DNA from: Clostridia bacterium
GTDB lineage: Bacteria > Bacillota_A > Clostridia > Christensenellales > Aristaeellaceae
Assembly: GCA_025997215.1 (NCBI GenBank)
Contig: BNUH01000014.1
Span: 1-54,269, forward strand
Reading direction: 5' to 3'
Length of the DNA: 54,269 bases
Translations under genes and position numbers: made by a program
In this document: positions 1 through 54,269 of the stretch, one piece after another
Position numbering within the stretch: position 1 is the first letter of the stretch
Layout: each line of letters begins with the position of its first letter
Notes under the pieces: model-generated
The model's input: the letters and a program-made list of their open reading frames with translations, nothing else
Database searches by the model: none
What the model was told of the DNA's origin: nothing

Positions 1-1
1 A

Positions 2-43
2 TCGATTTGGGAAGCAGCGGAAGTCCTGAAGGCGGCGCAGTAA
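2..43 (+). CDS. C-terminal tail of an upstream gene, probably the ABC importer substrate-binding protein
   Basis: Only 13 codons before TAA at 41-43 lie inside the window, reading SIWEAAEVLKAAQ. The amphipathic tail and its position 30 bp upstream of two amino acid ABC permease genes suggest the last helix of the periplasmic-type binding protein of the same importer. That role is inferred from context; the fragment is too short to identify by itself. The alternative frame starting at base 1 stays open into the permease gene, so the frame choice is also an inference. Confidence 0.35.
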   Translation, partial: SIWEAAEVLKAAQ

Positions 44-73
44 GTTACCCGGATTTAGCATGGAGGATTCAGA

Positions 74-748
74 TTGAACAGCGGACCGTTTTCAATCCGT
101 AACTGGCGCACATGGTTTGACGCCGCGCCGTTGTTTATGAAGGGATATGGGCAGACGCTGCTCATATCCCTTTGGGGGCTGCTGTTCGCTCTGCTGATAG
201 GAATAGTCGCCGGGATAGCGCTGACAGGCAAGAATCGGTGGATATCCGGGATACTAAAGGGGTATATGAGCTTCTTCCAGAACACACCGCTGATGATTCA
301 AGTATTCATGCTATATAATCTGCTGCCTAAGCTGGGCGTAAGGCTTAGCGTCGTGGCGGTGGGCGTGGTGGGGCTGGCGCTGTACACGGGGGCGTACGCG
401 GCGGATATTGTGGCCAGCGCGATCCGCGCGGTGCCGCTCGGCCAGACCGAGGCGGCTGAAAGCCAGGGATTCTCACGCACGCAGACGCTGTGGCTGGTAA
501 TACTGCCACAATCAGTCAAGGTTGCGCTGCCGTCCATGACCAACCAGGCCGTTAATCTTATAAAGAATTCATCCATTTTGGCGGTTATCGCCGGCGGCGA
601 ACTGATGTATGTGGCTAATAGTTGGAGCGGGTCGAACTTAATTTATGGGCCTACGTTTGTTATGACGGGAGTACTATATCTGACGATTTGCCTGCCGATT
701 TCGATGCTGGCGCGGTGGCTGGAGAAACGGAGTGTGCGGAATGCTTGA
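74..748 (+). CDS. Polar amino acid ABC transporter permease (HisM/GlnP family), first subunit
   Basis: Integral membrane subunit of an ABC importer for a polar amino acid. The 224-residue length and about five hydrophobic segments fit the His/Glu/Gln/Arg/opine permease family. The N-terminal segment GYGQTLLISLWG and the cytoplasmic loop EAAESQGFSRTQTLWLVILP (the EAA coupling motif contacting the ATPase) are diagnostic. The start is TTG at 74, preceded by GGAGG at 62-66; no ATG is better placed. It overlaps the next permease gene, so the two are probably translationally coupled and form the heterodimeric channel. The ATPase gene is not in the window and may lie upstream. The exact amino acid transported cannot be read from the sequence. 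Confidence 0.9.
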   Translation: MNSGPFSIRNWRTWFDAAPLFMKGYGQTLLISLWGLLFALLIGIVAGIALTGKNRWISGILKGYMSFFQNTPLMIQVFMLYNLLPKLGVRLSVVAVGVVGLALYTGAYAADIVASAIRAVPLGQTEAAESQGFSRTQTLWLVILPQSVKVALPSMTNQAVNLIKNSSILAVIAGGELMYVANSWSGSNLIYGPTFVMTGVLYLTICLPISMLARWLEKRSVRNA

Positions 749-1421
749 CGTATGGCAGCGCGCGTTCCAGAAGGTATTCACGCCGCAGATTCTCAAATTC
801 CTGGGCACGGGATTGTTGAATACGCTGTATATCGCGGCGGTTTCGATCGCGTTCAGTTTCATATTTGGTACGATGCTGGCGCTGATGCGCTCAAGAAAGA
901 TGGGCCCACTGACCGTATTCGCGACGGTGTATATAGAAGCTATACGGAATATACCGTTAACATTGTTTGTAATTGGCATGCGGTTCATGACGAGGCTGCC
1001 GCCGCTGGAGAGCGGCATCGCGGCGATGACGGTTTTTACGTCGGCGGTCGTGGCCGAGATTGTGCGCGGCGGATTGAATAGTATTCATAATGGACAGTGG
1101 GAGGCGGCGTACTCGCAGGGGTTCAGTACGGTTGGGGCGATGGTGAAGGTTATCGTGCCGCAGGCGTTGAGGCGGATTCGATCGCCGTTGATTGCGCAGT
1201 TTGTGACGACGATTAAGGATACTTCGTTCTGCGCTGCGGTTGGGACTTATGAGTTGTCTTTTACTAGTAAGATTGTAGCGTCGCATAGGACGATAGTTAC
1301 GGCGCAGGATATTTTGGTGGTGTATCTGCTGGTTGCGCTGGCGTACTACGTGGTGAATTTCACATTCTCGACGATCGCGAGGCGGACTGGGGATAGCTCG
1401 GCGAAGGGTGTTGTACGTTAG
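741..1421 (+). CDS. Polar amino acid ABC transporter permease, second subunit
   Basis: Second membrane subunit of the same importer. The ATG at 741 overlaps the end of the previous gene by 8 bp and gives 226 residues beginning MLDVWQRAF. An upstream GTG at 732 in the same frame is possible but less well spaced. The protein carries the same fold as its neighbour, with GLLNTLYIAAVSIAFSF as the first membrane segment and the EAA loop EAAYSQGFSTVGAMVKVIVP around residue 120. Two distinct permeases in tandem are typical for glutamine/glutamate-type importers. The gene ends just before a block of GC-rich hairpins that probably terminates the operon. Confidence 0.9.
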   Translation: MLDVWQRAFQKVFTPQILKFLGTGLLNTLYIAAVSIAFSFIFGTMLALMRSRKMGPLTVFATVYIEAIRNIPLTLFVIGMRFMTRLPPLESGIAAMTVFTSAVVAEIVRGGLNSIHNGQWEAAYSQGFSTVGAMVKVIVPQALRRIRSPLIAQFVTTIKDTSFCAAVGTYELSFTSKIVASHRTIVTAQDILVVYLLVALAYYVVNFTFSTIARRTGDSSAKGVVR

Positions 1422-1437
1422 CGGTTAAAAGGAAGGT

Positions 1438-1505
1438 CCAGGGGGAACCCCTGGCGAGGGTCCAGGGGCGAGAAGCCCCTGGTGGGGTACCGGGGCGAAG
1501 CCCCG
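1438..1505. repeat. Block of three GC-rich hairpins (REP-like element and/or operon terminator)
   Basis: Three consecutive perfect inverted repeats sit between the permease operon and the next gene. At 1438-1454 CCAGGGG pairs with CCCCTGG around GAA. At 1462-1482 CCAGGGGC pairs with GCCCCTGG around GAGAA. At 1491-1505 CGGGGC pairs with GCCCCG around GAA. The first two are variants of one unit. No T-run follows, so a simple intrinsic terminator is not clear. Such hairpin blocks are common dispersed intergenic elements in GC-rich Clostridia. The rest of 1422-1583 shows nothing else I can support. Confidence 0.6.
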
Positions 1506-1583
1506 AAAATATATAAGAGAGTACTGCCAGCCGCACGGAATGCATAGAATCCCCCATGCGTCATCGTAAAAGGGGGACATCCA

Positions 1584-2693
1584 ATGCAGCCGTCTAAGCA
1601 TGGTTTTATAGGCGCGTACACGCGCGATGGTTATGTAATGTTTGATCCCGAGCGTATGCTCAGGGACAGGGCGTCCAAACGGATCCGCATCCGAGGCGGG
1701 TCGGAGAAGGCCCGTGCCGCAGTCATGTCCGCCGTGGCAAGGCGAATAACGGATAGAGGATTTGAGACCAACGCGCTGCATTCGGCGCGCGATCCCGACA
1801 TACTCGAGGGGGTTGTGTGCCCTAGCCTGACATTGGTCATCACGAGCGCGGACGCTGACGAACCGTGCGTGAACGTCGATTCAGCTGACATTTGTATCGA
1901 TTTAGATGAGTCACTGCGCACCGTCCGCTCGGTCGGTTATCAAGAAATGTTGAGCGCGCTCATGGATGAGGCGCGGTCATTCGAGCTGCGCGCTGTGCAT
2001 TATATGGAATCCGCGGCACCCCTGCGCGCCGACGCCGAAGAGGAATACGCGCGAATGCTCAATCCAGTCGCGCTGGATCGGTTGCTTGCGCCGTGGCTCG
2101 AGACAATTGAGGCGCACCGGGATTCACAAGACGGCGGTGTCGAGTCGCGATTTTTCGCGGAGGCTGTCACATCGCGCGGGTTGGTGCAGTATTTGGATAC
2201 CGTCATGATGCCGCGGCTGTGGCGCGTGTCGGGGCCGTGGGGCGGCGACTTCCACACACCGTTAGCACGGTTGAGGGATTCGGCGCTGTCGCGCGGGTTG
2301 CACGTCATGTGCGCTATGGAGGCCTGCCATCCCAGCCGGATAGCGCACTTGCTGATACCCGAATTGGGATTATTTATTACATCAGAAGTGAATGTTCACG
2401 CGCTGGCCAGCGCCGCTCAGCGGACCATCGATCTGCGGCTGGTCATGCCCGCCGCTGAGAATTTGTCACAACATACGCTTCGCGCACTGGCGTTTGACGA
2501 ACTCATGTGCGAACAGTTGATGGAAAAGGCCGCGTATTCGTTGGAATTAGCGTGCAAGACCCGCGCACGGATCGACCGGCTGATCGAGGAACGCGTGGAT
2601 GAACAGGTTCAAACACTCATGACGAACGCTGCACTCGCCGCGCTCGAACCAGCGTTTATGGAAGCCACACGGTTTGAAGAGAGGTTCGCTTAG
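1584..2693 (+). CDS. PRK06851-like double P-loop-family protein with both Walker A motifs eroded
   Basis: A 369-residue protein built as two homologous halves. Each half opens with a short strand pattern (FIGAYTRDGYVMF near residue 8; RFFAEAVTSRGLVQYLD near 189), then the place for a P-loop, then a DPD.LEGVV or HPSRIAHLLIPEL segment. That two-half plan matches, from memory, the PRK06851 family of Firmicute ATPases of unknown role. In the family each half has a GxPGTGKST-type loop. Here the equivalents are RGGSEKARAAV (about 37-47) and GPWGGDFHTPLAR (217-229), with no Lys-Ser/Thr pair. The reading frame is intact and the start ATG at 1584 follows AGGGGGA at 1570-1576. It probably does not hydrolyse nucleotide and may be a structural or regulatory derivative. 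The family assignment is moderately sure; its function is unknown. Confidence 0.6.
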   Translation: MQPSKHGFIGAYTRDGYVMFDPERMLRDRASKRIRIRGGSEKARAAVMSAVARRITDRGFETNALHSARDPDILEGVVCPSLTLVITSADADEPCVNVDSADICIDLDESLRTVRSVGYQEMLSALMDEARSFELRAVHYMESAAPLRADAEEEYARMLNPVALDRLLAPWLETIEAHRDSQDGGVESRFFAEAVTSRGLVQYLDTVMMPRLWRVSGPWGGDFHTPLARLRDSALSRGLHVMCAMEACHPSRIAHLLIPELGLFITSEVNVHALASAAQRTIDLRLVMPAAENLSQHTLRALAFDELMCEQLMEKAAYSLELACKTRARIDRLIEERVDEQVQTLMTNAALAALEPAFMEATRFEERFA

Positions 2694-2788
2694 AATTCAA
2701 AATAAATTCAAGAAAAACTTTGCGATTCAGTATAAGCCGCCGACTAATGGGCACAATACAGGAAACGGTATAAGGAGGCGCTAACCAA

Positions 2789-3001
2789 GTGGATCGATTT
2801 TCGCTGCTGCTGGTGATACTGGGCGCGATCAACTGGGGCCTGATCGCAATATTCCAGTTTGACTTGATTGGGTATGTATTCGGCGGGCAGGGCGCGGTCA
2901 TCAGCCGCGTCATATATGGTCTGATCGCGCTGGCGGGGCTGTGGTGCATCTCGCTGCTGTTCCGCGATCATGACCGCGACCGCGACGTCGTCAGGGATTG
3001 A
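2789..3001 (+). CDS. DUF378 family small membrane protein
   Basis: A 70-residue protein with two hydrophobic segments (LLLVILGAINWGLIAIF and VISRVIYGLIALAGLWCISLL) and the GAINWGL signature typical of DUF378 (YuzA-like) proteins. It ends in a charged DRDRD tail, so both ends are probably cytoplasmic. The GTG start at 2789 follows AAGGAGG at 2772-2778. It stands alone between the P-loop-like gene and the Rpn nuclease. The biochemical role of this family is unknown. An imperfect hairpin at about 3066-3090 (GACTGCCGC / GCGGCGGTTCC) downstream may terminate it. Confidence 0.85.
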   Translation: MDRFSLLLVILGAINWGLIAIFQFDLIGYVFGGQGAVISRVIYGLIALAGLWCISLLFRDHDRDRDVVRD

Positions 3002-3106
3002 TAGACGACATTTAAACTTACGGTTTCCGGGCGCTTCATTGCTCATTCTCCTTTCTGGGTGGAGGGACTGCCGCGAATTGCGGCGGTTCCTTCGCTCATT
3101 ATATAC

Positions 3107-3135
3107 TTGTAACCGTGAGGCGGATATGGTAGAAT
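3107..3135 (+). promoter_or_regulatory. Predicted housekeeping promoter of the Rpn nuclease gene
   Basis: TTGTAA at 3107-3112, a 17-base spacer and TAGAAT at 3130-3135. Transcription would start near 3142, giving a leader of about 10 nt before the ATG at 3153. This is a pattern match only. Confidence 0.5.
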
Positions 3136-3152
3136 AGACGCAGAAAGGTTGG

Positions 3153-4076
3153 ATGCTGAATATGCCCAATGAAAGCGCCTCGACGAACCGCGAATATAAG
3201 AGCAGCGTATTCGCCTCCTATTTTTCGGAGTCGAAAGAACGCCTTATTGAGGTATATAACGCGTTATCCAAGACGCAATATCCTCCGGATACCCCTGTTG
3301 AGATAAATACGCTCGACGACGCGCTGTTCCATGGGAGGATTAACGATGTCTCATTTTTGCTGAACAATGTGCTGGTTGTTTTGATAGAGCACCAGTCTAC
3401 TTGGAATCCGAATATGCCGTTTAGGATATTGTTGTATATTGCTAGGGTGCTGGAGCGGATGTATCCGGATATGAGGCCGTATTATAGTTCATCGCTAAAA
3501 AAGATAGCGAATGTTCAATGCTTTGTATTTTACAATGGCCGCGAAGATCGGCCTGATGTGACGAAGTTGAGGCTTTCAGACGCATTTGAAGCCGTACCAG
3601 GCGAGATGGAGGATTCCGAACTTAGCAATCAGCTAGAGCTTATCGTGCCGGTATTTAATATTAATGCCGGAAAGAATCATGATTTGCTGTCAAAGAGTAA
3701 ATCGTTGAACGATTACGTTGTGTTCATCGGGAAAATGCATGAGTTGCTGGCGTCTGGTATGGATCGGACGAAGATTACAAAAGCGGCTATCGATTATTGC
3801 GTTAAACAGGGCATCATGGTGGATTATTTAAAAAAACATGCAACGGAGGTGCTGGGGGTGTTGTTTCATGAGTTCAATCTGGAGGAGTATGGTGAAGTTA
3901 GGTTTGAGGATGGATGGGAAGCCGGACGTGAAGCCGAACGTGTAGACCAACGCCGAAAGTCGATATTGAACGCCATTTCCATGGGCTGTGACGACGCGTT
4001 CATTGCGAAACTGGTGGATGCGCGCATCGAAGAGGTAAGGGAAATGCGCCAAGAATTGCTTATGGCGGCGAGATAA
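3153..4076 (+). CDS. Rpn family recombination-promoting nuclease / putative transposase (PD-(D/E)XK)
   Basis: A 307-residue protein of the Rpn (PDDEXK_2) family, which are DNA nucleases that raise recombination and, in enteric bacteria, have been described as antiphage toxins. The nuclease core is visible as GRINDVSF (Asp65) followed by VLIEHQS (Glu79-His-Gln81), and then MPFRILLYIARVLERMYP. The last about 72 residues form a separate module, EFNLEEYGEVRFEDG, then RRK and a DDAFIAKLVDARIEEV helix pair. This module is preceded inside the gene by a perfect Shine-Dalgarno sequence and GTG, so a short C-terminal product is likely. Two further copies of just this module follow downstream. The ATG at 3153 has AAAGG at 3143-3147. 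No transposon ends were seen, so this is better read as an Rpn nuclease than as an insertion sequence. Confidence 0.85.
   Translation: MLNMPNESASTNREYKSSVFASYFSESKERLIEVYNALSKTQYPPDTPVEINTLDDALFHGRINDVSFLLNNVLVVLIEHQSTWNPNMPFRILLYIARVLERMYPDMRPYYSSSLKKIANVQCFVFYNGREDRPDVTKLRLSDAFEAVPGEMEDSELSNQLELIVPVFNINAGKNHDLLSKSKSLNDYVVFIGKMHELLASGMDRTKITKAAIDYCVKQGIMVDYLKKHATEVLGVLFHEFNLEEYGEVRFEDGWEAGREAERVDQRRKSILNAISMGCDDAFIAKLVDARIEEVREMRQELLMAAR
3845..3860 (+). promoter_or_regulatory. Internal ribosome binding site and GTG start inside the rpn gene
   Basis: GGAGGT at 3845-3850 is followed after exactly 7 bases by an in-frame GTG at 3858. Initiation here would make a 72-residue protein equal to the Rpn C-terminal module. 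The same GGAGGT-N7-GTG arrangement heads each of the two downstream stand-alone copies, which argues that the internal site is functional. Known Rpn biology (an RpnS antitoxin made from an internal start) supports the reading; expression here is inferred. Confidence 0.6.
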
Positions 4077-4123
4077 ACGTCTCGAACCGAGGAATAAACT
4101 TATATGCAATGGAGGTGTTTGAG

Positions 4124-4318
4124 GTGCGATGGGGCGAGTTCAATCTGGAGGAATATGGTGAGGTTAGGTTTGAGGATGGGGTGGATGACTACCGCCGAAA
4201 GACGATTAAGCACGCCATTTCCATAGGCTATGACGACGCATCCATAGCAGTTTTGGTGGATGCGCCTATCAAAGAGGTAAGGGAAATACGCCAAGAATTG
4301 CTAATGACAGTGAAATAA
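4124..4318 (+). CDS. Stand-alone copy of the Rpn C-terminal domain (RpnS-like, candidate antitoxin)
   Basis: A 64-residue protein nearly collinear with the last 72 residues of the Rpn nuclease upstream. It shares EFNLEEYGEVRFEDG, then RRKTIKHAIS, GYDDASIAVLVDA and EVREIRQELL. It lacks the nuclease core, and about seven residues after FEDG are missing. The GTG at 4124 lies 7 bases after GGAGGT at 4111-4116, exactly as at the internal site in the parent gene. An ATG at 4109 overlaps the Shine-Dalgarno sequence and is less likely. It lies 47 bp downstream of the nuclease stop and is probably in the same transcript. By analogy with RpnS it would dimerise with and restrain the nuclease. That function is inference. 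Confidence 0.65.
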   Translation: MRWGEFNLEEYGEVRFEDGVDDYRRKTIKHAISIGYDDASIAVLVDAPIKEVREIRQELLMTVK

Positions 4319-4363
4319 ACTCCGCAAACGCGGCAATAAAAACATGCAACGGAGGTGTCAGGG

Positions 4364-4576
4364 GTGGAGTCGGTAGTGGAGATGCTAACTTATGAGTTTT
4401 TTATTAATGATTATGGTGAAGCCAAGTTTAAGGATGGATTTAATGCCGGACGGCGAAAGATGATGAAGCGCTTAATTATCAAAGGCTATGACGACGCGTT
4501 CATTGCTAATTTCTTGGATGAACGTATCGAAGAGGTAACGGAACTGCGCCAAGAAATGCTTACGGCAGTGAAATAA
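4364..4576 (+). CDS. Second stand-alone copy of the Rpn C-terminal domain, more diverged
   Basis: A 70-residue protein with the same plan: a Tyr-Gly-Glu-x-x-Phe-x-Asp-Gly stretch, RRKMMKRLIIKGYDDAFIANF, then LDERIEEVTELRQEML. The N-terminal part (ESVVEMLTYEFF) differs from the other two copies. The GTG at 4364 follows GGAGGT (4351-4356) by 7 bases; an upstream GTG at 4355 in frame overlaps that site. Its last 17 bases overlap, tail to tail, the 3' end of the ATP-grasp gene on the other strand. The stronger divergence could mean a different partner or relaxed selection, but the frame is intact. Confidence 0.6.
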   Translation: MESVVEMLTYEFFINDYGEAKFKDGFNAGRRKMMKRLIIKGYDDAFIANFLDERIEEVTELRQEMLTAVK

Positions 4577-5576
4577 ACTCCCCAAACCTGGGCATGATGC
4601 CTACGCCGTCCGGGAAGTGCGCGGCAAACTGCGGTATGGCGTGGCTGGGGAATGAGTTCCCTTCGATGAATAGCGGGCTGTCCGCCGTGACCGCCACGTC
4701 CCACGCTACGAATCGCACGCGCGGCTTGACGCGCATGGCTTTCAGGCACATATCGACGGCTTCCTGGAAGAAGGGGATTTGGAAGCCGGGTATACGCGTG
4801 CCTGTCAGCGGGTGCGTTTCGAATGCGCGTCCGGCCTTGTCCGCGCCGACGGCGCTTAGTTTTCCAGTATTAAGGTCGATCGGCGCGGCCATGCCGCCGC
4901 AATCGACATTATCCATCACCCTGCCGTTGCCTATGCGCAGGTATGCGTAAACCACGCCTTGTTTCTTGTCACTTAATAACGTTGCTATTCTCATCGTGTT
5001 TACGGATGTAGGACATAATGACGACATAACGGGATGCTGAACGACGCAGTCCTCGAGCAGGGTAAGATTCTTCTTACGTAATAATGATTCAAACGCGGCG
5101 GGATCGGCGAACGCATCCGGCGTAAACTTTTCAATGCCCTGACCGCTGGAACCATCCATTGGTTTGGCGATGATATCGCCGCGACCTTTCAGCCATGTGG
5201 CCAGCGCGCTGGAAACGGCCGCATCATTACTGGTTAAGTCGAACCAGTCACGGTGCAGGTATTCCGCGAACAGCGTGTTGAATTCATTCTTGTTGTCGAA
5301 AAAGTGCCAGTCGGCCTTGTCGTTCATCCGCTGGACGATGGCGTTGGATTTGCCGCGCGTGATCTGGGTGGCGCGCTGGGCATCGGTCAACCGATAAAAC
5401 TCCGCAATCTTGTAATCCATGTAGCCCGCTTGATACTTGATGGCGCAACGGAACATATCGGCCATCAGCCACAGCACGGAGCGCTTGGCGATGGGCGCGA
5501 GATGCCGCGCGGTTGAGAGCATCTTACCCCAATCCATGTGAAGCGCGCGGCGGATAAGGTATCGGATGCGGTTCAT
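4560..5576 (-). CDS. ATP-grasp family protein (sugar-transfer-associated type)
   Basis: A 338-residue protein resembling the ATPgrasp_ST group found near capsule and polysaccharide genes, in which ATP-grasp enzymes activate carboxylates. Visible features are IIAKPMDGSSGQGIEKF (nucleotide-binding Lys and glycine loop), VVQHPVMSSLCPTSVNTMRI, and FVAWDVAVTADSPLFIEGN, whose E-x-N would bind metal. The ATG at 5576 (MNRIRYLIRRAL) has GGAGG just upstream; a longer frame from 5624 adds residues without a better start. It is the last gene of a minus-strand trio with the EamA half-transporter and the P-loop kinase. Its 3' end overlaps the last Rpn-domain copy by 17 bp. The substrate is unknown. Confidence 0.75.
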   Translation of the reverse strand: MNRIRYLIRRALHMDWGKMLSTARHLAPIAKRSVLWLMADMFRCAIKYQAGYMDYKIAEFYRLTDAQRATQITRGKSNAIVQRMNDKADWHFFDNKNEFNTLFAEYLHRDWFDLTSNDAAVSSALATWLKGRGDIIAKPMDGSSGQGIEKFTPDAFADPAAFESLLRKKNLTLLEDCVVQHPVMSSLCPTSVNTMRIATLLSDKKQGVVYAYLRIGNGRVMDNVDCGGMAAPIDLNTGKLSAVGADKAGRAFETHPLTGTRIPGFQIPFFQEAVDMCLKAMRVKPRVRFVAWDVAVTADSPLFIEGNSFPSHAIPQFAAHFPDGVGIMPRFGEFISLP

Positions 5577-5592
5577 AATGCCTCCATAAATA

Positions 5593-6006
5593 TTATAGCG
5601 CCAATACCAGCGTGCCGGCGGCAATCAGTAATCCGCCTATAATAGATTTAACGCCAACCTTTTCTCCAAGTATAAGGAACGCCATCGCCATACTGATGAC
5701 CACGCTTAGTTTGTCGATCGGCACGACTTTTGATACCGGGCCGGTTTGCAGCGCGCGATAATAAAACAGCCAGCTAAGCCCCGTCGCACAGCCGGATAAC
5801 ACCAGGAACAGCCAGCTTTTGCGCGTGATATCCAGCACCTCATGCTGGCGTCCGGTGATGAAAACCAAACCCCAAGCCATGATTAACACCATCGCAGTGC
5901 GCACGGCGGTGGCCACATTCGAATTGACATCCTCGATGCCGATCTTGGCCAGTATTGATGTGGCCGCCGCGAACACGGCCGAGACCAGCGCGTATACTAT
6001 CCACAT
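5593..6006 (-). CDS. EamA-type transporter, half-size (single EamA domain)
   Basis: A 137-residue membrane protein with about five hydrophobic segments. It opens MWIVYALVSAVFAAATSILA and closes with VIGLL-like glycine-rich segments (LILGEKVGVKSIIGGLLIAAGTL). The motif LGEKV followed by a final helix is the typical end of one EamA (drug/metabolite transporter) domain. Full-length members have two such domains, while half-size members work as dimers. The gene starts 5 bp after the kinase stop on the minus strand, so both are co-transcribed. The transported molecule cannot be deduced. Confidence 0.8.
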   Translation of the reverse strand: MWIVYALVSAVFAAATSILAKIGIEDVNSNVATAVRTAMVLIMAWGLVFITGRQHEVLDITRKSWLFLVLSGCATGLSWLFYYRALQTGPVSKVVPIDKLSVVISMAMAFLILGEKVGVKSIIGGLLIAAGTLVLAL

Positions 6007-6010
6007 ATGA

Positions 6011-6490
6011 TTACTGGGTAAATCCTTCTAGCTCTTCAGCTGTACAATGTTGGAAATGGCCGCAGTATTTTTTCATCAATTCAAATGGGATCGTGAAGGC
6101 CAGCGTTTCGCCGCGCGCTACGGATTCGTTCCGCTCACCTAAGCGGCGGAATAATTCCGCTTCTGGCGCGTTCATGTAGTGGATTATGCAATCCACGCCT
6201 AAGTTTTTCGCGCGCTGCTTGTAATCGTCGCGCTCCTCTTTAGACCACAAACCGAAGTCCACGATCACGTTAATCCCCAGCGCTAGCGAGCGGGATGCGA
6301 TTTCCCACATTATTGCCTCGATTACTTCGTGATGCTCGTTATGGCGCGAGTCGAGCGCGTCGTCGCCGAATAATCGCAGGTGCCAATGATCCCCCGTCAG
6401 GCGCAACGCATTGCACTCGCGCTCAATTTCCTTGGCGCGGGTGGTCTTGCCGCTGCAGGGGAGACCGACCATCAGATGCAGTGTAGCCAT
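6011..6490 (-). CDS. P-loop small-molecule kinase (AAA_33 / zeta-like)
   Basis: A 159-residue protein with Walker A GLPCSGKT at residues 9-16, followed by a compact kinase fold: LTGDHWHLRLFGDD (acceptor-side acidic motif), NVIVDFGLWSKEERDDYK (a Walker B-like Asp) and RRLGERN (lid arginines). This resembles stand-alone AAA_33 kinases and the catalytic core of zeta toxins. No antitoxin-like partner is adjacent, so a metabolite or antibiotic kinase is as likely as a toxin. The ATG at 6490 has only a weak AGG upstream. It leads the minus-strand operon with EamA and ATP-grasp. The 185 bp separating it from the plus-strand TPR gene contains a minus-strand TATAAT at 6603-6608 without a clear -35. 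Confidence 0.7.
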   Translation of the reverse strand: MATLHLMVGLPCSGKTTRAKEIERECNALRLTGDHWHLRLFGDDALDSRHNEHHEVIEAIMWEIASRSLALGINVIVDFGLWSKEERDDYKQRAKNLGVDCIIHYMNAPEAELFRRLGERNESVARGETLAFTIPFELMKKYCGHFQHCTAEELEGFTQ

Positions 6491-6675
6491 GGATTTGCCT
6501 ATTCGTCATGATCCGCCGTTCTCCTGCCGTTACAGAATAATTTCATTTAGTAACTGAATATCGCGGAGCCAGGCAGGGAATTAACCCGTGGGCGTCGAAA
6601 GTATTATAACCGGGGGTTGTTGCCGGATTGCTGAAGATGGTTAGATTATAGAATTGTTATGAATGGGAGGGTGTT

Positions 6676-8595
6676 ATGATGAAGCGAATATGCGCCGCGT
6701 TGATCGCGCTGGTAATACTATTGGGCCTTGCCGTTTCCGCTGGAGCTGAAGGGTTGATCTTGGATCCCATACTCATGCCTACGGTGGACGCGGAGACTGA
6801 AGCGGATGCGGCGAACGCCGATCTGCTAGCTCGGCTCGCCCAGGCTCAAGCTACCAAAAACCATGGCGCGTGCATGGCGCTGCTGCTGTCTATACTGCGC
6901 TCGCCTGAGGTTTCTGGCGACATGGTGGGTCAAGTCATGTCATTCGCGTGGGACAGCGACATGATCACCATGGAGGATGTCATCCTGCTGATGACGGAAG
7001 TGAAGGCCTTGGGCAGGCCGGAACTGAACGAGCATTACGAGGATTTGACATACATTCTGCTGTACACGGGCCAATCGGATGAAGCCCTGACACAGCTGCG
7101 TGAGCGTATAGCCGCCGACCCCGGCGATATTGAGGCGGCGACTTATCTGGTTTTCGTGCTGAATATGCAGGGCGATTACACGGAGGCTGCGGCCGCCGCG
7201 GAAGCCGCGCTGGAATCGATTTCGTTGGAAACGGAATCGAGCACCGCCGAATTATTGCAGGCGTACGCTGAGGCGTTGGACGGGCTGGGCCGCTACGAGG
7301 ATACCGTCGCCGCGCTGAAGGAAGCGCTGCGTATTGCGCGGGATAACGGCGACGACACGGCCTACGCCTACAGCCTGCTATACGATGCGCAATCGCGCGC
7401 CGGACAGTACAAAGATGCGGCGCGTTCGCTGGAGCATGCGCTAAGCGGTTCGCAGGATCAGGCGATGTTCCTAGAGCGCGCGAGGTTCAGGCTGTGGGAA
7501 ACGTTTAACCCGGAGGCGGCGTTAAGGGATCTGGACGCCTTGATCAAGCGCGATTCGACGGATTTCGACGCCATCCATCAGCGGGCATTCGCGTACCTGT
7601 GGCTGGATCGTTTCGAGGACGCGGCGGTTGGCGCGGAGGAGATAAAGGCCTTCGATGAATCGCTCGGCGCGCGGCTGGCCGCGATCGTCACATACTACGC
7701 GGGCGACGACGCTGAAGCCAAACGGTTATTCAACGAATTCCTGGAGGCCAACCCCGAGGACGGCATAGCCTGGCTGTACTACGGTATGTTGTCGTTATAC
7801 TCCTCGTACGATATGGATGAGACGGATCGCGCGCTGACCGAGGCGGCGGCGCAGCTGGGTGTGGACGCGGACGTCGCGAATATACGAGGGGATCTGCTGC
7901 AATTCCAGGGGCAATGGACTGCCGCCGAGTCCTCATACCGCGCCGCGTGGGATATAGTCGAGGACGACGCGGGGATTCCCAACAACCTGGGCGTGTTCCT
8001 GGCCCAGCAGGGGCGGCTGGAGGACGCGCGCGAGGTACTGGCGCTGGCGCAGAAGGATTATCCGAATCACTACTGGACGTTGTGCCTGGAGCTGACCGTA
8101 GAGGCGCTGGCCAGGGAATATGACAAGGCGCTGGCGGTCTATGACAGCATAGCGGAACAGTTCCCGTTTATGGCCGACAGGTCGCTGCAGTATACCCGCG
8201 TCGCGCTGGCTGCGCTGGCGGGCAGGACGGATGAGGCCGCGACTTGGCTGGCCGCGCTGACGCCGAAGGTTCCCATGGATCGCCTGGCCGAGGCGGAATG
8301 CCTTGGATTGCTCGGCGACTACGAAGCCGCGCGCCGCACGCTCGCCGAAACCATAGCCGCCATACTCGGCGAGGCCCTGACGCCTACGCTGGAGTGGGAA
8401 GCGCTGGTCACCGCCGACTTGGTAGACGCCGAGTTGGCGCTGCTGGAAGGCGACGCGGAGGCGAGTTTGGCGGCGGTGCGTCGGGCTTGCGAGCAGGGAT
8501 GGTTCCCGGAGGCGGCCAAAGGGAATTGGGTGCTGAAGGCGCTCGTTGGTAATGATGGTTATATAACACTGCTTAACGAATATCCAGTTCAGTAA
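6676..8595 (+). CDS. Secreted tetratricopeptide-repeat protein
   Basis: A 639-residue protein with an N-terminal signal peptide (basic MKR, hydrophobic LIALVILLGLAV, likely cleavage after SAGA near residue 25). The rest is alpha-helical with many TPR-like units, for example YEDLTYILLYTGQSDEALTQ, ATYLVFVLNMQGDYTEAAAA, GIPNNLGVFLAQQGRLEDAR and AECLGLLGDYEAARRTLAE. TPR arrays act as protein-binding scaffolds. No lipobox or anchor is visible, so it is probably exported or loosely membrane-bound. GGGAGG at 6665-6670 serves ATG 6676 or ATG 6679. It lies 51 bp upstream of tldD and could be in the same operon. The partner is unknown. Confidence 0.8.
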   Translation: MMKRICAALIALVILLGLAVSAGAEGLILDPILMPTVDAETEADAANADLLARLAQAQATKNHGACMALLLSILRSPEVSGDMVGQVMSFAWDSDMITMEDVILLMTEVKALGRPELNEHYEDLTYILLYTGQSDEALTQLRERIAADPGDIEAATYLVFVLNMQGDYTEAAAAAEAALESISLETESSTAELLQAYAEALDGLGRYEDTVAALKEALRIARDNGDDTAYAYSLLYDAQSRAGQYKDAARSLEHALSGSQDQAMFLERARFRLWETFNPEAALRDLDALIKRDSTDFDAIHQRAFAYLWLDRFEDAAVGAEEIKAFDESLGARLAAIVTYYAGDDAEAKRLFNEFLEANPEDGIAWLYYGMLSLYSSYDMDETDRALTEAAAQLGVDADVANIRGDLLQFQGQWTAAESSYRAAWDIVEDDAGIPNNLGVFLAQQGRLEDAREVLALAQKDYPNHYWTLCLELTVEALAREYDKALAVYDSIAEQFPFMADRSLQYTRVALAALAGRTDEAATWLAALTPKVPMDRLAEAECLGLLGDYEAARRTLAETIAAILGEALTPTLEWEALVTADLVDAELALLEGDAEASLAAVRRACEQGWFPEAAKGNWVLKALVGNDGYITLLNEYPVQ

Positions 8596-8646
8596 TATCC
8601 AATTGAATAAATAACCAGTTCACTAATACGGAAGGGGTGCTGCTTA

Positions 8647-10032
8647 ATGGTGAAGCGGCAGTTGGCCGAGCGCGCACTGTTGAAGGCGCTGTCCACGGGC
8701 GGGGATTTCGCGGAGCTGTTCTTCGAGGATAGGCTCAACGACTCGATAACCTTGCAGGGCGGCAAGGTCGAGATCGTCAATACCGGGCGGCTGCACGGCG
8801 CTGGCGTGCGGGTGTTCAAGGGGATCCGCAGTATCTACGCCTACACGAATGACTTCGACGAGGCCGGGTTGCTGGCGTGCGCTGGCCAGGCGGCGTCCGC
8901 GCTGCATGAATCCGAGGGCAAGGCCTTGACGGATATACGCCTGATGGGTTCGGTCGCGGCGAACCTGCATCCGGTTGGGAAGCTGCCCGGCGACGTCAGC
9001 CACGCCTGGCGGGTGGATCGGCTGCGCGCGGCGCATTCGATCATGACGGGCAAATCCGCCGAGATTACCCAGACTGTGAACCGTTACATCGACTGGGATC
9101 AGTCGGTGACGATCGCGAACAGCGAGGGCTTGTTCGTCAGCGACAGACGCGTATATTCGCGCGCTGTTCTGAGCGCCGTCGCGTCCGACGGCACGGAGAA
9201 CCAGACGGGGTATGTCGGTCCGGGCGCGCTGAAGGGCGCGGAATTCATCGAGGGATTGGATATCGAAAAGCTGGCGGGCGAGGCCGCGGATATGGCGTTG
9301 ACCATGCTGCACGCGCGGCAGTGTCCGGCAGGCGTGATGCCCGTGGTCATCGATAATGGATTCGGCGGGGTTATATTCCACGAGGCGTGCGGGCACTCGC
9401 TGGAGGCCACGAGCGTGGCGCGAGGGCTGTCAGAATTCGCGGGCAAGATCGGCCAAAAGATTGCCGCCGACTGCGTCACGGCCATCGACGATGGGACGAT
9501 GCCCGGCGAGTGGGGTTCCATCAACATCGACGACGAAGGCACGCCGACGAATCGCTTAGTATTAATCGAGAATGGGATTCTCAAGAATTATATGATCGAC
9601 AAGCTGAACGCCCGGCGCATGGGCATGCCCATAACGGGCAGCAGCCGGCGCGAGGGGTACGCGTTCGCGCCGACATCCAGGATGCGCAATACGTACATCG
9701 CGGCGGGCAGCGATTCCAATGAGGATATGATTCGCACGATGGGCGACGGGTTGTACGCCAAGACGATGGGCGGCGGTTCGGTCAATCCCACCACGGGGGA
9801 ATTCAACTTCGCCGTGCAGGAGGGATATCTCGTCAAGGATGGCAGGGTGACGGAACCGGTGCGCGGCGCGTCGCTGATTGGGCGAGGCAGCGAGATACTG
9901 CTGAAGATCGACCGTGTTGGCCGCGATATGACCATGGCGCAGGGGATGTGCGGCTCGATCAGCGGGTCGGTGCCCACGAATGTCGGCCAGCCGATGATAC
10001 GCGTATCCTCGCTCACGGTCGGCGGGCGTTGA
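8647..10032 (+). CDS. tldD: TldD family zinc metalloprotease subunit
   Basis: The catalytic half of the TldD/TldE heterodimer, a cytoplasmic zinc protease that degrades unfolded peptides and matures some ribosomal peptides (microcin B17, CcdA degradation in E. coli). The zinc motif HEACGH is at residues 245-250 (His245, Glu246, His250), and a late Cys in AQGMCGSISG is in the position of the third ligand. The 461-residue length is normal. It is followed 18 bp later by tldE, as in most genomes with the pair. No ribosomal-peptide precursor is recognisable nearby, so a general peptidase role is the safer reading. Confidence 0.92.
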   Translation: MVKRQLAERALLKALSTGGDFAELFFEDRLNDSITLQGGKVEIVNTGRLHGAGVRVFKGIRSIYAYTNDFDEAGLLACAGQAASALHESEGKALTDIRLMGSVAANLHPVGKLPGDVSHAWRVDRLRAAHSIMTGKSAEITQTVNRYIDWDQSVTIANSEGLFVSDRRVYSRAVLSAVASDGTENQTGYVGPGALKGAEFIEGLDIEKLAGEAADMALTMLHARQCPAGVMPVVIDNGFGGVIFHEACGHSLEATSVARGLSEFAGKIGQKIAADCVTAIDDGTMPGEWGSINIDDEGTPTNRLVLIENGILKNYMIDKLNARRMGMPITGSSRREGYAFAPTSRMRNTYIAAGSDSNEDMIRTMGDGLYAKTMGGGSVNPTTGEFNFAVQEGYLVKDGRVTEPVRGASLIGRGSEILLKIDRVGRDMTMAQGMCGSISGSVPTNVGQPMIRVSSLTVGGR

Positions 10033-10050
10033 GAAGGGAGGGTGTTGGGA

Positions 10051-11400
10051 ATGGATAATTTGGATAAATTCATAAACAAACTGCTCGAACGCGCCAAGGC
10101 CGAGGGCATCGGCAAGGCCGAGGCTTACCTGCGCAAGAACGAATCCTTCCACTCGTTCGTCGAGGACGGCGAGGTCAGCGACTATGGCGTGGATAGTTCC
10201 GGCGGGCTGTCGCTGCGCGGGCTGATCAATGGCAAGATGGGCACGGCGTATACCGAAGCGTTCGACGAGGATGCGATCGAGATGCTCGTCTCGAAGGTGA
10301 TCGAATCCGCGTCGCTGATCGAGGATCCCGACGAACAGTTCCTATTTGAAGGCAGTCCGTCGTACGCGAAGCTGGATACGCTGGCGCATGTGCCGGGCGG
10401 CGGTACGGCGGATGATAAGATTAAATTCTCATGCGATATGGAGAAGCTCGCGCTAGGGCTGGATCCGGCCGTGACTAAGTTGGGTTACCAGAATGGCGTG
10501 GAATCCACCCATACCGAGGTGCGCATCGTTAACACCAGCGGCTTGAACCTGCGGCACGACGCCGACGGCATCGCGGCTATCGTGAACCCCGTGGCCAAGC
10601 GCGGCGAACGCAATTCGGACGCGGTGGGTTTGCGCATCGCGCGGAACCTGGCCGATCTGGATATGGGCGAGATGACGCGCACGGCTGTCGCCGAGGCGGT
10701 GTATATGCTGGACGCCGCGCCGTGCGAGAGCGGGACGTACGAAGTGATATTCCGGTTTGACGCGATGAGCATGCTGCTGCAAACGTTCCAGGGCATATTC
10801 TCGGCCGAGAATACCCAGAAGGGGTTGTCGCTGCTCAAGGGCAAGGTGGGAGAAACGATTGCGGCGGAATGCGTGACGCTGTCGGATGATCCGCACCGTC
10901 CGGGCGGCGCGGCGTCCAGACCGTTTGACGACGAGGGCGTAGCCACATTCCCCAAGAATGTCATCGACGCGGGGAAGTTGACGACGCTGCTCCACAACCT
11001 TAAGACGGCCAAAAAGGAAGGCGTTGACTCGACGGGCAACGCGTCCAAGGGGAGTTACGCGGCGACGGTCAAGGTCGCGCCGAGCAACTTCTACATCAAG
11101 CCGGGCGAGGATGGGTTGGAGGCTTTGTGCGCTAAGATGGGCGAGGGGCTGGTCATCACGGATTTGGCGGGCACTCACGCGGGCGCGAACGATATATCGG
11201 GCGAATTCTCGCTGCTGTCCAAGGGTTATCGGGTGCGCGGCGGCAAGAAGGCCGAGCCTGTCGAGCAGATTACGGCGGCGGGGAACTTCTTCGACGTGCT
11301 GAAGAGTATTAAGGCTGTCGGTTCGGATTTGACGTTCCCTTACGGCGGCACGGGCAGCCCGTCGGTATGGGTCGGGACGCTGTCGATCGCCGGGAAGTAA
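10051..11400 (+). CDS. pmbA: TldE/PmbA, inactive partner of the TldD protease
   Basis: A 449-residue homologue of TldD lacking the HExxxH motif, as expected for TldE. It contributes to the substrate tunnel of the heterodimer. Family segments include DYGVDSSGGLSLRGLINGKMG near the N-terminus and DDPHRPGGAASRPFDDEGVAT, then THAGANDISGEFSLLSKGY, toward the C-terminus. The ATG at 10051 (MDNLDKFINKLLERAK) lies 9 bases after GGAGG at 10037-10041; a GTG at 10042 is in frame but overlaps that site. It is translationally close to tldD and probably co-expressed. Confidence 0.92.
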   Translation: MDNLDKFINKLLERAKAEGIGKAEAYLRKNESFHSFVEDGEVSDYGVDSSGGLSLRGLINGKMGTAYTEAFDEDAIEMLVSKVIESASLIEDPDEQFLFEGSPSYAKLDTLAHVPGGGTADDKIKFSCDMEKLALGLDPAVTKLGYQNGVESTHTEVRIVNTSGLNLRHDADGIAAIVNPVAKRGERNSDAVGLRIARNLADLDMGEMTRTAVAEAVYMLDAAPCESGTYEVIFRFDAMSMLLQTFQGIFSAENTQKGLSLLKGKVGETIAAECVTLSDDPHRPGGAASRPFDDEGVATFPKNVIDAGKLTTLLHNLKTAKKEGVDSTGNASKGSYAATVKVAPSNFYIKPGEDGLEALCAKMGEGLVITDLAGTHAGANDISGEFSLLSKGYRVRGGKKAEPVEQITAAGNFFDVLKSIKAVGSDLTFPYGGTGSPSVWVGTLSIAGK

Positions 11401-11427
11401 GTATCTATAAGTAGGTGGATGTTATAT

Positions 11428-12609
11428 ATGCCTAACACATTGGGCGATAACCACGTGCGGGACCTGGCGTTTGAGACGCTGGCGCTGCACGGTTCGCGCA
11501 CGAACGCGGATAAGACGGGCGCGCTGACCACGCCTATATACCAGGCGGCGACATTTGCGCATCTGGGTGTCGGACGAAGCACGGGATTCGACTATTCCCG
11601 GCTGCAGAATCCGACGCGGGCCGCGCTGGAGGAGACTGTTGCGACGCTGGAAGGCGGCGACGATGCGATAGCGTTCTCGACGGGCATGGCGGCGATGGCG
11701 TGCCTGATGGAGATTTTCGCGCCGGGGGATCATCTGGTGGCGTCGGACGATCTGTACGGCGGGTCGGTGCGCCTGTTCAATGCGATCAGCGCTAAGAACG
11801 GCGTCACAGTGACGTTTGTCGATACGTCCGATTTAGCGGCGGTGGAGGCGGCGATTACGCCGCAAACGAAGGCGGTATTTGTCGAGACGCCTACGAATCC
11901 GATGATGATCGTCAGCGATATCGCGGCATTGTCGAATATCGCAAAGTCACGCGGGCTGTTATTGATAGTGGATAATACATTCCTCACGCCGTACTTCATG
12001 CAGCCGATCGAGCTGGGCGCGGATATCGTGCTGCACAGCGGCACGAAGTATCTGGGCGGTCATAACGACACGCTGGCGGGGTTCTTGGTCAGCGCCGACA
12101 AGGTATTGAGCGAGAGATTACGTTATCTGTACAAGACGACGGGCGCTTGCCTCGGGCCGATGGACGCTTACCTGGTGCTTCGCGGTATCAAAACGCTGCC
12201 CATCCGAATGGATCGGCAGCAGCTCAATGCGCTGAAGATTGCGCGCTGGCTTAAAGAACAGTTGAGCCGCGGCGAGGTAACCCAGGTTTATTATGTTGGA
12301 TTAGAGGATCACCAAGGGTACGCCGTGAGCGTGAAACAATCCAGCGGATTCGGCGGGATGATCTCATTCAGCGTGAAGGATGAGGCGCTGGCGCACGGCG
12401 TGCTGGAGCGGGTGCAGGTGATACAGTTCGCGGAGAGCTTAGGCGGGGTCGAGTCGCTGATCACATATCCGACGATGCAGACGCACGCGGACATAGCGCC
12501 CGAGGTGAAGGAATCGCGCGGGATCACGAATCGCCTGCTGCGGCTGTCGGTAGGCCTGGAGAATGCAGACGACTTGATACGGGATCTGGAGCAGGCGATA
12601 TACGGGTAG
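11428..12609 (+). CDS. Trans-sulfuration family PLP enzyme (cystathionine gamma-synthase / C-S lyase type)
   Basis: A fold-type I PLP enzyme of the Cys/Met metabolism family, acting on sulfur amino acids by gamma-replacement or by beta/gamma-elimination. The PLP lysine is Lys207 in HSGTKYLGGHND. Other hallmarks are YSRLQNPTRAALEE, AFSTGMAAMACLMEIFAPGDHL, VFVETPTNPMM and VDNTFLTPYFMQPIELGAD. At 393 residues from the ATG at 11428 the length is normal. That ATG is 9 bases after AGGTGG, whereas an ATG at 11419 abuts the Shine-Dalgarno sequence. Synthase, lyase and methionine gamma-lyase cannot be told apart by eye. A strong hairpin follows the stop codon. Confidence 0.88.
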   Translation: MPNTLGDNHVRDLAFETLALHGSRTNADKTGALTTPIYQAATFAHLGVGRSTGFDYSRLQNPTRAALEETVATLEGGDDAIAFSTGMAAMACLMEIFAPGDHLVASDDLYGGSVRLFNAISAKNGVTVTFVDTSDLAAVEAAITPQTKAVFVETPTNPMMIVSDIAALSNIAKSRGLLLIVDNTFLTPYFMQPIELGADIVLHSGTKYLGGHNDTLAGFLVSADKVLSERLRYLYKTTGACLGPMDAYLVLRGIKTLPIRMDRQQLNALKIARWLKEQLSRGEVTQVYYVGLEDHQGYAVSVKQSSGFGGMISFSVKDEALAHGVLERVQVIQFAESLGGVESLITYPTMQTHADIAPEVKESRGITNRLLRLSVGLENADDLIRDLEQAIYG

Positions 12610-12622
12610 AGGAAAAGGGGCT

Positions 12623-12655
12623 GGGAACGCAAACCTCGGTGGGGTTTGCGTTCCC
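12623..12655 (+). terminator. Strong hairpin terminator after the PLP enzyme gene
   Basis: GGGAACGCAAACC pairs perfectly with GGTTTGCGTTCCC (13 bp) across a short loop, 14 bp after the stop codon. The tail AATTATAAT is AT-rich rather than a T-run. A perfect TATAAT at 12659-12664 lies immediately downstream and could be the -10 element of the MATE gene, which would make the hairpin an insulator between two units. Confidence 0.65.
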
Positions 12656-12677
12656 AATTATAATGGGGGATGATGGA

Positions 12678-14105
12678 TTGTTTCGATTATTTGCACGGAT
12701 ACGTAATTTTTTCTCAGTGGAACACATGGTTAAGCCGGAAAACCGTAAGGGCGACTTGCCCACATCCAAAGAGGCATATCGGAATCTGACGCGTATCGCC
12801 ATCCCTTCGGTTGTGGAAATGGTATTCATGTCGCTGATAGGCTCGGTTGATGTTATAATGATATCACCTTTGGGTTATCAGGCGATAGCGGCGGTCGGAT
12901 TGGTGAACCAGCCACGGATGCTTATTCTATCGCTGTTTTTTGCGCTCGACATCGGCGTCACGGCTATCGTTGCAAGACGCAAGGGCGAGGATCTGCCGGG
13001 TGACGCGAACCAAACCCTTCGCAACGCCCTCGTCATAATCATCGGATTATCCGTCGTAATCGTTACGCTCGCGCTTTCATTCTCACGGCAATTGATGCAG
13101 CTTGCGGGCGCGGAGTCGGACACGATTAACCAGGCGAATGAATACTTCCGCATCCTCGTGTACTTCCTGCCCATAAACGCGCTGACCATGTGCATCAACG
13201 CGGCGCAGCGCGGCGTCGGCAACACGCGCACCACCATGATCGTCAACATTGCGGCGAACGTGGTGAACATTTTTTTTAACTTTTTATTCATTTACAAATT
13301 CGGATGGGGTGTCGCCGGAGACGCGTGGGCGACTGGCTTAGGTTTTGTCGTTGGATTCGTCTTGTGCATAGTTTCACTGTTCGGTAAACGTTTCAGCGAC
13401 ATGTTCCTGAAGCTGTCGATACGCGACAACTGGCGGCTCAAGAAGGAGACCGTGTTATCGATATTCCGCGTCGGCGGGAACGCGATGATCGAGCAGGTTG
13501 CCCTGCGCGTCGGCTTCTTCACATACGCCATCATCGTGGCGAAACTGGGCACGGAGGCGTTCGCGGCGCACCAGGTGGGTATGCAGTATCTGAACCTGTC
13601 GTTCAACTTCGGCGACGGCATCGGCGTTGCTGGCACCGCGCTCGTCGGACAGATGCTGGGGCAGAATCGGCCAGATCTTTCGACAATATACGGCAAATGC
13701 AGCCAGCGGCTCGCGCTGTGTGTAGCATTGGTCATGTGCTCGATGATGGTGATTTTCCGCTATCCACTCGCTGCCATATTCATCAATCCGAACGTGCCAG
13801 CCAACGCGGTCGCGTTTCCGCTGGCCGCCGGAATCCTCATAATGGTCGCGCTGTTCCAGCCGTTCCAGACTTCCAGCGTCGTGATATCCGGCTGTCTGCG
13901 CGGGGCCGGCGATAATCTGCATGTCGCGCTGGTCATGATCATATGCGTCGTGGGCATCCGACCAACGCTTGCGGCCCTGGCGATATTTGGATTCCACCTG
14001 GGATTGGTGGGGGCGTGGAGCGCGTCGCTCGTGGACATGATCATCAGGCTTACCTTAATGTACAAACGGTTCAACAGCGGGAAGTGGCAGGTTATCAAGG
14101 TGTAG
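12678..14105 (+). CDS. MATE family efflux transporter
   Basis: About 475 residues with twelve hydrophobic segments in two homologous halves, as in the MATE (NorM/DinF-like) family of cation-coupled drug and metabolite exporters. Signatures include IAIPSVVEMVFMSLIGSVD at the first helix, NAAQRGVGNTRTTM at the end of the first half and GVAGTALVGQMLGQNRPD in the second half. The start is uncertain. TTG 12678 follows GGGGGA by 7 bases and is chosen here. ATG 12663 has no Shine-Dalgarno sequence and overlaps a TATAAT box; ATG 12726 is a shorter option just before the first helix. A frame reaching 12639 would begin inside the upstream terminator and is rejected. The substrate is unknown. Confidence 0.88.
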   Translation: MFRLFARIRNFFSVEHMVKPENRKGDLPTSKEAYRNLTRIAIPSVVEMVFMSLIGSVDVIMISPLGYQAIAAVGLVNQPRMLILSLFFALDIGVTAIVARRKGEDLPGDANQTLRNALVIIIGLSVVIVTLALSFSRQLMQLAGAESDTINQANEYFRILVYFLPINALTMCINAAQRGVGNTRTTMIVNIAANVVNIFFNFLFIYKFGWGVAGDAWATGLGFVVGFVLCIVSLFGKRFSDMFLKLSIRDNWRLKKETVLSIFRVGGNAMIEQVALRVGFFTYAIIVAKLGTEAFAAHQVGMQYLNLSFNFGDGIGVAGTALVGQMLGQNRPDLSTIYGKCSQRLALCVALVMCSMMVIFRYPLAAIFINPNVPANAVAFPLAAGILIMVALFQPFQTSSVVISGCLRGAGDNLHVALVMIICVVGIRPTLAALAIFGFHLGLVGAWSASLVDMIIRLTLMYKRFNSGKWQVIKV

Positions 14106-14163
14106 TGCTAAGCGGCACCTATTCCAGCATAACCTTGCGTTAGCACAAACCCTAAACGCAAGG
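14105..14163 (+). promoter_or_regulatory. Mutually exclusive hairpins in front of the Pro/Gln-rich gene
   Basis: GTGCTAA (14105-14111) can pair with TTAGCAC (14140-14146). CCTTGCGTT (14133-14141) can pair with AACGCAAGG (14155-14163). The two helices compete for bases 14140-14141, and the second buries the first bases of the Shine-Dalgarno sequence AAGGAGG (14160-14166). This could regulate translation, or it could simply be the 3' end structure of the MATE transcript. Confidence 0.35.
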
Positions 14164-14173
14164 AGGCACCTAC

Positions 14174-14701
14174 ATGCCCACTCCTTTTGACTTAATAACC
14201 AAAGCCCAGCATCATCGCGCCGCCGATGGCTTAACCAAACAAGATCAATGGGCATCCATCCAAGCTAGCGCGCATCACCGCCTGGCCAACGTCCCGCCGC
14301 CCGAACCGGAGGTTGAACCGGAGCCGCCGCCCGTCCCGCAGTCCACGGGGCGTTATAACGCCACCGCCCAGCATCCGCAGGGGATTCCCCTATACCCGCA
14401 GCCCCCAGCCTCGCCTGCGCAGCAGCAGCAACAGCAACCCTCCAACCCGTATATGCCGCCGCCGCGCCAGCCCGGTCAACCCCAGCGCATCGGCTGGAAT
14501 CTGCGCGACCCTCGCGGGGAACAGTCGTTTGATCCGTATCCCAGAACCCAAGCTGCGCCTGTCTCCATGGGTTCATCCAAGCATAATAACCTGGACGCCA
14601 TCCACAAACGTCACGAGGATGCACTTAAGACGGCAGTGTTCCAGACTGCCAAGACCAAGATAAATGTCAAAGGCAGTCCCGACGATCCGGTATCCGGCTG
14701 A
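14174..14701 (+). CDS. Proline/glutamine-rich low-complexity protein of unknown function
   Basis: A 175-residue protein that I do not recognise. Residues 1-40 look folded or helical (MPTPFDLITKAQHHRAADGL). Residues 41-120 are dominated by Pro and Gln, with PPPEPEVEPEPPPVP, a run of six Gln, and PPPRQPGQPQR. The C-terminal 45 residues are polar (NNLDAIHKRHEDALKTAVFQ). There is no signal peptide and no membrane segment. It is a soluble, largely disordered protein. The start ATG at 14174 has a perfect AAGGAGG at 14160-14166, so it is probably expressed. It lies between the MATE gene and the hflX promoter with no clear link to either. Confidence 0.65.
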   Translation: MPTPFDLITKAQHHRAADGLTKQDQWASIQASAHHRLANVPPPEPEVEPEPPPVPQSTGRYNATAQHPQGIPLYPQPPASPAQQQQQQPSNPYMPPPRQPGQPQRIGWNLRDPRGEQSFDPYPRTQAAPVSMGSSKHNNLDAIHKRHEDALKTAVFQTAKTKINVKGSPDDPVSG

Positions 14702-14707
14702 CCTGCA

Positions 14708-14757
14708 TTGACCTATGGTCCGTCTTACTGTATGATGGTGAAGCATTCTACAGTAAG
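14708..14757 (+). promoter_or_regulatory. hflX promoter with a 9-bp inverted repeat across the -10 region
   Basis: TTGACC at 14708-14713, a 17-base spacer and TATGAT at 14731-14736 form a strong promoter. CTTACTGTA (14724-14732) and TACAGTAAG (14749-14757) are perfect inverted repeats that begin in the spacer and enclose the -10 box and start site. That is a plausible repressor operator. The regulator is unknown. Confidence 0.6.
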
Positions 14758-14769
14758 GCGGGCTTTATT

Positions 14770-16575
14770 ATGGTACACGGCGATTTGACTGGCATTCGCA
14801 AATCCTGGATAGACGAGTTGGACCAGCTTTACGACTGGGAGGCAGAACGCGAGCAGTTCGCGCCGCCGCTGTTTGTCGAGGAGCTGGCGCGGCAGAGCGC
14901 GCGGATCGGGCGCGAGGTGTCGGTGTACATCACGCGCGCGGGCGAGGTCGTGGACGTGACGGTTGGCGATGCGTCGACGGTGCCGCTGAACAGCCTGCGT
15001 CTGCGCCGCAGCATGGCGCGGCTGGCAGGAGTGCGCTGCCTACACACGCATCCGGAAGGCGACGCGCGTTTATCCGATGTGGATTTACGCGCGCTGGTGA
15101 GTCTCCGGCTGGACGCGATGACCGCTGTCGGCGTGCGGGAGGACGGCTCCGTCGCGGGGCTGCAGTCCGCGTTCCTGGGTGAATGCGTCAACGGCCAGCC
15201 CGAACCGTGGCTGACTGAATTGTTCCCGCTGGATAGAATCCCACAGCGCGAATGGCGTAACGCTGTCGAAGTAGCCGACGCCGCCGTCAAACGCGGCGAC
15301 ACCGAGCTGCCCGAGGATGCGCCTGAACGCGCGCTGCTGCTCGGCATCGACAGCGACGTGTCGCTGGACGAGCTGGCTTCGCTGGCGGATACCGCGGGCG
15401 CGCTGGTCGTCGGACGCGTATTGCAGAAGCGGCTGAAGCCCGACACGACCGCCTACATCGGTCAGGGTAAGATTGAACAGGCCGCGCTGGATGCCCAGGC
15501 ATTTGATTGCGACCTGGTTATCGCCGACGACGAGCTGACGGGCGCGCAGACCCGCGCATTAGAAGAGGCGTTCGGGCTGCGCGTGATCGACCGGACGATG
15601 CTGATTCTGGATATATTCGCCCAGCACGCGCATACCCGCGAAGGCCGGCTGCAGGTTGAGCTGGCCCAGTTGAGCCACCGCTTGCCGCGTCAAGTCGGCG
15701 CGGGCCTAAGCCTATCTCGTTTAGGCGGCGGCATCGGCACGCGCGGTCCCGGCGAGACCAAGCTGGAGGTCAGCCGCCGCCGTATTCGTGAGAAAATCGC
15801 CGATCTCAAGCATGATTTAGAAGGATTGTCAAATGAGCGCGCGTTGCGCCGCGCCAGCCGTGACCGCCGCGCGATGCCGTCCTTTGCGCTCGTGGGGTAT
15901 ACTAACGCGGGTAAATCCACGCTGCTTAACGCATTGACCGACGCAGGCGCGCTGGCCGAGGACAAACTCTTCGCAACGCTCGACCCGCTTACCCGCAAGT
16001 ACGAAACGCCCACCGGGGAAGAATGCCTGCTGACGGACACGGTGGGGTTCATCCGCAAGCTGCCGACCGCGCTCGTGGAGGCGTTCCACTCCACGTTGGA
16101 GGAGGCTGCGCGCGCCGACGCGCTGGTGATTATCAGCGATGCCGCCGCGCCAAACCGTGTCGAACAGCGTCAGGTTGTACAGCAGACGTTGGAGCTGCTC
16201 GGCGCAATCGGCAAGCCCACGATCGAGGCGTTGAATAAGTGCGACATCGCGCCGCCCGACGAATCCGCCGCAGTGTTTGAATCCGCCGTGCGAATATCCG
16301 CGAAAACGGGCGAGGGTTTGGCGGAATTGGTCGGCCGGATGACGGATATACTCCGCCGCGACCGACGCGAGGTGAGCCTATTCATCCCATACACCAAACC
16401 CGCGGCGCTGGCGCTGCTGCACGAGCACGCGCAGGTGCTGGACGAGGCGTATGAACCCACGGGGACGCGCGCGTTGGTGCGCATCCGTGAGGACGCGCTG
16501 CGCCTTGCTGTCCGCGAAGGCGCGGCGGCGGCCGACAGCGCGAATGAATCAACGGATGAATTGACGAGTGAATAG
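14770..16575 (+). CDS. hflX: Ribosome-associated GTPase HflX, long form with N-terminal JAMM-like domain
   Basis: HflX is a GTPase that splits or rescues stalled 70S ribosomes under stress. The G domain shows G1 GYTNAGKST (about 376-384), G3 DTVGFIRKLP and G4 NKCD. The upstream HflX domain includes GQGKIEQAALDAQ, LEEAFGLRVIDRTMLILDIF and LGGGIGTRGPGETKLE. At 601 residues it is longer than E. coli HflX (426). The extra N-terminal part contains HTHPEGDARLSDVDLRAL, which resembles the H-x-H-P...S-x-x-D metal site of JAMM/RadC-type domains. I recall this extension from other Clostridia; its activity is unproven. The gene is monocistronic, with its own promoter carrying an inverted repeat. Confidence 0.92.
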   Translation: MVHGDLTGIRKSWIDELDQLYDWEAEREQFAPPLFVEELARQSARIGREVSVYITRAGEVVDVTVGDASTVPLNSLRLRRSMARLAGVRCLHTHPEGDARLSDVDLRALVSLRLDAMTAVGVREDGSVAGLQSAFLGECVNGQPEPWLTELFPLDRIPQREWRNAVEVADAAVKRGDTELPEDAPERALLLGIDSDVSLDELASLADTAGALVVGRVLQKRLKPDTTAYIGQGKIEQAALDAQAFDCDLVIADDELTGAQTRALEEAFGLRVIDRTMLILDIFAQHAHTREGRLQVELAQLSHRLPRQVGAGLSLSRLGGGIGTRGPGETKLEVSRRRIREKIADLKHDLEGLSNERALRRASRDRRAMPSFALVGYTNAGKSTLLNALTDAGALAEDKLFATLDPLTRKYETPTGEECLLTDTVGFIRKLPTALVEAFHSTLEEAARADALVIISDAAAPNRVEQRQVVQQTLELLGAIGKPTIEALNKCDIAPPDESAAVFESAVRISAKTGEGLAELVGRMTDILRRDRREVSLFIPYTKPAALALLHEHAQVLDEAYEPTGTRALVRIREDALRLAVREGAAAADSANESTDELTSE

Positions 16576-16576
16576 T

Positions 16577-17107
16577 TCAACCCGCCCATTCCTCCTGCAG
16601 CTGCCCCATCGCCACTAGGTCGTGGTATGCGCCTTCGCGCCATACTTCGTGCCGCAGCGTGCCTTCCACCTTATATCCGCACGCCGCGTAACACCGCAGG
16701 GCCGCCTCGTTCTTGGCCATGACGGTGAGCGATAGCTTGTGCAGGTTCATCTCGCCGAAGCCGACGCGGGTGAGTACGCGTACCGCGTCGCTGCCGTAAC
16801 CATGACCGCGCAGCTGGGCGTTGCCGATGAGTATCCCCATCTGCCCGACGCGATTCTTCCAATCGATCTTGTGGATGCCGCAGCCGCCGACATATTGGCC
16901 TTGCAGCGTCTCGATGGCGAATTGATACTCGCCGTGGCCCATGGCGGTTTGCTGGCCGATCCAGCGCGCCTCATCGTCGTATGTCACCGGGAGAATCACC
17001 CCGGACGCCGACATCTTTACTGATTCATAATCGTTTACCTGCCGGAGTACGTCCTCAATATCCTGCTGACTGTATGCGCGCAGACGGATTAGTTTGCCTT
17101 GATACAT
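16577..17107 (-). CDS. GNAT family N-acetyltransferase (RimJ/RimL type)
   Basis: A 176-residue acetyl-CoA-dependent acetyltransferase. It starts MYQGKLIRLRAYSQQDIEDV, the common opening of the RimJ/RimL-like Acetyltransf_3 group. Its acetyl-CoA loop is in GNAQLRGHGYGSDAVRVLTR, and the C-terminal CYAACGYKVEGTLRHEVWREG segment is split by the usual beta-bulge. The substrate could be a protein N-terminus, a polyamine or an antibiotic; nothing nearby decides. The gene is transcribed convergently with hflX, and the two stop codons lie only 1 bp apart. Confidence 0.85.
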   Translation of the reverse strand: MYQGKLIRLRAYSQQDIEDVLRQVNDYESVKMSASGVILPVTYDDEARWIGQQTAMGHGEYQFAIETLQGQYVGGCGIHKIDWKNRVGQMGILIGNAQLRGHGYGSDAVRVLTRVGFGEMNLHKLSLTVMAKNEAALRCYAACGYKVEGTLRHEVWREGAYHDLVAMGQLQEEWAG

Positions 17108-17175
17108 GGATTCTCCTTCACATTGTTAATACTGGATGATTATAACACAAGTACGGATAAAAAACAAAAACGCTA

Positions 17176-17205
17176 TTGCGCAACGGCTTTGATCTGTGGT
17201 ATAAT
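17176..17205 (+). promoter_or_regulatory. Promoter of rplS
   Basis: TTGCGC at 17176-17181, an 18-base spacer and a perfect TATAAT at 17200-17205, 36 bases before the rplS ATG. The only gene downstream before the T-box leader is rplS. Confidence 0.7.
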
Positions 17206-17240
17206 AGTACTTACGGCTTGGCAAAGGAGTGGCATCATCC

Positions 17241-17597
17241 ATGCAGGAAGTTATCCGCGCGATTGAGCGCGAAGAGTTCAAGAGCAGTCTGCCCCGATTC
17301 GACGTTGGGGATACCGTACGCGTATGGGTTAAGGTAGTCGAGGGTAGCCGCGAGCGCTTGCAGGCGTTCGAGGGTGTGGTCATCGCTAAGCGAAATGGCG
17401 GGATCAGGGAGACGTTCACCGTCCGGCGCGTGAGCTATGGCGTGGGCATCGAGCGCACATTCCCGCTGCACTCGCCGCGCGTGGATCGGATTGAACCCGT
17501 TCGCCGAGGCAAGGTCCGCAGGGCGAAGCTCTATTACCTGCGCAATCTGTCGGGCAAGGCGGCCAAGATCAAGGAGCGCACCGTAGTCCGCGCCTGA
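17241..17597 (+). CDS. rplS: 50S ribosomal protein L19
   Basis: A 118-residue L19, a protein at the 30S-50S interface near bridge B8. Diagnostic stretches are [55 protein letters not shown] and [18 protein letters not shown]. The ATG at 17241 (MQEVIRAIE) matches the family start; a GTG at 17229 overlaps the AAGGAG Shine-Dalgarno sequence. In most Firmicutes rplS follows rpsP-rimM-trmD; here it stands alone with its own promoter, so that operon is split in this genome. Confidence 0.97.
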
Positions 17598-17600
17598 TTT

Positions 17601-17619
17601 GGGTTGGATTCTTCAGCCC
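17601..17619 (+). terminator. Weak hairpin after rplS
   Basis: GGGTTG pairs with CAGCCC around a 7-base loop, beginning 4 bp after the rplS stop. No T-run follows, so termination is uncertain. It marks the boundary with the T-box leader. Confidence 0.35.
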
Positions 17620-17920
17620 TGTAATAATGGAAACGCTGGGATCGGGAATAGTAAACGGCGCATGCGTTCTAAAGAAAGCCATCGGTTGATGCGAGATGGC
17701 GGCGCGTACCGTTGAATCTGGCCCGGGAGCGGTCGGACGAACGGCCTAGATTAAAGTTAGGTTAGGCTTAGTAGCGCCGGACGGATTCCCCCGTAACAGG
17801 GAGCCATCTTTATTTAAGTGCATCTTAAATGGGTGGGTTAAGCTGGACGCCTTCGGGCGTTAAGCAGAGTGGTACCGCGAAGTGGCCTTCGTCTCTGTAT
17901 GAATAGAGACGGGGGTTTTC
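17620..17920 (+). promoter_or_regulatory. T-box riboswitch leader, probably leucine-specific
   Basis: A tRNA-sensing leader RNA. The T-box itself is CAGAGTGGTACCGCG at 17865-17879. Stem I features precede it: an AGTA loop-E-like motif at 17650-17653, the distal GGTTGATGCGA segment at about 17684-17694, and a specifier region GTTGAATCTGGCCCGGGAGC at 17711-17730. Aligned by spacing to the B. subtilis glyQS leader (GAAA-codon-10 nt ending in GAGC), the specifier is CTG (Leu) at 17718-17720. The discriminator-pairing base after TGG is T, which calls for a tRNA with A73. That fits tRNA-Leu and not tRNA-Ser or tRNA-Trp, the alternatives if the codon were TCT or TGG. It ends in a terminator 49 bp before the acyl-CoA synthetase start. 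Class certain, codon moderately sure. Confidence 0.93.
17890..17920 (+). terminator. T-box-controlled intrinsic terminator
   Basis: CGTCTCT (17890-17896) pairs with AGAGACG (17905-17911), followed by GGGGTTTT. The 5' arm can instead be disrupted by pairing of the T-box bulge region when uncharged tRNA binds, which is the usual antitermination arrangement. Confidence 0.85.
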
Positions 17921-17968
17921 TGTTGTTTAGAGATAATTATTATTCATATTAACAGGAGGGCGGTCGTC

Positions 17969-19687
17969 ATGGTAGAGACCATCGAAAAGGGTCAGATTGT
18001 GCGGAATTGGGATGTGGATCGGCCGTTGATCGAGAGCACGATCGGCGATATGCTCGACCAGATGGCCGCGCGCTATCCGGACAACGAATGCATCGTAGCG
18101 CCGGAACGCGGCGTGCGCTGGACATGGCGGCAGTTCGCCGAGATCACGGATCAGGCCGCGCGCGGGTTGATGGCCATGGGCGTGGGCAAGGGCGTGCCCG
18201 TGGCGATCTGGGCGACGAATGTGCCCGAGTGGATGGTTATGCAGTTCGCCGCGGCTAAGATGGGCGCGGTGCTGGTAACGGTTAATACGAATTACAAGCA
18301 GTATGAGCTGGAATACCTGCTGCGTCAATCGGACACGCATACGCTGGTGATGATCGGCGCCGTTCGGGATAACATCTATATCGATCATGTCAACGGCATC
18401 TGCCCGGAGATCAAGGATTCCAAACCGGGCGAGTTGGTATCACCGAAGCTGCCCATGCTCAAGAATGTCTTATATATCGGCGAGAAGGCCGATACCCCGG
18501 CGGGATTCTACCACTTCGACGCATTATATGAGCTGGCTAAGACCGTGCCGCAGGATGCGCTGATCCAGCGCAAGAAGGAGCTGAACGCGCACGACACCAT
18601 CAGCATGATCTACACGTCCGGCACGACCGGGTTCCCGAAGGGCGTCATGCTCACCCATTTCAACCTGGTCAACAACGGCGTGGGCATGGGCGATCGGATG
18701 CGGTTCACGCAGGACGATCGGCTGCTGATCGTGGTGCCGCTGTTCCACTGCTTCGGGTGCGTGCTGGGCGTCATGTCCTGCCTGACGCACGGGACGACGA
18801 TGGTGCTCATGGAACGATTCCAGCCCGTACGCGAGATGGAGATAATTGTCGAGGAAAAGTGCACGGCCGTGCACGGCGTGCCTACGATGTTCATCGCCAT
18901 GCTGGAGCATCCGGAGTTTGGGCGGTTCGACTTCTCACGCCTGCGCACGGGGATTATGGCGGGTTCGCCGTGCCCCATTAAGTCCATGCAGGATGCGATC
19001 GACAAGATGCACCTGACCGAGCTGACGATCGTATTCGGCCAGACCGAGACCTCGCCCGGCATGACCCAGACGCGCGCGGATGATTCGATCGAATTGCGCG
19101 TGAGCACGGTCGGATTCCCGCTGCCGCATTGCCAGGTGAAGATCGTCGATCCCGAGACGAATGAGGAGCTGCCGGACGGTGTGCCGGGGGAATTCGTAGG
19201 CAAGGGTTACAATTTAATGAAGGGATACTACAAGATGCCCGAGGCGACGCGCGCGGTCATCGACGATAAGGGCTGGCTGCACACGGGGGATATTGGGGTT
19301 CGGATGCCGAACGGGTACTTCAAGGTGACCGGACGGCTCAAGGACATGATAATCCGTGGCGGCGAGAATATCTACCCGCGCGAGATTGAGGAATTCATGT
19401 ACACGCACCCGGCGGTGAGGGATGTGCAAGTGGTCGGCGTGCCGGATGTGAAGTACGGCGAGGAAGTGCTGGCGTGGGTTGCGCTGCGGGACGGCGCTAA
19501 GATTACGGGCGCGGAATTGATCGAATTCGTACGCGGCGGCATGAGCCGCTATAAGGCGCCGCGATACGTGGAATTCATCGACGAGATGCCCATGAACGCG
19601 GCCGGGAAGATTCTCAAATATAAGCTGCGCGAGTGGGGCATCGAGCGTCTGCACCTGGAGAAGGCGGCGTCGGTGGAGACGGCTTAA
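17969..19687 (+). CDS. AMP-forming acyl-CoA synthetase
   Basis: A 572-residue member of the ANL adenylating superfamily, making acyl-CoA from a carboxylic acid, ATP and CoA. The AMP-binding P-loop IYTSGTTGFPKGVMLTH is at about 214-230, with FGQTETSPGMTQ as the A5 motif, TGDIGVRMPNGYFKVTGRLKD (split by the A8 hinge) and NAAGKILKYKLREW with the catalytic C-terminal Lys. It most resembles medium-chain or FadD-like enzymes. The start ATG at 17969 follows AGGAGGG. It is alone downstream of the T-box leader, so its expression should rise when one tRNA is uncharged, most likely tRNA-Leu. A role in branched-chain or isovalerate-type acid activation would fit but is inference. Confidence 0.9.
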   Translation: MVETIEKGQIVRNWDVDRPLIESTIGDMLDQMAARYPDNECIVAPERGVRWTWRQFAEITDQAARGLMAMGVGKGVPVAIWATNVPEWMVMQFAAAKMGAVLVTVNTNYKQYELEYLLRQSDTHTLVMIGAVRDNIYIDHVNGICPEIKDSKPGELVSPKLPMLKNVLYIGEKADTPAGFYHFDALYELAKTVPQDALIQRKKELNAHDTISMIYTSGTTGFPKGVMLTHFNLVNNGVGMGDRMRFTQDDRLLIVVPLFHCFGCVLGVMSCLTHGTTMVLMERFQPVREMEIIVEEKCTAVHGVPTMFIAMLEHPEFGRFDFSRLRTGIMAGSPCPIKSMQDAIDKMHLTELTIVFGQTETSPGMTQTRADDSIELRVSTVGFPLPHCQVKIVDPETNEELPDGVPGEFVGKGYNLMKGYYKMPEATRAVIDDKGWLHTGDIGVRMPNGYFKVTGRLKDMIIRGGENIYPREIEEFMYTHPAVRDVQVVGVPDVKYGEEVLAWVALRDGAKITGAELIEFVRGGMSRYKAPRYVEFIDEMPMNAAGKILKYKLREWGIERLHLEKAASVETA

Positions 19688-19698
19688 TTATTCCCTAA

Positions 19699-20217
19699 CT
19701 ATCCCCTGCCGATTACCCGGCGTATCAGCCGCCACAGCCCGAACAGCAGCCACATTATCAGGCTGCCGAACAGCACGCCGCCGAAATCCAGCGCTACATC
19801 CTGCACCATCGGGCCGCGATCGCGCATGGTCTGCAGCATTTCGTCGGCGACCGCGACGGCAAGCCCGGCTGACAAGCCATGGATGGCGAAGTGTCCGTTC
19901 ATGCGTCCCAGCGCGGCAAAGAATAGCTGCACCAGGAATCCGAATACGGCGTATTCGACGAAATGCGCTATCTTGCGGAAGTGTTCCTGCAGCTGCGAGG
20001 TATTCAGGTTGGCCACGCGCAGCATCCGCTGCAGCAGAGGAAAACGGTTGACAGCAGATTCGACCATCCTGTAAACCGCGTGGCTGCGCTGCGACGACTC
20101 GGCCGCGCTTTCCAATGAGAACGACCATATCACCCACGCAGTCAGCGCGAGCGCAAAGAATAACAACACGCCCCAGTGTATGGATGCTCGGCGCTGGACG
20201 CGGGCATTTGCTTTCAA
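19699..20217 (-). CDS. VanZ family membrane protein
   Basis: A 172-residue membrane protein with four hydrophobic segments. The VanZ signature is clear: HFRKIAHFVEYAVFGFL, then a DEMLQTMRDRGPMVQDVALD segment with conserved Glu, Gln and Asp residues. VanZ proteins give low-level teicoplanin resistance in van clusters, but most chromosomal members have unknown roles. It starts at TTG 20217 with GGAGG upstream on the minus strand. It is convergent with the acyl-CoA synthetase (11 bp apart) and divergent from the nucleoside kinase. No other glycopeptide-resistance gene is present. Confidence 0.88.
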   Translation of the reverse strand: MKANARVQRRASIHWGVLLFFALALTAWVIWSFSLESAAESSQRSHAVYRMVESAVNRFPLLQRMLRVANLNTSQLQEHFRKIAHFVEYAVFGFLVQLFFAALGRMNGHFAIHGLSAGLAVAVADEMLQTMRDRGPMVQDVALDFGGVLFGSLIMWLLFGLWRLIRRVIGRG

Positions 20218-20305
20218 ATAAACTTACACTCCTCCGATAAACCGCCGGATCGCTCTTGCATGACGGCTGGAATTTCCAATATAATATAGACGGGCGGAAG
20301 TGGGC

Positions 20306-20334
20306 TTGCCATCCGCTTGACAGTATATTATAGT
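20306..20334 (+). promoter_or_regulatory. Predicted promoter of the nucleoside kinase gene
   Basis: TTGCCA at 20306-20311, a 17-base spacer and TATAGT at 20329-20334, 34 bases before the start codon. A TTGACA at 20317-20322 has no -10 at a usable distance. Confidence 0.45.
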
Positions 20335-20367
20335 TTTTTGTGTGACATACATTAATCGGAGGCTGGC

Positions 20368-21891
20368 ATGAGTTCCATATCCAACACCCACCTGTCCTTC
20401 ACGAAGTGGGACGACGAAGCCCGGCGCGTATACGAGCGGTCGGTTCGATTCTTGTTCCTCGCCGCTGCCAGCGTGGAGTGCCCCGGCGCGCGCGTCTCCA
20501 TCGAGCACAGCGTGCACTACGGCGTATACGCCAGCCTGTCGCAGCCCGTGGATAACTTTACGGTCGCGAGGATCGAACAGCGGATGCTCTCGTATGTCCA
20601 GGCGGATACGCCGTTCATTCGTGAGGATTGGCCTGTCAGCCAGCTTGCGCGGTTATGCGACGACTGCGCACAGTCGCCAACGGTTCGACTGCTGGCCGGG
20701 CATTCAGTTGGCACAGTGGGTCCAGAAGAGACCGTCGCCGTGTATTTGTTAGATGGGTATAAGGATTACCTATTCGGGGAACTCGCGCCATCAGCCGGTA
20801 TGCTGAAGGTATTCGCGCTGCACCCGTACGCGCCGGGCGTGGTCATCCAGGTTCCAGCGTCCGATCCCAAGACGCTGCTGCCGTGGACCGCGCAGCCCAA
20901 GATAATGCGCACATTCGAACAGGCCGCGCGCTGGGCCAGGATAATTAACGTGCGCTACGCCGCCGACCTCAACGATCATGTGAAAAATGGCGAGATACGC
21001 GACCTGGTGCTGGTTAGTGAGGCGCTGCACGAGAAGTCCATTGCCGAGATTGCCGATCAAATCGTGGATAGAGGTTCGCGCGCCATACTGGTGGCGGGCC
21101 CATCCTCGTCAGGCAAGACCACGTTCACACATCGGTTAGCAATACAACTGCGGGTGTTGGGCAAGCGTCCTCTGCTGATCTCGCTGGACGACTTCTACAA
21201 ACCGCGCGAGGAAATAAAAATCGAGGCCGACGGTTCGCGCGACCTGGAACACATCGACACCATCAACACCGCCCTGCTCAATCGGCGCTTAACCAGCCTG
21301 CTCGCGGGTGAAGCCGTGGCGATGCCGCGCTATGATTTTACGATGGGTGCGACGCGCGTCGGCCCGACTGTGAGTCTGGACGCCGATCAACCGCTGCTCA
21401 TCGAGGGCATCCATGGTTTGAACCCGAAGGTTTCGGAGAGTCTGCCGCAGGAATTATGCTTCCGAATCTATATCAGCGCGATGACCGCGTTGAGCCTGGA
21501 CGCGCACAACCGCATGCGCACGACGGACGCGCGGCTGATCCGCCGGATCGTCCGCGACCACCAGTTCCGCTCCGCATCGGTGGATAGGACACTGGGCATG
21601 TGGCCATCCGTGCGGCGCGGTGAAGAGCGGTGGATATTCCCATTCCAGGAATCGGCGGATGTGACGTTCAATTCGGCGCTGCCATATGAGTGGACGGCGC
21701 TCAAACCGTACGCCGCGCCGCTGCTGAACGATGTCAATGTGTCAGGCGAACAGGCGTCCACGCTGGAGCGGCTGCGCATGTGCCTGAACATCATCGACGA
21801 AGCCAACGTCGAGCGCGACATCGGCCCGACGTCGATCATCCGTGAGTTTATCGGCGGCTGCTCGTTTTACTCGCCATCACCGACAGAGTAA
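20368..21891 (+). CDS. Nucleoside (uridine kinase-like) kinase with threonyl-tRNA-synthetase-like N-terminal domain
   Basis: A 507-residue protein of the clostridial nucleoside kinase group. The N-terminal about 230 residues resemble the second additional domain of threonyl-tRNA synthetase (RFLFLAAASVECPGARVSIE, with HSVHYGVYASL). The C-terminal half is a phosphoribulokinase/uridine kinase domain with P-loop GPSSSGKTT at 244-252, LISLDDFYKPREE and MPRYDFTMGATR. Many relatives carry a TGS domain in front; here the protein starts directly with the SAD-like part. The ATG at 20368 has GGAGG upstream. The product probably phosphorylates a pyrimidine nucleoside or a related small molecule; the substrate is not established for this architecture. 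Confidence 0.8.
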   Translation: MSSISNTHLSFTKWDDEARRVYERSVRFLFLAAASVECPGARVSIEHSVHYGVYASLSQPVDNFTVARIEQRMLSYVQADTPFIREDWPVSQLARLCDDCAQSPTVRLLAGHSVGTVGPEETVAVYLLDGYKDYLFGELAPSAGMLKVFALHPYAPGVVIQVPASDPKTLLPWTAQPKIMRTFEQAARWARIINVRYAADLNDHVKNGEIRDLVLVSEALHEKSIAEIADQIVDRGSRAILVAGPSSSGKTTFTHRLAIQLRVLGKRPLLISLDDFYKPREEIKIEADGSRDLEHIDTINTALLNRRLTSLLAGEAVAMPRYDFTMGATRVGPTVSLDADQPLLIEGIHGLNPKVSESLPQELCFRIYISAMTALSLDAHNRMRTTDARLIRRIVRDHQFRSASVDRTLGMWPSVRRGEERWIFPFQESADVTFNSALPYEWTALKPYAAPLLNDVNVSGEQASTLERLRMCLNIIDEANVERDIGPTSIIREFIGGCSFYSPSPTE

Positions 21892-21902
21892 GTTAAATTA
21901 CT

Positions 21903-22772
21903 TCAAAATAATGACAACTGCTGTGCTTTCAACTCGAATCGATTCAAGTACGCGAATATTTCGCCCGAATCGCACATGATGCCATGCCGCTGGCACGTGT
22001 CGCGCAGAATCGCCTCCAACCTATCGTGGTCGGAGGAAAGGCATTCATACGACAGGCCGAAGGTGTCGATATACCGCCGCTTCATGCCGGGGAAGTGTTC
22101 GTCCAATTTCTTGTAGAAATAATCGCGGTCGCCGTCGCGCAGGGTCAGGCCGATGCCGAAGTAGATTATCCCCTTCACTTCGGCGCGGATGCAGTAATCC
22201 AGCAGGCCGCGCAGATTCTCCTCGGTGTCATTGATAAACGGCAGTATCGGACACATCCATACCACGGTCGGTATCCCAGCGTCGCGGAACACCTCCAGCG
22301 CGCGGAAACGCTCGGCGGTGGTTGAAACACGCGGCTCAAGTATTCTGCATAAATCCTCGTCGTATGTGGTCAACGTCATCTGAACGACGGCTTTCGTCTT
22401 TGCGTTTATCGATTTGAAAAGATCCAGATCGCGCAGTATCCTGGTGGATTTTGTTTGGATGGCTATGCCGAAACCCAGGCTGTCGATGAGTTCTAACGCG
22501 CGGCGTGTGACCTGCAGCTCCTCCTCCAATGGGATATATGGGTCGCACATCGCGCCGGTGCCCACCATGCAGGGCTGGCGCTTCTTACGCAGCTGGGATT
22601 CGAGTATCTTAACAGCGTCTAGTTTTACTTCAATATCCTCGAAGTCGTGCTTGATCTGATAGCACACGCTGCGGCTGTCGCAGTAGATGCACCCGTGTGT
22701 GCAGCCGCGGTACAGATTCATGCCGTTGGTGGGAGAGAGGATGGTTTTGTAGGGGGAGTAGTGCACGTTCAT
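21903..22772 (-). CDS. SPL-like radical SAM protein
   Basis: A 289-residue radical SAM enzyme of the spore-photoproduct-lyase-related (Rv2578c/SplB-like) group. The cluster ligands are Cys24, Cys28 and Cys31 in GCTHGCIYCDSR. The surrounding NLYRGCTHGCIYCD and the downstream IQTKSTRILRDLDL are typical. True SplB has a CxxxCxxC motif in a different context plus an extra catalytic Cys, so DNA photoproduct repair should not be assumed; most members of this group are uncharacterised. It starts at ATG 22772 (a GTG at 22775 is also possible), behind a strong minus-strand promoter at 22820-22848. The 3' end converges with the kinase gene. Confidence 0.82.
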   Translation of the reverse strand: MNVHYSPYKTILSPTNGMNLYRGCTHGCIYCDSRSVCYQIKHDFEDIEVKLDAVKILESQLRKKRQPCMVGTGAMCDPYIPLEEELQVTRRALELIDSLGFGIAIQTKSTRILRDLDLFKSINAKTKAVVQMTLTTYDEDLCRILEPRVSTTAERFRALEVFRDAGIPTVVWMCPILPFINDTEENLRGLLDYCIRAEVKGIIYFGIGLTLRDGDRDYFYKKLDEHFPGMKRRYIDTFGLSYECLSSDHDRLEAILRDTCQRHGIMCDSGEIFAYLNRFELKAQQLSLF

Positions 22773-22819
22773 CACGACCTAACGTTTGCCAAACACTATT
22801 TATTATTGAACACTAATAC

Positions 22820-22848
22820 ATATTATGCGATTTTTGTGTGGAAGTCAA
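22820..22848 (-). promoter_or_regulatory. Promoter of the SPL-like radical SAM gene
   Basis: On the minus strand, TTGACT (22848-22843), a 17-base spacer and TAATAT (22825-22820) give a near-consensus promoter about 48 bases upstream of the start codon. Confidence 0.65.
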
Positions 22849-22870
22849 TCCATTTTCCGCCGCGCCTCGC

Positions 22871-22899
22871 TTGCAAACTTTCTGCGGACGATGTAAAAT
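22871..22899 (+). promoter_or_regulatory. Promoter of the ABC exporter pair
   Basis: TTGCAA at 22871-22876, a 17-base spacer and TAAAAT at 22894-22899. The predicted transcript start near 22906 excludes the longer upstream reading-frame starts of the first ABC gene. Confidence 0.55.
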
Positions 22900-22951
22900 G
22901 TTGGCTGAAGTTAGTAGTTTAATGCTGTCGAAGAGAGGTAATACGATCCGC

Positions 22952-24739
22952 ATGTGGAAAATACTGGCAGGAAGCATCAGGCAATACAAGAGAGAGGCGA
23001 TACTGTCGCCGACATATGTATCATTAGAGGTTGTGATCGAGTGCATCATACCATTCATTACGGCGCGGCTGGTGAATCAGATAAGCGCCGGATGCGGGAT
23101 TGACGTCATACTCCGGTATGGCCTCCTGCTGCTGGCGATGGCCGCGCTGTCGCTGACATTCGGCAGACTGTCGGGCACGGCGGCGGCCAGCGCCTCGACC
23201 GGGTTTGCGCGGAATCTGCGGAAGGATATGTTCTACAGCGTACAATCGTTCTCATTTGAGAATATTGATAAGTTCCCGCCGTCGTCGCTGGTTACGAGGC
23301 TTACGACCGATGTCACGAATGTGCAGATGGCATTCATGATGATCATACGCGTCGCCATCCGCGCACCGCTGATGCTAACCTTTGCGGTGGTCATGGCGTC
23401 CATCATGGGCGGCAAGCTGGCACTGATATTCGCCTTTGCGATACCATTCTTGGGTACGGGTTTGTACCTTATCATCAGCCACGCGTTCCCGATATTCAAG
23501 CGCGTGTTCCGCAAATACGACAATTTGAACGAATCCATACAGGAGAATATTCAGGGCATCCGCGTGGTCAAGTCGTTCGTGCGGGAGGATTATGAGAAGG
23601 CCAGGTTCGGCAAGGCCGCGTCCGAGGTCAGCGCGGAATTCACACGCGCGGAGAAGCTGCTGGCGTTCAACAATCCGATCATGCAGTTCTGCCTGTACCT
23701 CAACATGTCGCTGATACTGACGCTCGGCGCGTATACCATCATAACCACTCAGGGACTGAGGTTTAACATCGGCCAGCTGTCGTCGCTGATGGTGTACAGC
23801 TTCCAGACGCTGATGAGTTTGATGATGTTGTCCATGGTATTCGTAATGATTACCATTGCAAACGAATCCGCGCACCGCATAGTGGAAGTGTTGGGCGAGG
23901 AAAGCACGCTGGCGAATCCAGCCAAACCCATTATGGATGTACCGGATGGATCGATTGACTTTAACGGCGTGAGCTTCCGCTACTCGTCCAAGGCTGAACG
24001 GATGGCGCTACAATTTGTCGATCTGCACATCCGCTCGGGTGAGACCATCGGCATACTGGGCGGCACGGGTTCGTCCAAGACCTCGCTGGTTCAGCTGATA
24101 CCACGGCTGTATGACGCCACGGAGGGCACGGTGAAGGTAGGAGGTCATGACGTACGCGAGTACGACATCGCTTCGCTGCGGAATCAGGTGTCGATGGTGC
24201 TGCAGAATAACCTGTTGTTTTCCGGAACCATCAAGGAGAATCTGCGGTGGGGCGATCCTCTGGCGACGGATGATGAATTGCGGCGCGTGTGCCGATTAGC
24301 GCAGGCGGACGACTTCATTTTACAGTTTCCGGATGGGTATGACACGCACATCGAGCAGGGCGGCACCAACGTATCGGGCGGTCAGAAGCAGCGACTGTGC
24401 ATAGCCCGTGCGTTGTTAAAGAAGCCGAGGATCCTAATACTTGACGACTCCACCAGCGCGGTGGATACCCATACCGACGCGCGGATACGCCGGGCGTTCA
24501 AGGATGAGATACCTGACACCACGAAGATTATCATCGCCCAGCGCGTGGCATCGGTTATGGATGCCGACCGAATTGTGCTGATGGATAAGGGCGGCATCAG
24601 CGACGTGGGCACTCACGAGGAATTGCTGGAGCGCAGCGAAGTCTATCGCGAGGTGTACGAATCCCAGAATAAGGCTGGTTCAGCGAATACAGCGGCGGGG
24701 ATAGCGGATGCAAACGGAGGTGAGCCAGCGTATGCGTAA
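22952..24739 (+). CDS. ABC exporter half-transporter (membrane domain plus ATPase), first subunit
   Basis: A 595-residue protein with a six-helix exporter membrane domain (about residues 15-310) and a C-terminal ATPase. Walker A is GGTGSSKTSL, the signature loop NVSGGQKQR, Walker B ILILDDSTSAVD and the switch region IIIAQRV. Walker B is followed by Asp instead of the catalytic Glu, and the H-loop His is replaced by Gln, so this subunit carries the degenerate site of a heterodimer like BmrC/BmrD or TM287/288. The ATG at 22952 (MWKILAGSIRQYKRE) is downstream of the predicted transcription start; ATG 22922 is the other option. It overlaps the next gene by 8 bp (ATGCGTAA), so the two subunits are coupled. 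The substrate is probably a drug, lipid or peptide. Confidence 0.9.
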   Translation: MWKILAGSIRQYKREAILSPTYVSLEVVIECIIPFITARLVNQISAGCGIDVILRYGLLLLAMAALSLTFGRLSGTAAASASTGFARNLRKDMFYSVQSFSFENIDKFPPSSLVTRLTTDVTNVQMAFMMIIRVAIRAPLMLTFAVVMASIMGGKLALIFAFAIPFLGTGLYLIISHAFPIFKRVFRKYDNLNESIQENIQGIRVVKSFVREDYEKARFGKAASEVSAEFTRAEKLLAFNNPIMQFCLYLNMSLILTLGAYTIITTQGLRFNIGQLSSLMVYSFQTLMSLMMLSMVFVMITIANESAHRIVEVLGEESTLANPAKPIMDVPDGSIDFNGVSFRYSSKAERMALQFVDLHIRSGETIGILGGTGSSKTSLVQLIPRLYDATEGTVKVGGHDVREYDIASLRNQVSMVLQNNLLFSGTIKENLRWGDPLATDDELRRVCRLAQADDFILQFPDGYDTHIEQGGTNVSGGQKQRLCIARALLKKPRILILDDSTSAVDTHTDARIRRAFKDEIPDTTKIIIAQRVASVMDADRIVLMDKGGISDVGTHEELLERSEVYREVYESQNKAGSANTAAGIADANGGEPAYA

Positions 24740-26633
24740 AACTCACAAGAGCAGACCCATGTACCGGAAAGGTACGGCGGTGCGGCTGTTCAAGATGCTG
24801 CGCGAGTTCCATCCGGTGGCATATCCGCTGGTTGTGCTGTGCATTATATTCACCGCAGCGATCTCGTCGATGCCGTCGATATTTATGCAGAATATCATCG
24901 CGGTGATTGAGCAGAATCAAGGCCGTGACTGGGCGTTCGTCGGGCCGCAGGTGCTTAGGTTCACAGGATTGCTGGCGAGTTTGTACGTGGTGTCGCTGCT
25001 GTCATCCCTTACATACAACCGCGCGATGGCGGTTATCACCCAGTCGTCCTTAAAGAAGATGCGCGAGAAACTATTCAGCAAGATGGAGAGCCTGCCCATC
25101 AAGTATTTCGACACGCATCCGCACGGGGATATCATGAGCCATTACACCAACGATATCGATACGCTCCGGCAGTTCATATCCCAGAGCTTGCCGCAGCTGC
25201 TGATATCCAGCGTGTCGGTGGTTACGCTATTCTGCATCATGATGTATTACAGCGTGTGGATGGCGTGCGTGGTGCTGGCCGGCGTGTCGCTAATGACGGT
25301 CGTGGTGCGGAAGGTGGGCGGGAATTCGACCAAATACTTTATCCGTCAGCAGGAATCCCTCGGCAAGACGGAGGGTTACATCGAAGAGATGATGAACGGG
25401 CAGAAGGTTATAAAGGTATTCTGCCATGAGGACGCGACGAAGGATGGGTTCGACAAGGTCAACGACGAGCTGTTCCACAATTCAGAACAGGCGAATAAAT
25501 TCGCCAATATTCTCGCGCCCATACTCATGAATATTGGGAACCTGATATATGTGCTGGTCGCGATGGCCGGCGGGATATTCCTGCTTACGGGCGCGCGGAA
25601 TTTGAGCATATCCGGGTTGGCGTTCAGCATCAGCGTGGTCGTTCCGTTCCTGAATATTACACGGCAATTTAGCGGGAGCATCAACCAGGTGTCGCAGCAG
25701 TTGAACGCTGTTATAATGGGCCTGGCCGGAGCGGATAGGATATTCGCCGTGCTGGATGAGCGCGCGGAGGCGGATTCTGGAACCATCACGCTGGTCAATG
25801 CCAAAGAGGTGAACGGCAAACTGATGGAGTGCGGTGAGCGGACGGGGATTTGGGCCTGGAAGGAAGCGCTGCCCAATGGGAGTGCGCATTATACGCGGCT
25901 GGCGGGCGATGTTAGGCTGCGCGGCGTGAACTTCGGGTATTCGGAAGAAAAGCCCGTGCTGAAAGATATTACGCTGTTCGCGGAGCCGGGGCAGAAGGTG
26001 GCGTTCGTAGGCGCGACAGGTGCTGGCAAGACTACCATTACCAACCTGCTGAATAGATTCTACGATATCACGGACGGCGAGATCAATTATGATGGCATTG
26101 ACATCGGCAAGATAAGGAAGTCGGATCTGCGGCGGGGCATCGGGCTGGTGCTGCAGGATACCAACCTATTCACGGGAACCGTTATGGATAATATCCGTTA
26201 TGGCAGACTGGATGCCAGCGACGAAGCGTGTGTAGAGGCGGCGCGGCTGGCGGGCGCGGACGACTTCATCGAGCGGCTGCCCGAGGGTTACCAGACCATG
26301 CTGATCAGCAACGGCGGGAATCTCTCGCAGGGACAGCGGCAATTGTTGGCCATCGCGCGAGCCGCCGTAGCCGATCCGCCTGTGATGATTCTCGACGAGG
26401 CCACATCGTCCATCGATACCCGCACGGAGGCCATCGTCCAGCGTGGTATGGACGCGCTGATGAAGGGCCGCACGGTATTCGTCATCGCGCACAGGCTGTC
26501 CACCGTTCAGAATTCCGACGTCATAATGGTTCTGGAGAATGGCAGAATAATTGAGCGCGGCAGCCACCAAAGATTGATCGAGGAAAAAGGGAAGTATTAC
26601 CAACTGTATACAGGGGTGTTCGAGCTGGAGTGA
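24732..26633 (+). CDS. ABC exporter half-transporter, second (catalytically competent) subunit
   Basis: A 633-residue partner of the preceding subunit. The membrane domain is followed by a short insertion (AKEVNGKLMECGERTGIWAW) and an ATPase with Walker A GATGAGKTT, signature LSQGQRQLLAIARA, Walker B VMILDEATSSIDTRTE with the catalytic Glu, and H-loop FVIAHRLST. The signature has LSQGQ rather than LSGGQ, as is common in the paired heterodimers. The ATG at 24732 is 11 bases after GGAGG (24716-24720) and inside the end of the first gene. The two proteins together make one consensus and one degenerate ATP site. Confidence 0.92.
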   Translation: MRKTHKSRPMYRKGTAVRLFKMLREFHPVAYPLVVLCIIFTAAISSMPSIFMQNIIAVIEQNQGRDWAFVGPQVLRFTGLLASLYVVSLLSSLTYNRAMAVITQSSLKKMREKLFSKMESLPIKYFDTHPHGDIMSHYTNDIDTLRQFISQSLPQLLISSVSVVTLFCIMMYYSVWMACVVLAGVSLMTVVVRKVGGNSTKYFIRQQESLGKTEGYIEEMMNGQKVIKVFCHEDATKDGFDKVNDELFHNSEQANKFANILAPILMNIGNLIYVLVAMAGGIFLLTGARNLSISGLAFSISVVVPFLNITRQFSGSINQVSQQLNAVIMGLAGADRIFAVLDERAEADSGTITLVNAKEVNGKLMECGERTGIWAWKEALPNGSAHYTRLAGDVRLRGVNFGYSEEKPVLKDITLFAEPGQKVAFVGATGAGKTTITNLLNRFYDITDGEINYDGIDIGKIRKSDLRRGIGLVLQDTNLFTGTVMDNIRYGRLDASDEACVEAARLAGADDFIERLPEGYQTMLISNGGNLSQGQRQLLAIARAAVADPPVMILDEATSSIDTRTEAIVQRGMDALMKGRTVFVIAHRLSTVQNSDVIMVLENGRIIERGSHQRLIEEKGKYYQLYTGVFELE

Positions 26634-26723
26634 ACGCGGGTTCACTCTTATTCCTTCCTTTCGAACTTGCCAGCGGCATCCAGTAATGGTATGATTACAT
26701 TGAAACATACGGTTGGAGGTTCT

Positions 26724-27752
26724 ATGCTGGCCAGCACGGTACCAAGCAACACGACCATCCTTATCCCGGCGTACAAGCCGGACGAGCGGCTGGTGTCCCT
26801 GGTAAACGAACTGCGCAGCCGCGGGCTCGACGTACTGCTCGTGGACGACGGCGGCGGCGCGGCGTATTCGCATATATTCAGGAAGGCCGAATCCTTAGGC
26901 GCGGCGGTGGTCAGACATGCCGTAAACCTGGGCAAGGGCCGCGCACTCAAGACGGGTATCAACGCGCTGCTGCTCCGACCGAAACCACCCGCCGTTGTGA
27001 CTGCCGACGCCGACGGACAGCATACGGTCGTGGATATACTGAAGGTAGCGGACACAATGCGCCAGAATCCGGACGCGCTGGCGCTAGGCGAGCGCGCGTT
27101 CACGGGCAAGGTGCCGCTGAAGAGCCGCCTGGGGAACGGTATCACGCGCATTATTTACACACTTATAACGGGTATGCGGTGCCGTGACACGCAGACGGGC
27201 TTGCGCGGATTGCCCGCCGCCTCGCTGCCCGACATGATGCGCATCCCCGGCGAACGTTATGAATATGAAATGAATATGCTCCTGCGCCTGAAAGAACTGA
27301 AGCTGGGCCTTGCGCAGACTCCCATCGAGACGGTATATATCAACGATAACAAGGGCTCCCACTTCAACCCGCTGAAGGATGCGCTGCGGATACTGGCCGT
27401 GCTGCTGAAATTCATCGGCTCGTCCGCGCTGTCATTTGCGATCGACTGGGGGCTGTACACCGCGCTTGCGAACGCTGGCGCGTCGTATGGCCTGGCTTAC
27501 GCAGGCGCGCGGGTGGTGTCCGCTCTGTTCAACTTCCTATTGAATAGGACGATCGTGTTCCAGAGGGGCGGGCGCAAGGCTGCGCTGCGCTATGCGCTGC
27601 TAGCCGCTGTGCAGCTGTGTATCGGCGCGGGACTTACGCATCTGCTGGCCTCGGTGACGCCCGGATGGTCGTTCTGGGTGAAACTGCCCGTGGACATATT
27701 GTTATTCTTCGTGAATTTTTATGTACAAAGGGAGTGGATATTCACTGGCTGA
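26724..27752 (+). CDS. Glycosyltransferase family 2 fused to a GtrA-like membrane domain
   Basis: A 342-residue fusion. Residues about 1-225 are a GT-A glycosyltransferase like dolichol-phosphate mannosyltransferases, with TILIPAYKPDERL, DVLLVDDGGG and the metal-binding TADADGQH. Residues about 230-342 are a four-helix GtrA domain (FIGSSALSFAIDWGLYTALA through LFFVNFYVQREWIF). Such fusions make polyprenyl-phosphate sugars and flip them for cell-surface glycosylation. The ATG at 26724 sits behind GGAGG; a longer frame from 26667 has no site. Its end overlaps the start of the next gene by 32 bp. Confidence 0.88.
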   Translation: MLASTVPSNTTILIPAYKPDERLVSLVNELRSRGLDVLLVDDGGGAAYSHIFRKAESLGAAVVRHAVNLGKGRALKTGINALLLRPKPPAVVTADADGQHTVVDILKVADTMRQNPDALALGERAFTGKVPLKSRLGNGITRIIYTLITGMRCRDTQTGLRGLPAASLPDMMRIPGERYEYEMNMLLRLKELKLGLAQTPIETVYINDNKGSHFNPLKDALRILAVLLKFIGSSALSFAIDWGLYTALANAGASYGLAYAGARVVSALFNFLLNRTIVFQRGGRKAALRYALLAAVQLCIGAGLTHLLASVTPGWSFWVKLPVDILLFFVNFYVQREWIFTG

Positions 27753-28545
27753 TACGGCGGTATTCATCCCGGTCGCAGCACTGCTGGCCATGGCGTCGCT
27801 GACCGCGCGCCGACTGCTGGGTAGGGCTGACCCATCCGCCGAAGGGATGTTTGCGTTGACAATGGCCGGCGCGTCGCTGCTGATGAGACTGCGGTGGATG
27901 TACGTTATGCCATTGATGGTGGTGGGTGTGGCGGTTGTGGGAGCTTTAGTTGTATATGGAGTTAATTCGTTATGCCATATGGAATTATGGTTAACAGGAG
28001 CGCTGTTCAGCGTTGCGTCGCTGTTGGTGTGCAATGGGATTAACGTTGGATATTCCAGCCCGTTTGGAAGTGCGCGCGGACAAATGCTGGTTGGATTTTG
28101 CATAATTATACCGTTGTGTGTGGTGTGGACGTTGTTTACGCGGACGCGGCTGGCGCTGGGGATCCGCGCGGCGGTTATGGATGGCGGTGAGATGCGTTAC
28201 CGGATCGTCTCACCAGGAACGGCGGTGGCGACATCGCTGGCCATCGGCGGCATATTCGCTGGAGCGGCGGGCATCTTGATCGCTATGCTTGCAACAGATA
28301 GAGCATCCCTGCTGCCCGCCGGGGCATGGATTGGCGGCATGGCGGCCGCCGGATTGGGGCGTATCGTTGTGCGCAAACGCAACCGCGGCGGTGCTTGGGA
28401 CTGCGCGGCCGCGCTGGTCGGCGCTATCCTGTGGTGTGCACTAGCCGCTGCGGTTAATTCGCTGGTGAATATGACGTCCTGGCTGGATAACCGAGCCGTC
28501 ATCGGTATCCTGGCCATAGCGTTCGCGGCGCTGGGTTACAGATAG
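27721..28545 (+). CDS. Permease-like protein of the branched-chain/TrpY-like ABC family, shortened
   Basis: A 274-residue membrane protein with about eight hydrophobic segments. Its architecture follows the BPD_transp_2 permeases of the tryptophan or simple-sugar type ABC importers: SAEGMFALTMAGASLL near the start, then LWLTGALFSVASLLVCNGIN, then TRLALGIRAAVMDGGEMRYR, which is the coupling-helix region, and IGGIFAGAAGILIAM. It is slightly short for the family. The next gene, 3 bp away, is the matching ATPase, but that protein has lost its ATPase motifs. No binding protein is nearby. The ATG at 27721 lies within the glycosyltransferase gene and has no good Shine-Dalgarno sequence; coupled translation is likely. 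Confidence 0.65.
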   Translation: MYKGSGYSLADTAVFIPVAALLAMASLTARRLLGRADPSAEGMFALTMAGASLLMRLRWMYVMPLMVVGVAVVGALVVYGVNSLCHMELWLTGALFSVASLLVCNGINVGYSSPFGSARGQMLVGFCIIIPLCVVWTLFTRTRLALGIRAAVMDGGEMRYRIVSPGTAVATSLAIGGIFAGAAGILIAMLATDRASLLPAGAWIGGMAAAGLGRIVVRKRNRGGAWDCAAALVGAILWCALAAAVNSLVNMTSWLDNRAVIGILAIAFAALGYR

Positions 28546-28548
28546 ATT

Positions 28549-29247
28549 ATGCTGCAGCTGGAGAATGTCTCGATCGCCGGATCGCCAAACCCGCTGAAGC
28601 ACGCGTCGTTCCGCGCGCCTGTCGAGTCGTTTGTGTCGCTGATTGTCGAGGATGAGTCTATCCTGCCGATTATCGCTGATACGCTCACGGGCGAGCGCGC
28701 GCCCGACGAAGGCCGAGTGCTCGCGGACAGCATCGACATCTCGCAGATAAAGCCATCCGTCCGACGCAAGCGGCTGGCGTCGCTGCCGGATGATCCGCGC
28801 GGTATACTTGTGCCTGGGTTCAGCGTTATGGAAAACCTCGCGCTCACGTATTCGTACGGCGAGGGGCATCCATTCAGACGCGCGCCGGGCCGACAGGATA
28901 TAGCCCTGTTTCGCGCGGCGTTGGAGCCGCTGAATCTGGCGCAGACGCTGGACATGCCGCTGAGTGCGCTGAACGTCGAGCAGCGTTGTCTGCTTGCGCT
29001 GCGCGTTGTACTGCTGGCCCAGCCGAAGATTCTGGTTGTCGTCGAGCCGCGTACAGTGCTGGACGAAGCCAAGTCGCGCGGCTATCTTCGAGCCGTGTGG
29101 AAACTCACGCGCACCCAGAAGGTGACGACCATACTCCTCACGCTGAACGAGCGTTCGGCCAAGGCGTTCGGCGATCGGTGTTACCGTGTCTCGAACGGGC
29201 AGTTCATTCTGGAACCCATCACCGAGGAGGCGGCGAGCCTCAGTTAA
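28549..29247 (+). CDS. ABC ATPase-like protein with all nucleotide-binding motifs degenerate
   Basis: A 232-residue protein aligned by eye along its length to the ATPases that accompany TrpY-type permeases. The frame of the fold remains (MLQLENVSIA, GERAPDEGRVLADSIDISQI, VMENLALTYSYGEGH). Every catalytic element is changed. The P-loop position reads VEDESILPI (33-41), the Q-loop PDDP has Asp for Gln, and the signature is LNVEQRC (141-147). Walker B is ILVVVEPRTVLD, which keeps Glu166 but has lost the preceding Asp. The H-loop is LTLN. The frame has no stop or shift and abuts the permease gene. It is probably a pseudo-ATPase with a structural role in a non-transporting complex. A recent pseudogene would be expected to show frame damage, which is absent. 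Confidence 0.6.
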   Translation: MLQLENVSIAGSPNPLKHASFRAPVESFVSLIVEDESILPIIADTLTGERAPDEGRVLADSIDISQIKPSVRRKRLASLPDDPRGILVPGFSVMENLALTYSYGEGHPFRRAPGRQDIALFRAALEPLNLAQTLDMPLSALNVEQRCLLALRVVLLAQPKILVVVEPRTVLDEAKSRGYLRAVWKLTRTQKVTTILLTLNERSAKAFGDRCYRVSNGQFILEPITEEAASLS

Positions 29248-29280
29248 TACAATATTACGATGTAAAGGGAGGGCATTATT

Positions 29281-30006
29281 ATGTCGAAAAAGGCGTGGAT
29301 ATTCCAAGGCGGTTGGGATGGTCACGAACCCAAGCTCACATCCAAACGGTTTGCCGGACTGCTGGAGAAGCATGGCTATGAGGTCGAGCTGACGGACAGC
29401 ATGGCCAAGGCTTCCAGCCTGGACGCGCTGCTCGAGCTGGACTTGATTGTCGCCTGCTGGACGATGGGCGAGATTGAGCGCGAGCATTCGCAGAACATCG
29501 CCAAGGCTGTCGGCGCGGGCGTGGGCCTGGCCGGATGCCACGGCGGTATGTGCGACGCATTCAGGAAGGATACCGAGTGGCAGTTCATGACGGGCGGACA
29601 GTGGGTCAGTCATCCGGGCGGCGACGGCGTGGAGTACATGGTCAACATCCGCCACGGTTCCAGCGCGATAGTCGAGGGCATCGAGGATTTCAAGGTCGCG
29701 AGCGAACACTACTACCTGCACGTCGATCCGTCGATAGAGGTGCTGGCTACGACGCGCTTCCCGTCGGTTACTTATTATCACATATCGAATAAGCCCGTCG
29801 ATATGCCCGTCGCCTGGACCAAGTATTGGGGCAATGGGCGGGTATTCTACTCGTCGCTGGGGCATCATGACGACGTATTCGACAAGGCGCCGAGCGCGGA
29901 ACTGCTGATGGAGCGCGGCATGCTCTGGGCTGGCGAGGGTAAGGCCTATGCCGTGGAGCATGGTTTAACTACGGAACGGTTTGAGAATCAGGCTAAGATG
30001 TATTAA
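29281..30006 (+). CDS. ThuA domain protein
   Basis: A 241-residue ThuA-like protein of the class I glutamine-amidotransferase fold. Visible features are AWIFQGGWDGHEP at the start, LIVACWTMGEIEREH, GVGLAGCHGGMCDAF (the nucleophile-elbow region) and AWTKYWGNGRVFYSSLGHH near the end. Homologues cluster with sugar catabolism and oxidoreductase genes, as in trehalose utilisation. AAGGGAGGG precedes the ATG. It forms a likely two-gene unit with the Gfo/Idh/MocA enzyme that follows, probably in oxidation of a sugar or inositol derivative. The exact reaction is unknown. Confidence 0.87.
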   Translation: MSKKAWIFQGGWDGHEPKLTSKRFAGLLEKHGYEVELTDSMAKASSLDALLELDLIVACWTMGEIEREHSQNIAKAVGAGVGLAGCHGGMCDAFRKDTEWQFMTGGQWVSHPGGDGVEYMVNIRHGSSAIVEGIEDFKVASEHYYLHVDPSIEVLATTRFPSVTYYHISNKPVDMPVAWTKYWGNGRVFYSSLGHHDDVFDKAPSAELLMERGMLWAGEGKAYAVEHGLTTERFENQAKMY

Positions 30007-30039
30007 GAATATTTGTTTTAATATAAGGAGGCAGCACCT

Positions 30040-31137
30040 GTGATACGCATTGGCATGGTAGGCGTCGGCGCGATCAGCGGTATCTATTTGGAGAATATTA
30101 CCAAAACGTTCAAGGAGATTGAACTGTCCGCAGTGTGCGACCTGGTTCGCGAGCGCGCTGAAAAGGCGCAGGAGAAGTATGGCGTGCCCAAGATTTACGA
30201 CACGATGCAGGAGTTATTCGCGGATCCCGACATCGACATCGTGCTGAATCTGACGCGCCCCTACGAGCACTACGAGGTGACACGCCAGGGGCTGGAAGCT
30301 GGCAAGCATGTCTATAGTGAGAAGCCGCTGGGCGCGGCGTGGGATGAGGGCGTCAAGCTCGTTAAACTGGCCGAATCCAAAGGGTTGTACCTGGGCGGCG
30401 CGCCGGATACGTTCCTGGGCGCGGGCATCCAGACCTGCCGCAGGCTCATCGATGCCGGGATGATCGGACAGCCCGTCGCGGCGCTGGCGTGCCTGGCGTG
30501 TCACGGACATGAAACCTGGCATCCCGATCCTGCGTTCTACTACCAGTTCGGCGGCGGGCCGATGCTAGACATGGGCCCGTACTACATCACCGCGCTTATC
30601 AACCTGCTCGGAGGCGTCAAGTCCGCCGTGGGCGTGACCAAGACCAGCTTCAGCCAGCGCGTGATCACCAGCGAACCGCACGCCGGAACCGTCGTCGATG
30701 TTGAAGTGCCTACGCACATCAACGGCATCCTCACATTCGACAGCGGCGCGGTGGCGACCATTACGACATCGTTCGACGTATTTCCCAATGAGGGCATCAA
30801 GCTGGAAATTTACGGCACGGAGGGGACGCTGGTTTGTCCGGATCCGAACACGTTCGGCGGCCCGATCAAGATCATCCGGGGCGAGGACAAGTCGAACGCG
30901 CATGAGGTTCCCGTCATGTTCCATTACACCGAGAACTCCCGCGCGCTGGGTCTGGCGGACTTGGCTAAGGCTATCGAAACGAAACGCTCGCCGCGCGCGT
31001 CATACAAGCAGACGCTGCATGTGCTGGAGATCATGACCACGCTGAACGGCGGTTCGGGGAATACGGTTCAGCTTTCGACAAAGTACGAGCGCGAAGCGCC
31101 GATGGTCAAGACGCCGCTGGCGGGAGTGCTGGACTGA
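30040..31137 (+). CDS. Gfo/Idh/MocA family NAD(P)-dependent oxidoreductase
   Basis: A 365-residue dehydrogenase acting on sugars or cyclitols. The N-terminal Rossmann motif is GMVGVGAISG, the Gfo/Idh lysine motif is VYSEKPLGAAWDEG and the C-terminal substrate domain contains GGGPMLDMGPYYITAL, whose Asp and downstream residues line the active site. The start is GTG at 30040 after AAGGAGG at 30025-30031. It follows the ThuA gene by 33 bp and both are probably one operon. The substrate cannot be read. Confidence 0.92.
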   Translation: MIRIGMVGVGAISGIYLENITKTFKEIELSAVCDLVRERAEKAQEKYGVPKIYDTMQELFADPDIDIVLNLTRPYEHYEVTRQGLEAGKHVYSEKPLGAAWDEGVKLVKLAESKGLYLGGAPDTFLGAGIQTCRRLIDAGMIGQPVAALACLACHGHETWHPDPAFYYQFGGGPMLDMGPYYITALINLLGGVKSAVGVTKTSFSQRVITSEPHAGTVVDVEVPTHINGILTFDSGAVATITTSFDVFPNEGIKLEIYGTEGTLVCPDPNTFGGPIKIIRGEDKSNAHEVPVMFHYTENSRALGLADLAKAIETKRSPRASYKQTLHVLEIMTTLNGGSGNTVQLSTKYEREAPMVKTPLAGVLD

Positions 31138-31156
31138 TAAGCCGGACTGACGTGAT

Positions 31157-31186
31157 TTGACATATCCACTCCCAATATGCTACAAT
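31157..31186 (+). promoter_or_regulatory. Strong consensus promoter opening the LysA-like / tRNA modification series
   Basis: A perfect TTGACA at 31157-31162, an 18-base spacer and TACAAT at 31181-31186, 17 bases before the start codon of the LysA-like pseudoenzyme. This is the best-matching promoter in the window. Confidence 0.7.
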
Positions 31187-31203
31187 TCGCCGGGGGAGTG
31201 GGT

Positions 31204-32514
31204 ATGAACCGGCAAGATTCTTATGAATTCGACGGCGATGGCGGATACAACTCGAAGAAGCATCTGCTGACCGCCGGTTGTGATGCGGTCGAACTGGCCG
31301 CAATGTACGGCACGCCGCTGATCGTCCTGGAGGAACAGGCGATCAGGCAGCGCTGCCGAGCGTTCGTCCGGGGATTGAAGGACGTCGGGCTGGGCGGCGG
31401 CGCGTGGTACGTCGCCGAGGTGAACCCGACCCAGACGGTGCTGCGCGTCGTCCGGCAGGAGGGAATGGGCCTGGCCGCGGCGTCGCTGGCGCATGTTAGC
31501 GCGGGGATGCATGCCGGGTTCGCGCCGGAGTCGATACTGCTCTACGGCCCGAAGCCCGGCGATACGCTCAAGTGCGCGGTTGGACTGGGCGTCGGCCGCG
31601 TGTCGATCGACAGCGCGGAAGAGATTGAGCCGCTACAGGCCGCCGCGCAAGCCGCCGACATCCGGCAGGATGTCCTGCTTCGGATCAACCCGGGCTTGAA
31701 CGTGCCGCTGCATGCGCGCGACTCGCTGTGGGGCTGCGCGCCTGGCGCGCGGTTCGGCATCCCGCTGGATGAAGGCGAAGCCCTTGGCGCTGTCAAGCGC
31801 GTCGCCGCGTGCCCGAATCTGCGCCTCATTGGTCTGCACGCGCACCTGGGCAGTCAGATTGAATCTGAACAGCCCTACATTGCCGCACTGGAACAACTGA
31901 CGGATTTTGTCGTCCTAACTATGGTTGTGATAGGATGCGAGATGCAGGAGTTGAATCTGGGCGGCGGGTTCCCGATCCGGTTCGCGCGCGACGACGATCC
32001 GCCGCCCGTGGCGGAAACCTTGGCGTCGTTCGCGTACGCGCTAAGGGCGATGTGCCAGCGCAAGGGGATGCGTCTGCCGCTGTTAAGTCTCACGCCGGGC
32101 CGCGCGATCGTTCAGGAATCCGGTACGCTGCTGACCACCGTCGCGGCGGTCAAGCGTTATGAAGGCTTGCGTCCGTGCGCGGTAACGGACGCCGTCGCGC
32201 CGGATTCATCCAACACGGCGTTCGCGCGCCGTCAACCGATGCTGACGCTGGCCAATCGGGTCGGCGACGACTTCGAGCCGATTGCGATTGCGGATCGCAC
32301 ATCCAGCCCGTCGGGGTTCCTGGCTTGGGATGTGACTCTGCCCGCTCTTCGCGCGGGGGATCTGCTGGCATGTGCCGCCATGGGCCGCGCGCCATGGCCC
32401 GCCAACTGCGCCATGGCTATCGCGCAGTACGGGCACGCCGCGCTGATCAACCATCATCATGAGGATGATGGGTACTTATCGTTGGAGAAAGTTCCAGCAA
32501 GGCTGAATCATTGA
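31204..32514 (+). CDS. LysA-fold (diaminopimelate decarboxylase-like) protein lacking the PLP lysine
   Basis: A 436-residue fold-type III decarboxylase relative. Retained family features are TPLIVLEEQAIRQRC, LLRINPGLNVP, GLHAHLGSQI, ELNLGGGFPIR and TPGRAIVQESG. The catalytic features are gone. The YAxKAN lysine motif reads YVAEVN with Glu72 (GAG at 31417) in place of Lys. The C-terminal CESGD motif reads DRTSSPSG, and the GAYG..M..NYN segment is absent. The protein cannot form the internal aldimine and is almost surely not a decarboxylase. Yet it is intact, has GGGGGAG before the ATG at 31204 and a consensus promoter, and its TGA overlaps the ATG of the TIGR03960 gene. It may be a regulator or binding protein for a PLP-like or amino acid ligand. 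Confidence 0.7.
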   Translation: MNRQDSYEFDGDGGYNSKKHLLTAGCDAVELAAMYGTPLIVLEEQAIRQRCRAFVRGLKDVGLGGGAWYVAEVNPTQTVLRVVRQEGMGLAAASLAHVSAGMHAGFAPESILLYGPKPGDTLKCAVGLGVGRVSIDSAEEIEPLQAAAQAADIRQDVLLRINPGLNVPLHARDSLWGCAPGARFGIPLDEGEALGAVKRVAACPNLRLIGLHAHLGSQIESEQPYIAALEQLTDFVVLTMVVIGCEMQELNLGGGFPIRFARDDDPPPVAETLASFAYALRAMCQRKGMRLPLLSLTPGRAIVQESGTLLTTVAAVKRYEGLRPCAVTDAVAPDSSNTAFARRQPMLTLANRVGDDFEPIAIADRTSSPSGFLAWDVTLPALRAGDLLACAAMGRAPWPANCAMAIAQYGHAALINHHHEDDGYLSLEKVPARLNH

Positions 32515-34298
32515 TGAATATTGAAGCAATCGAAGCAGTGGATTTATTAGGAAATGTCGCCAAACCAGCGCGCTACATCGGCAGCGAGTTGAATGCCGTG
32601 CCATTCAACACCGCAGCCGCTGTCAAGTTCGCGATGGTTTTCCCGGATGTGTACGAGGTGGGCATGTCGCATCTGGGCATGAAGATACTATATCATAACA
32701 TTAATGAGATCGAGGATGTCACCTGCGCGCGCGTATTCACGCCGTGGGTGGATTACGCGGACGCGCTGCGCGCGAATAGCCTGGCACTGCGTTCGCTGGA
32801 AGGCAACGCGGAATTGCGCGCCTTCGATGCAGTAGCGTTCACGCTGCCGTATGAGATGTGCTTCACGAACATACTGGAAACGCTGGATTTAGGTAGAATT
32901 CCGATCCGCTCCAGTGAACGTAATGATGATGATCCGATAGTTATCGCAGGCGGAGTTTGCGTGTTTAACCCGGAACCGCTGACGCCATTCATCGATGCGT
33001 TTGCGATTGGCGACGGCGAGGAGTTGATCGGCGAGATCGTCGAGGTATTCAAGCGCGTTAAGAACCGCGCAGATCGCCTGGCCGCGTTGTCACAACTGGA
33101 TAGCGTGTATGTGCCCGTGATTCATCACCATGATAAGCTCATACATAAGCGTGTCATCAACGATCTGGACGCCGCATACTTCCCCCAAACGTGCGTCGTG
33201 CCGTACCTGGAGACGATCCACGACCGCGTGGTGTTGGAGGTGGCGCGCGGTTGCACGCGAGGCTGCCGATTCTGCCAAGCCGGGATGTTGTATCGCCCGC
33301 CGCGTGAGCGTTCTGTTCAAACGTTGGCCGAGCAAGGCGCGCAGCTGATACGTTCGACAGGATACGAAGAATTGTCGTTATGCGCGCTGTCGACCGGGGA
33401 TTATTCCGACCTGGCGGGACTTAGCGCGGCGCTGAAGGCGCGGCTGGATGGCATGCGCGTCCAGCTTTCGTTGCCGTCGCTGCGCGTGGATAGCGGGATC
33501 GGCGCGGCGATGGGCGACGCGTTCGAGACGGATGTGCGCAAATCCAGCCTCACGTTCGCGCCGGAGGCGGGAACCCAGCGTCTGCGCGACGCGATCAACA
33601 AGGGCGTCACCGAGGACGATGCCGCGCGGGCGATCCGCGAGGCCGTCGCTTCCGGCGTTAACAATATTAAGTTGTACTGCATGATCGGCCTGCCGACTGA
33701 AACGGATGAGGATGTCGTAGGCATCGCGGACATGATCCGACGGATGTTGCGCGAATCCGGCTGCGAACGGGGTAAACGACTCCGCGTTTCGCTAAGTATC
33801 GCACCATTTGTGCCGAAACCATTCACGCCGTTCCAGTGGTCTGCGCAGGATTCAATAGCCGATATTCAGCGCAAAATAGGCTTGCTTAAACCACGGCTGC
33901 CGCGCGCTGTGACATTACACTGGCACGACCCACGGTTGTCACGATTGGAGGCGTGCTTCGCGCGCAGCGACGAACGCATGGGTGATGTGCTGGAGGCGGC
34001 GTGGCGATCGGGCTGTCGGTTCGACGGTTGGACGGAGTTATTCAACGCGGACGCGTGGGATCGGGCGTTCGAGCAATGCGGCGTCGATCCTGCCGATTAC
34101 GCGAACCGCGAGCGCGGTATGGACGACCCGCTGCCGTGGGATATTATAGACACGGGTATAACTAAAACATTCCTCTGGCAAGAGTATCAGCGCGCCTTGA
34201 CGGGCGAGATCACGCCGGATTGTCGTACTCATGGTTGCCAGGGTTGTGGGTTGCAAGCGAAGGGGGCGTGTGCGCGTGCGGCTGTTCATAGCGTTTGA
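32514..34298 (+). CDS. TIGR03960 family B12-binding-type radical SAM protein
   Basis: A 594-residue radical SAM protein. The N-terminal B12-binding-like domain shows KFAMVFPDVYEVGMSHLGMK. The cluster motif is CTRGCRFCQAG (Cys247, Cys251, Cys254). A Cys-rich end, DCRTHGCQGCGLQAKGAC, may hold another Fe-S cluster. In many Clostridia it is followed, as here, by TIGR03936 and rng, but its reaction is unknown; RNA or ribosome modification is often suspected from the neighbourhood. The ATG at 32514 overlaps the stop of the LysA-like gene (ATGA), so translation is coupled. Confidence 0.9.
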   Translation: MNIEAIEAVDLLGNVAKPARYIGSELNAVPFNTAAAVKFAMVFPDVYEVGMSHLGMKILYHNINEIEDVTCARVFTPWVDYADALRANSLALRSLEGNAELRAFDAVAFTLPYEMCFTNILETLDLGRIPIRSSERNDDDPIVIAGGVCVFNPEPLTPFIDAFAIGDGEELIGEIVEVFKRVKNRADRLAALSQLDSVYVPVIHHHDKLIHKRVINDLDAAYFPQTCVVPYLETIHDRVVLEVARGCTRGCRFCQAGMLYRPPRERSVQTLAEQGAQLIRSTGYEELSLCALSTGDYSDLAGLSAALKARLDGMRVQLSLPSLRVDSGIGAAMGDAFETDVRKSSLTFAPEAGTQRLRDAINKGVTEDDAARAIREAVASGVNNIKLYCMIGLPTETDEDVVGIADMIRRMLRESGCERGKRLRVSLSIAPFVPKPFTPFQWSAQDSIADIQRKIGLLKPRLPRAVTLHWHDPRLSRLEACFARSDERMGDVLEAAWRSGCRFDGWTELFNADAWDRAFEQCGVDPADYANRERGMDDPLPWDIIDTGITKTFLWQEYQRALTGEITPDCRTHGCQGCGLQAKGACARAAVHSV

Positions 34299-34950
34299 GA
34301 AGTCATTCGCGCTGCGGTTTATCGGGCACCTCGATTTGCTGCGCGTAATGCAGCGCGCGTTGCGGCGCGCCGGCCTGCCGGTCGCCTACTCGCAGGGGTT
34401 CAACCCGCACATGCTGATCGCGTTCGCCTCGCCGCTGGCCGTCGGTCATTCCGGCCGCGAGGAATTAATAGATGTGACGCTGTCCAAGCCACTGTCGGAG
34501 CCGGAATGCGCGGCTTGCTTGGACGCGCTGCGGGCCGCGATGCCGCCGGGCTTGCCCGTCGTCCGCTGCCGCGCCGTGTCCGACGATCATCCCAAGCTGA
34601 TGGCTATGCTGCGGACCGCGTCATACATGATACGATTGGACAACGATGCGGGGTTAACTGACAACGTTCAAGCGTTCCTTGCGTGCGAATCCATACCCGC
34701 TGTGCGCGTATCCAAGAGCGGTCACTCGGATGTGGACATCCGGCCCATGCTGCACGAACTGCGCTGGATCGACTTGGCGGAGGCGTTGTACACCCGCGTG
34801 TCGTTCACGGAGCGCGAGACGCTGAAGCCGGACCTGCTCATTCAATCGCTGGCGGAATTTTCCGGCGCGCCGCTGCCGCGCACGCTCATCGAGCGGGTGC
34901 ACATGTATGGCGAGGCGGCAGGAGAACCCGTCCCGCTGATTGAATGTTAA
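34276..34950 (+). CDS. TIGR03936 family radical SAM-associated protein (DUF2344)
   Basis: A 224-residue protein starting at GTG 34276 (MRLFIAFEKSFALRFIGHLD), 9 bases after AGGGGG and 23 bp inside the previous gene. ALRRAGLPVAYSQGFNPHML is the family hallmark. In other genomes this domain is fused to, or directly follows, the TIGR03960 radical SAM protein, so the two are likely subunits of one enzyme. No catalytic motif of its own is visible. A GTG at 34270 is a second possible start. Confidence 0.88.
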   Translation: MRLFIAFEKSFALRFIGHLDLLRVMQRALRRAGLPVAYSQGFNPHMLIAFASPLAVGHSGREELIDVTLSKPLSEPECAACLDALRAAMPPGLPVVRCRAVSDDHPKLMAMLRTASYMIRLDNDAGLTDNVQAFLACESIPAVRVSKSGHSDVDIRPMLHELRWIDLAEALYTRVSFTERETLKPDLLIQSLAEFSGAPLPRTLIERVHMYGEAAGEPVPLIEC

Positions 34951-35007
34951 TGCAAGTTACGCATAATTATCGGCATGCTGTTTGCATAAATATGTATTGG
35001 AGGCACG

Positions 35008-36306
35008 ATGAATTCAACCCAAACGTTAGCGCTGCCCACCGCGCGGACTGCGCTGTTATCAAAACTTAATGATGTAACACGCCTGGCTGTCATCGAGGAC
35101 GGGCGGCTGGCGGAGTATATAGTGTCCCGCGACAGCGAACGGAGGCTGGCTGGCAGTATATTCCTGGGCCGGGTAATCAATCGCGCACCGAGCCTAGGCG
35201 CGGTATTTGTCGATATTGGGCTGGAGCGCGGCGCGCTGCTGCCGCTGAACGACCAACCACCGCCGGATGTGGAGCCGCGCGTCAGGCCGGTTGCCGCGCC
35301 GATAGCGCATTTGTCGCCCGGCGACCCGGCGCTCGTTCAGGTCGCGCGCGAGCCGGATCCCGGAAAGGGTCCGCGCGTCACACGAAATATTGTTTTACCA
35401 GGACGGTTCGCGGCGTTGATGCCATCGTTTGACACGGTGGGCGTCTCACGCAAAATCGTGGATGAGGATGAACGCGTGCGCTTGCGTACGCTGGGCGAGT
35501 CGCACAAATCCGGCGGGATAGGCTGGATACTGCGCACGGCCGCCGAGGGTGAAACGGAAGAAGCAATCCTCCATGATGTTGAGGATACATTAACATTATG
35601 GCATGATATACAGTCGCGGGCAAAAACCGCCAAACCGCCCGCCTGTCTGTTTGCCAATGACGACATAACGGTACGCATTGCTAGAGATCTGACGGACGCA
35701 CGGCTGAAAGATTGTGCGGTTGACGATGATCGGTTGTTTAAGTCAGCACTGAACGCGTTCCGACGTATCGCCCCGGAACGCGCGGATGTTGTGCGGCTGG
35801 ATAAGGAACAACCGTCGCTATTCGAACGGTTTGGCATACAGCGCGGCATCGATAACCTACTGAAGCGTCGGGTCGAACTGAACGGCGGCGCGTTCTTGCT
35901 GTTCGAACCTTGTGAAACGTTGACGGCGATCGACGTGAATTCGGGCCGCGACGCGCGGCTGCGCACGGAGCGGGACAGCGTACTGAACATCAACCGCATC
36001 GCGGCGAAGGAGATCGCGCGGCAGCTGCGCCTGCGCGACATTGGCGGCGTGATCCTGATCGACTTCATCGACATGCGCTCGGACGAGGATCGCGAGGCGC
36101 TGCAATCGTTCTTTATAGAATGCGCGCGAGGCGATCGCGGACGGGTGCGCGTGGAGGGGTTCACGCGCCGGGGATTGTTGGAATTAACGCGCAAAAAATC
36201 CGACGCGCCGCTGCGCACGCTGCTCACGCGCGAATGTCCGACCTGCCATGGCGACGGGCGAATACTTATAGGTGATAATGGTGACAAAGTTACAAGCAGT
36301 AATTGA
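35008..36306 (+). CDS. rng: Ribonuclease E/G family endoribonuclease
   Basis: A 432-residue RNase G-type enzyme that cuts single-stranded RNA in rRNA maturation and mRNA decay. The N-terminal S1 domain includes AGSIFLGRVINRAPSLGAVF. The catalytic metal ligands are Asp309 in TAIDVNSG and Asp352 in ILIDFIDM. The zinc-link CPTC is at 410-413 in ECPTCHGDGRI. The length is like RNase G, without the long C-terminal scaffold of RNase E. Its end overlaps the start of miaB by 29 bp. Confidence 0.93.
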   Translation: MNSTQTLALPTARTALLSKLNDVTRLAVIEDGRLAEYIVSRDSERRLAGSIFLGRVINRAPSLGAVFVDIGLERGALLPLNDQPPPDVEPRVRPVAAPIAHLSPGDPALVQVAREPDPGKGPRVTRNIVLPGRFAALMPSFDTVGVSRKIVDEDERVRLRTLGESHKSGGIGWILRTAAEGETEEAILHDVEDTLTLWHDIQSRAKTAKPPACLFANDDITVRIARDLTDARLKDCAVDDDRLFKSALNAFRRIAPERADVVRLDKEQPSLFERFGIQRGIDNLLKRRVELNGGAFLLFEPCETLTAIDVNSGRDARLRTERDSVLNINRIAAKEIARQLRLRDIGGVILIDFIDMRSDEDREALQSFFIECARGDRGRVRVEGFTRRGLLELTRKKSDAPLRTLLTRECPTCHGDGRILIGDNGDKVTSSN

Positions 36307-37690
36307 CGAACTGAAGGGCCGCTCCGACCGGCCGCGCACGTTCGCCATAGTAACCTATGGTTGTCAGATGAACACGCGCGATGGGGAGACGATGGCGGGG
36401 ATCCTGCGCGCGTGCGGATTGGAGAAGGCGGCGCGGGATTCGGCGGAGTTTCTTCTATATAATACGTGCTGCGTGCGGGACAACGCGGAGCGGCGCGCGC
36501 GTGGCAACATTCTGTGGGCGCTCCATCGGAAGCGGTCGGCGCCGCGGCTGCTGATCGGCGTGTGCGGGTGCATGGCGCAGGAGTCCGGCGGCGAGGATGA
36601 GGCGCGGCGCATGTTCCCCGGCGCGGATATCGTGTTTGGCACTCACAATCTGCAGTTGTTGCCGGAATATCTGCTGCGAGCGATGGACGAGCGCGAACCA
36701 GTTACCGCGATATGGGAACAGGCTGGATCCGACGAGGATGCAGGCGATTATGGAGAATTCAACGAAATCGCCGCTATCCGTCCGCAGCGGCATAAATCGT
36801 TCGTGATTGCCATGCGTGGTTGTGACAACTTCTGTAGCTACTGCATCGTGCCGTACGTGCGCGGCCGCGAGCGTTCGCGAGAGCCGGATGAGATATTGCG
36901 CGAAGTCGAGGGCTTGCTGGCCGACGGCGTCCAAGAAATAATGCTGTTAGGCCAGAACATCAATTCGTATGGGAGAGGACTATCGAACTTATCAAGCGGT
37001 TCAAGCGTTCAGACGTTCGCGAGGATTTTGCGAAGAGTAGCGGAGCTAGGCGTGCCGCGCATCCGGTTTATGACATCACATCCAAAGGATTTGTCGGATG
37101 AGTTGATAGACGCGATGGCGTCTATCAAGGCCGTGTGCAATCACATCCACCTGCCCGTGCAGTCGGGCAGCAACAGGATTCTGCAACTAATGAACCGTTG
37201 TTACAACCGTGAGCGGTATCTGGAGCGGGTATCATCGCTGCGCAAGGCCATACCGGAGGTTGGTATTACAACCGATTTGATTGTTGGATTCCCCGGCGAG
37301 ACGGAAGCGGATTTTCTTGAGACGTTATCGCTGGTCGACGAGGTCGGTTTCGATGCGGCTTACACATTCGTATACTCGCCAAGGGCGGGAACACGGGCTG
37401 CAGAATTGCCGGATCGACTGCCGGAAGCTGTGTCGCGCGAGCGGATCTTACGGCTCATTGCAACGCAGGAAGCGCAAACCGCGAAGGTGTTGAATGGTTT
37501 GGTCGGCACACGACAGATTGTATTGGCTGATGAGTCGGCGCGCCGGAATTCCGCAGAGCTGTCGGGGAAGATTGAGCGCGGGATAGCCGTGTCATTCCCA
37601 GGCGGCGCGGGGTTGATCGGGCAGTTTCTTCCTATCAGGATAACATCGGCGGGGCACAACACGCTGCGCGGTGTAATCGAAATGGAATAA
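36278..37690 (+). CDS. miaB: tRNA-2-methylthio-N6-dimethylallyladenosine synthase MiaB
   Basis: A radical SAM methylthiotransferase that adds the 2-methylthio group to i6A37 in tRNA. The UPF0004 domain has the three cluster cysteines in TYGCQMNTRDGE, NTCCVRDNAE and VCGCMAQE. The radical SAM triad is Cys182, Cys186 and Cys189 in GCDNFCSYCIVPYVRGRERS. A C-terminal TRAM domain closes the 470-residue chain. ATG 36278 is chosen; GTG 36272 and GTG 36281 are alternatives, all inside the rng gene. miaA, whose product makes the substrate, lies 5 kb downstream in the same series. Confidence 0.95.
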   Translation: MVTKLQAVIDELKGRSDRPRTFAIVTYGCQMNTRDGETMAGILRACGLEKAARDSAEFLLYNTCCVRDNAERRARGNILWALHRKRSAPRLLIGVCGCMAQESGGEDEARRMFPGADIVFGTHNLQLLPEYLLRAMDEREPVTAIWEQAGSDEDAGDYGEFNEIAAIRPQRHKSFVIAMRGCDNFCSYCIVPYVRGRERSREPDEILREVEGLLADGVQEIMLLGQNINSYGRGLSNLSSGSSVQTFARILRRVAELGVPRIRFMTSHPKDLSDELIDAMASIKAVCNHIHLPVQSGSNRILQLMNRCYNRERYLERVSSLRKAIPEVGITTDLIVGFPGETEADFLETLSLVDEVGFDAAYTFVYSPRAGTRAAELPDRLPEAVSRERILRLIATQEAQTAKVLNGLVGTRQIVLADESARRNSAELSGKIERGIAVSFPGGAGLIGQFLPIRITSAGHNTLRGVIEME

Positions 37691-37707
37691 TTTAGGTGGT
37701 GAAATGA

Positions 37708-38154
37708 ATGACAACCGATAATGAGGTATTCCGCTGTACCCAGGCGCTCGGTGAAGCGCTGGCGGACACAGATGCATATTTATTCATGCGCGAAGCCGAG
37801 GCCGCCGTGCGTGACAACCCCGAGGCGTCGGAGGCGTTGACGCGGCTATCCGCGCACAAGGCCGCGCTGACCTCCTTGATGGAGGATTCCGATATGGATA
37901 GCGAGGCCGTCAAGTTGCACACCCAAATGATTTACGACCTGCAGGCGTCGTTGGGGGAAATGCCGCTGGTTGAGCGGATGCAGGAGGCGCGGCAGGCGTT
38001 CACATCGTTGATCAGCCAGGTCAACCAGGTTTTGGCGTTCATGGTCGCGGATAATGTCGAAGATGGTACAACGGCGGGATATTCCAGCGGCTGCGGCGGC
38101 AGCTGCGCGGGGTGTTCGGGTTGCGGCGGAGGCGGGACGTATGGTGATGATTGA
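37708..38154 (+). CDS. YlbF family protein with C-terminal Cys-rich tail
   Basis: A 148-residue YlbF/YmcA-family helical protein (AEAAVRDNPEASEALTRLSA near the N-terminus; LVERMQEARQAFTSLI later). In B. subtilis YlbF, YmcA and YaaT form an Fe-S-containing complex that acts with RNase Y and affects competence and sporulation. Here the C-terminus ends CGGSCAGCSGC, a Cx3Cx2Cx2C tail suited to ligating an Fe-S cluster. It sits 36 bp before mutS, an order I recall in other Clostridia. AGGTGGTGA precedes the ATG. Confidence 0.85.
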   Translation: MTTDNEVFRCTQALGEALADTDAYLFMREAEAAVRDNPEASEALTRLSAHKAALTSLMEDSDMDSEAVKLHTQMIYDLQASLGEMPLVERMQEARQAFTSLISQVNQVLAFMVADNVEDGTTAGYSSGCGGSCAGCSGCGGGGTYGDD

Positions 38155-38190
38155 CCAGATACAATATTCGGTTGTGGAGAAGCGCTAACC

Positions 38191-40833
38191 ATGGCCGCGT
38201 ACGCGCCGATGATGCGGCAGTATTTGGGTATGAAGCAGAAATATCCTGATACGATCGTATTCTTTCGGTTGGGCGATTTTTATGAAATGTTCTTTGAGGA
38301 CGCGCAAAAGGTGTCGTCTCTGCTGGATTTGACGCTGACAGGTCGTGACGCTGGCGACGGCACGCGAGCGCCCATGTGCGGTGTGCCTCATCACAGCGCA
38401 ACGTCGTACATCAATCGGTTGGTTGCATTGGGGCATAAGGTAGCGATCTGCGAACAGATGACGGATCCGGCACAGTCGAGAGGGCTGGTAGAACGGGAAG
38501 TTGTGCGCATCGTCACGCCGGGCACCATCGTGGATCAGGACGCACTGGACGGCAGCCAAAGCCACTACTTACTATCCATAGTTGTGCGAAAGAAGCGCGC
38601 GGGCTTGGCATGGGTGGACGTTGGCGCGGGGGATTTTTATGTCCTCGAGGTTTCTGACGCTAAAGAGTTGTCAGATGTTCTCGCGTCGATAAAACCTGTC
38701 GAATCCATATCGGACGGCGCGACGCGTATATTCTTTGCGGAAAACAATTGTGGGTTGTCGGATTCTGCCATTACAGCGTATAGTGACGATATGTTCGCGT
38801 CAGGCACGGCGCGGAAGGTGCTGCTTGCGCATTTTAATTCAGTTAATGAGAATTCATCCAACAAATCCATCAAGCTGCCGGAGACTATCGAGTCGATGGG
38901 ATTGGCCGGCATGCCGCTGTCGGTTTGCGCGGCGGGCGGATTGTTATCATACCTGAACGATACCCAGCGCACCGCGATGCTGCACATCACCACGCTGACC
39001 ATCAGCGCGCGCTCGGATGAGCTGGGCATGGATCTCGTCGCTCGGCGCAACCTGGAGTTGTCCGAAACGATCCAAGGCCGAAAGGGCAAGGGCACGCTGC
39101 TCCACCTGCTGAACGACACCAGAACGGCGATGGGCACGCGCACGCTGCGGCACTGGGTTGAACATCCAATGGCTGTGCGGGAATTCATCGAAGCACGCCT
39201 TGACGCTGTTACTGCGCTGACATCCGATTCGCCAAGACTGACGGAAATACAATCAAGGCTGAAGGGCATCGCCGACCTCGAACGGTTGTTGTGCAAGGTA
39301 TCGTATAAGTCGTTCAACGCACGTGACGCGCTTGCTTTGAGTGCGGCTTACAGGCAGGTGCCGGGCATCAAGTTATTGTTGGGAGAACTGAAATCCAACA
39401 TTCTTGTAGAAATCACAGCTTCTTTGGATCCGATGGAGGATCTGTGTGCACTGCTCGATAGGATGATCGCGCCCGATCCCCCGGCAACGCTCGGCGGCGG
39501 TTCGTTCATAAAGGATGGATACAACGAAGAGTTGGATACGCTGCGCCAGGCATCCAAGGATGGCCAGGCATGGATCAGCGAATTGGAAGCCCGCGAGCGT
39601 GCCGCGACGGGAATCAAGACGCTGAAGGTTATGTACAACCGCGTGTTTGGTTACATGATCGAAATCAGCAAGTCGCAGGTGGAAAAGGCGCCGGATCGCT
39701 ATCTGCGCAAGCAGACGCTTACAACCGGTGAGCGTTACACGACGCCCGAACTGGCGCGCATGGAAGAGACCATCATCGGCGCGAAGGATAGGTCCATCCG
39801 GCTGGAACAGGAATTATTCGACGCGCTGCTAGCTTGGTTAGCCGAACATATCCAGCGCACGCGCCGCACCGCCGATGCGCTCGCGCGGCTGGATGCGCTG
39901 TGCTCGCTGGCATCCACGGCGCTGACGCGCGACTATGTGCGCCCTACATTCAACGATGATGGTATAATTGATATAAAAGCAGGACGACACCCGGTTGTTG
40001 AAACGATGCTCGACGATGAACCATTCATCCCGAACGACACGTTCATGAATACAACGGATAATTGTTTGCACATCGTAACCGGGCCGAATATGGCGGGCAA
40101 GAGCACATACATGCGTCAGGTAGCACTGATACAATTGTTGGCACAGATGGGTAGTTTTGTATCGGCAAGCGCGGCCAATTTGTGTATTGTTGATAAAATA
40201 TTCACGCGCGTGGGAGCGTCGGACGACCTGGCCGCCGGGCAATCTACATTCTTGGTTGAGATGAGCGAAGCTGCGGCGATCCTGCGATCCGCGACCGAGC
40301 GTTCTCTGATACTGTTGGATGAAATCGGCCGCGGTACGTCGACGTTCGACGGACTGTCGATCGCGTGGGCGATCACCGAGTACGTGGCGGAAAAGGTCGG
40401 CGCAAAGACACTGTTCGCGACGCATTATCACGAATTAAGCGAACTAGAGGGACAACTGCACGGCGTGGTAAATTATTCCGTGCAGGTCAAGGAGCAGGGC
40501 GAATCCGTGCTATTCCTAAGAAAAATCGTGCGAGGCGGCGCGGATAAGAGCTTCGGCATACACGTCGCGCGGTTGGCGGGGCTGCCAAGGTCGGTTGTTA
40601 TGCGCGCGACGGCAATTCTTGCGCGGATCGAGGCAATGAATCAAGGCGGCGCAGGTATCGGGCGAAGCATATTAGAAAAAAACAAAAAAGAGAAGCAGGA
40701 TCAGGTCGCCTTCGGTGAGACGGAACGCACCGCGTTGATCGAGGATATACGCTCATTAGATGTGATGGCTATGAACCCAATCGAGGCGCTTAACACACTA
40801 TTTCAGATACATGAACGCGCTAAAAATGTATAA
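38191..40833 (+). CDS. mutS: DNA mismatch repair protein MutS
   Basis: An 880-residue MutS1. The mismatch-binding Phe-x-Glu is in GDFYEMFFEDAQ near residue 30. The ATPase Walker A GPNMAGKST is at 631-639, followed by GAKTLFATHYHELSELE after LLDEIGRGTSTFDGLSIAW. It recognises base mismatches and small loops as a dimer and recruits MutL. It is followed 35 bp later by mutL. The N-terminus YAPMMRQYLGMKQKYPDTIV is standard for Firmicute MutS. Confidence 0.97.
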   Translation: MAAYAPMMRQYLGMKQKYPDTIVFFRLGDFYEMFFEDAQKVSSLLDLTLTGRDAGDGTRAPMCGVPHHSATSYINRLVALGHKVAICEQMTDPAQSRGLVEREVVRIVTPGTIVDQDALDGSQSHYLLSIVVRKKRAGLAWVDVGAGDFYVLEVSDAKELSDVLASIKPVESISDGATRIFFAENNCGLSDSAITAYSDDMFASGTARKVLLAHFNSVNENSSNKSIKLPETIESMGLAGMPLSVCAAGGLLSYLNDTQRTAMLHITTLTISARSDELGMDLVARRNLELSETIQGRKGKGTLLHLLNDTRTAMGTRTLRHWVEHPMAVREFIEARLDAVTALTSDSPRLTEIQSRLKGIADLERLLCKVSYKSFNARDALALSAAYRQVPGIKLLLGELKSNILVEITASLDPMEDLCALLDRMIAPDPPATLGGGSFIKDGYNEELDTLRQASKDGQAWISELEARERAATGIKTLKVMYNRVFGYMIEISKSQVEKAPDRYLRKQTLTTGERYTTPELARMEETIIGAKDRSIRLEQELFDALLAWLAEHIQRTRRTADALARLDALCSLASTALTRDYVRPTFNDDGIIDIKAGRHPVVETMLDDEPFIPNDTFMNTTDNCLHIVTGPNMAGKSTYMRQVALIQLLAQMGSFVSASAANLCIVDKIFTRVGASDDLAAGQSTFLVEMSEAAAILRSATERSLILLDEIGRGTSTFDGLSIAWAITEYVAEKVGAKTLFATHYHELSELEGQLHGVVNYSVQVKEQGESVLFLRKIVRGGADKSFGIHVARLAGLPRSVVMRATAILARIEAMNQGGAGIGRSILEKNKKEKQDQVAFGETERTALIEDIRSLDVMAMNPIEALNTLFQIHERAKNV

Positions 40834-40868
40834 TTATACGATAGACGGATGAGAATGAATAATAACAA

Positions 40869-42740
40869 ATGAACAGAATCAGACCGTTGGATTCGGCCGT
40901 CGTTAACCTGATCGCCGCCGGAGAGGTCGTCGAGCGGCCCGCGCTCGCCATAAAGGAGCTGATCGAGAACAGCTTTGACGCCCAGGCGCGCGCGGTAACG
41001 GTTGAGTTGCGCGACGGCGGGCTGTCGTACTTCCGCGTGACGGACAACGGTGTGGGCATCCCGCGCGAGGAACTGGCGCTGGCATTCGCGCGTTCTGCCA
41101 CCAGCAAGTTGCGCGCGGCGGAGGACTTGGCAGACATTGCCACGATGGGTTTCAGGGGTGAGGCGCTGGCGTCGATTGCGGCCGTTTCGAAGGTCACGCT
41201 GACCAGTCGGCCGCGCGGCGTTGAGGACGGAGCGGCAATTGATATCGAAGGCGGCCGGATATTGAAGATCCGCGACGCGGCCAGTCCCGAGGGGACTACC
41301 GTCGTCGTGAAGGATCTGTTCTTTAATGTACCTGCGAGGCGCAAATTCCTCAAGAAACCTTTGGTTGAGACGGCGTATGCCACGGATTGGATCATCAAGC
41401 TGGCGGCAGCGTGGCCGGATGTTTGTGTGCGCATAATCAACCAGAGCAGGCAGACATTCCGCAGTGCGGGCGACGGCAATGCCCGTGGGGTGTTAGCGGC
41501 GGCGTGGGGGCTGGAGACCGCGCAACGCTTGATCCCTGTCAGCGGGGCAGCGGCGGGTTGTGTCGTAGAGGGCTTCATAGGCGTGGGTGAGGAAGCGAGG
41601 CACGGCAAGGCGCAGCAGTGGCTATTCCTAAACCGACGGGTTGTGCGGGCGAACGTGCTGGCCGATGCGGTGGAATCAGCGTGCCGCGAGCGGGTGATGA
41701 TCGGCCGCTCGCCTATATTTGCGTTGTGGCTGACGACAGATTACGCGATGGTGGATGTTAACGTCCATCCGAATAAATTGGAGGTCAGATTCCGAGACGA
41801 GTGCGCTGTGTGCGAAGGGATATCCGGCTTGGTGAATGGAGCGGTTAGGAATGCGGCTCCGTCACATTCAACCGTTGTATCGATGCCGCCACAGGCGTCG
41901 AATCCGTTTGCCGATTTACCTGCGATCGATTTGAATTCGACAATTTCTACTATTCCTGATAACGATATAAATGCTTCAATACCATCAACTCCATCGATTC
42001 CATCAATCCCAAATATTCCTACCATAACGATCCAGCCGCAACAACCACCGGAGGTTGAGACCTCAAACGCCACGCTCATCAGCGCGGCGCGCGACACCGC
42101 CGTTCCAATGATTCAACCCGAGGCAGAACAGCAAACCATGCGGGATATTCACGGTACGCCTGAAACAGCGCCAACCTTCCGCGTATTTGGCGCGGCGTTC
42201 AACCAATATATTTTGGCGGAACTAGACGAAACGTTGTACGTGATCGACCAACACGCGGCGCATGAGCGTTTTCTCTACGACCAATTCATCGGCGCATTGG
42301 ACGGCGAAACGGCGTCTCAACCCATGCTCGCGCCGTTGACGTTGACGCTCACCCGCCGCGAATCTGCGCTAGTGGACGCAAGCCGACAGGCCATCGCAGA
42401 TGCTGGTTTCATCGTCGAGCCATTCGGTGACTGCGCGCTGCGGGTGACCGCCGTACCCATGGTGCTGGGCGAACCCGCGCCGGATCTCATCCGCGCCGTC
42501 ATCGATGCGCTTGGGGACTTTTGCGAACTGCCCACGATGAAACGCCAGCGCGACACACTCATAAAGCTGGCGTGCAAGAAGGCGATCAAGGGCGGCGAAC
42601 CGCTCACCCGCGCGCAGATTTCCGGGTTGATATCCCAGTTAGCGCGGACGAATACGGCGCCGACCTGTCCGCATGGCCGTCCGATTTGCGTGGCCATTGA
42701 GAAGCGCGAGCTGGATCGGCGGTTCAAGCGGATCGTCTAA
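40869..42740 (+). CDS. mutL: DNA mismatch repair protein MutL (endonuclease type)
   Basis: A 623-residue MutL. The GHKL ATPase shows VNLIAAGEVVERPALAIKEL, IENSFDAQA, DNGVGIPRE and GFRGEALASIAAVSKVT. The C-terminal domain has DQHAAHERFLYD, ACKKAIKGGEPL and CPHGRP, the metal sites of the strand-nicking MutL class used by bacteria without MutH. The linker between the domains (about residues 350-400) is low in complexity, with repeated Ile-Pro-Ser units (SIPSTPSIPSIPNIP). That linker is AT-richer than the rest of the gene and probably disordered. Confidence 0.95.
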   Translation: MNRIRPLDSAVVNLIAAGEVVERPALAIKELIENSFDAQARAVTVELRDGGLSYFRVTDNGVGIPREELALAFARSATSKLRAAEDLADIATMGFRGEALASIAAVSKVTLTSRPRGVEDGAAIDIEGGRILKIRDAASPEGTTVVVKDLFFNVPARRKFLKKPLVETAYATDWIIKLAAAWPDVCVRIINQSRQTFRSAGDGNARGVLAAAWGLETAQRLIPVSGAAAGCVVEGFIGVGEEARHGKAQQWLFLNRRVVRANVLADAVESACRERVMIGRSPIFALWLTTDYAMVDVNVHPNKLEVRFRDECAVCEGISGLVNGAVRNAAPSHSTVVSMPPQASNPFADLPAIDLNSTISTIPDNDINASIPSTPSIPSIPNIPTITIQPQQPPEVETSNATLISAARDTAVPMIQPEAEQQTMRDIHGTPETAPTFRVFGAAFNQYILAELDETLYVIDQHAAHERFLYDQFIGALDGETASQPMLAPLTLTLTRRESALVDASRQAIADAGFIVEPFGDCALRVTAVPMVLGEPAPDLIRAVIDALGDFCELPTMKRQRDTLIKLACKKAIKGGEPLTRAQISGLISQLARTNTAPTCPHGRPICVAIEKRELDRRFKRIV

Positions 42741-42783
42741 TATTTGTTTAATGAGTTATTATACAAAATAACGGCGGGCATTA

Positions 42784-43788
42784 ATGAATAAAAAACCATT
42801 TATTGTGGCCGTCGTAGGGCCAACCGCTTCGGGAAAGTCCGACGCGGCGATCGACTTATGCCGCGCGTTAAACGGCGAAGCTGTATCTATGGACGCCATG
42901 CAGGTGTACCGAGGCATGCGCGTGGGCACGGCGCGCATTCAGCCGTGGCAGTGGCGCGGCGTGCCGCACCACGCGCTGTCATATGTGCCGCCGGATGAGC
43001 CGTACTCTGTAGCCGAGTACACGCGGGATTCGCTGCCCATCATAAATGATATACTTGCTAGAGGAAAATTACCCGTGCTGGTCGGCGGCACGGGTTTATA
43101 CCTATCGGCGATCCGCTATCCCATGCAGTTCGCGCGGACGGAAGCCGATAGCGTGCTGCGCGCGCAGTTGGAATCGATGGACAGCCAGTCGCTGCACAAC
43201 CGACTGTTGGATTTGGATCCAGCCACGGCGCGGCGTCTGCCGCTGGGCGATCGGCGGCGAATGATCCGCGCCATCGAGATCACGCTGACGACCGGAACGC
43301 CCATGTCCATGCTGAAGGATAGTGTCGAAGAGCGTTTCACAACGCTGACGCTGGGCATCGACGTCCCGCGCGAACTGCTGATTCAGCGCATCGTACAGCG
43401 CACGGACGCGATGCTGGATGCGGGGCTGGTGGATGAGGTGCGATTCTTGCTGCGGTGCGGGCTGCCCGTATCCGCTCAATCCATGCAAGCGATAGGATAC
43501 AAGGAGACGGCGCAAGCGCTCGCGGAGGGCTGGCCTCGGGAGCGATTAAGGGAAGCGATCGTCATCCGCACCCGGCAGTATGCCAAGCGGCAGATGACGT
43601 GGTTCCGCGCGGTCGAGGGCATTAAATGGTTTGAATGGGAGGGCGCGGCAGAGCGGATGGCCGACGCCGTTTTTAACCTTATAGACACGCACCGAACGGT
43701 TATTACTCCTGAATCATATATTGATTCCACCGGAGATAGAATGGGCGTCCGCGCACACTATCGGAGGGAGATGATTAAGGAGGTATAA
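42784..43788 (+). CDS. miaA: tRNA dimethylallyltransferase MiaA with an unusual C-terminal extension
   Basis: MiaA transfers dimethylallyl to A37 of tRNAs reading UNN codons. The P-loop GPTASGKS is at 12-19, followed by SMDAMQVYRGMRVGTA, PVLVGGTGLY and RTRQYAKRQMTWFR. The conserved part ends near residue 300. The last about 35 residues (from DTHRTVITPESYIDS on) are encoded by a 108-bp leader sequence that recurs in front of the third Cys-rich paralog, so they are a by-product of that duplication rather than family sequence. The gene overlaps the regulatory region of the first paralog. Confidence 0.95.
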   Translation: MNKKPFIVAVVGPTASGKSDAAIDLCRALNGEAVSMDAMQVYRGMRVGTARIQPWQWRGVPHHALSYVPPDEPYSVAEYTRDSLPIINDILARGKLPVLVGGTGLYLSAIRYPMQFARTEADSVLRAQLESMDSQSLHNRLLDLDPATARRLPLGDRRRMIRAIEITLTTGTPMSMLKDSVEERFTTLTLGIDVPRELLIQRIVQRTDAMLDAGLVDEVRFLLRCGLPVSAQSMQAIGYKETAQALAEGWPRERLREAIVIRTRQYAKRQMTWFRAVEGIKWFEWEGAAERMADAVFNLIDTHRTVITPESYIDSTGDRMGVRAHYRREMIKEV

Positions 43789-43790
43789 CC
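43683..43790 (+). repeat. 108-bp leader repeat, copy 1 (inside the 3' end of miaA)
   Basis: The sequence from AGACACGCACCGAAC to the start codon of the first paralog recurs at 51229-51336 at the same length with only scattered changes. It contains an AC-N17-CATA promoter-like pair, the inverted repeat GAATCATATATTGATTC (43711-43727), and GGAGG shortly before the ATG at 43791. This copy also encodes the last 35 residues of miaA. Confidence 0.8.
43696..43722 (+). promoter_or_regulatory. Candidate late-sporulation (sigma K-like) promoter of paralog 1
   Basis: AC at 43696-43697, 17 bases, then CATATATT at 43715-43722, compared with the sigma K pattern AC-N16/17-CATANNNTA. The palindrome GAATCA-TATAT-TGATTC overlaps the -10 element. 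Conservation in the second leader copy supports a regulatory role; the sigma assignment is tentative, and sporulation in this organism is not shown. Confidence 0.35.
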
Positions 43791-46571
43791 ATGGAACTAC
43801 GCGCTAACTGTGTCCCGAACGACGATCGCCGTGATCTGCCGGAGGGCTACTGCGACGAAATGGATATATCAAAGACGGAGATCCACGACGCGCACGAACT
43901 GTATTGCTTACTTATTGGCGAACCCGGCGACTACGGCGGCAATGCCAGCGATCATTACGACATCAGGGCGGATATCGTCATAGATGGCGATTGGACGCCC
44001 ATTGTGAGCTTGGGCTTCAAAACTGAAGAATCGGAGACAAACTATCTGCCGATTACGCTCGATGGCCATGGCCACACGATAACGGGCCTTAACGCGGCGC
44101 TGTTCGCGACCGTTTACGGCGGCACGGTCATAAAGAATCTGCATCTGCGCGAGGTTACGCGCAATCCGGATTATGTGGTGTATGGTTATTCCGGGGATGG
44201 CGCTTTTTTACAATCCGGTGCCGCCTCGTTCGTCAACTGCAGCGCCAGCGGCGAGATAACGGGTGATGAAACGCACGACACCATCGGCGGATTCCTTGGC
44301 AACAGCCATAATAACGGAAGCAGCATATTATCGTTCACAAATTGTATTAATTATGTTAATATAAAAGCCGGAGGTCATGTCGGTGGATTCGCGGGCTCTA
44401 TTCATGCCTTTGACGAAATATGGTTTGACCGCTGCGCGAATTATGGCAGCATAACCGTACCGAATATGTTTCAATCCTATAGCATAGGCGGATTCGTTGG
44501 CGAGGTTGCATTAGCGGATCAGTTGTACGTTAAATCCAATGACGGCTATAGTGTCAATTACGGCACGATCAACGGCAAACATATTGTGTTCAACGGCATC
44601 GAAAATCAGCCTGTGGGTTCACAATTTATAGGCGGTTTCGCCGGCCATACCTTGTGCAATGATGTGAAGATCAGGAACTTCATAAACAATGGTAAAATTA
44701 TTACCGCTGGCGATCTTGGCACGATCAGCGCTGTCGGCGGCATTGTCGGAGGAGTGGATACCAAAACCACAGAATTCACAAACTGTATCAGCAATGCTGA
44801 TGTGACATGCGAAGGGCCGCTACCCTCCCGCGTCGGAGGCATTGCTGGCTATTTCTATGCGCGTGGTGTTGAAGAAGAGGATGATGATGTGACGTGTACA
44901 TTCGTTGACAATTATGTATCGAACATAGTTATATCAGGCGCGTGTGATGAAGTAGATGTGGATGGTGGTGCGGCAGGCTTAGCATGCTTTTGGGAAATCG
45001 AACCTCCCATAGTAGCGGCGCATGGCAACTATGTTACCGCTACGCATATACATACGGGTTATTATGGCAAAGTCGGGCGGCTGTTCAACAGAGCGTTCGG
45101 TAATGAGGGCGACGACGATTATGTGTATGATAATTATGCGAAACAGAATGTGCTGCTGACTGGCGGTGTCATTGTGCTAGATTGCGACGAGGATGCTGTG
45201 CAGCTTTCGGATAGTCCGCTGCCCGACAACAATGAGACTGACTGCCCTGACGTGCCCTTCAAAGGCGGCTCGCTGCGCAACGGCGCCGACGCCGAGGCCA
45301 ACTCGATTAAGATCCCGCACATACTGATATTCAACAGCCGCAACTTAGACCCGGAAAAAACTGTTACTTGGGTAGACCCGCTGCTGCTGCATCAACGGAT
45401 CGACAGGGCGGCTATTGATATTGACTTTGCTAATGAACGCCCAGAGCATATACCGCCCGGCGCAAAGTTCATATGCTGGTCCCTGGACGAGGCAGGCAAT
45501 GAATGCGTCACGGATATAGACCAGATTCACAGCAATGTAGCGATCCTTTTTGCGCAGTATGTGTGCTGCTCGCCGGGGTTCAACTATGTTGAAGGCCCTG
45601 GTTGCGTGTTCGTCAGCTGCCCGCCAGGATGCAAACGGGTCGGGCCGAAGGCGTGCGAATGCGAGGGATTGTCCGGCAACGTCTTGGATTCGCTGGGTGA
45701 GATCGTCGCCTCGATAGCGGCTGGCGAGAGCGGTGGCGCGGAAGTCATCAAGGCTGGCGCGGCTGCGCTCGCGGTTATCAAGAATCCCTTAGCGGCGTTG
45801 GTCGGCAGTGAAAAACGTCAGCTGATCGACGGCGTTTATAATATTTATAAAAATATAGCCGACATGGAATGCGTCATGCTGCGCAAGCTGTGCTGCTCCG
45901 TCCGCGCTGTCTGCAACTGCGGCAACAACGATCCGTGCGCCGATTGCTGCACGCTGCCCACAGGCATGCAAAATGCCATGGAGGATATCGTCAGCTCAAT
46001 CGCGGATGTCGAAAGCGCGTCGGGCAATCTGATGCTGGAAAGCGCGTACGTCATTGAAGATACTGTCGATTCATACACGGATGTTGGCGAATTGCAGGAT
46101 ATAATGAATGGCATTCAAGGCTTGACGTGCATTACATCCCAAATCGAGAACACGATGGCCGACAAATTGTGCATGTCGCTGAACGCGGCGTGCGGATGTT
46201 CAGGGCCGAGTGGTATGGCCCAGTGCGTATCTGTAATCATGTCGGATTCAATCTCAAAGGTGATCGAGTCCATCTCCGACACCGAGCAAGGCGCAGGAAA
46301 ACTGGTCCAGTTTGGCGCAGAGGCGTTGGGTTCACTGGACACAGCAACCACGAGCGCGCAGGATGTGCTGGCGGTCATGAATACTGTAGGCAATCTGGCT
46401 GACAGTGCGCTGGCTATCGAGCAGGCGTCCATGCGCAAGCTGTGCTCCAGCCTAAGCGTACTCTGTCCAAATGATAACAACCCGCCGCTCTGTCCCGATG
46501 TGCCGCTGGATTGCGCGGGCATATGCGGCGCAACCTTCGCATGCGGGAAATATATTCAAGGAGGAATATAA
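43791..46571 (+). CDS. Cys-rich beta-helix / helical-repeat paralog 1
   Basis: A 926-residue protein with no signal peptide, membrane segment or sorting motif. Residues about 25-150 have the adhesin-like pattern Asp-Ile...Trp-Thr-Pro-Ile and HTITGLNAALFATV. Six GLUG-like turns (GGFLGN 164, GGFAGS 196, GGFVGE 231, GGFAGH 279, GGIVGG 315, GGIAGY 348) suggest a right-handed beta-helix. Residues about 547-593 (AKFICWSLDEAGNECVTD) resemble an InlB-type B repeat, then comes a Cys-rich linker. Residues about 626-910 are three helical repeats, each with SI..E near the start and a KLC.SL..(V/L)C ending. The repeats recall helical modules of clostridial and Bacillus spore-surface proteins. The ATG at 43791 follows AAGGAGG. 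It is probably a self-assembling, disulfide-linked structural protein; function unknown. Confidence 0.7.
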   Translation: MELRANCVPNDDRRDLPEGYCDEMDISKTEIHDAHELYCLLIGEPGDYGGNASDHYDIRADIVIDGDWTPIVSLGFKTEESETNYLPITLDGHGHTITGLNAALFATVYGGTVIKNLHLREVTRNPDYVVYGYSGDGAFLQSGAASFVNCSASGEITGDETHDTIGGFLGNSHNNGSSILSFTNCINYVNIKAGGHVGGFAGSIHAFDEIWFDRCANYGSITVPNMFQSYSIGGFVGEVALADQLYVKSNDGYSVNYGTINGKHIVFNGIENQPVGSQFIGGFAGHTLCNDVKIRNFINNGKIITAGDLGTISAVGGIVGGVDTKTTEFTNCISNADVTCEGPLPSRVGGIAGYFYARGVEEEDDDVTCTFVDNYVSNIVISGACDEVDVDGGAAGLACFWEIEPPIVAAHGNYVTATHIHTGYYGKVGRLFNRAFGNEGDDDYVYDNYAKQNVLLTGGVIVLDCDEDAVQLSDSPLPDNNETDCPDVPFKGGSLRNGADAEANSIKIPHILIFNSRNLDPEKTVTWVDPLLLHQRIDRAAIDIDFANERPEHIPPGAKFICWSLDEAGNECVTDIDQIHSNVAILFAQYVCCSPGFNYVEGPGCVFVSCPPGCKRVGPKACECEGLSGNVLDSLGEIVASIAAGESGGAEVIKAGAAALAVIKNPLAALVGSEKRQLIDGVYNIYKNIADMECVMLRKLCCSVRAVCNCGNNDPCADCCTLPTGMQNAMEDIVSSIADVESASGNLMLESAYVIEDTVDSYTDVGELQDIMNGIQGLTCITSQIENTMADKLCMSLNAACGCSGPSGMAQCVSVIMSDSISKVIESISDTEQGAGKLVQFGAEALGSLDTATTSAQDVLAVMNTVGNLADSALAIEQASMRKLCSSLSVLCPNDNNPPLCPDVPLDCAGICGATFACGKYIQGGI

Positions 46572-46573
46572 CG

Positions 46574-49348
46574 ATGGAATTACACAATAACTGCAATCCC
46601 GACATTGAACCTCGCGTCAGTATAGACTGCGGCGGAGTGGATACATCGCGGACTGAAATCAAGAACGCGCGCGACCTGTATTGCTTGCTAAACGGCGACA
46701 ACGCCAGCGACCATTACGACATCACGGCGAACATCGTCATTGATGGCGATTGGACGCCTATTAATAGCGCGGGGCTTTATCAAGCACCGGAATTCGAATG
46801 GGAAGACCCAGTCATTGTGCCAATAACGCTCGACGGCAATGGCCACACAATAACCGGGCTGAACCAGGCGCTGTTCGCGAGCGTTTGCCCCGGCACGGTT
46901 ATACAGAATCTGCATCTGCTGGGGATTTGGCGCGACCCGGAGCATGTTGCGCAGGGTTTTTCTGACGGCGGGTTCATACAGGAAGGCATTGCCACGTTCA
47001 TTAACTGTAGCGCGAGCGGCGAAATAGGGGATGGAGTGTATAGCGGAGTCGTCGGCGGATTTGTTGGCGGCAGCTATGGTGAAAGCGGCGGTCAACCATT
47101 ATCGTTCAAGAACTGCGTGAACCATGTGAAAGTAAACACAGGAGAAATTGCCGGCGGGTTCGCGGGTCATGTTGCCTTATCTGGAGGCGATTTATTGGTT
47201 GACAACTGCGCGAATTACGGCGACATAACCGTATCGGATTGGCTATTTAACAGAGCTATTGGAGGCTTTTTTGGCTATGTCGAAATCTTCGGACAGGTGT
47301 TAGCCGGTACCAATGGCGACTATAACGTCAACTATGGCAAGATCGACGCCAGGCATACAATGAACGTCAGCGCGGTTGTAAGAAGTGCTGATGAAAGCAG
47401 TTCTGGTGAAGAACGCGATGGGTTGACCCATATCACGGGTTCGCCTGACGCCGGAGGTTTCGGCGGATATATCAACGGGGGAAACATAACTATAAAGAAC
47501 TTTATTAATAACGGGCGTATTATCAACCAAGCGGATCAACAGGATTCGCAATCATATGCATATAATGCGGCCGGCGTTACAGGCACAGCCTATGCCACTG
47601 ACCTCATGTTTGACGGCTGCATATCCAATGCCGATGTGATATGCGAAGGCAGCAAAAGCGCTTCGGTTGGCGGCATCACAGGTAGAATGATAGCTACGGA
47701 GGCAGTGTTCACGAACAATTATGTATCAAGCATAGACATCATCGGTGATGTACAGAGCGGTTGGGGCGCGGCGGGGCTTGGGGTGCTGCACGAACAAACT
47801 TTTTTATCGATTACCGCGCATGGCAACGTCGTAACTGCGAAGCGCATCGTCACAGGCGCGAATTCTGAGGTTGGGCGTTTGTTCAACCAATTATTTGGAA
47901 ATGAAGGCAACCTTGATTATGTTTATGACAACTATGCTATAGACTCGATGAAATTGACCGGCGTGGTCATGACTCACGATTGCAACGGGCAAGTATCGCT
48001 TAATGACGAGATGTTGCAGGAAAAATATGCATCCGCCTGTGGCGATCTGCCGTTCATAGGCTTGTCGCTGCGCAACGGCGCCGACGTCGACGCCGATGAG
48101 ATCCCGCGTGTACTGATACTAAACAGCCGCAACTTAGATCCGGAAAAAGTGTTCATATGGGAAACCCCGGTTGAAGCGCTTCGTGCACAATCAGGGATTA
48201 ATGCGGCGGATTTTGATTTTGACCCAGCTACGGAGCGGCCTGATCATATACCGCAAGGCGCTAGCTTCAAATGCTGGTCCCTGGACGAGGCAGGCAAACA
48301 ATGCGTTACGAATACATCCCAGATTACCAGCGATGTTACGGTGCTTTTCGCGCAGTATGTGTGCGGTTCGGTGGGTTTCGACTATCTTGAAGGGCCGGCA
48401 TGCGTGTTCGTCGGCTGCCCGCAGGGGTGTAAGCAGGTCGGAACGGAGGCGTGTGAATGCGAGGGTATGCTGTCCGGCAACGTGCTGGCGTCGCTGGGTG
48501 AAATCGTTTCCTCGATCGCGGCTGGTGAGAGCGGCGGCGCGGAAGTCATCAAGGCTGGCGCGGCAACGCTCGCGGTTATCAAGAATCCCTTAGCGGCGTT
48601 GGTCAGCACCGAAAAACGTCAGCTGATCGACGGTGTCTATAACATTTATAAAAATATAGCCGACATGGAGTGCGTCATGCTGCGCAAGCTGTGCTGCTCC
48701 GTCCGCGCCGTGTGCAACTGCGGCCCGTCGAGCCTGAACCCGGACGAATGCTGTTCGCTGCCCACAGGTATGCAGTACGCCATGGAGGATGTGGTCAGCT
48801 CCATCGCGGATGTCGAGAGCGCGTCGGGCGGATTGATGCTGGAAAGCGCGTATGTCATCAAGGATACCGTCGATTCGTACGCGGATGTTGGTGAATTGCA
48901 AGATATAATGCACGGCATTCAGGGTTTGACGTGCATTACATCGCAAATCGAGAACACGATGGCCGACAAATTGTGCATGTCGCTGAACGCGGCGTGCAGC
49001 TGTTCCGGGCCTAGCGGGTGCGTTACCGAACCGATGTCGGATTCAATCTCCAAGGTGATCGAATCCATCTCCGACACCGAGCAGGGCGTCGGCAAACTGG
49101 TTCAGTTCGGCGCGGAGGCGTTGGAAACGCTCGACGCGGCAACCACGAGCGCGCAGGATGTGCTGGCGGTAATGAATTCCGTCGGCAGTCTGGCTGACAG
49201 TGCGCTGGCAATCGAGCAAGCGTCCATGCGCAAACTTTGCACCAGCCTTGGCATACTCTGTCCCAGCGACAATAATCCGCCGCTCTGTCCCGATGTGCCG
49301 CTGGATTGCGCGGGCATGTGCATGGGCGTGACGGGTAGCTGCCGCTGA
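46574..49348 (+). CDS. Cys-rich beta-helix / helical-repeat paralog 2
   Basis: A 924-residue paralog with the same domain order as the preceding gene and only 2 bp between stop and ATG. AAGGAGG lies within the last codons of paralog 1, so the two are one transcript. It begins MELHNNCNPDIEPRVSIDCG. The N-terminal half is clearly diverged from paralog 1 (insertions, different loop sequences), while the helical Cys repeats from about residue 633 are nearly identical. Six GLUG-like turns are again present (GGFVGG, GGFAGH, GGFFGY, GGFGGY, AGVTGT, GGITGR). The variable half would be the exposed or specificity part and the conserved half the assembly part. That division is inference. Confidence 0.7.
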   Translation: MELHNNCNPDIEPRVSIDCGGVDTSRTEIKNARDLYCLLNGDNASDHYDITANIVIDGDWTPINSAGLYQAPEFEWEDPVIVPITLDGNGHTITGLNQALFASVCPGTVIQNLHLLGIWRDPEHVAQGFSDGGFIQEGIATFINCSASGEIGDGVYSGVVGGFVGGSYGESGGQPLSFKNCVNHVKVNTGEIAGGFAGHVALSGGDLLVDNCANYGDITVSDWLFNRAIGGFFGYVEIFGQVLAGTNGDYNVNYGKIDARHTMNVSAVVRSADESSSGEERDGLTHITGSPDAGGFGGYINGGNITIKNFINNGRIINQADQQDSQSYAYNAAGVTGTAYATDLMFDGCISNADVICEGSKSASVGGITGRMIATEAVFTNNYVSSIDIIGDVQSGWGAAGLGVLHEQTFLSITAHGNVVTAKRIVTGANSEVGRLFNQLFGNEGNLDYVYDNYAIDSMKLTGVVMTHDCNGQVSLNDEMLQEKYASACGDLPFIGLSLRNGADVDADEIPRVLILNSRNLDPEKVFIWETPVEALRAQSGINAADFDFDPATERPDHIPQGASFKCWSLDEAGKQCVTNTSQITSDVTVLFAQYVCGSVGFDYLEGPACVFVGCPQGCKQVGTEACECEGMLSGNVLASLGEIVSSIAAGESGGAEVIKAGAATLAVIKNPLAALVSTEKRQLIDGVYNIYKNIADMECVMLRKLCCSVRAVCNCGPSSLNPDECCSLPTGMQYAMEDVVSSIADVESASGGLMLESAYVIKDTVDSYADVGELQDIMHGIQGLTCITSQIENTMADKLCMSLNAACSCSGPSGCVTEPMSDSISKVIESISDTEQGVGKLVQFGAEALETLDAATTSAQDVLAVMNSVGSLADSALAIEQASMRKLCTSLGILCPSDNNPPLCPDVPLDCAGMCMGVTGSCR

Positions 49349-49364
49349 ACGTTTTCATCCGCAC

Positions 49365-49402
49365 TGGAAATCCCAACCGCTTCATGATATAATGAAGCGG
49401 TT
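49365..49402 (+). promoter_or_regulatory. Promoter with an 11-bp perfect palindrome over the -10 box, upstream of the Fe-S scaffold-like/GGGtGRT operon
   Basis: TGGAAA at 49365-49370, 17 bases and a perfect TATAAT at 49388-49393. AACCGCTTCAT (49375-49385) and ATGAAGCGGTT (49392-49402) are exact inverted repeats separated by six bases, so the -10 box sits at the centre. The arrangement suits a repressor operator. The same inverted repeat could act as a terminator hairpin for paralog 2, though only TTT follows. Confidence 0.6.
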
Positions 49403-49436
49403 TATGCTGCTGATATACAAGAACGGGGGGATTAAT

Positions 49437-50129
49437 ATGCAATACACCACCGAAGTGGACGAGATGACCTGCGTGGCCAAGGGCTGTAACCACGGCCCCG
49501 CGCCCATCCCCGAGGAAGGGAAATGGGTGCAGGCGCGTGAAATTACGGACATATCCGGCCTGACCCACGGCGTGGGTTGGTGCGCACCCCAGCAGGGCGC
49601 GTGCAAGCTGACGCTGAATGTCAAGGCGGGCGTGATCCAGGAGGCGCTGGTGGAGACCATCGGCTGCTCGGGGATGACCCACTCTGCCGCTATGGCCGCG
49701 GAGATTCTGTCCGGCAAGACCATCCTCGAGGCGCTGAATACCGACCTGGTGTGCGACGCCATCAACACTGCCATGCGGGAGTTATTCCTGCAGATAGCAT
49801 ATGGCCGCACCCAGAGCGCGTTCTCGGAGGATGGGCTGCCCGTGGGCGCTGGGCTGGAGGATCTGGGCAAGGGCTTGCGCTCCCAGATCGGCACGATGTA
49901 TGGCACGCTGGCCAAGGGCGTCCGGTATCTGGAGATGGCCGAAGGTTATGTTACCAAAATAGCGCTGGATGATAACGGCGAGGTCATCGGCTACCAATTC
50001 TGCAACATGGGCAAGATGATGGACGCCATCCAAAAGGGTACCGACCCTAAGGAAGCATACGAGAAGAACGTAGGCACATATGGACGCTTCGACGAAGCTG
50101 CGCGGCTGATCAACCCGCGTCACGCGTGA
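49437..50129 (+). CDS. Iron-sulfur cluster assembly scaffold-like protein (partner of GGGtGRT)
   Basis: A 230-residue protein with an IscU/NifU N-domain-like core: ETIGCSGMTHSAAMAAEILS matches the scaffold segment around the second cluster Cys. Further cysteines occur in VAKGCNHGP, GVGWCAPQQGACKLTL and CNMGKMM. The C-terminal part (GRTQSAFSEDGLPVGAGLED onward) is specific to the subgroup that neighbours GGGtGRT proteins. It probably binds or transfers an Fe-S cluster, but the client is unknown. The ATG at 49437 follows GGGGGG by 6 bases. It is the first gene of a two-gene operon with a palindromic promoter, set between paralogs 2 and 3. Confidence 0.8.
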   Translation: MQYTTEVDEMTCVAKGCNHGPAPIPEEGKWVQAREITDISGLTHGVGWCAPQQGACKLTLNVKAGVIQEALVETIGCSGMTHSAAMAAEILSGKTILEALNTDLVCDAINTAMRELFLQIAYGRTQSAFSEDGLPVGAGLEDLGKGLRSQIGTMYGTLAKGVRYLEMAEGYVTKIALDDNGEVIGYQFCNMGKMMDAIQKGTDPKEAYEKNVGTYGRFDEAARLINPRHA

Positions 50130-50144
50130 GGGAGGGGTTAAAAG

Positions 50145-51155
50145 ATGGCGCAGTCAGCTATTAAGTTCGAGGGCTATGAACGCAGGATCGCTAAGCTGGA
50201 AAAGGTTCTGAAGGAATACGGATTTGACTCCCTGGACGCCGTGAAGCAATTGCTGCTGGATAAGGGCGTCGATGTGGACAAGATCGTTCGCAGTATACAA
50301 CCCATCGCATTCGACAACGCGGTGTGGGCCTACACGCTGGGCGCGGGCATCGCCGTCAAGTTGGGCAAGACTAAGGCCGCCGACGTTGCCGAGGCCATCG
50401 GTCTCGGGCTGCAGGCGTTCTGCATACCCGGCTCGGTCGCGGATCAACGCGAGGTGGGGATCGGGCACGGGAATCTGGCCGCCATGCTGCTGAGGGAGGA
50501 GACGGACTGCTTCTGTTTCCTGGCCGGGCATGAATCGTTCGCGGCGGCGGAAGGCGCGATCGGCATTGCCAAGACCGCCAACCGCGCACGCCAGAAGCCG
50601 CTGCGGGTTATCCTCAACGGTCTGGGCAAGGACGCGGCCTACATCATCAGCCGCGTGAATGGGTTCACATATGTCAAGACCCAGTATGACTATGGCACGG
50701 GCGCGCTGAATATTGTCGAAGAGAAGGCATTCTCGAAGGGCCTGCGCGCCGACGTGCGCGTGTACGGCTGCGACGATGTAAGCGAGGGCGTCGCCGTCAT
50801 GCGCAAGGAGGGCGTGGACGTATCCATCACGGGCAACAGCACCAACCCGACGCGCTTCCAGCATCCCGTCGCGGGCACGTACAAGAAGTGGGCGACCGAC
50901 AACGGCAAGAGGTACTTCTCCGTCGCATCCGGCGGCGGCACGGGCAGGACACTGCATCCGGATAATATGGCGGCGGGTCCGGCCAGTTACGGCATGACCG
51001 ATACGCTAGGCCGCATGCACGCGGACGCGCAGTTCGCGGGCAGCTCGTCCGTTCCGGCGCACGTAGAGATGATGGGCTTGATAGGCATGGGCAACAACCC
51101 GATGGTGGGTGCGACGGTGGCCGTGGCGGTAGCCGTTGCCGAGGCGTCGAAATAA
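50145..51155 (+). CDS. GGGtGRT family protein
   Basis: A 336-residue protein carrying the name-giving SVASGGGTGRTLHPDNMAAG segment. The family is widespread in Clostridia and regularly adjacent to the scaffold-like gene, as here (15 bp apart). It has no signal peptide, and the Cys residues (CIPGS, CFCFLAGH, YGCDDV) could contact a cluster. The glycine-rich motif suggests phosphate or nucleotide binding. No reaction is known to me. GGAGGGG precedes the ATG and a strong terminator follows. Confidence 0.88.
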   Translation: MAQSAIKFEGYERRIAKLEKVLKEYGFDSLDAVKQLLLDKGVDVDKIVRSIQPIAFDNAVWAYTLGAGIAVKLGKTKAADVAEAIGLGLQAFCIPGSVADQREVGIGHGNLAAMLLREETDCFCFLAGHESFAAAEGAIGIAKTANRARQKPLRVILNGLGKDAAYIISRVNGFTYVKTQYDYGTGALNIVEEKAFSKGLRADVRVYGCDDVSEGVAVMRKEGVDVSITGNSTNPTRFQHPVAGTYKKWATDNGKRYFSVASGGGTGRTLHPDNMAAGPASYGMTDTLGRMHADAQFAGSSSVPAHVEMMGLIGMGNNPMVGATVAVAVAVAEASK

Positions 51156-51190
51156 GTAAAATAGAATCCAGAAAATTATTACAAATTATG

Positions 51191-51220
51191 GCGGCGGGGC
51201 AGTACAACCCCGCCGCTTTT
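51191..51220 (+). terminator. Intrinsic terminator of the GGGtGRT operon
   Basis: GCGGCGGGG (51191-51199) pairs perfectly with CCCCGCCGC (51208-51216), followed by TTTT. It separates this operon from the leader of paralog 3. Confidence 0.9.
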
Positions 51221-51228
51221 ATCATTAC

Positions 51229-51336
51229 AGACACGCACCGAACAGTCCGTATTCCAGAATCATATACTGATTCCACCGGAGATAGGAAGGGCGTGTGCGC
51301 ACACTATCGGAGGGAGATGATTTTGGAGGGATAACT
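51229..51336 (+). repeat. 108-bp leader repeat, copy 2 (upstream of paralog 3)
   Basis: The same length and order as copy 1 at 43683-43790, here in a purely intergenic setting right after a terminator. It keeps AGACACGCACCGAAC, the inverted repeat GAATCATATACTGATTC (51257-51273), CACTATCGGAGGGAGATGATT and GGAGG before the ATG. Because nothing is encoded here, conservation points to promoter and leader function, or to recent duplication. Confidence 0.85.
51242..51268 (+). promoter_or_regulatory. Candidate late-sporulation (sigma K-like) promoter of paralog 3
   Basis: AC at 51242-51243, 17 bases, CATATACT at 51261-51268, the same spacing as in the first leader although the spacer differs in sequence. 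No sigma A-type TTGACA/TATAAT pair is visible in this leader. Confidence 0.35.
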
Positions 51337-54114
51337 ATGGAATTACATAATAGCTGCAATCCAGTTATTGAACCTCGCGACGGTACAGACTGTGGCGGTG
51401 TGAATATGTCAGGGACGAAGATCTACAACGCTCGCGACCTGTATTGCTTACTTAACGGCGATAACGCCAGCGACCATTACGACATTATGGCGAACATCGC
51501 CATAGTGGGCGATTGGACGCCAATTATTAGTGCGGGGTACAATCAAGGCGATGAGGTTGAACCAGACTATCTGCCGATAACGCTCGACGGCAATGGCCAC
51601 ACGATAACCGGGCTTAACGCGGCGCTTTTCGCGAGCGTTTGCACTGGCACGCAGATACAAAACCTGCATCTGCTGGGGATTACGCGCAACCCAGTGCAGG
51701 GTCGGGATTCGGAGGATGAAACCCCTGACGGCGGGTTCATACAGTCGGGCGTTGCCACATTCATTAACTGCAGCGCGAGCGGTAATATAGAGGTTCTGGC
51801 GGATTACGTCTCCGTCGGCGGATTCGTGGGCGCGAGCTATACTGACAGCGGTTCTCAATGGTTATCGTTCAAGAACTGCGTGAACCATGTGAATGTAAGC
51901 GCCGGAGGCTGTGTCGGCGGATTCGTTGGCTATGCTAATTTACATTGGGATGGCAGGGAACTAATAGTTGACAACTGCGCGAATTATGGCAGAATAACCG
52001 TGCCGGATTGGATGCATAGCCAAAGTTTAGGCGGATTTTTTGGCTGTATCGAAAAGATGCAACAGGTGACCACCAATCCAGAAGGCGGCTATAGCGTCAA
52101 TTATGGCGTGATCGACGCCAGGCATAAAATGATCGCTGGCGATGAAGATAAAAGGTCTAATGAAAAAAATTCAATTAAAGAACGCGATAGCTGGCTCCAA
52201 GTCGCGGGTTCGTATAACGTTGGAGGCTTCGTCGGCGATCTCAACGGAATAGCTATAAATATAAAGAACTTTATCAATAACGGGAAGATAATTAACCAAG
52301 CGGATAGGCAGGACACATATCCGGTGAGCGTTAATACGGGCGGCGTTACAGGCAATGCTAATGGCGATGATCTGCTTGAGTTTGACGGGTGCATATCCAA
52401 TGCCGATGTGATTAGCGAAGGTAGCGAGGACGCTTTCGTCGGCGGCATCACAGGTATAATGTACAGTGACTATGCTGTATTCAAGAACAATTATGTATCA
52501 AGCATAGACATCATCGGCGCAGATTCATATAACGGTGCTGCGGCGGGGCTTGGGGCGATGAGCGATAGCGTGACCATAACGGCAATTGACAACGTCGTAG
52601 CCGCGAAGCGCATCGCCACGGGCGAGTTTTCTGTAGTAGGGCGTTTGTTTAATCGTGATTTCACGAATGAGGGCGATCCTACGTATGTTCATGGTAACTA
52701 TGCTATAAGCTCGGTAAAACTGACCGGCCAGGTCTATGCTCCCAACTGCGGTGTTTCGAAACAGCTGCAGGACGAGACGTTAAAGGATGAATACGATTTC
52801 GTCGGTACCTGCGGCGCTTCGATACAGTTCAAAGGCGAGTTGATCCGCCACGGCGCTGACGCCACTGAAATCCCGCACATGCTGATACTTAACAGCCGCA
52901 ACTTAGAGGAGGTAGAAACGTTCTCTTGGGTAACTCCGGTTCAAGCGTCTCCAACACAGCAACGGATCGTCGCGGCGGATATTGATTTTGACCCAGTTAC
53001 GGAGCGGCCCGAGCATATACCGCAAGGCGCTAAGTTCATATGCTGGTCCTTGGACGAGGCAGGCAAGCAATGCGTTACGAATGTATCCCAGATTACCAGT
53101 GATGTTACGGTTCTTTTCGCACAGTATCAGTGCAGCTCGACAGGTTTCAACTATATTGAAGGCCCAGGATGCGTGTTTGTCGGCTGTCCGATGGGATGCA
53201 AGCAGACCGGGCTTGAGGCGTGTGAATGCGAGGGATTGTTGTCCGATAACGTGCTGGCTTCGCTAGGTGAAATCGTTTCCTCAATTGCGGCGGGTGAGAG
53301 CGGCGGCGCGGACGTCATCAAGGCTGGCGCGGCTACGCTCGCGGTGATCAAGAATCCATTAGCGGCGCTGGTTGGCAGTGAAAAACGTCAACTGATCGAC
53401 GGTGTCTATAATATTTATAAAAATATAGCCGACATGGAATGCGTCATGCTGCGCAAGCTATGTTGCTCCGTCCGTGCCGTTTGCAACTGCGGCCCGGGCA
53501 GCCTGGACCCAGATTGCTGCTTGCTGCCCACGGGTATGCAGTACGCTATGGAAGATGTGGTCAGCTCGATCGCGGATGTCGAAAGCGCGTCGGGCGGGTT
53601 GATGCTGGAAAGCGCTTATGTTATACAAGATACCGTCGATTCGTATACGGATGTTGGGGAATTGCAGGATATTATGCACGGCATTCAAGGGTTGACGTGC
53701 ATTACATCCCAGATCGAGAATACTATGGCCGACAAGTTATGCATGTCGCTGAACGCGGCGTGCGGTTGTTCAGGGCCGAGCGGGTGCGTTACCGAACCGA
53801 TGTCGGATTCCATCTCCAAGGTGATCGAGTCCATCTCCGACACCGAGCAAGGCGTCGGGAAGCTGGTTCAGTTCGGCGCGGAGGCGTTGGAAACGCTCGA
53901 CACGACGGCCACGAGCGCGCAGGATGTGTTGGATGTCATGAATTCCGTAGGCGGTCTGGCTGATTCTGCGCTGGCTATTGAGCAGGCGTCCATGCGGAAG
54001 CTGTGCACTAGTCTTAGCATACTCTGTCCCAGCGAGAATAACCCGCCGCTGTGTCCTGATGTGCCGCTGGACTGCGCGGGCATATGCATGGGTGTCACAG
54101 GCGGGTGCGCCTGA
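51337..54114 (+). CDS. Cys-rich beta-helix / helical-repeat paralog 3
   Basis: A 925-residue third member with the same layout. The N-terminal half has an Asp-rich beta-helix with six GLUG-like turns (GGFVGA, GGFVGY, GGFFGC, GGFVGD, GGVTGN, GGITGI). The B-repeat-like AKFICWSLDEAGKQCVTN and a Cys linker follow, then three Cys-capped helical repeats from about residue 636. It is closest to paralog 2 at both ends (MELHN.CNP start; final CAGICMGVTGGC). The ATG at 51337 follows GGAGGG inside the repeated leader. It forms its own transcription unit, separated from paralog 2 by the Fe-S scaffold-like/GGGtGRT operon. No export signal is present. Confidence 0.7.
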   Translation: MELHNSCNPVIEPRDGTDCGGVNMSGTKIYNARDLYCLLNGDNASDHYDIMANIAIVGDWTPIISAGYNQGDEVEPDYLPITLDGNGHTITGLNAALFASVCTGTQIQNLHLLGITRNPVQGRDSEDETPDGGFIQSGVATFINCSASGNIEVLADYVSVGGFVGASYTDSGSQWLSFKNCVNHVNVSAGGCVGGFVGYANLHWDGRELIVDNCANYGRITVPDWMHSQSLGGFFGCIEKMQQVTTNPEGGYSVNYGVIDARHKMIAGDEDKRSNEKNSIKERDSWLQVAGSYNVGGFVGDLNGIAINIKNFINNGKIINQADRQDTYPVSVNTGGVTGNANGDDLLEFDGCISNADVISEGSEDAFVGGITGIMYSDYAVFKNNYVSSIDIIGADSYNGAAAGLGAMSDSVTITAIDNVVAAKRIATGEFSVVGRLFNRDFTNEGDPTYVHGNYAISSVKLTGQVYAPNCGVSKQLQDETLKDEYDFVGTCGASIQFKGELIRHGADATEIPHMLILNSRNLEEVETFSWVTPVQASPTQQRIVAADIDFDPVTERPEHIPQGAKFICWSLDEAGKQCVTNVSQITSDVTVLFAQYQCSSTGFNYIEGPGCVFVGCPMGCKQTGLEACECEGLLSDNVLASLGEIVSSIAAGESGGADVIKAGAATLAVIKNPLAALVGSEKRQLIDGVYNIYKNIADMECVMLRKLCCSVRAVCNCGPGSLDPDCCLLPTGMQYAMEDVVSSIADVESASGGLMLESAYVIQDTVDSYTDVGELQDIMHGIQGLTCITSQIENTMADKLCMSLNAACGCSGPSGCVTEPMSDSISKVIESISDTEQGVGKLVQFGAEALETLDTTATSAQDVLDVMNSVGGLADSALAIEQASMRKLCTSLSILCPSENNPPLCPDVPLDCAGICMGVTGGCA

Positions 54115-54116
54115 AC

Positions 54117-54241
54117 GCAAACCCACCGCCTGCGGGCGGGCTTGCCCCAACTGCGGTTGGGGACTTGTTACTTTTCCCGTCCGTGGGAAAAGTAACCAAA
54201 AGGACGGCCAAAGGAGAGGGGCGCTATGGCGCCCCCTCTCC
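54117..54241. repeat. Cluster of four hairpins, hairpin-rich intergenic element (continues beyond window)
   Basis: Immediately after paralog 3 there are four successive inverted repeats: an imperfect one at 54117-54144; CCCCAAC/GTTGGGG at 54145-54162; GTTACTTTTCCC/GGGAAAAGTAAC at 54167-54196 (12 bp perfect); and GGAGAGGGGCGC/GCGCCCCCTCTCC at 54213-54241 with one bulged base. The third unit is of a kind I recall as a dispersed element in clostridial genomes. The final 28 bases carry nothing else recognisable. Confidence 0.55.
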
Positions 54242-54269
54242 TCTGGACACCTCTCCCCAGCCATGTTTG

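Follow-up and report, generated by a model that had tools for sequence, protein, structure and literature searches.

Why does an rpn-like gene carry, directly behind it and on the same strand, two small genes that repeat only its own C-terminal part, and what could these spare tails do? We analysed the whole stretch of DNA of 54,269 nucleotides, here called the window, together with related loci from other genomes. The features of the locus are listed in the table.

In E. coli, the toxic nuclease RpnL is blocked by RpnS, a small protein made from an internal start of the same gene, as set out in passages of Zhong et al. 2023 (PMC10327210). According to these passages, RpnA_S is a three-helix dimer of solved structure (7TH0), dimerisation takes place via the first helix, and the four-residue repeats of this helix vary in number. 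In RpnC, the addition of one repeat to one partner abolished neutralisation. The same passages report that rpnE is followed by ypaA, a second RpnE_S gene whose product YpaA was detected as a protein, and rpnC by a second RpnC_S gene; the free-standing RpnS genes are described as having originated independently from the adjacent gene, with losses or fusions. The preliminary description of the window took the arrangement to be undescribed, which is not the case in view of these downstream genes (ypaA/rpnES and the second rpnCS), and the window locus is a multi-copy instance of an arrangement known from E. coli. At title and abstract level, we found no further report on Rpn small proteins beyond this paper among the matches listed, which include two papers that mention Rpn (PMC9504249 and PMC12707154). 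New here are the recurrence across phyla, the two-copy arrays, a synonymous-codon test and a length mismatch between copies and parents.

Features of the rpn locus, with positions counted from the first letter of the window
Feature	Positions	Strand	Remarks
Promoter-like hexamers upstream of rpn, weak	3107..3135	+	only promoter-like site in 3000-4700
rpn-like gene (RpnL)	3153..4076	+	307-aa protein; start 3153 or 3162
Internal Shine-Dalgarno GGAGGT	3845..3850	+	in frame, codons of T-E-V; GGAGGT-N7-GTG spans 3845-3860
Internally started RpnS-like cistron, predicted	3858..4076	+	GTG start, 72 aa
Long-helix segment of parent	3915..3950	+	12 residues WEAGREAERVDQ between EDG and RRK; long helix is P0001 241-273 (AF2)
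Shine-Dalgarno GGAGGT of copy 1	4111..4116	+	GGAGGT-N7-GTG spans 4111-4126
Free-standing RpnS-like copy 1	4124..4318	+	GTG start, 64 aa; in-frame ATG 4109 and GTG 4115 without Shine-Dalgarno
Shine-Dalgarno GGAGGT of copy 2	4351..4356	+	GGAGGT-N7-GTG spans 4351-4366
Free-standing RpnS-like copy 2	4364..4576	+	GTG start, 70 aa; other in-frame starts 4355, 4376, 4382

By its sequence, the parent gene can be assigned to the Rpn / YhgA-like (COG5464-type, PF04754) nucleases, as had been proposed. In a Pfam profile search it matches PF04754 (Transposase_31/YhgA-like) at 25.4 bits, above the cut-off of 21. The NCBIfam model TIGR01784 scored 22.1 bits against a curated cut-off of 52.1, and this subfamily was dropped for that reason. 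The database protein P0001 (304 aa) has the length expected for a start at ATG 3162. Three of its residues, D62, E76 and Q78, are invariant in all 51 aligned sequences, so nothing suggests a dead nuclease; we take them to be the D...ExQ-type catalytic residues of a PD-(D/E)XK domain. The AF2 model of the parent (pLDDT 86) places several helices after the nuclease part: one at 220-237, a long one of 33 residues at 241-273, and shorter ones at 278-284 and 289-303. When the parent was searched against 5.8 billion proteins, 1051 of 1914 candidates were matches. The best-scoring other protein is 55% identical and the highest identity is 58%; the nearest matches, where named, come from Clostridia and Oscillospiraceae. 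Two overlapping sets of 394 and 295 genomes yielded no close relative of the window; the best match reached 45% identity. The single promoter-like site upstream of rpn lies within chance expectation (shuffle mean 2.6 such sites), and a scan of 3000-4700 detected no terminator-like site between rpn and the copies.

Within the parent's frame, before the C-terminal domain, there is a Shine-Dalgarno sequence followed by a start codon, the layout expected of an RpnL/RpnS gene; the GGAGGT-N7-GTG site is present as previously noted. Over the whole window, GGAGGT-N7-RTG occurs four times (shuffle mean 0.56; 0 of 100 shuffles reach 4), the fourth match lying at 44370, away from the rpn locus. The internal GTG takes the position of the ATG in the family motif EVxNML. 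More generally, the common motif at the internal start is (S/T)EVxNML with the ATG in the M codon, and the DNA of the relatives mostly reads TCG GAG GTN NNN AAT ATG. Among 145 rpn genes whose tail could be located, 102 have GGAGGT-N7-start (ATG in 97, GTG in 4, TTG in 1). Of the remaining 43, 26 have GAGG and a start, and in 17 the Shine-Dalgarno sequence and/or the start is missing. The Glu codon that forms part of the Shine-Dalgarno sequence is GAG in 132 of 133 cases versus 1635 of 4484 (36%) elsewhere in these genes; for the preceding Ser codon, TCG is used in 58 of 72 cases versus 116 of 1226. The contrast is made within genes, and its P values come out too small, the sequences being related. 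Such a choice of codons cannot be due to constraint on the amino acids, but it can be due to selection on a Shine-Dalgarno sequence. The codon pattern thus indicates that the internal start is under family-wide selection, and it backs the earlier proposal of an internally started C-terminal protein. Synonymous codons that keep a ribosome-binding site inside rpn in several phyla are independent support for the published intragenic antitoxin.

The three C-terminal modules of the window are paralogues. They share a 194-nt repeat family, with members at 3894, 4136 and 4394, and a 29-nt repeat family that covers their Shine-Dalgarno and start region. Homology between parent and copies runs from just 5' of the internal Shine-Dalgarno sequence (the KHATEV codons) to beyond the stop codon, so the duplicated unit was the internal cistron together with its ribosome-binding site. 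At the protein level, copy 1 is 68% identical to the parent tail and 51% to copy 2, and the parent and copy 2 share 47%. Both frames stay open as far as the stops (4318 for copy 1, 4576 for copy 2), and the gaps between a stop and the GTG that follows are 47 and 45 nt. The database lists both as predicted proteins of the contig, P0122 with 64 aa and P0121 with 70 aa, the lengths expected for starts at GTG 4124 and GTG 4364. Being tail-only, downstream of rpn, on the same strand and provided with their own Shine-Dalgarno sequence and start, the copies have the layout of free-standing RpnS genes. The core of the preliminary description, an internal cistron duplicated into a small, diverging array of two tail-only copies with GGAGGT-N7-GTG, is hence upheld by the module homology. 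Its wording "copied twice", read as two independent events, is not: between EDG and RRK both copies hold four residues (VDDY in copy 1, FNAG in copy 2), eight residues or two four-residue units fewer than the parent, and this difference is common to both. Copy 2 has in addition six extra residues near its start.

The AF2 model of copy 1 (mean pLDDT 73) consists of three helices at 19-34, 38-45 and 49-62, with residues 1-18 at low confidence. Fold searches of the copies against the PDB gave weak matches, largely helix-turn-helix-like, and 7TH0 (RpnA_S) was absent among the 50 listed in either search. These matches are in line with a remark in PMC10327210 that RpnS resembles helix-turn-helix motifs. 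The paper also mentions DUF4351 (PF14261) as the label of some free-standing RpnS; neither copy matches PF14261, and DUF4351 was dropped as a family for them. Copy 2 (4364-4573) has a weak PADLOC match to PDLC01084, a "putative invertase" of 90 aa (E 0.0027), a model that possibly represents free-standing Rpn tails.

How closely does this resemble the E. coli pair? In strain K-12, AAAAGGAGAGATTAATG stands at the rpnE internal start and again at the rpnE stop, and ypaA has one four-residue unit more than rpnE (GWQEGMHEQ versus GWQEGKLEGLHEQ). Like the window, rpnE-ypaA has an internal Shine-Dalgarno sequence and start, and directly downstream on the same strand a tail-only copy which repeats both and differs from its parent in the number of four-residue repeats. 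Unlike the window, there is one copy (in 8 pairs) and its Shine-Dalgarno sequence overlaps the rpnE stop region; the window has two copies of older divergence (47-68% between modules), GTG starts and the longer stop-to-GTG gaps given above. The free-standing RpnC_S gene downstream of rpnC, going by its description in PMC10327210, was likewise duplicated independently, from the rpn gene that precedes it. Antitoxin-like genes in rows beside a toxin gene are also found in the orphan immunity arrays of type VI secretion, which, in the relevant part of PMC5361080, are thought to preserve protection against other variants; those arrays stem from acquired effector-immunity pairs, whereas the putative antitoxin of the window was duplicated from within the toxin gene itself.

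In order to see how common such copies are, we searched 800 nt of DNA flanking each full-length gene for matches to the tail of that gene. A first scan covered the best 80 of at least 528 loci, and a larger sample comprised 146 distinct full-length reading frames, of which 145 had a located tail, 137 at least 400 nt of downstream DNA and 126 at least 400 nt of upstream DNA. This search of relatives, which the preliminary description had called for, found tail-only copies just downstream of rpn in 14 of the 137 cases, or in 13 of 136 if the window is not counted; the loci are mutually related and some come from one genome (L015 and L105; L067 and L103; L103 is the same as L093; L numbers denote loci), so that events are fewer than loci. 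One more downstream match, at L175, was accompanied by matches to the nuclease part. Upstream, tail-only copies were found at none of the 126 genes; two tail matches there, both with nuclease-part matches, come from neighbouring rpn genes. With the window left out, the difference between downstream and upstream has a Fisher probability of 0.0002. Segments of the nuclease part, searched downstream as a control, had matches at none of 101 genes of the first sample and at 3 of 137 when the sample was enlarged; the control is imperfect, given that an intragenic duplication would not show downstream.

Eighteen copies are spread over the 14 loci, with two each at four of them (the window, L015, L046 and L067). 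Their hosts, where named, are Treponema, another Spirochaetes bacterium, Planctomycetota, Fibrimonadaceae and Lachnospiraceae. For 15 of the 18 copies, the tail of the adjacent parent is a better match than the tails of other loci. The exceptions are the copies at L035 (better matched by L027 of the same assembly), L105 (by L099) and L174 (by L195), the last two pairs each from the same genome. The L174 copy fits the L195 tail ungapped at 86% identity, better than it does its adjacent parent, and the copies at L035 and L105 are not length-matched to the better-fitting paralogue. By this pattern, copies as a rule derive from the gene next to them, and a few show signs of exchange between paralogues within a genome. 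At L067 (5909-5912) and L093, the ATG of the first copy overlaps the parent stop (ATGA), which suggests coupled translation; the parent site at these loci is GGAGGA rather than GGAGGT-N7-start. At L021 (5880-5911) the parent stop sits in a repeat of the region around the gene's internal start (GAGCATAGAACGGA), and this junction resembles a short-homology tandem duplication. Neighbouring or tandem rpn-like genes were seen at L164, L197 and G309:C1:686601-700269.

The copies are, as a rule, of another length than the tail beside them. Among the 15 of 18 copies that could be compared (L058, the second copy at L067 and L156 were dropped), 14 differ in internal length from the adjacent parent: the difference is a non-zero multiple of four in 10, another non-zero value in 4 and zero in 1, although for L035, L029 and the second copy at L046 the distal part differs as well and the gap is not one of the helix alone. 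In E. coli, the repeat number differs in 8 of 8 tail-copy pairs, with five distinct length pairs, among 11 loci read (8 with recognisable tail and copy, 2 without a copy, 1 whose tail was missed by the pattern). Length variation by four-residue units in the predicted long helix, a mark of RpnL/RpnS systems, is found in the window too. The spare RpnS gene, so far an E. coli curiosity, becomes a recurrent feature and poses a testable puzzle: most spare copies are of a length that does not suit the nuclease beside them, and they may have other targets or be stored parts.

We suggest that the locus is an RpnL/RpnS intragenic toxin-antitoxin system whose internal antitoxin cistron was tandemly duplicated at the 3' end, the copies, if active at all, probably having a different specificity, and we hold this reading with modest confidence. 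In brief, full-length RpnL would be the nuclease, toxic by analogy with the E. coli work, and the internal RpnS, having the same helix length, would restrain it. The downstream cistrons may lie on the same transcript and be translated from their own GGAGGT-N7-GTG sites. Because they are two four-residue units shorter in what, by the RpnA_S structure, should be the dimerisation helix, the copies would probably pair poorly with the adjacent RpnL. If active, they are more likely antitoxins of another specificity, directed at paralogous, foreign or former Rpn proteins.

A use of both copies as extra antitoxin for the adjacent RpnL, as a control of dosage, had also been proposed for this array. The shared strand, the lack of a terminator-like site between rpn and the copies and the strong Shine-Dalgarno sequences agree with it, as would some constraint on copy 1 and the production of YpaA reported for E. 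coli (PMC10327210). By the published rule on repeat number, however, copies mismatched in length should not restrain the neighbouring RpnL: a change of one unit abolished neutralisation in RpnC (PMC10327210), the window copies differ by two, and inequality prevails in the survey and in E. coli alike. The rule derives from RpnC, and a fast, functionless turnover of repeats would look the same; on this analogy dosage control is disfavoured, and we regard it as quite improbable. Altered specificity, akin to the role against foreign Rpn nucleases that was proposed alongside it, or storage as tail cassettes, fits better. Another possibility is that the copies are decaying tandem duplicates from short-homology recombination that carry the Shine-Dalgarno sequence by chance, which we judge unlikely, with copy 2 the better candidate. 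Compared with the parent, copy 2 has a pS of 0.29 and a pN of 0.27 (bootstrap fraction with pN at or above pS 0.37), so that no purifying signal is seen in it, and elsewhere the second copy at L067 is truncated, the copy at L156 lacks its middle, and a recognised Shine-Dalgarno sequence is missing before the start at L121 and L021. NCBI labels ypaA of K-12, as well as the separate copy in 8 of 8 further E. coli loci listing one, as pseudogenes, yet YpaA has been detected as a protein (PMC10327210). A GAGG-type Shine-Dalgarno sequence 7-8 nt before an in-frame start is kept in 10 of the 16 copies detailed. Both window frames are intact, with in-frame indels only, although the chance of staying open under substitutions alone is 0.22 for copy 1 and 0.14 for copy 2 and openness therefore proves little. 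For copy 1, pN lies below pS against the parent (0.17 and 0.35; bootstrap fraction with pN at or above pS 0.010), so some constraint on it is likely, part of this signal coming from the parent's own constraint.

The copies could also serve as donors that recombine with the rpn 3' end and swap the nuclease tail and the internal antitoxin in one step, an idea to which we give a low probability. Mosaics are seen in 4 of the 18 copies (L035, L131, L029 and the second at L046), the first 66 nt after the start being 89-98% and the last 75 nt 32-52% identical to the parent; the copies at L021 and L174 and the first at L046 are, against this, similar in both parts, and in the window the 5' part is no more similar than the 3' part (77/67% versus 79/80%). 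The window does contain a tract in which parent and copy 1 share a letter that copy 2 lacks at 11 of 13 informative sites, compared with 20 of 51 outside it (Fisher 0.0047, and 0.022 in a run test; both post hoc, the tract having been chosen after the data were seen). In E. coli, the loci L208 and L209 have no separate copy, and it is their only rpnE that bears the copy-type 3' end. This end occurs in 5360 of 5426 complete E. coli genomes, against 3095 with the parent-copy junction at 80% cover, and in 40 records taken in even steps down the ranking, a separate gene lay under the match in 22 and rpnE alone in 18; ten of these 40 were retrieved. Either duplication or collapse could explain the single and paired forms, and the direction of change matters here since the single form may be ancestral. 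Joining such a donor role to the altered specificity that we prefer, we speculate, as a long shot, that rpn genes of different phyla maintain small rows of tail cassettes at their 3' ends, with near-identical start regions and differing helix lengths and distal ends, and that these cassettes double as antitoxins against Rpn proteins of other specificities and donors for recombination. If this were true, tail and matching internal antitoxin would be replaced in one event, and the specificity of toxin and antitoxin could shift without a mismatch.

All three stop codons of the window locus are followed by 4-bp inverted repeats around an AAC-rich loop, at 4081-4091 (CTCG/CGAG), 4322-4333 (CCGC/GCGG) and 4581-4592 (CCCA/TGGG), of which only the second is predicted to fold accordingly. 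Elsewhere in the window, a T-box leader was found at 17629-17899 (RF00230, 96.1 bits).
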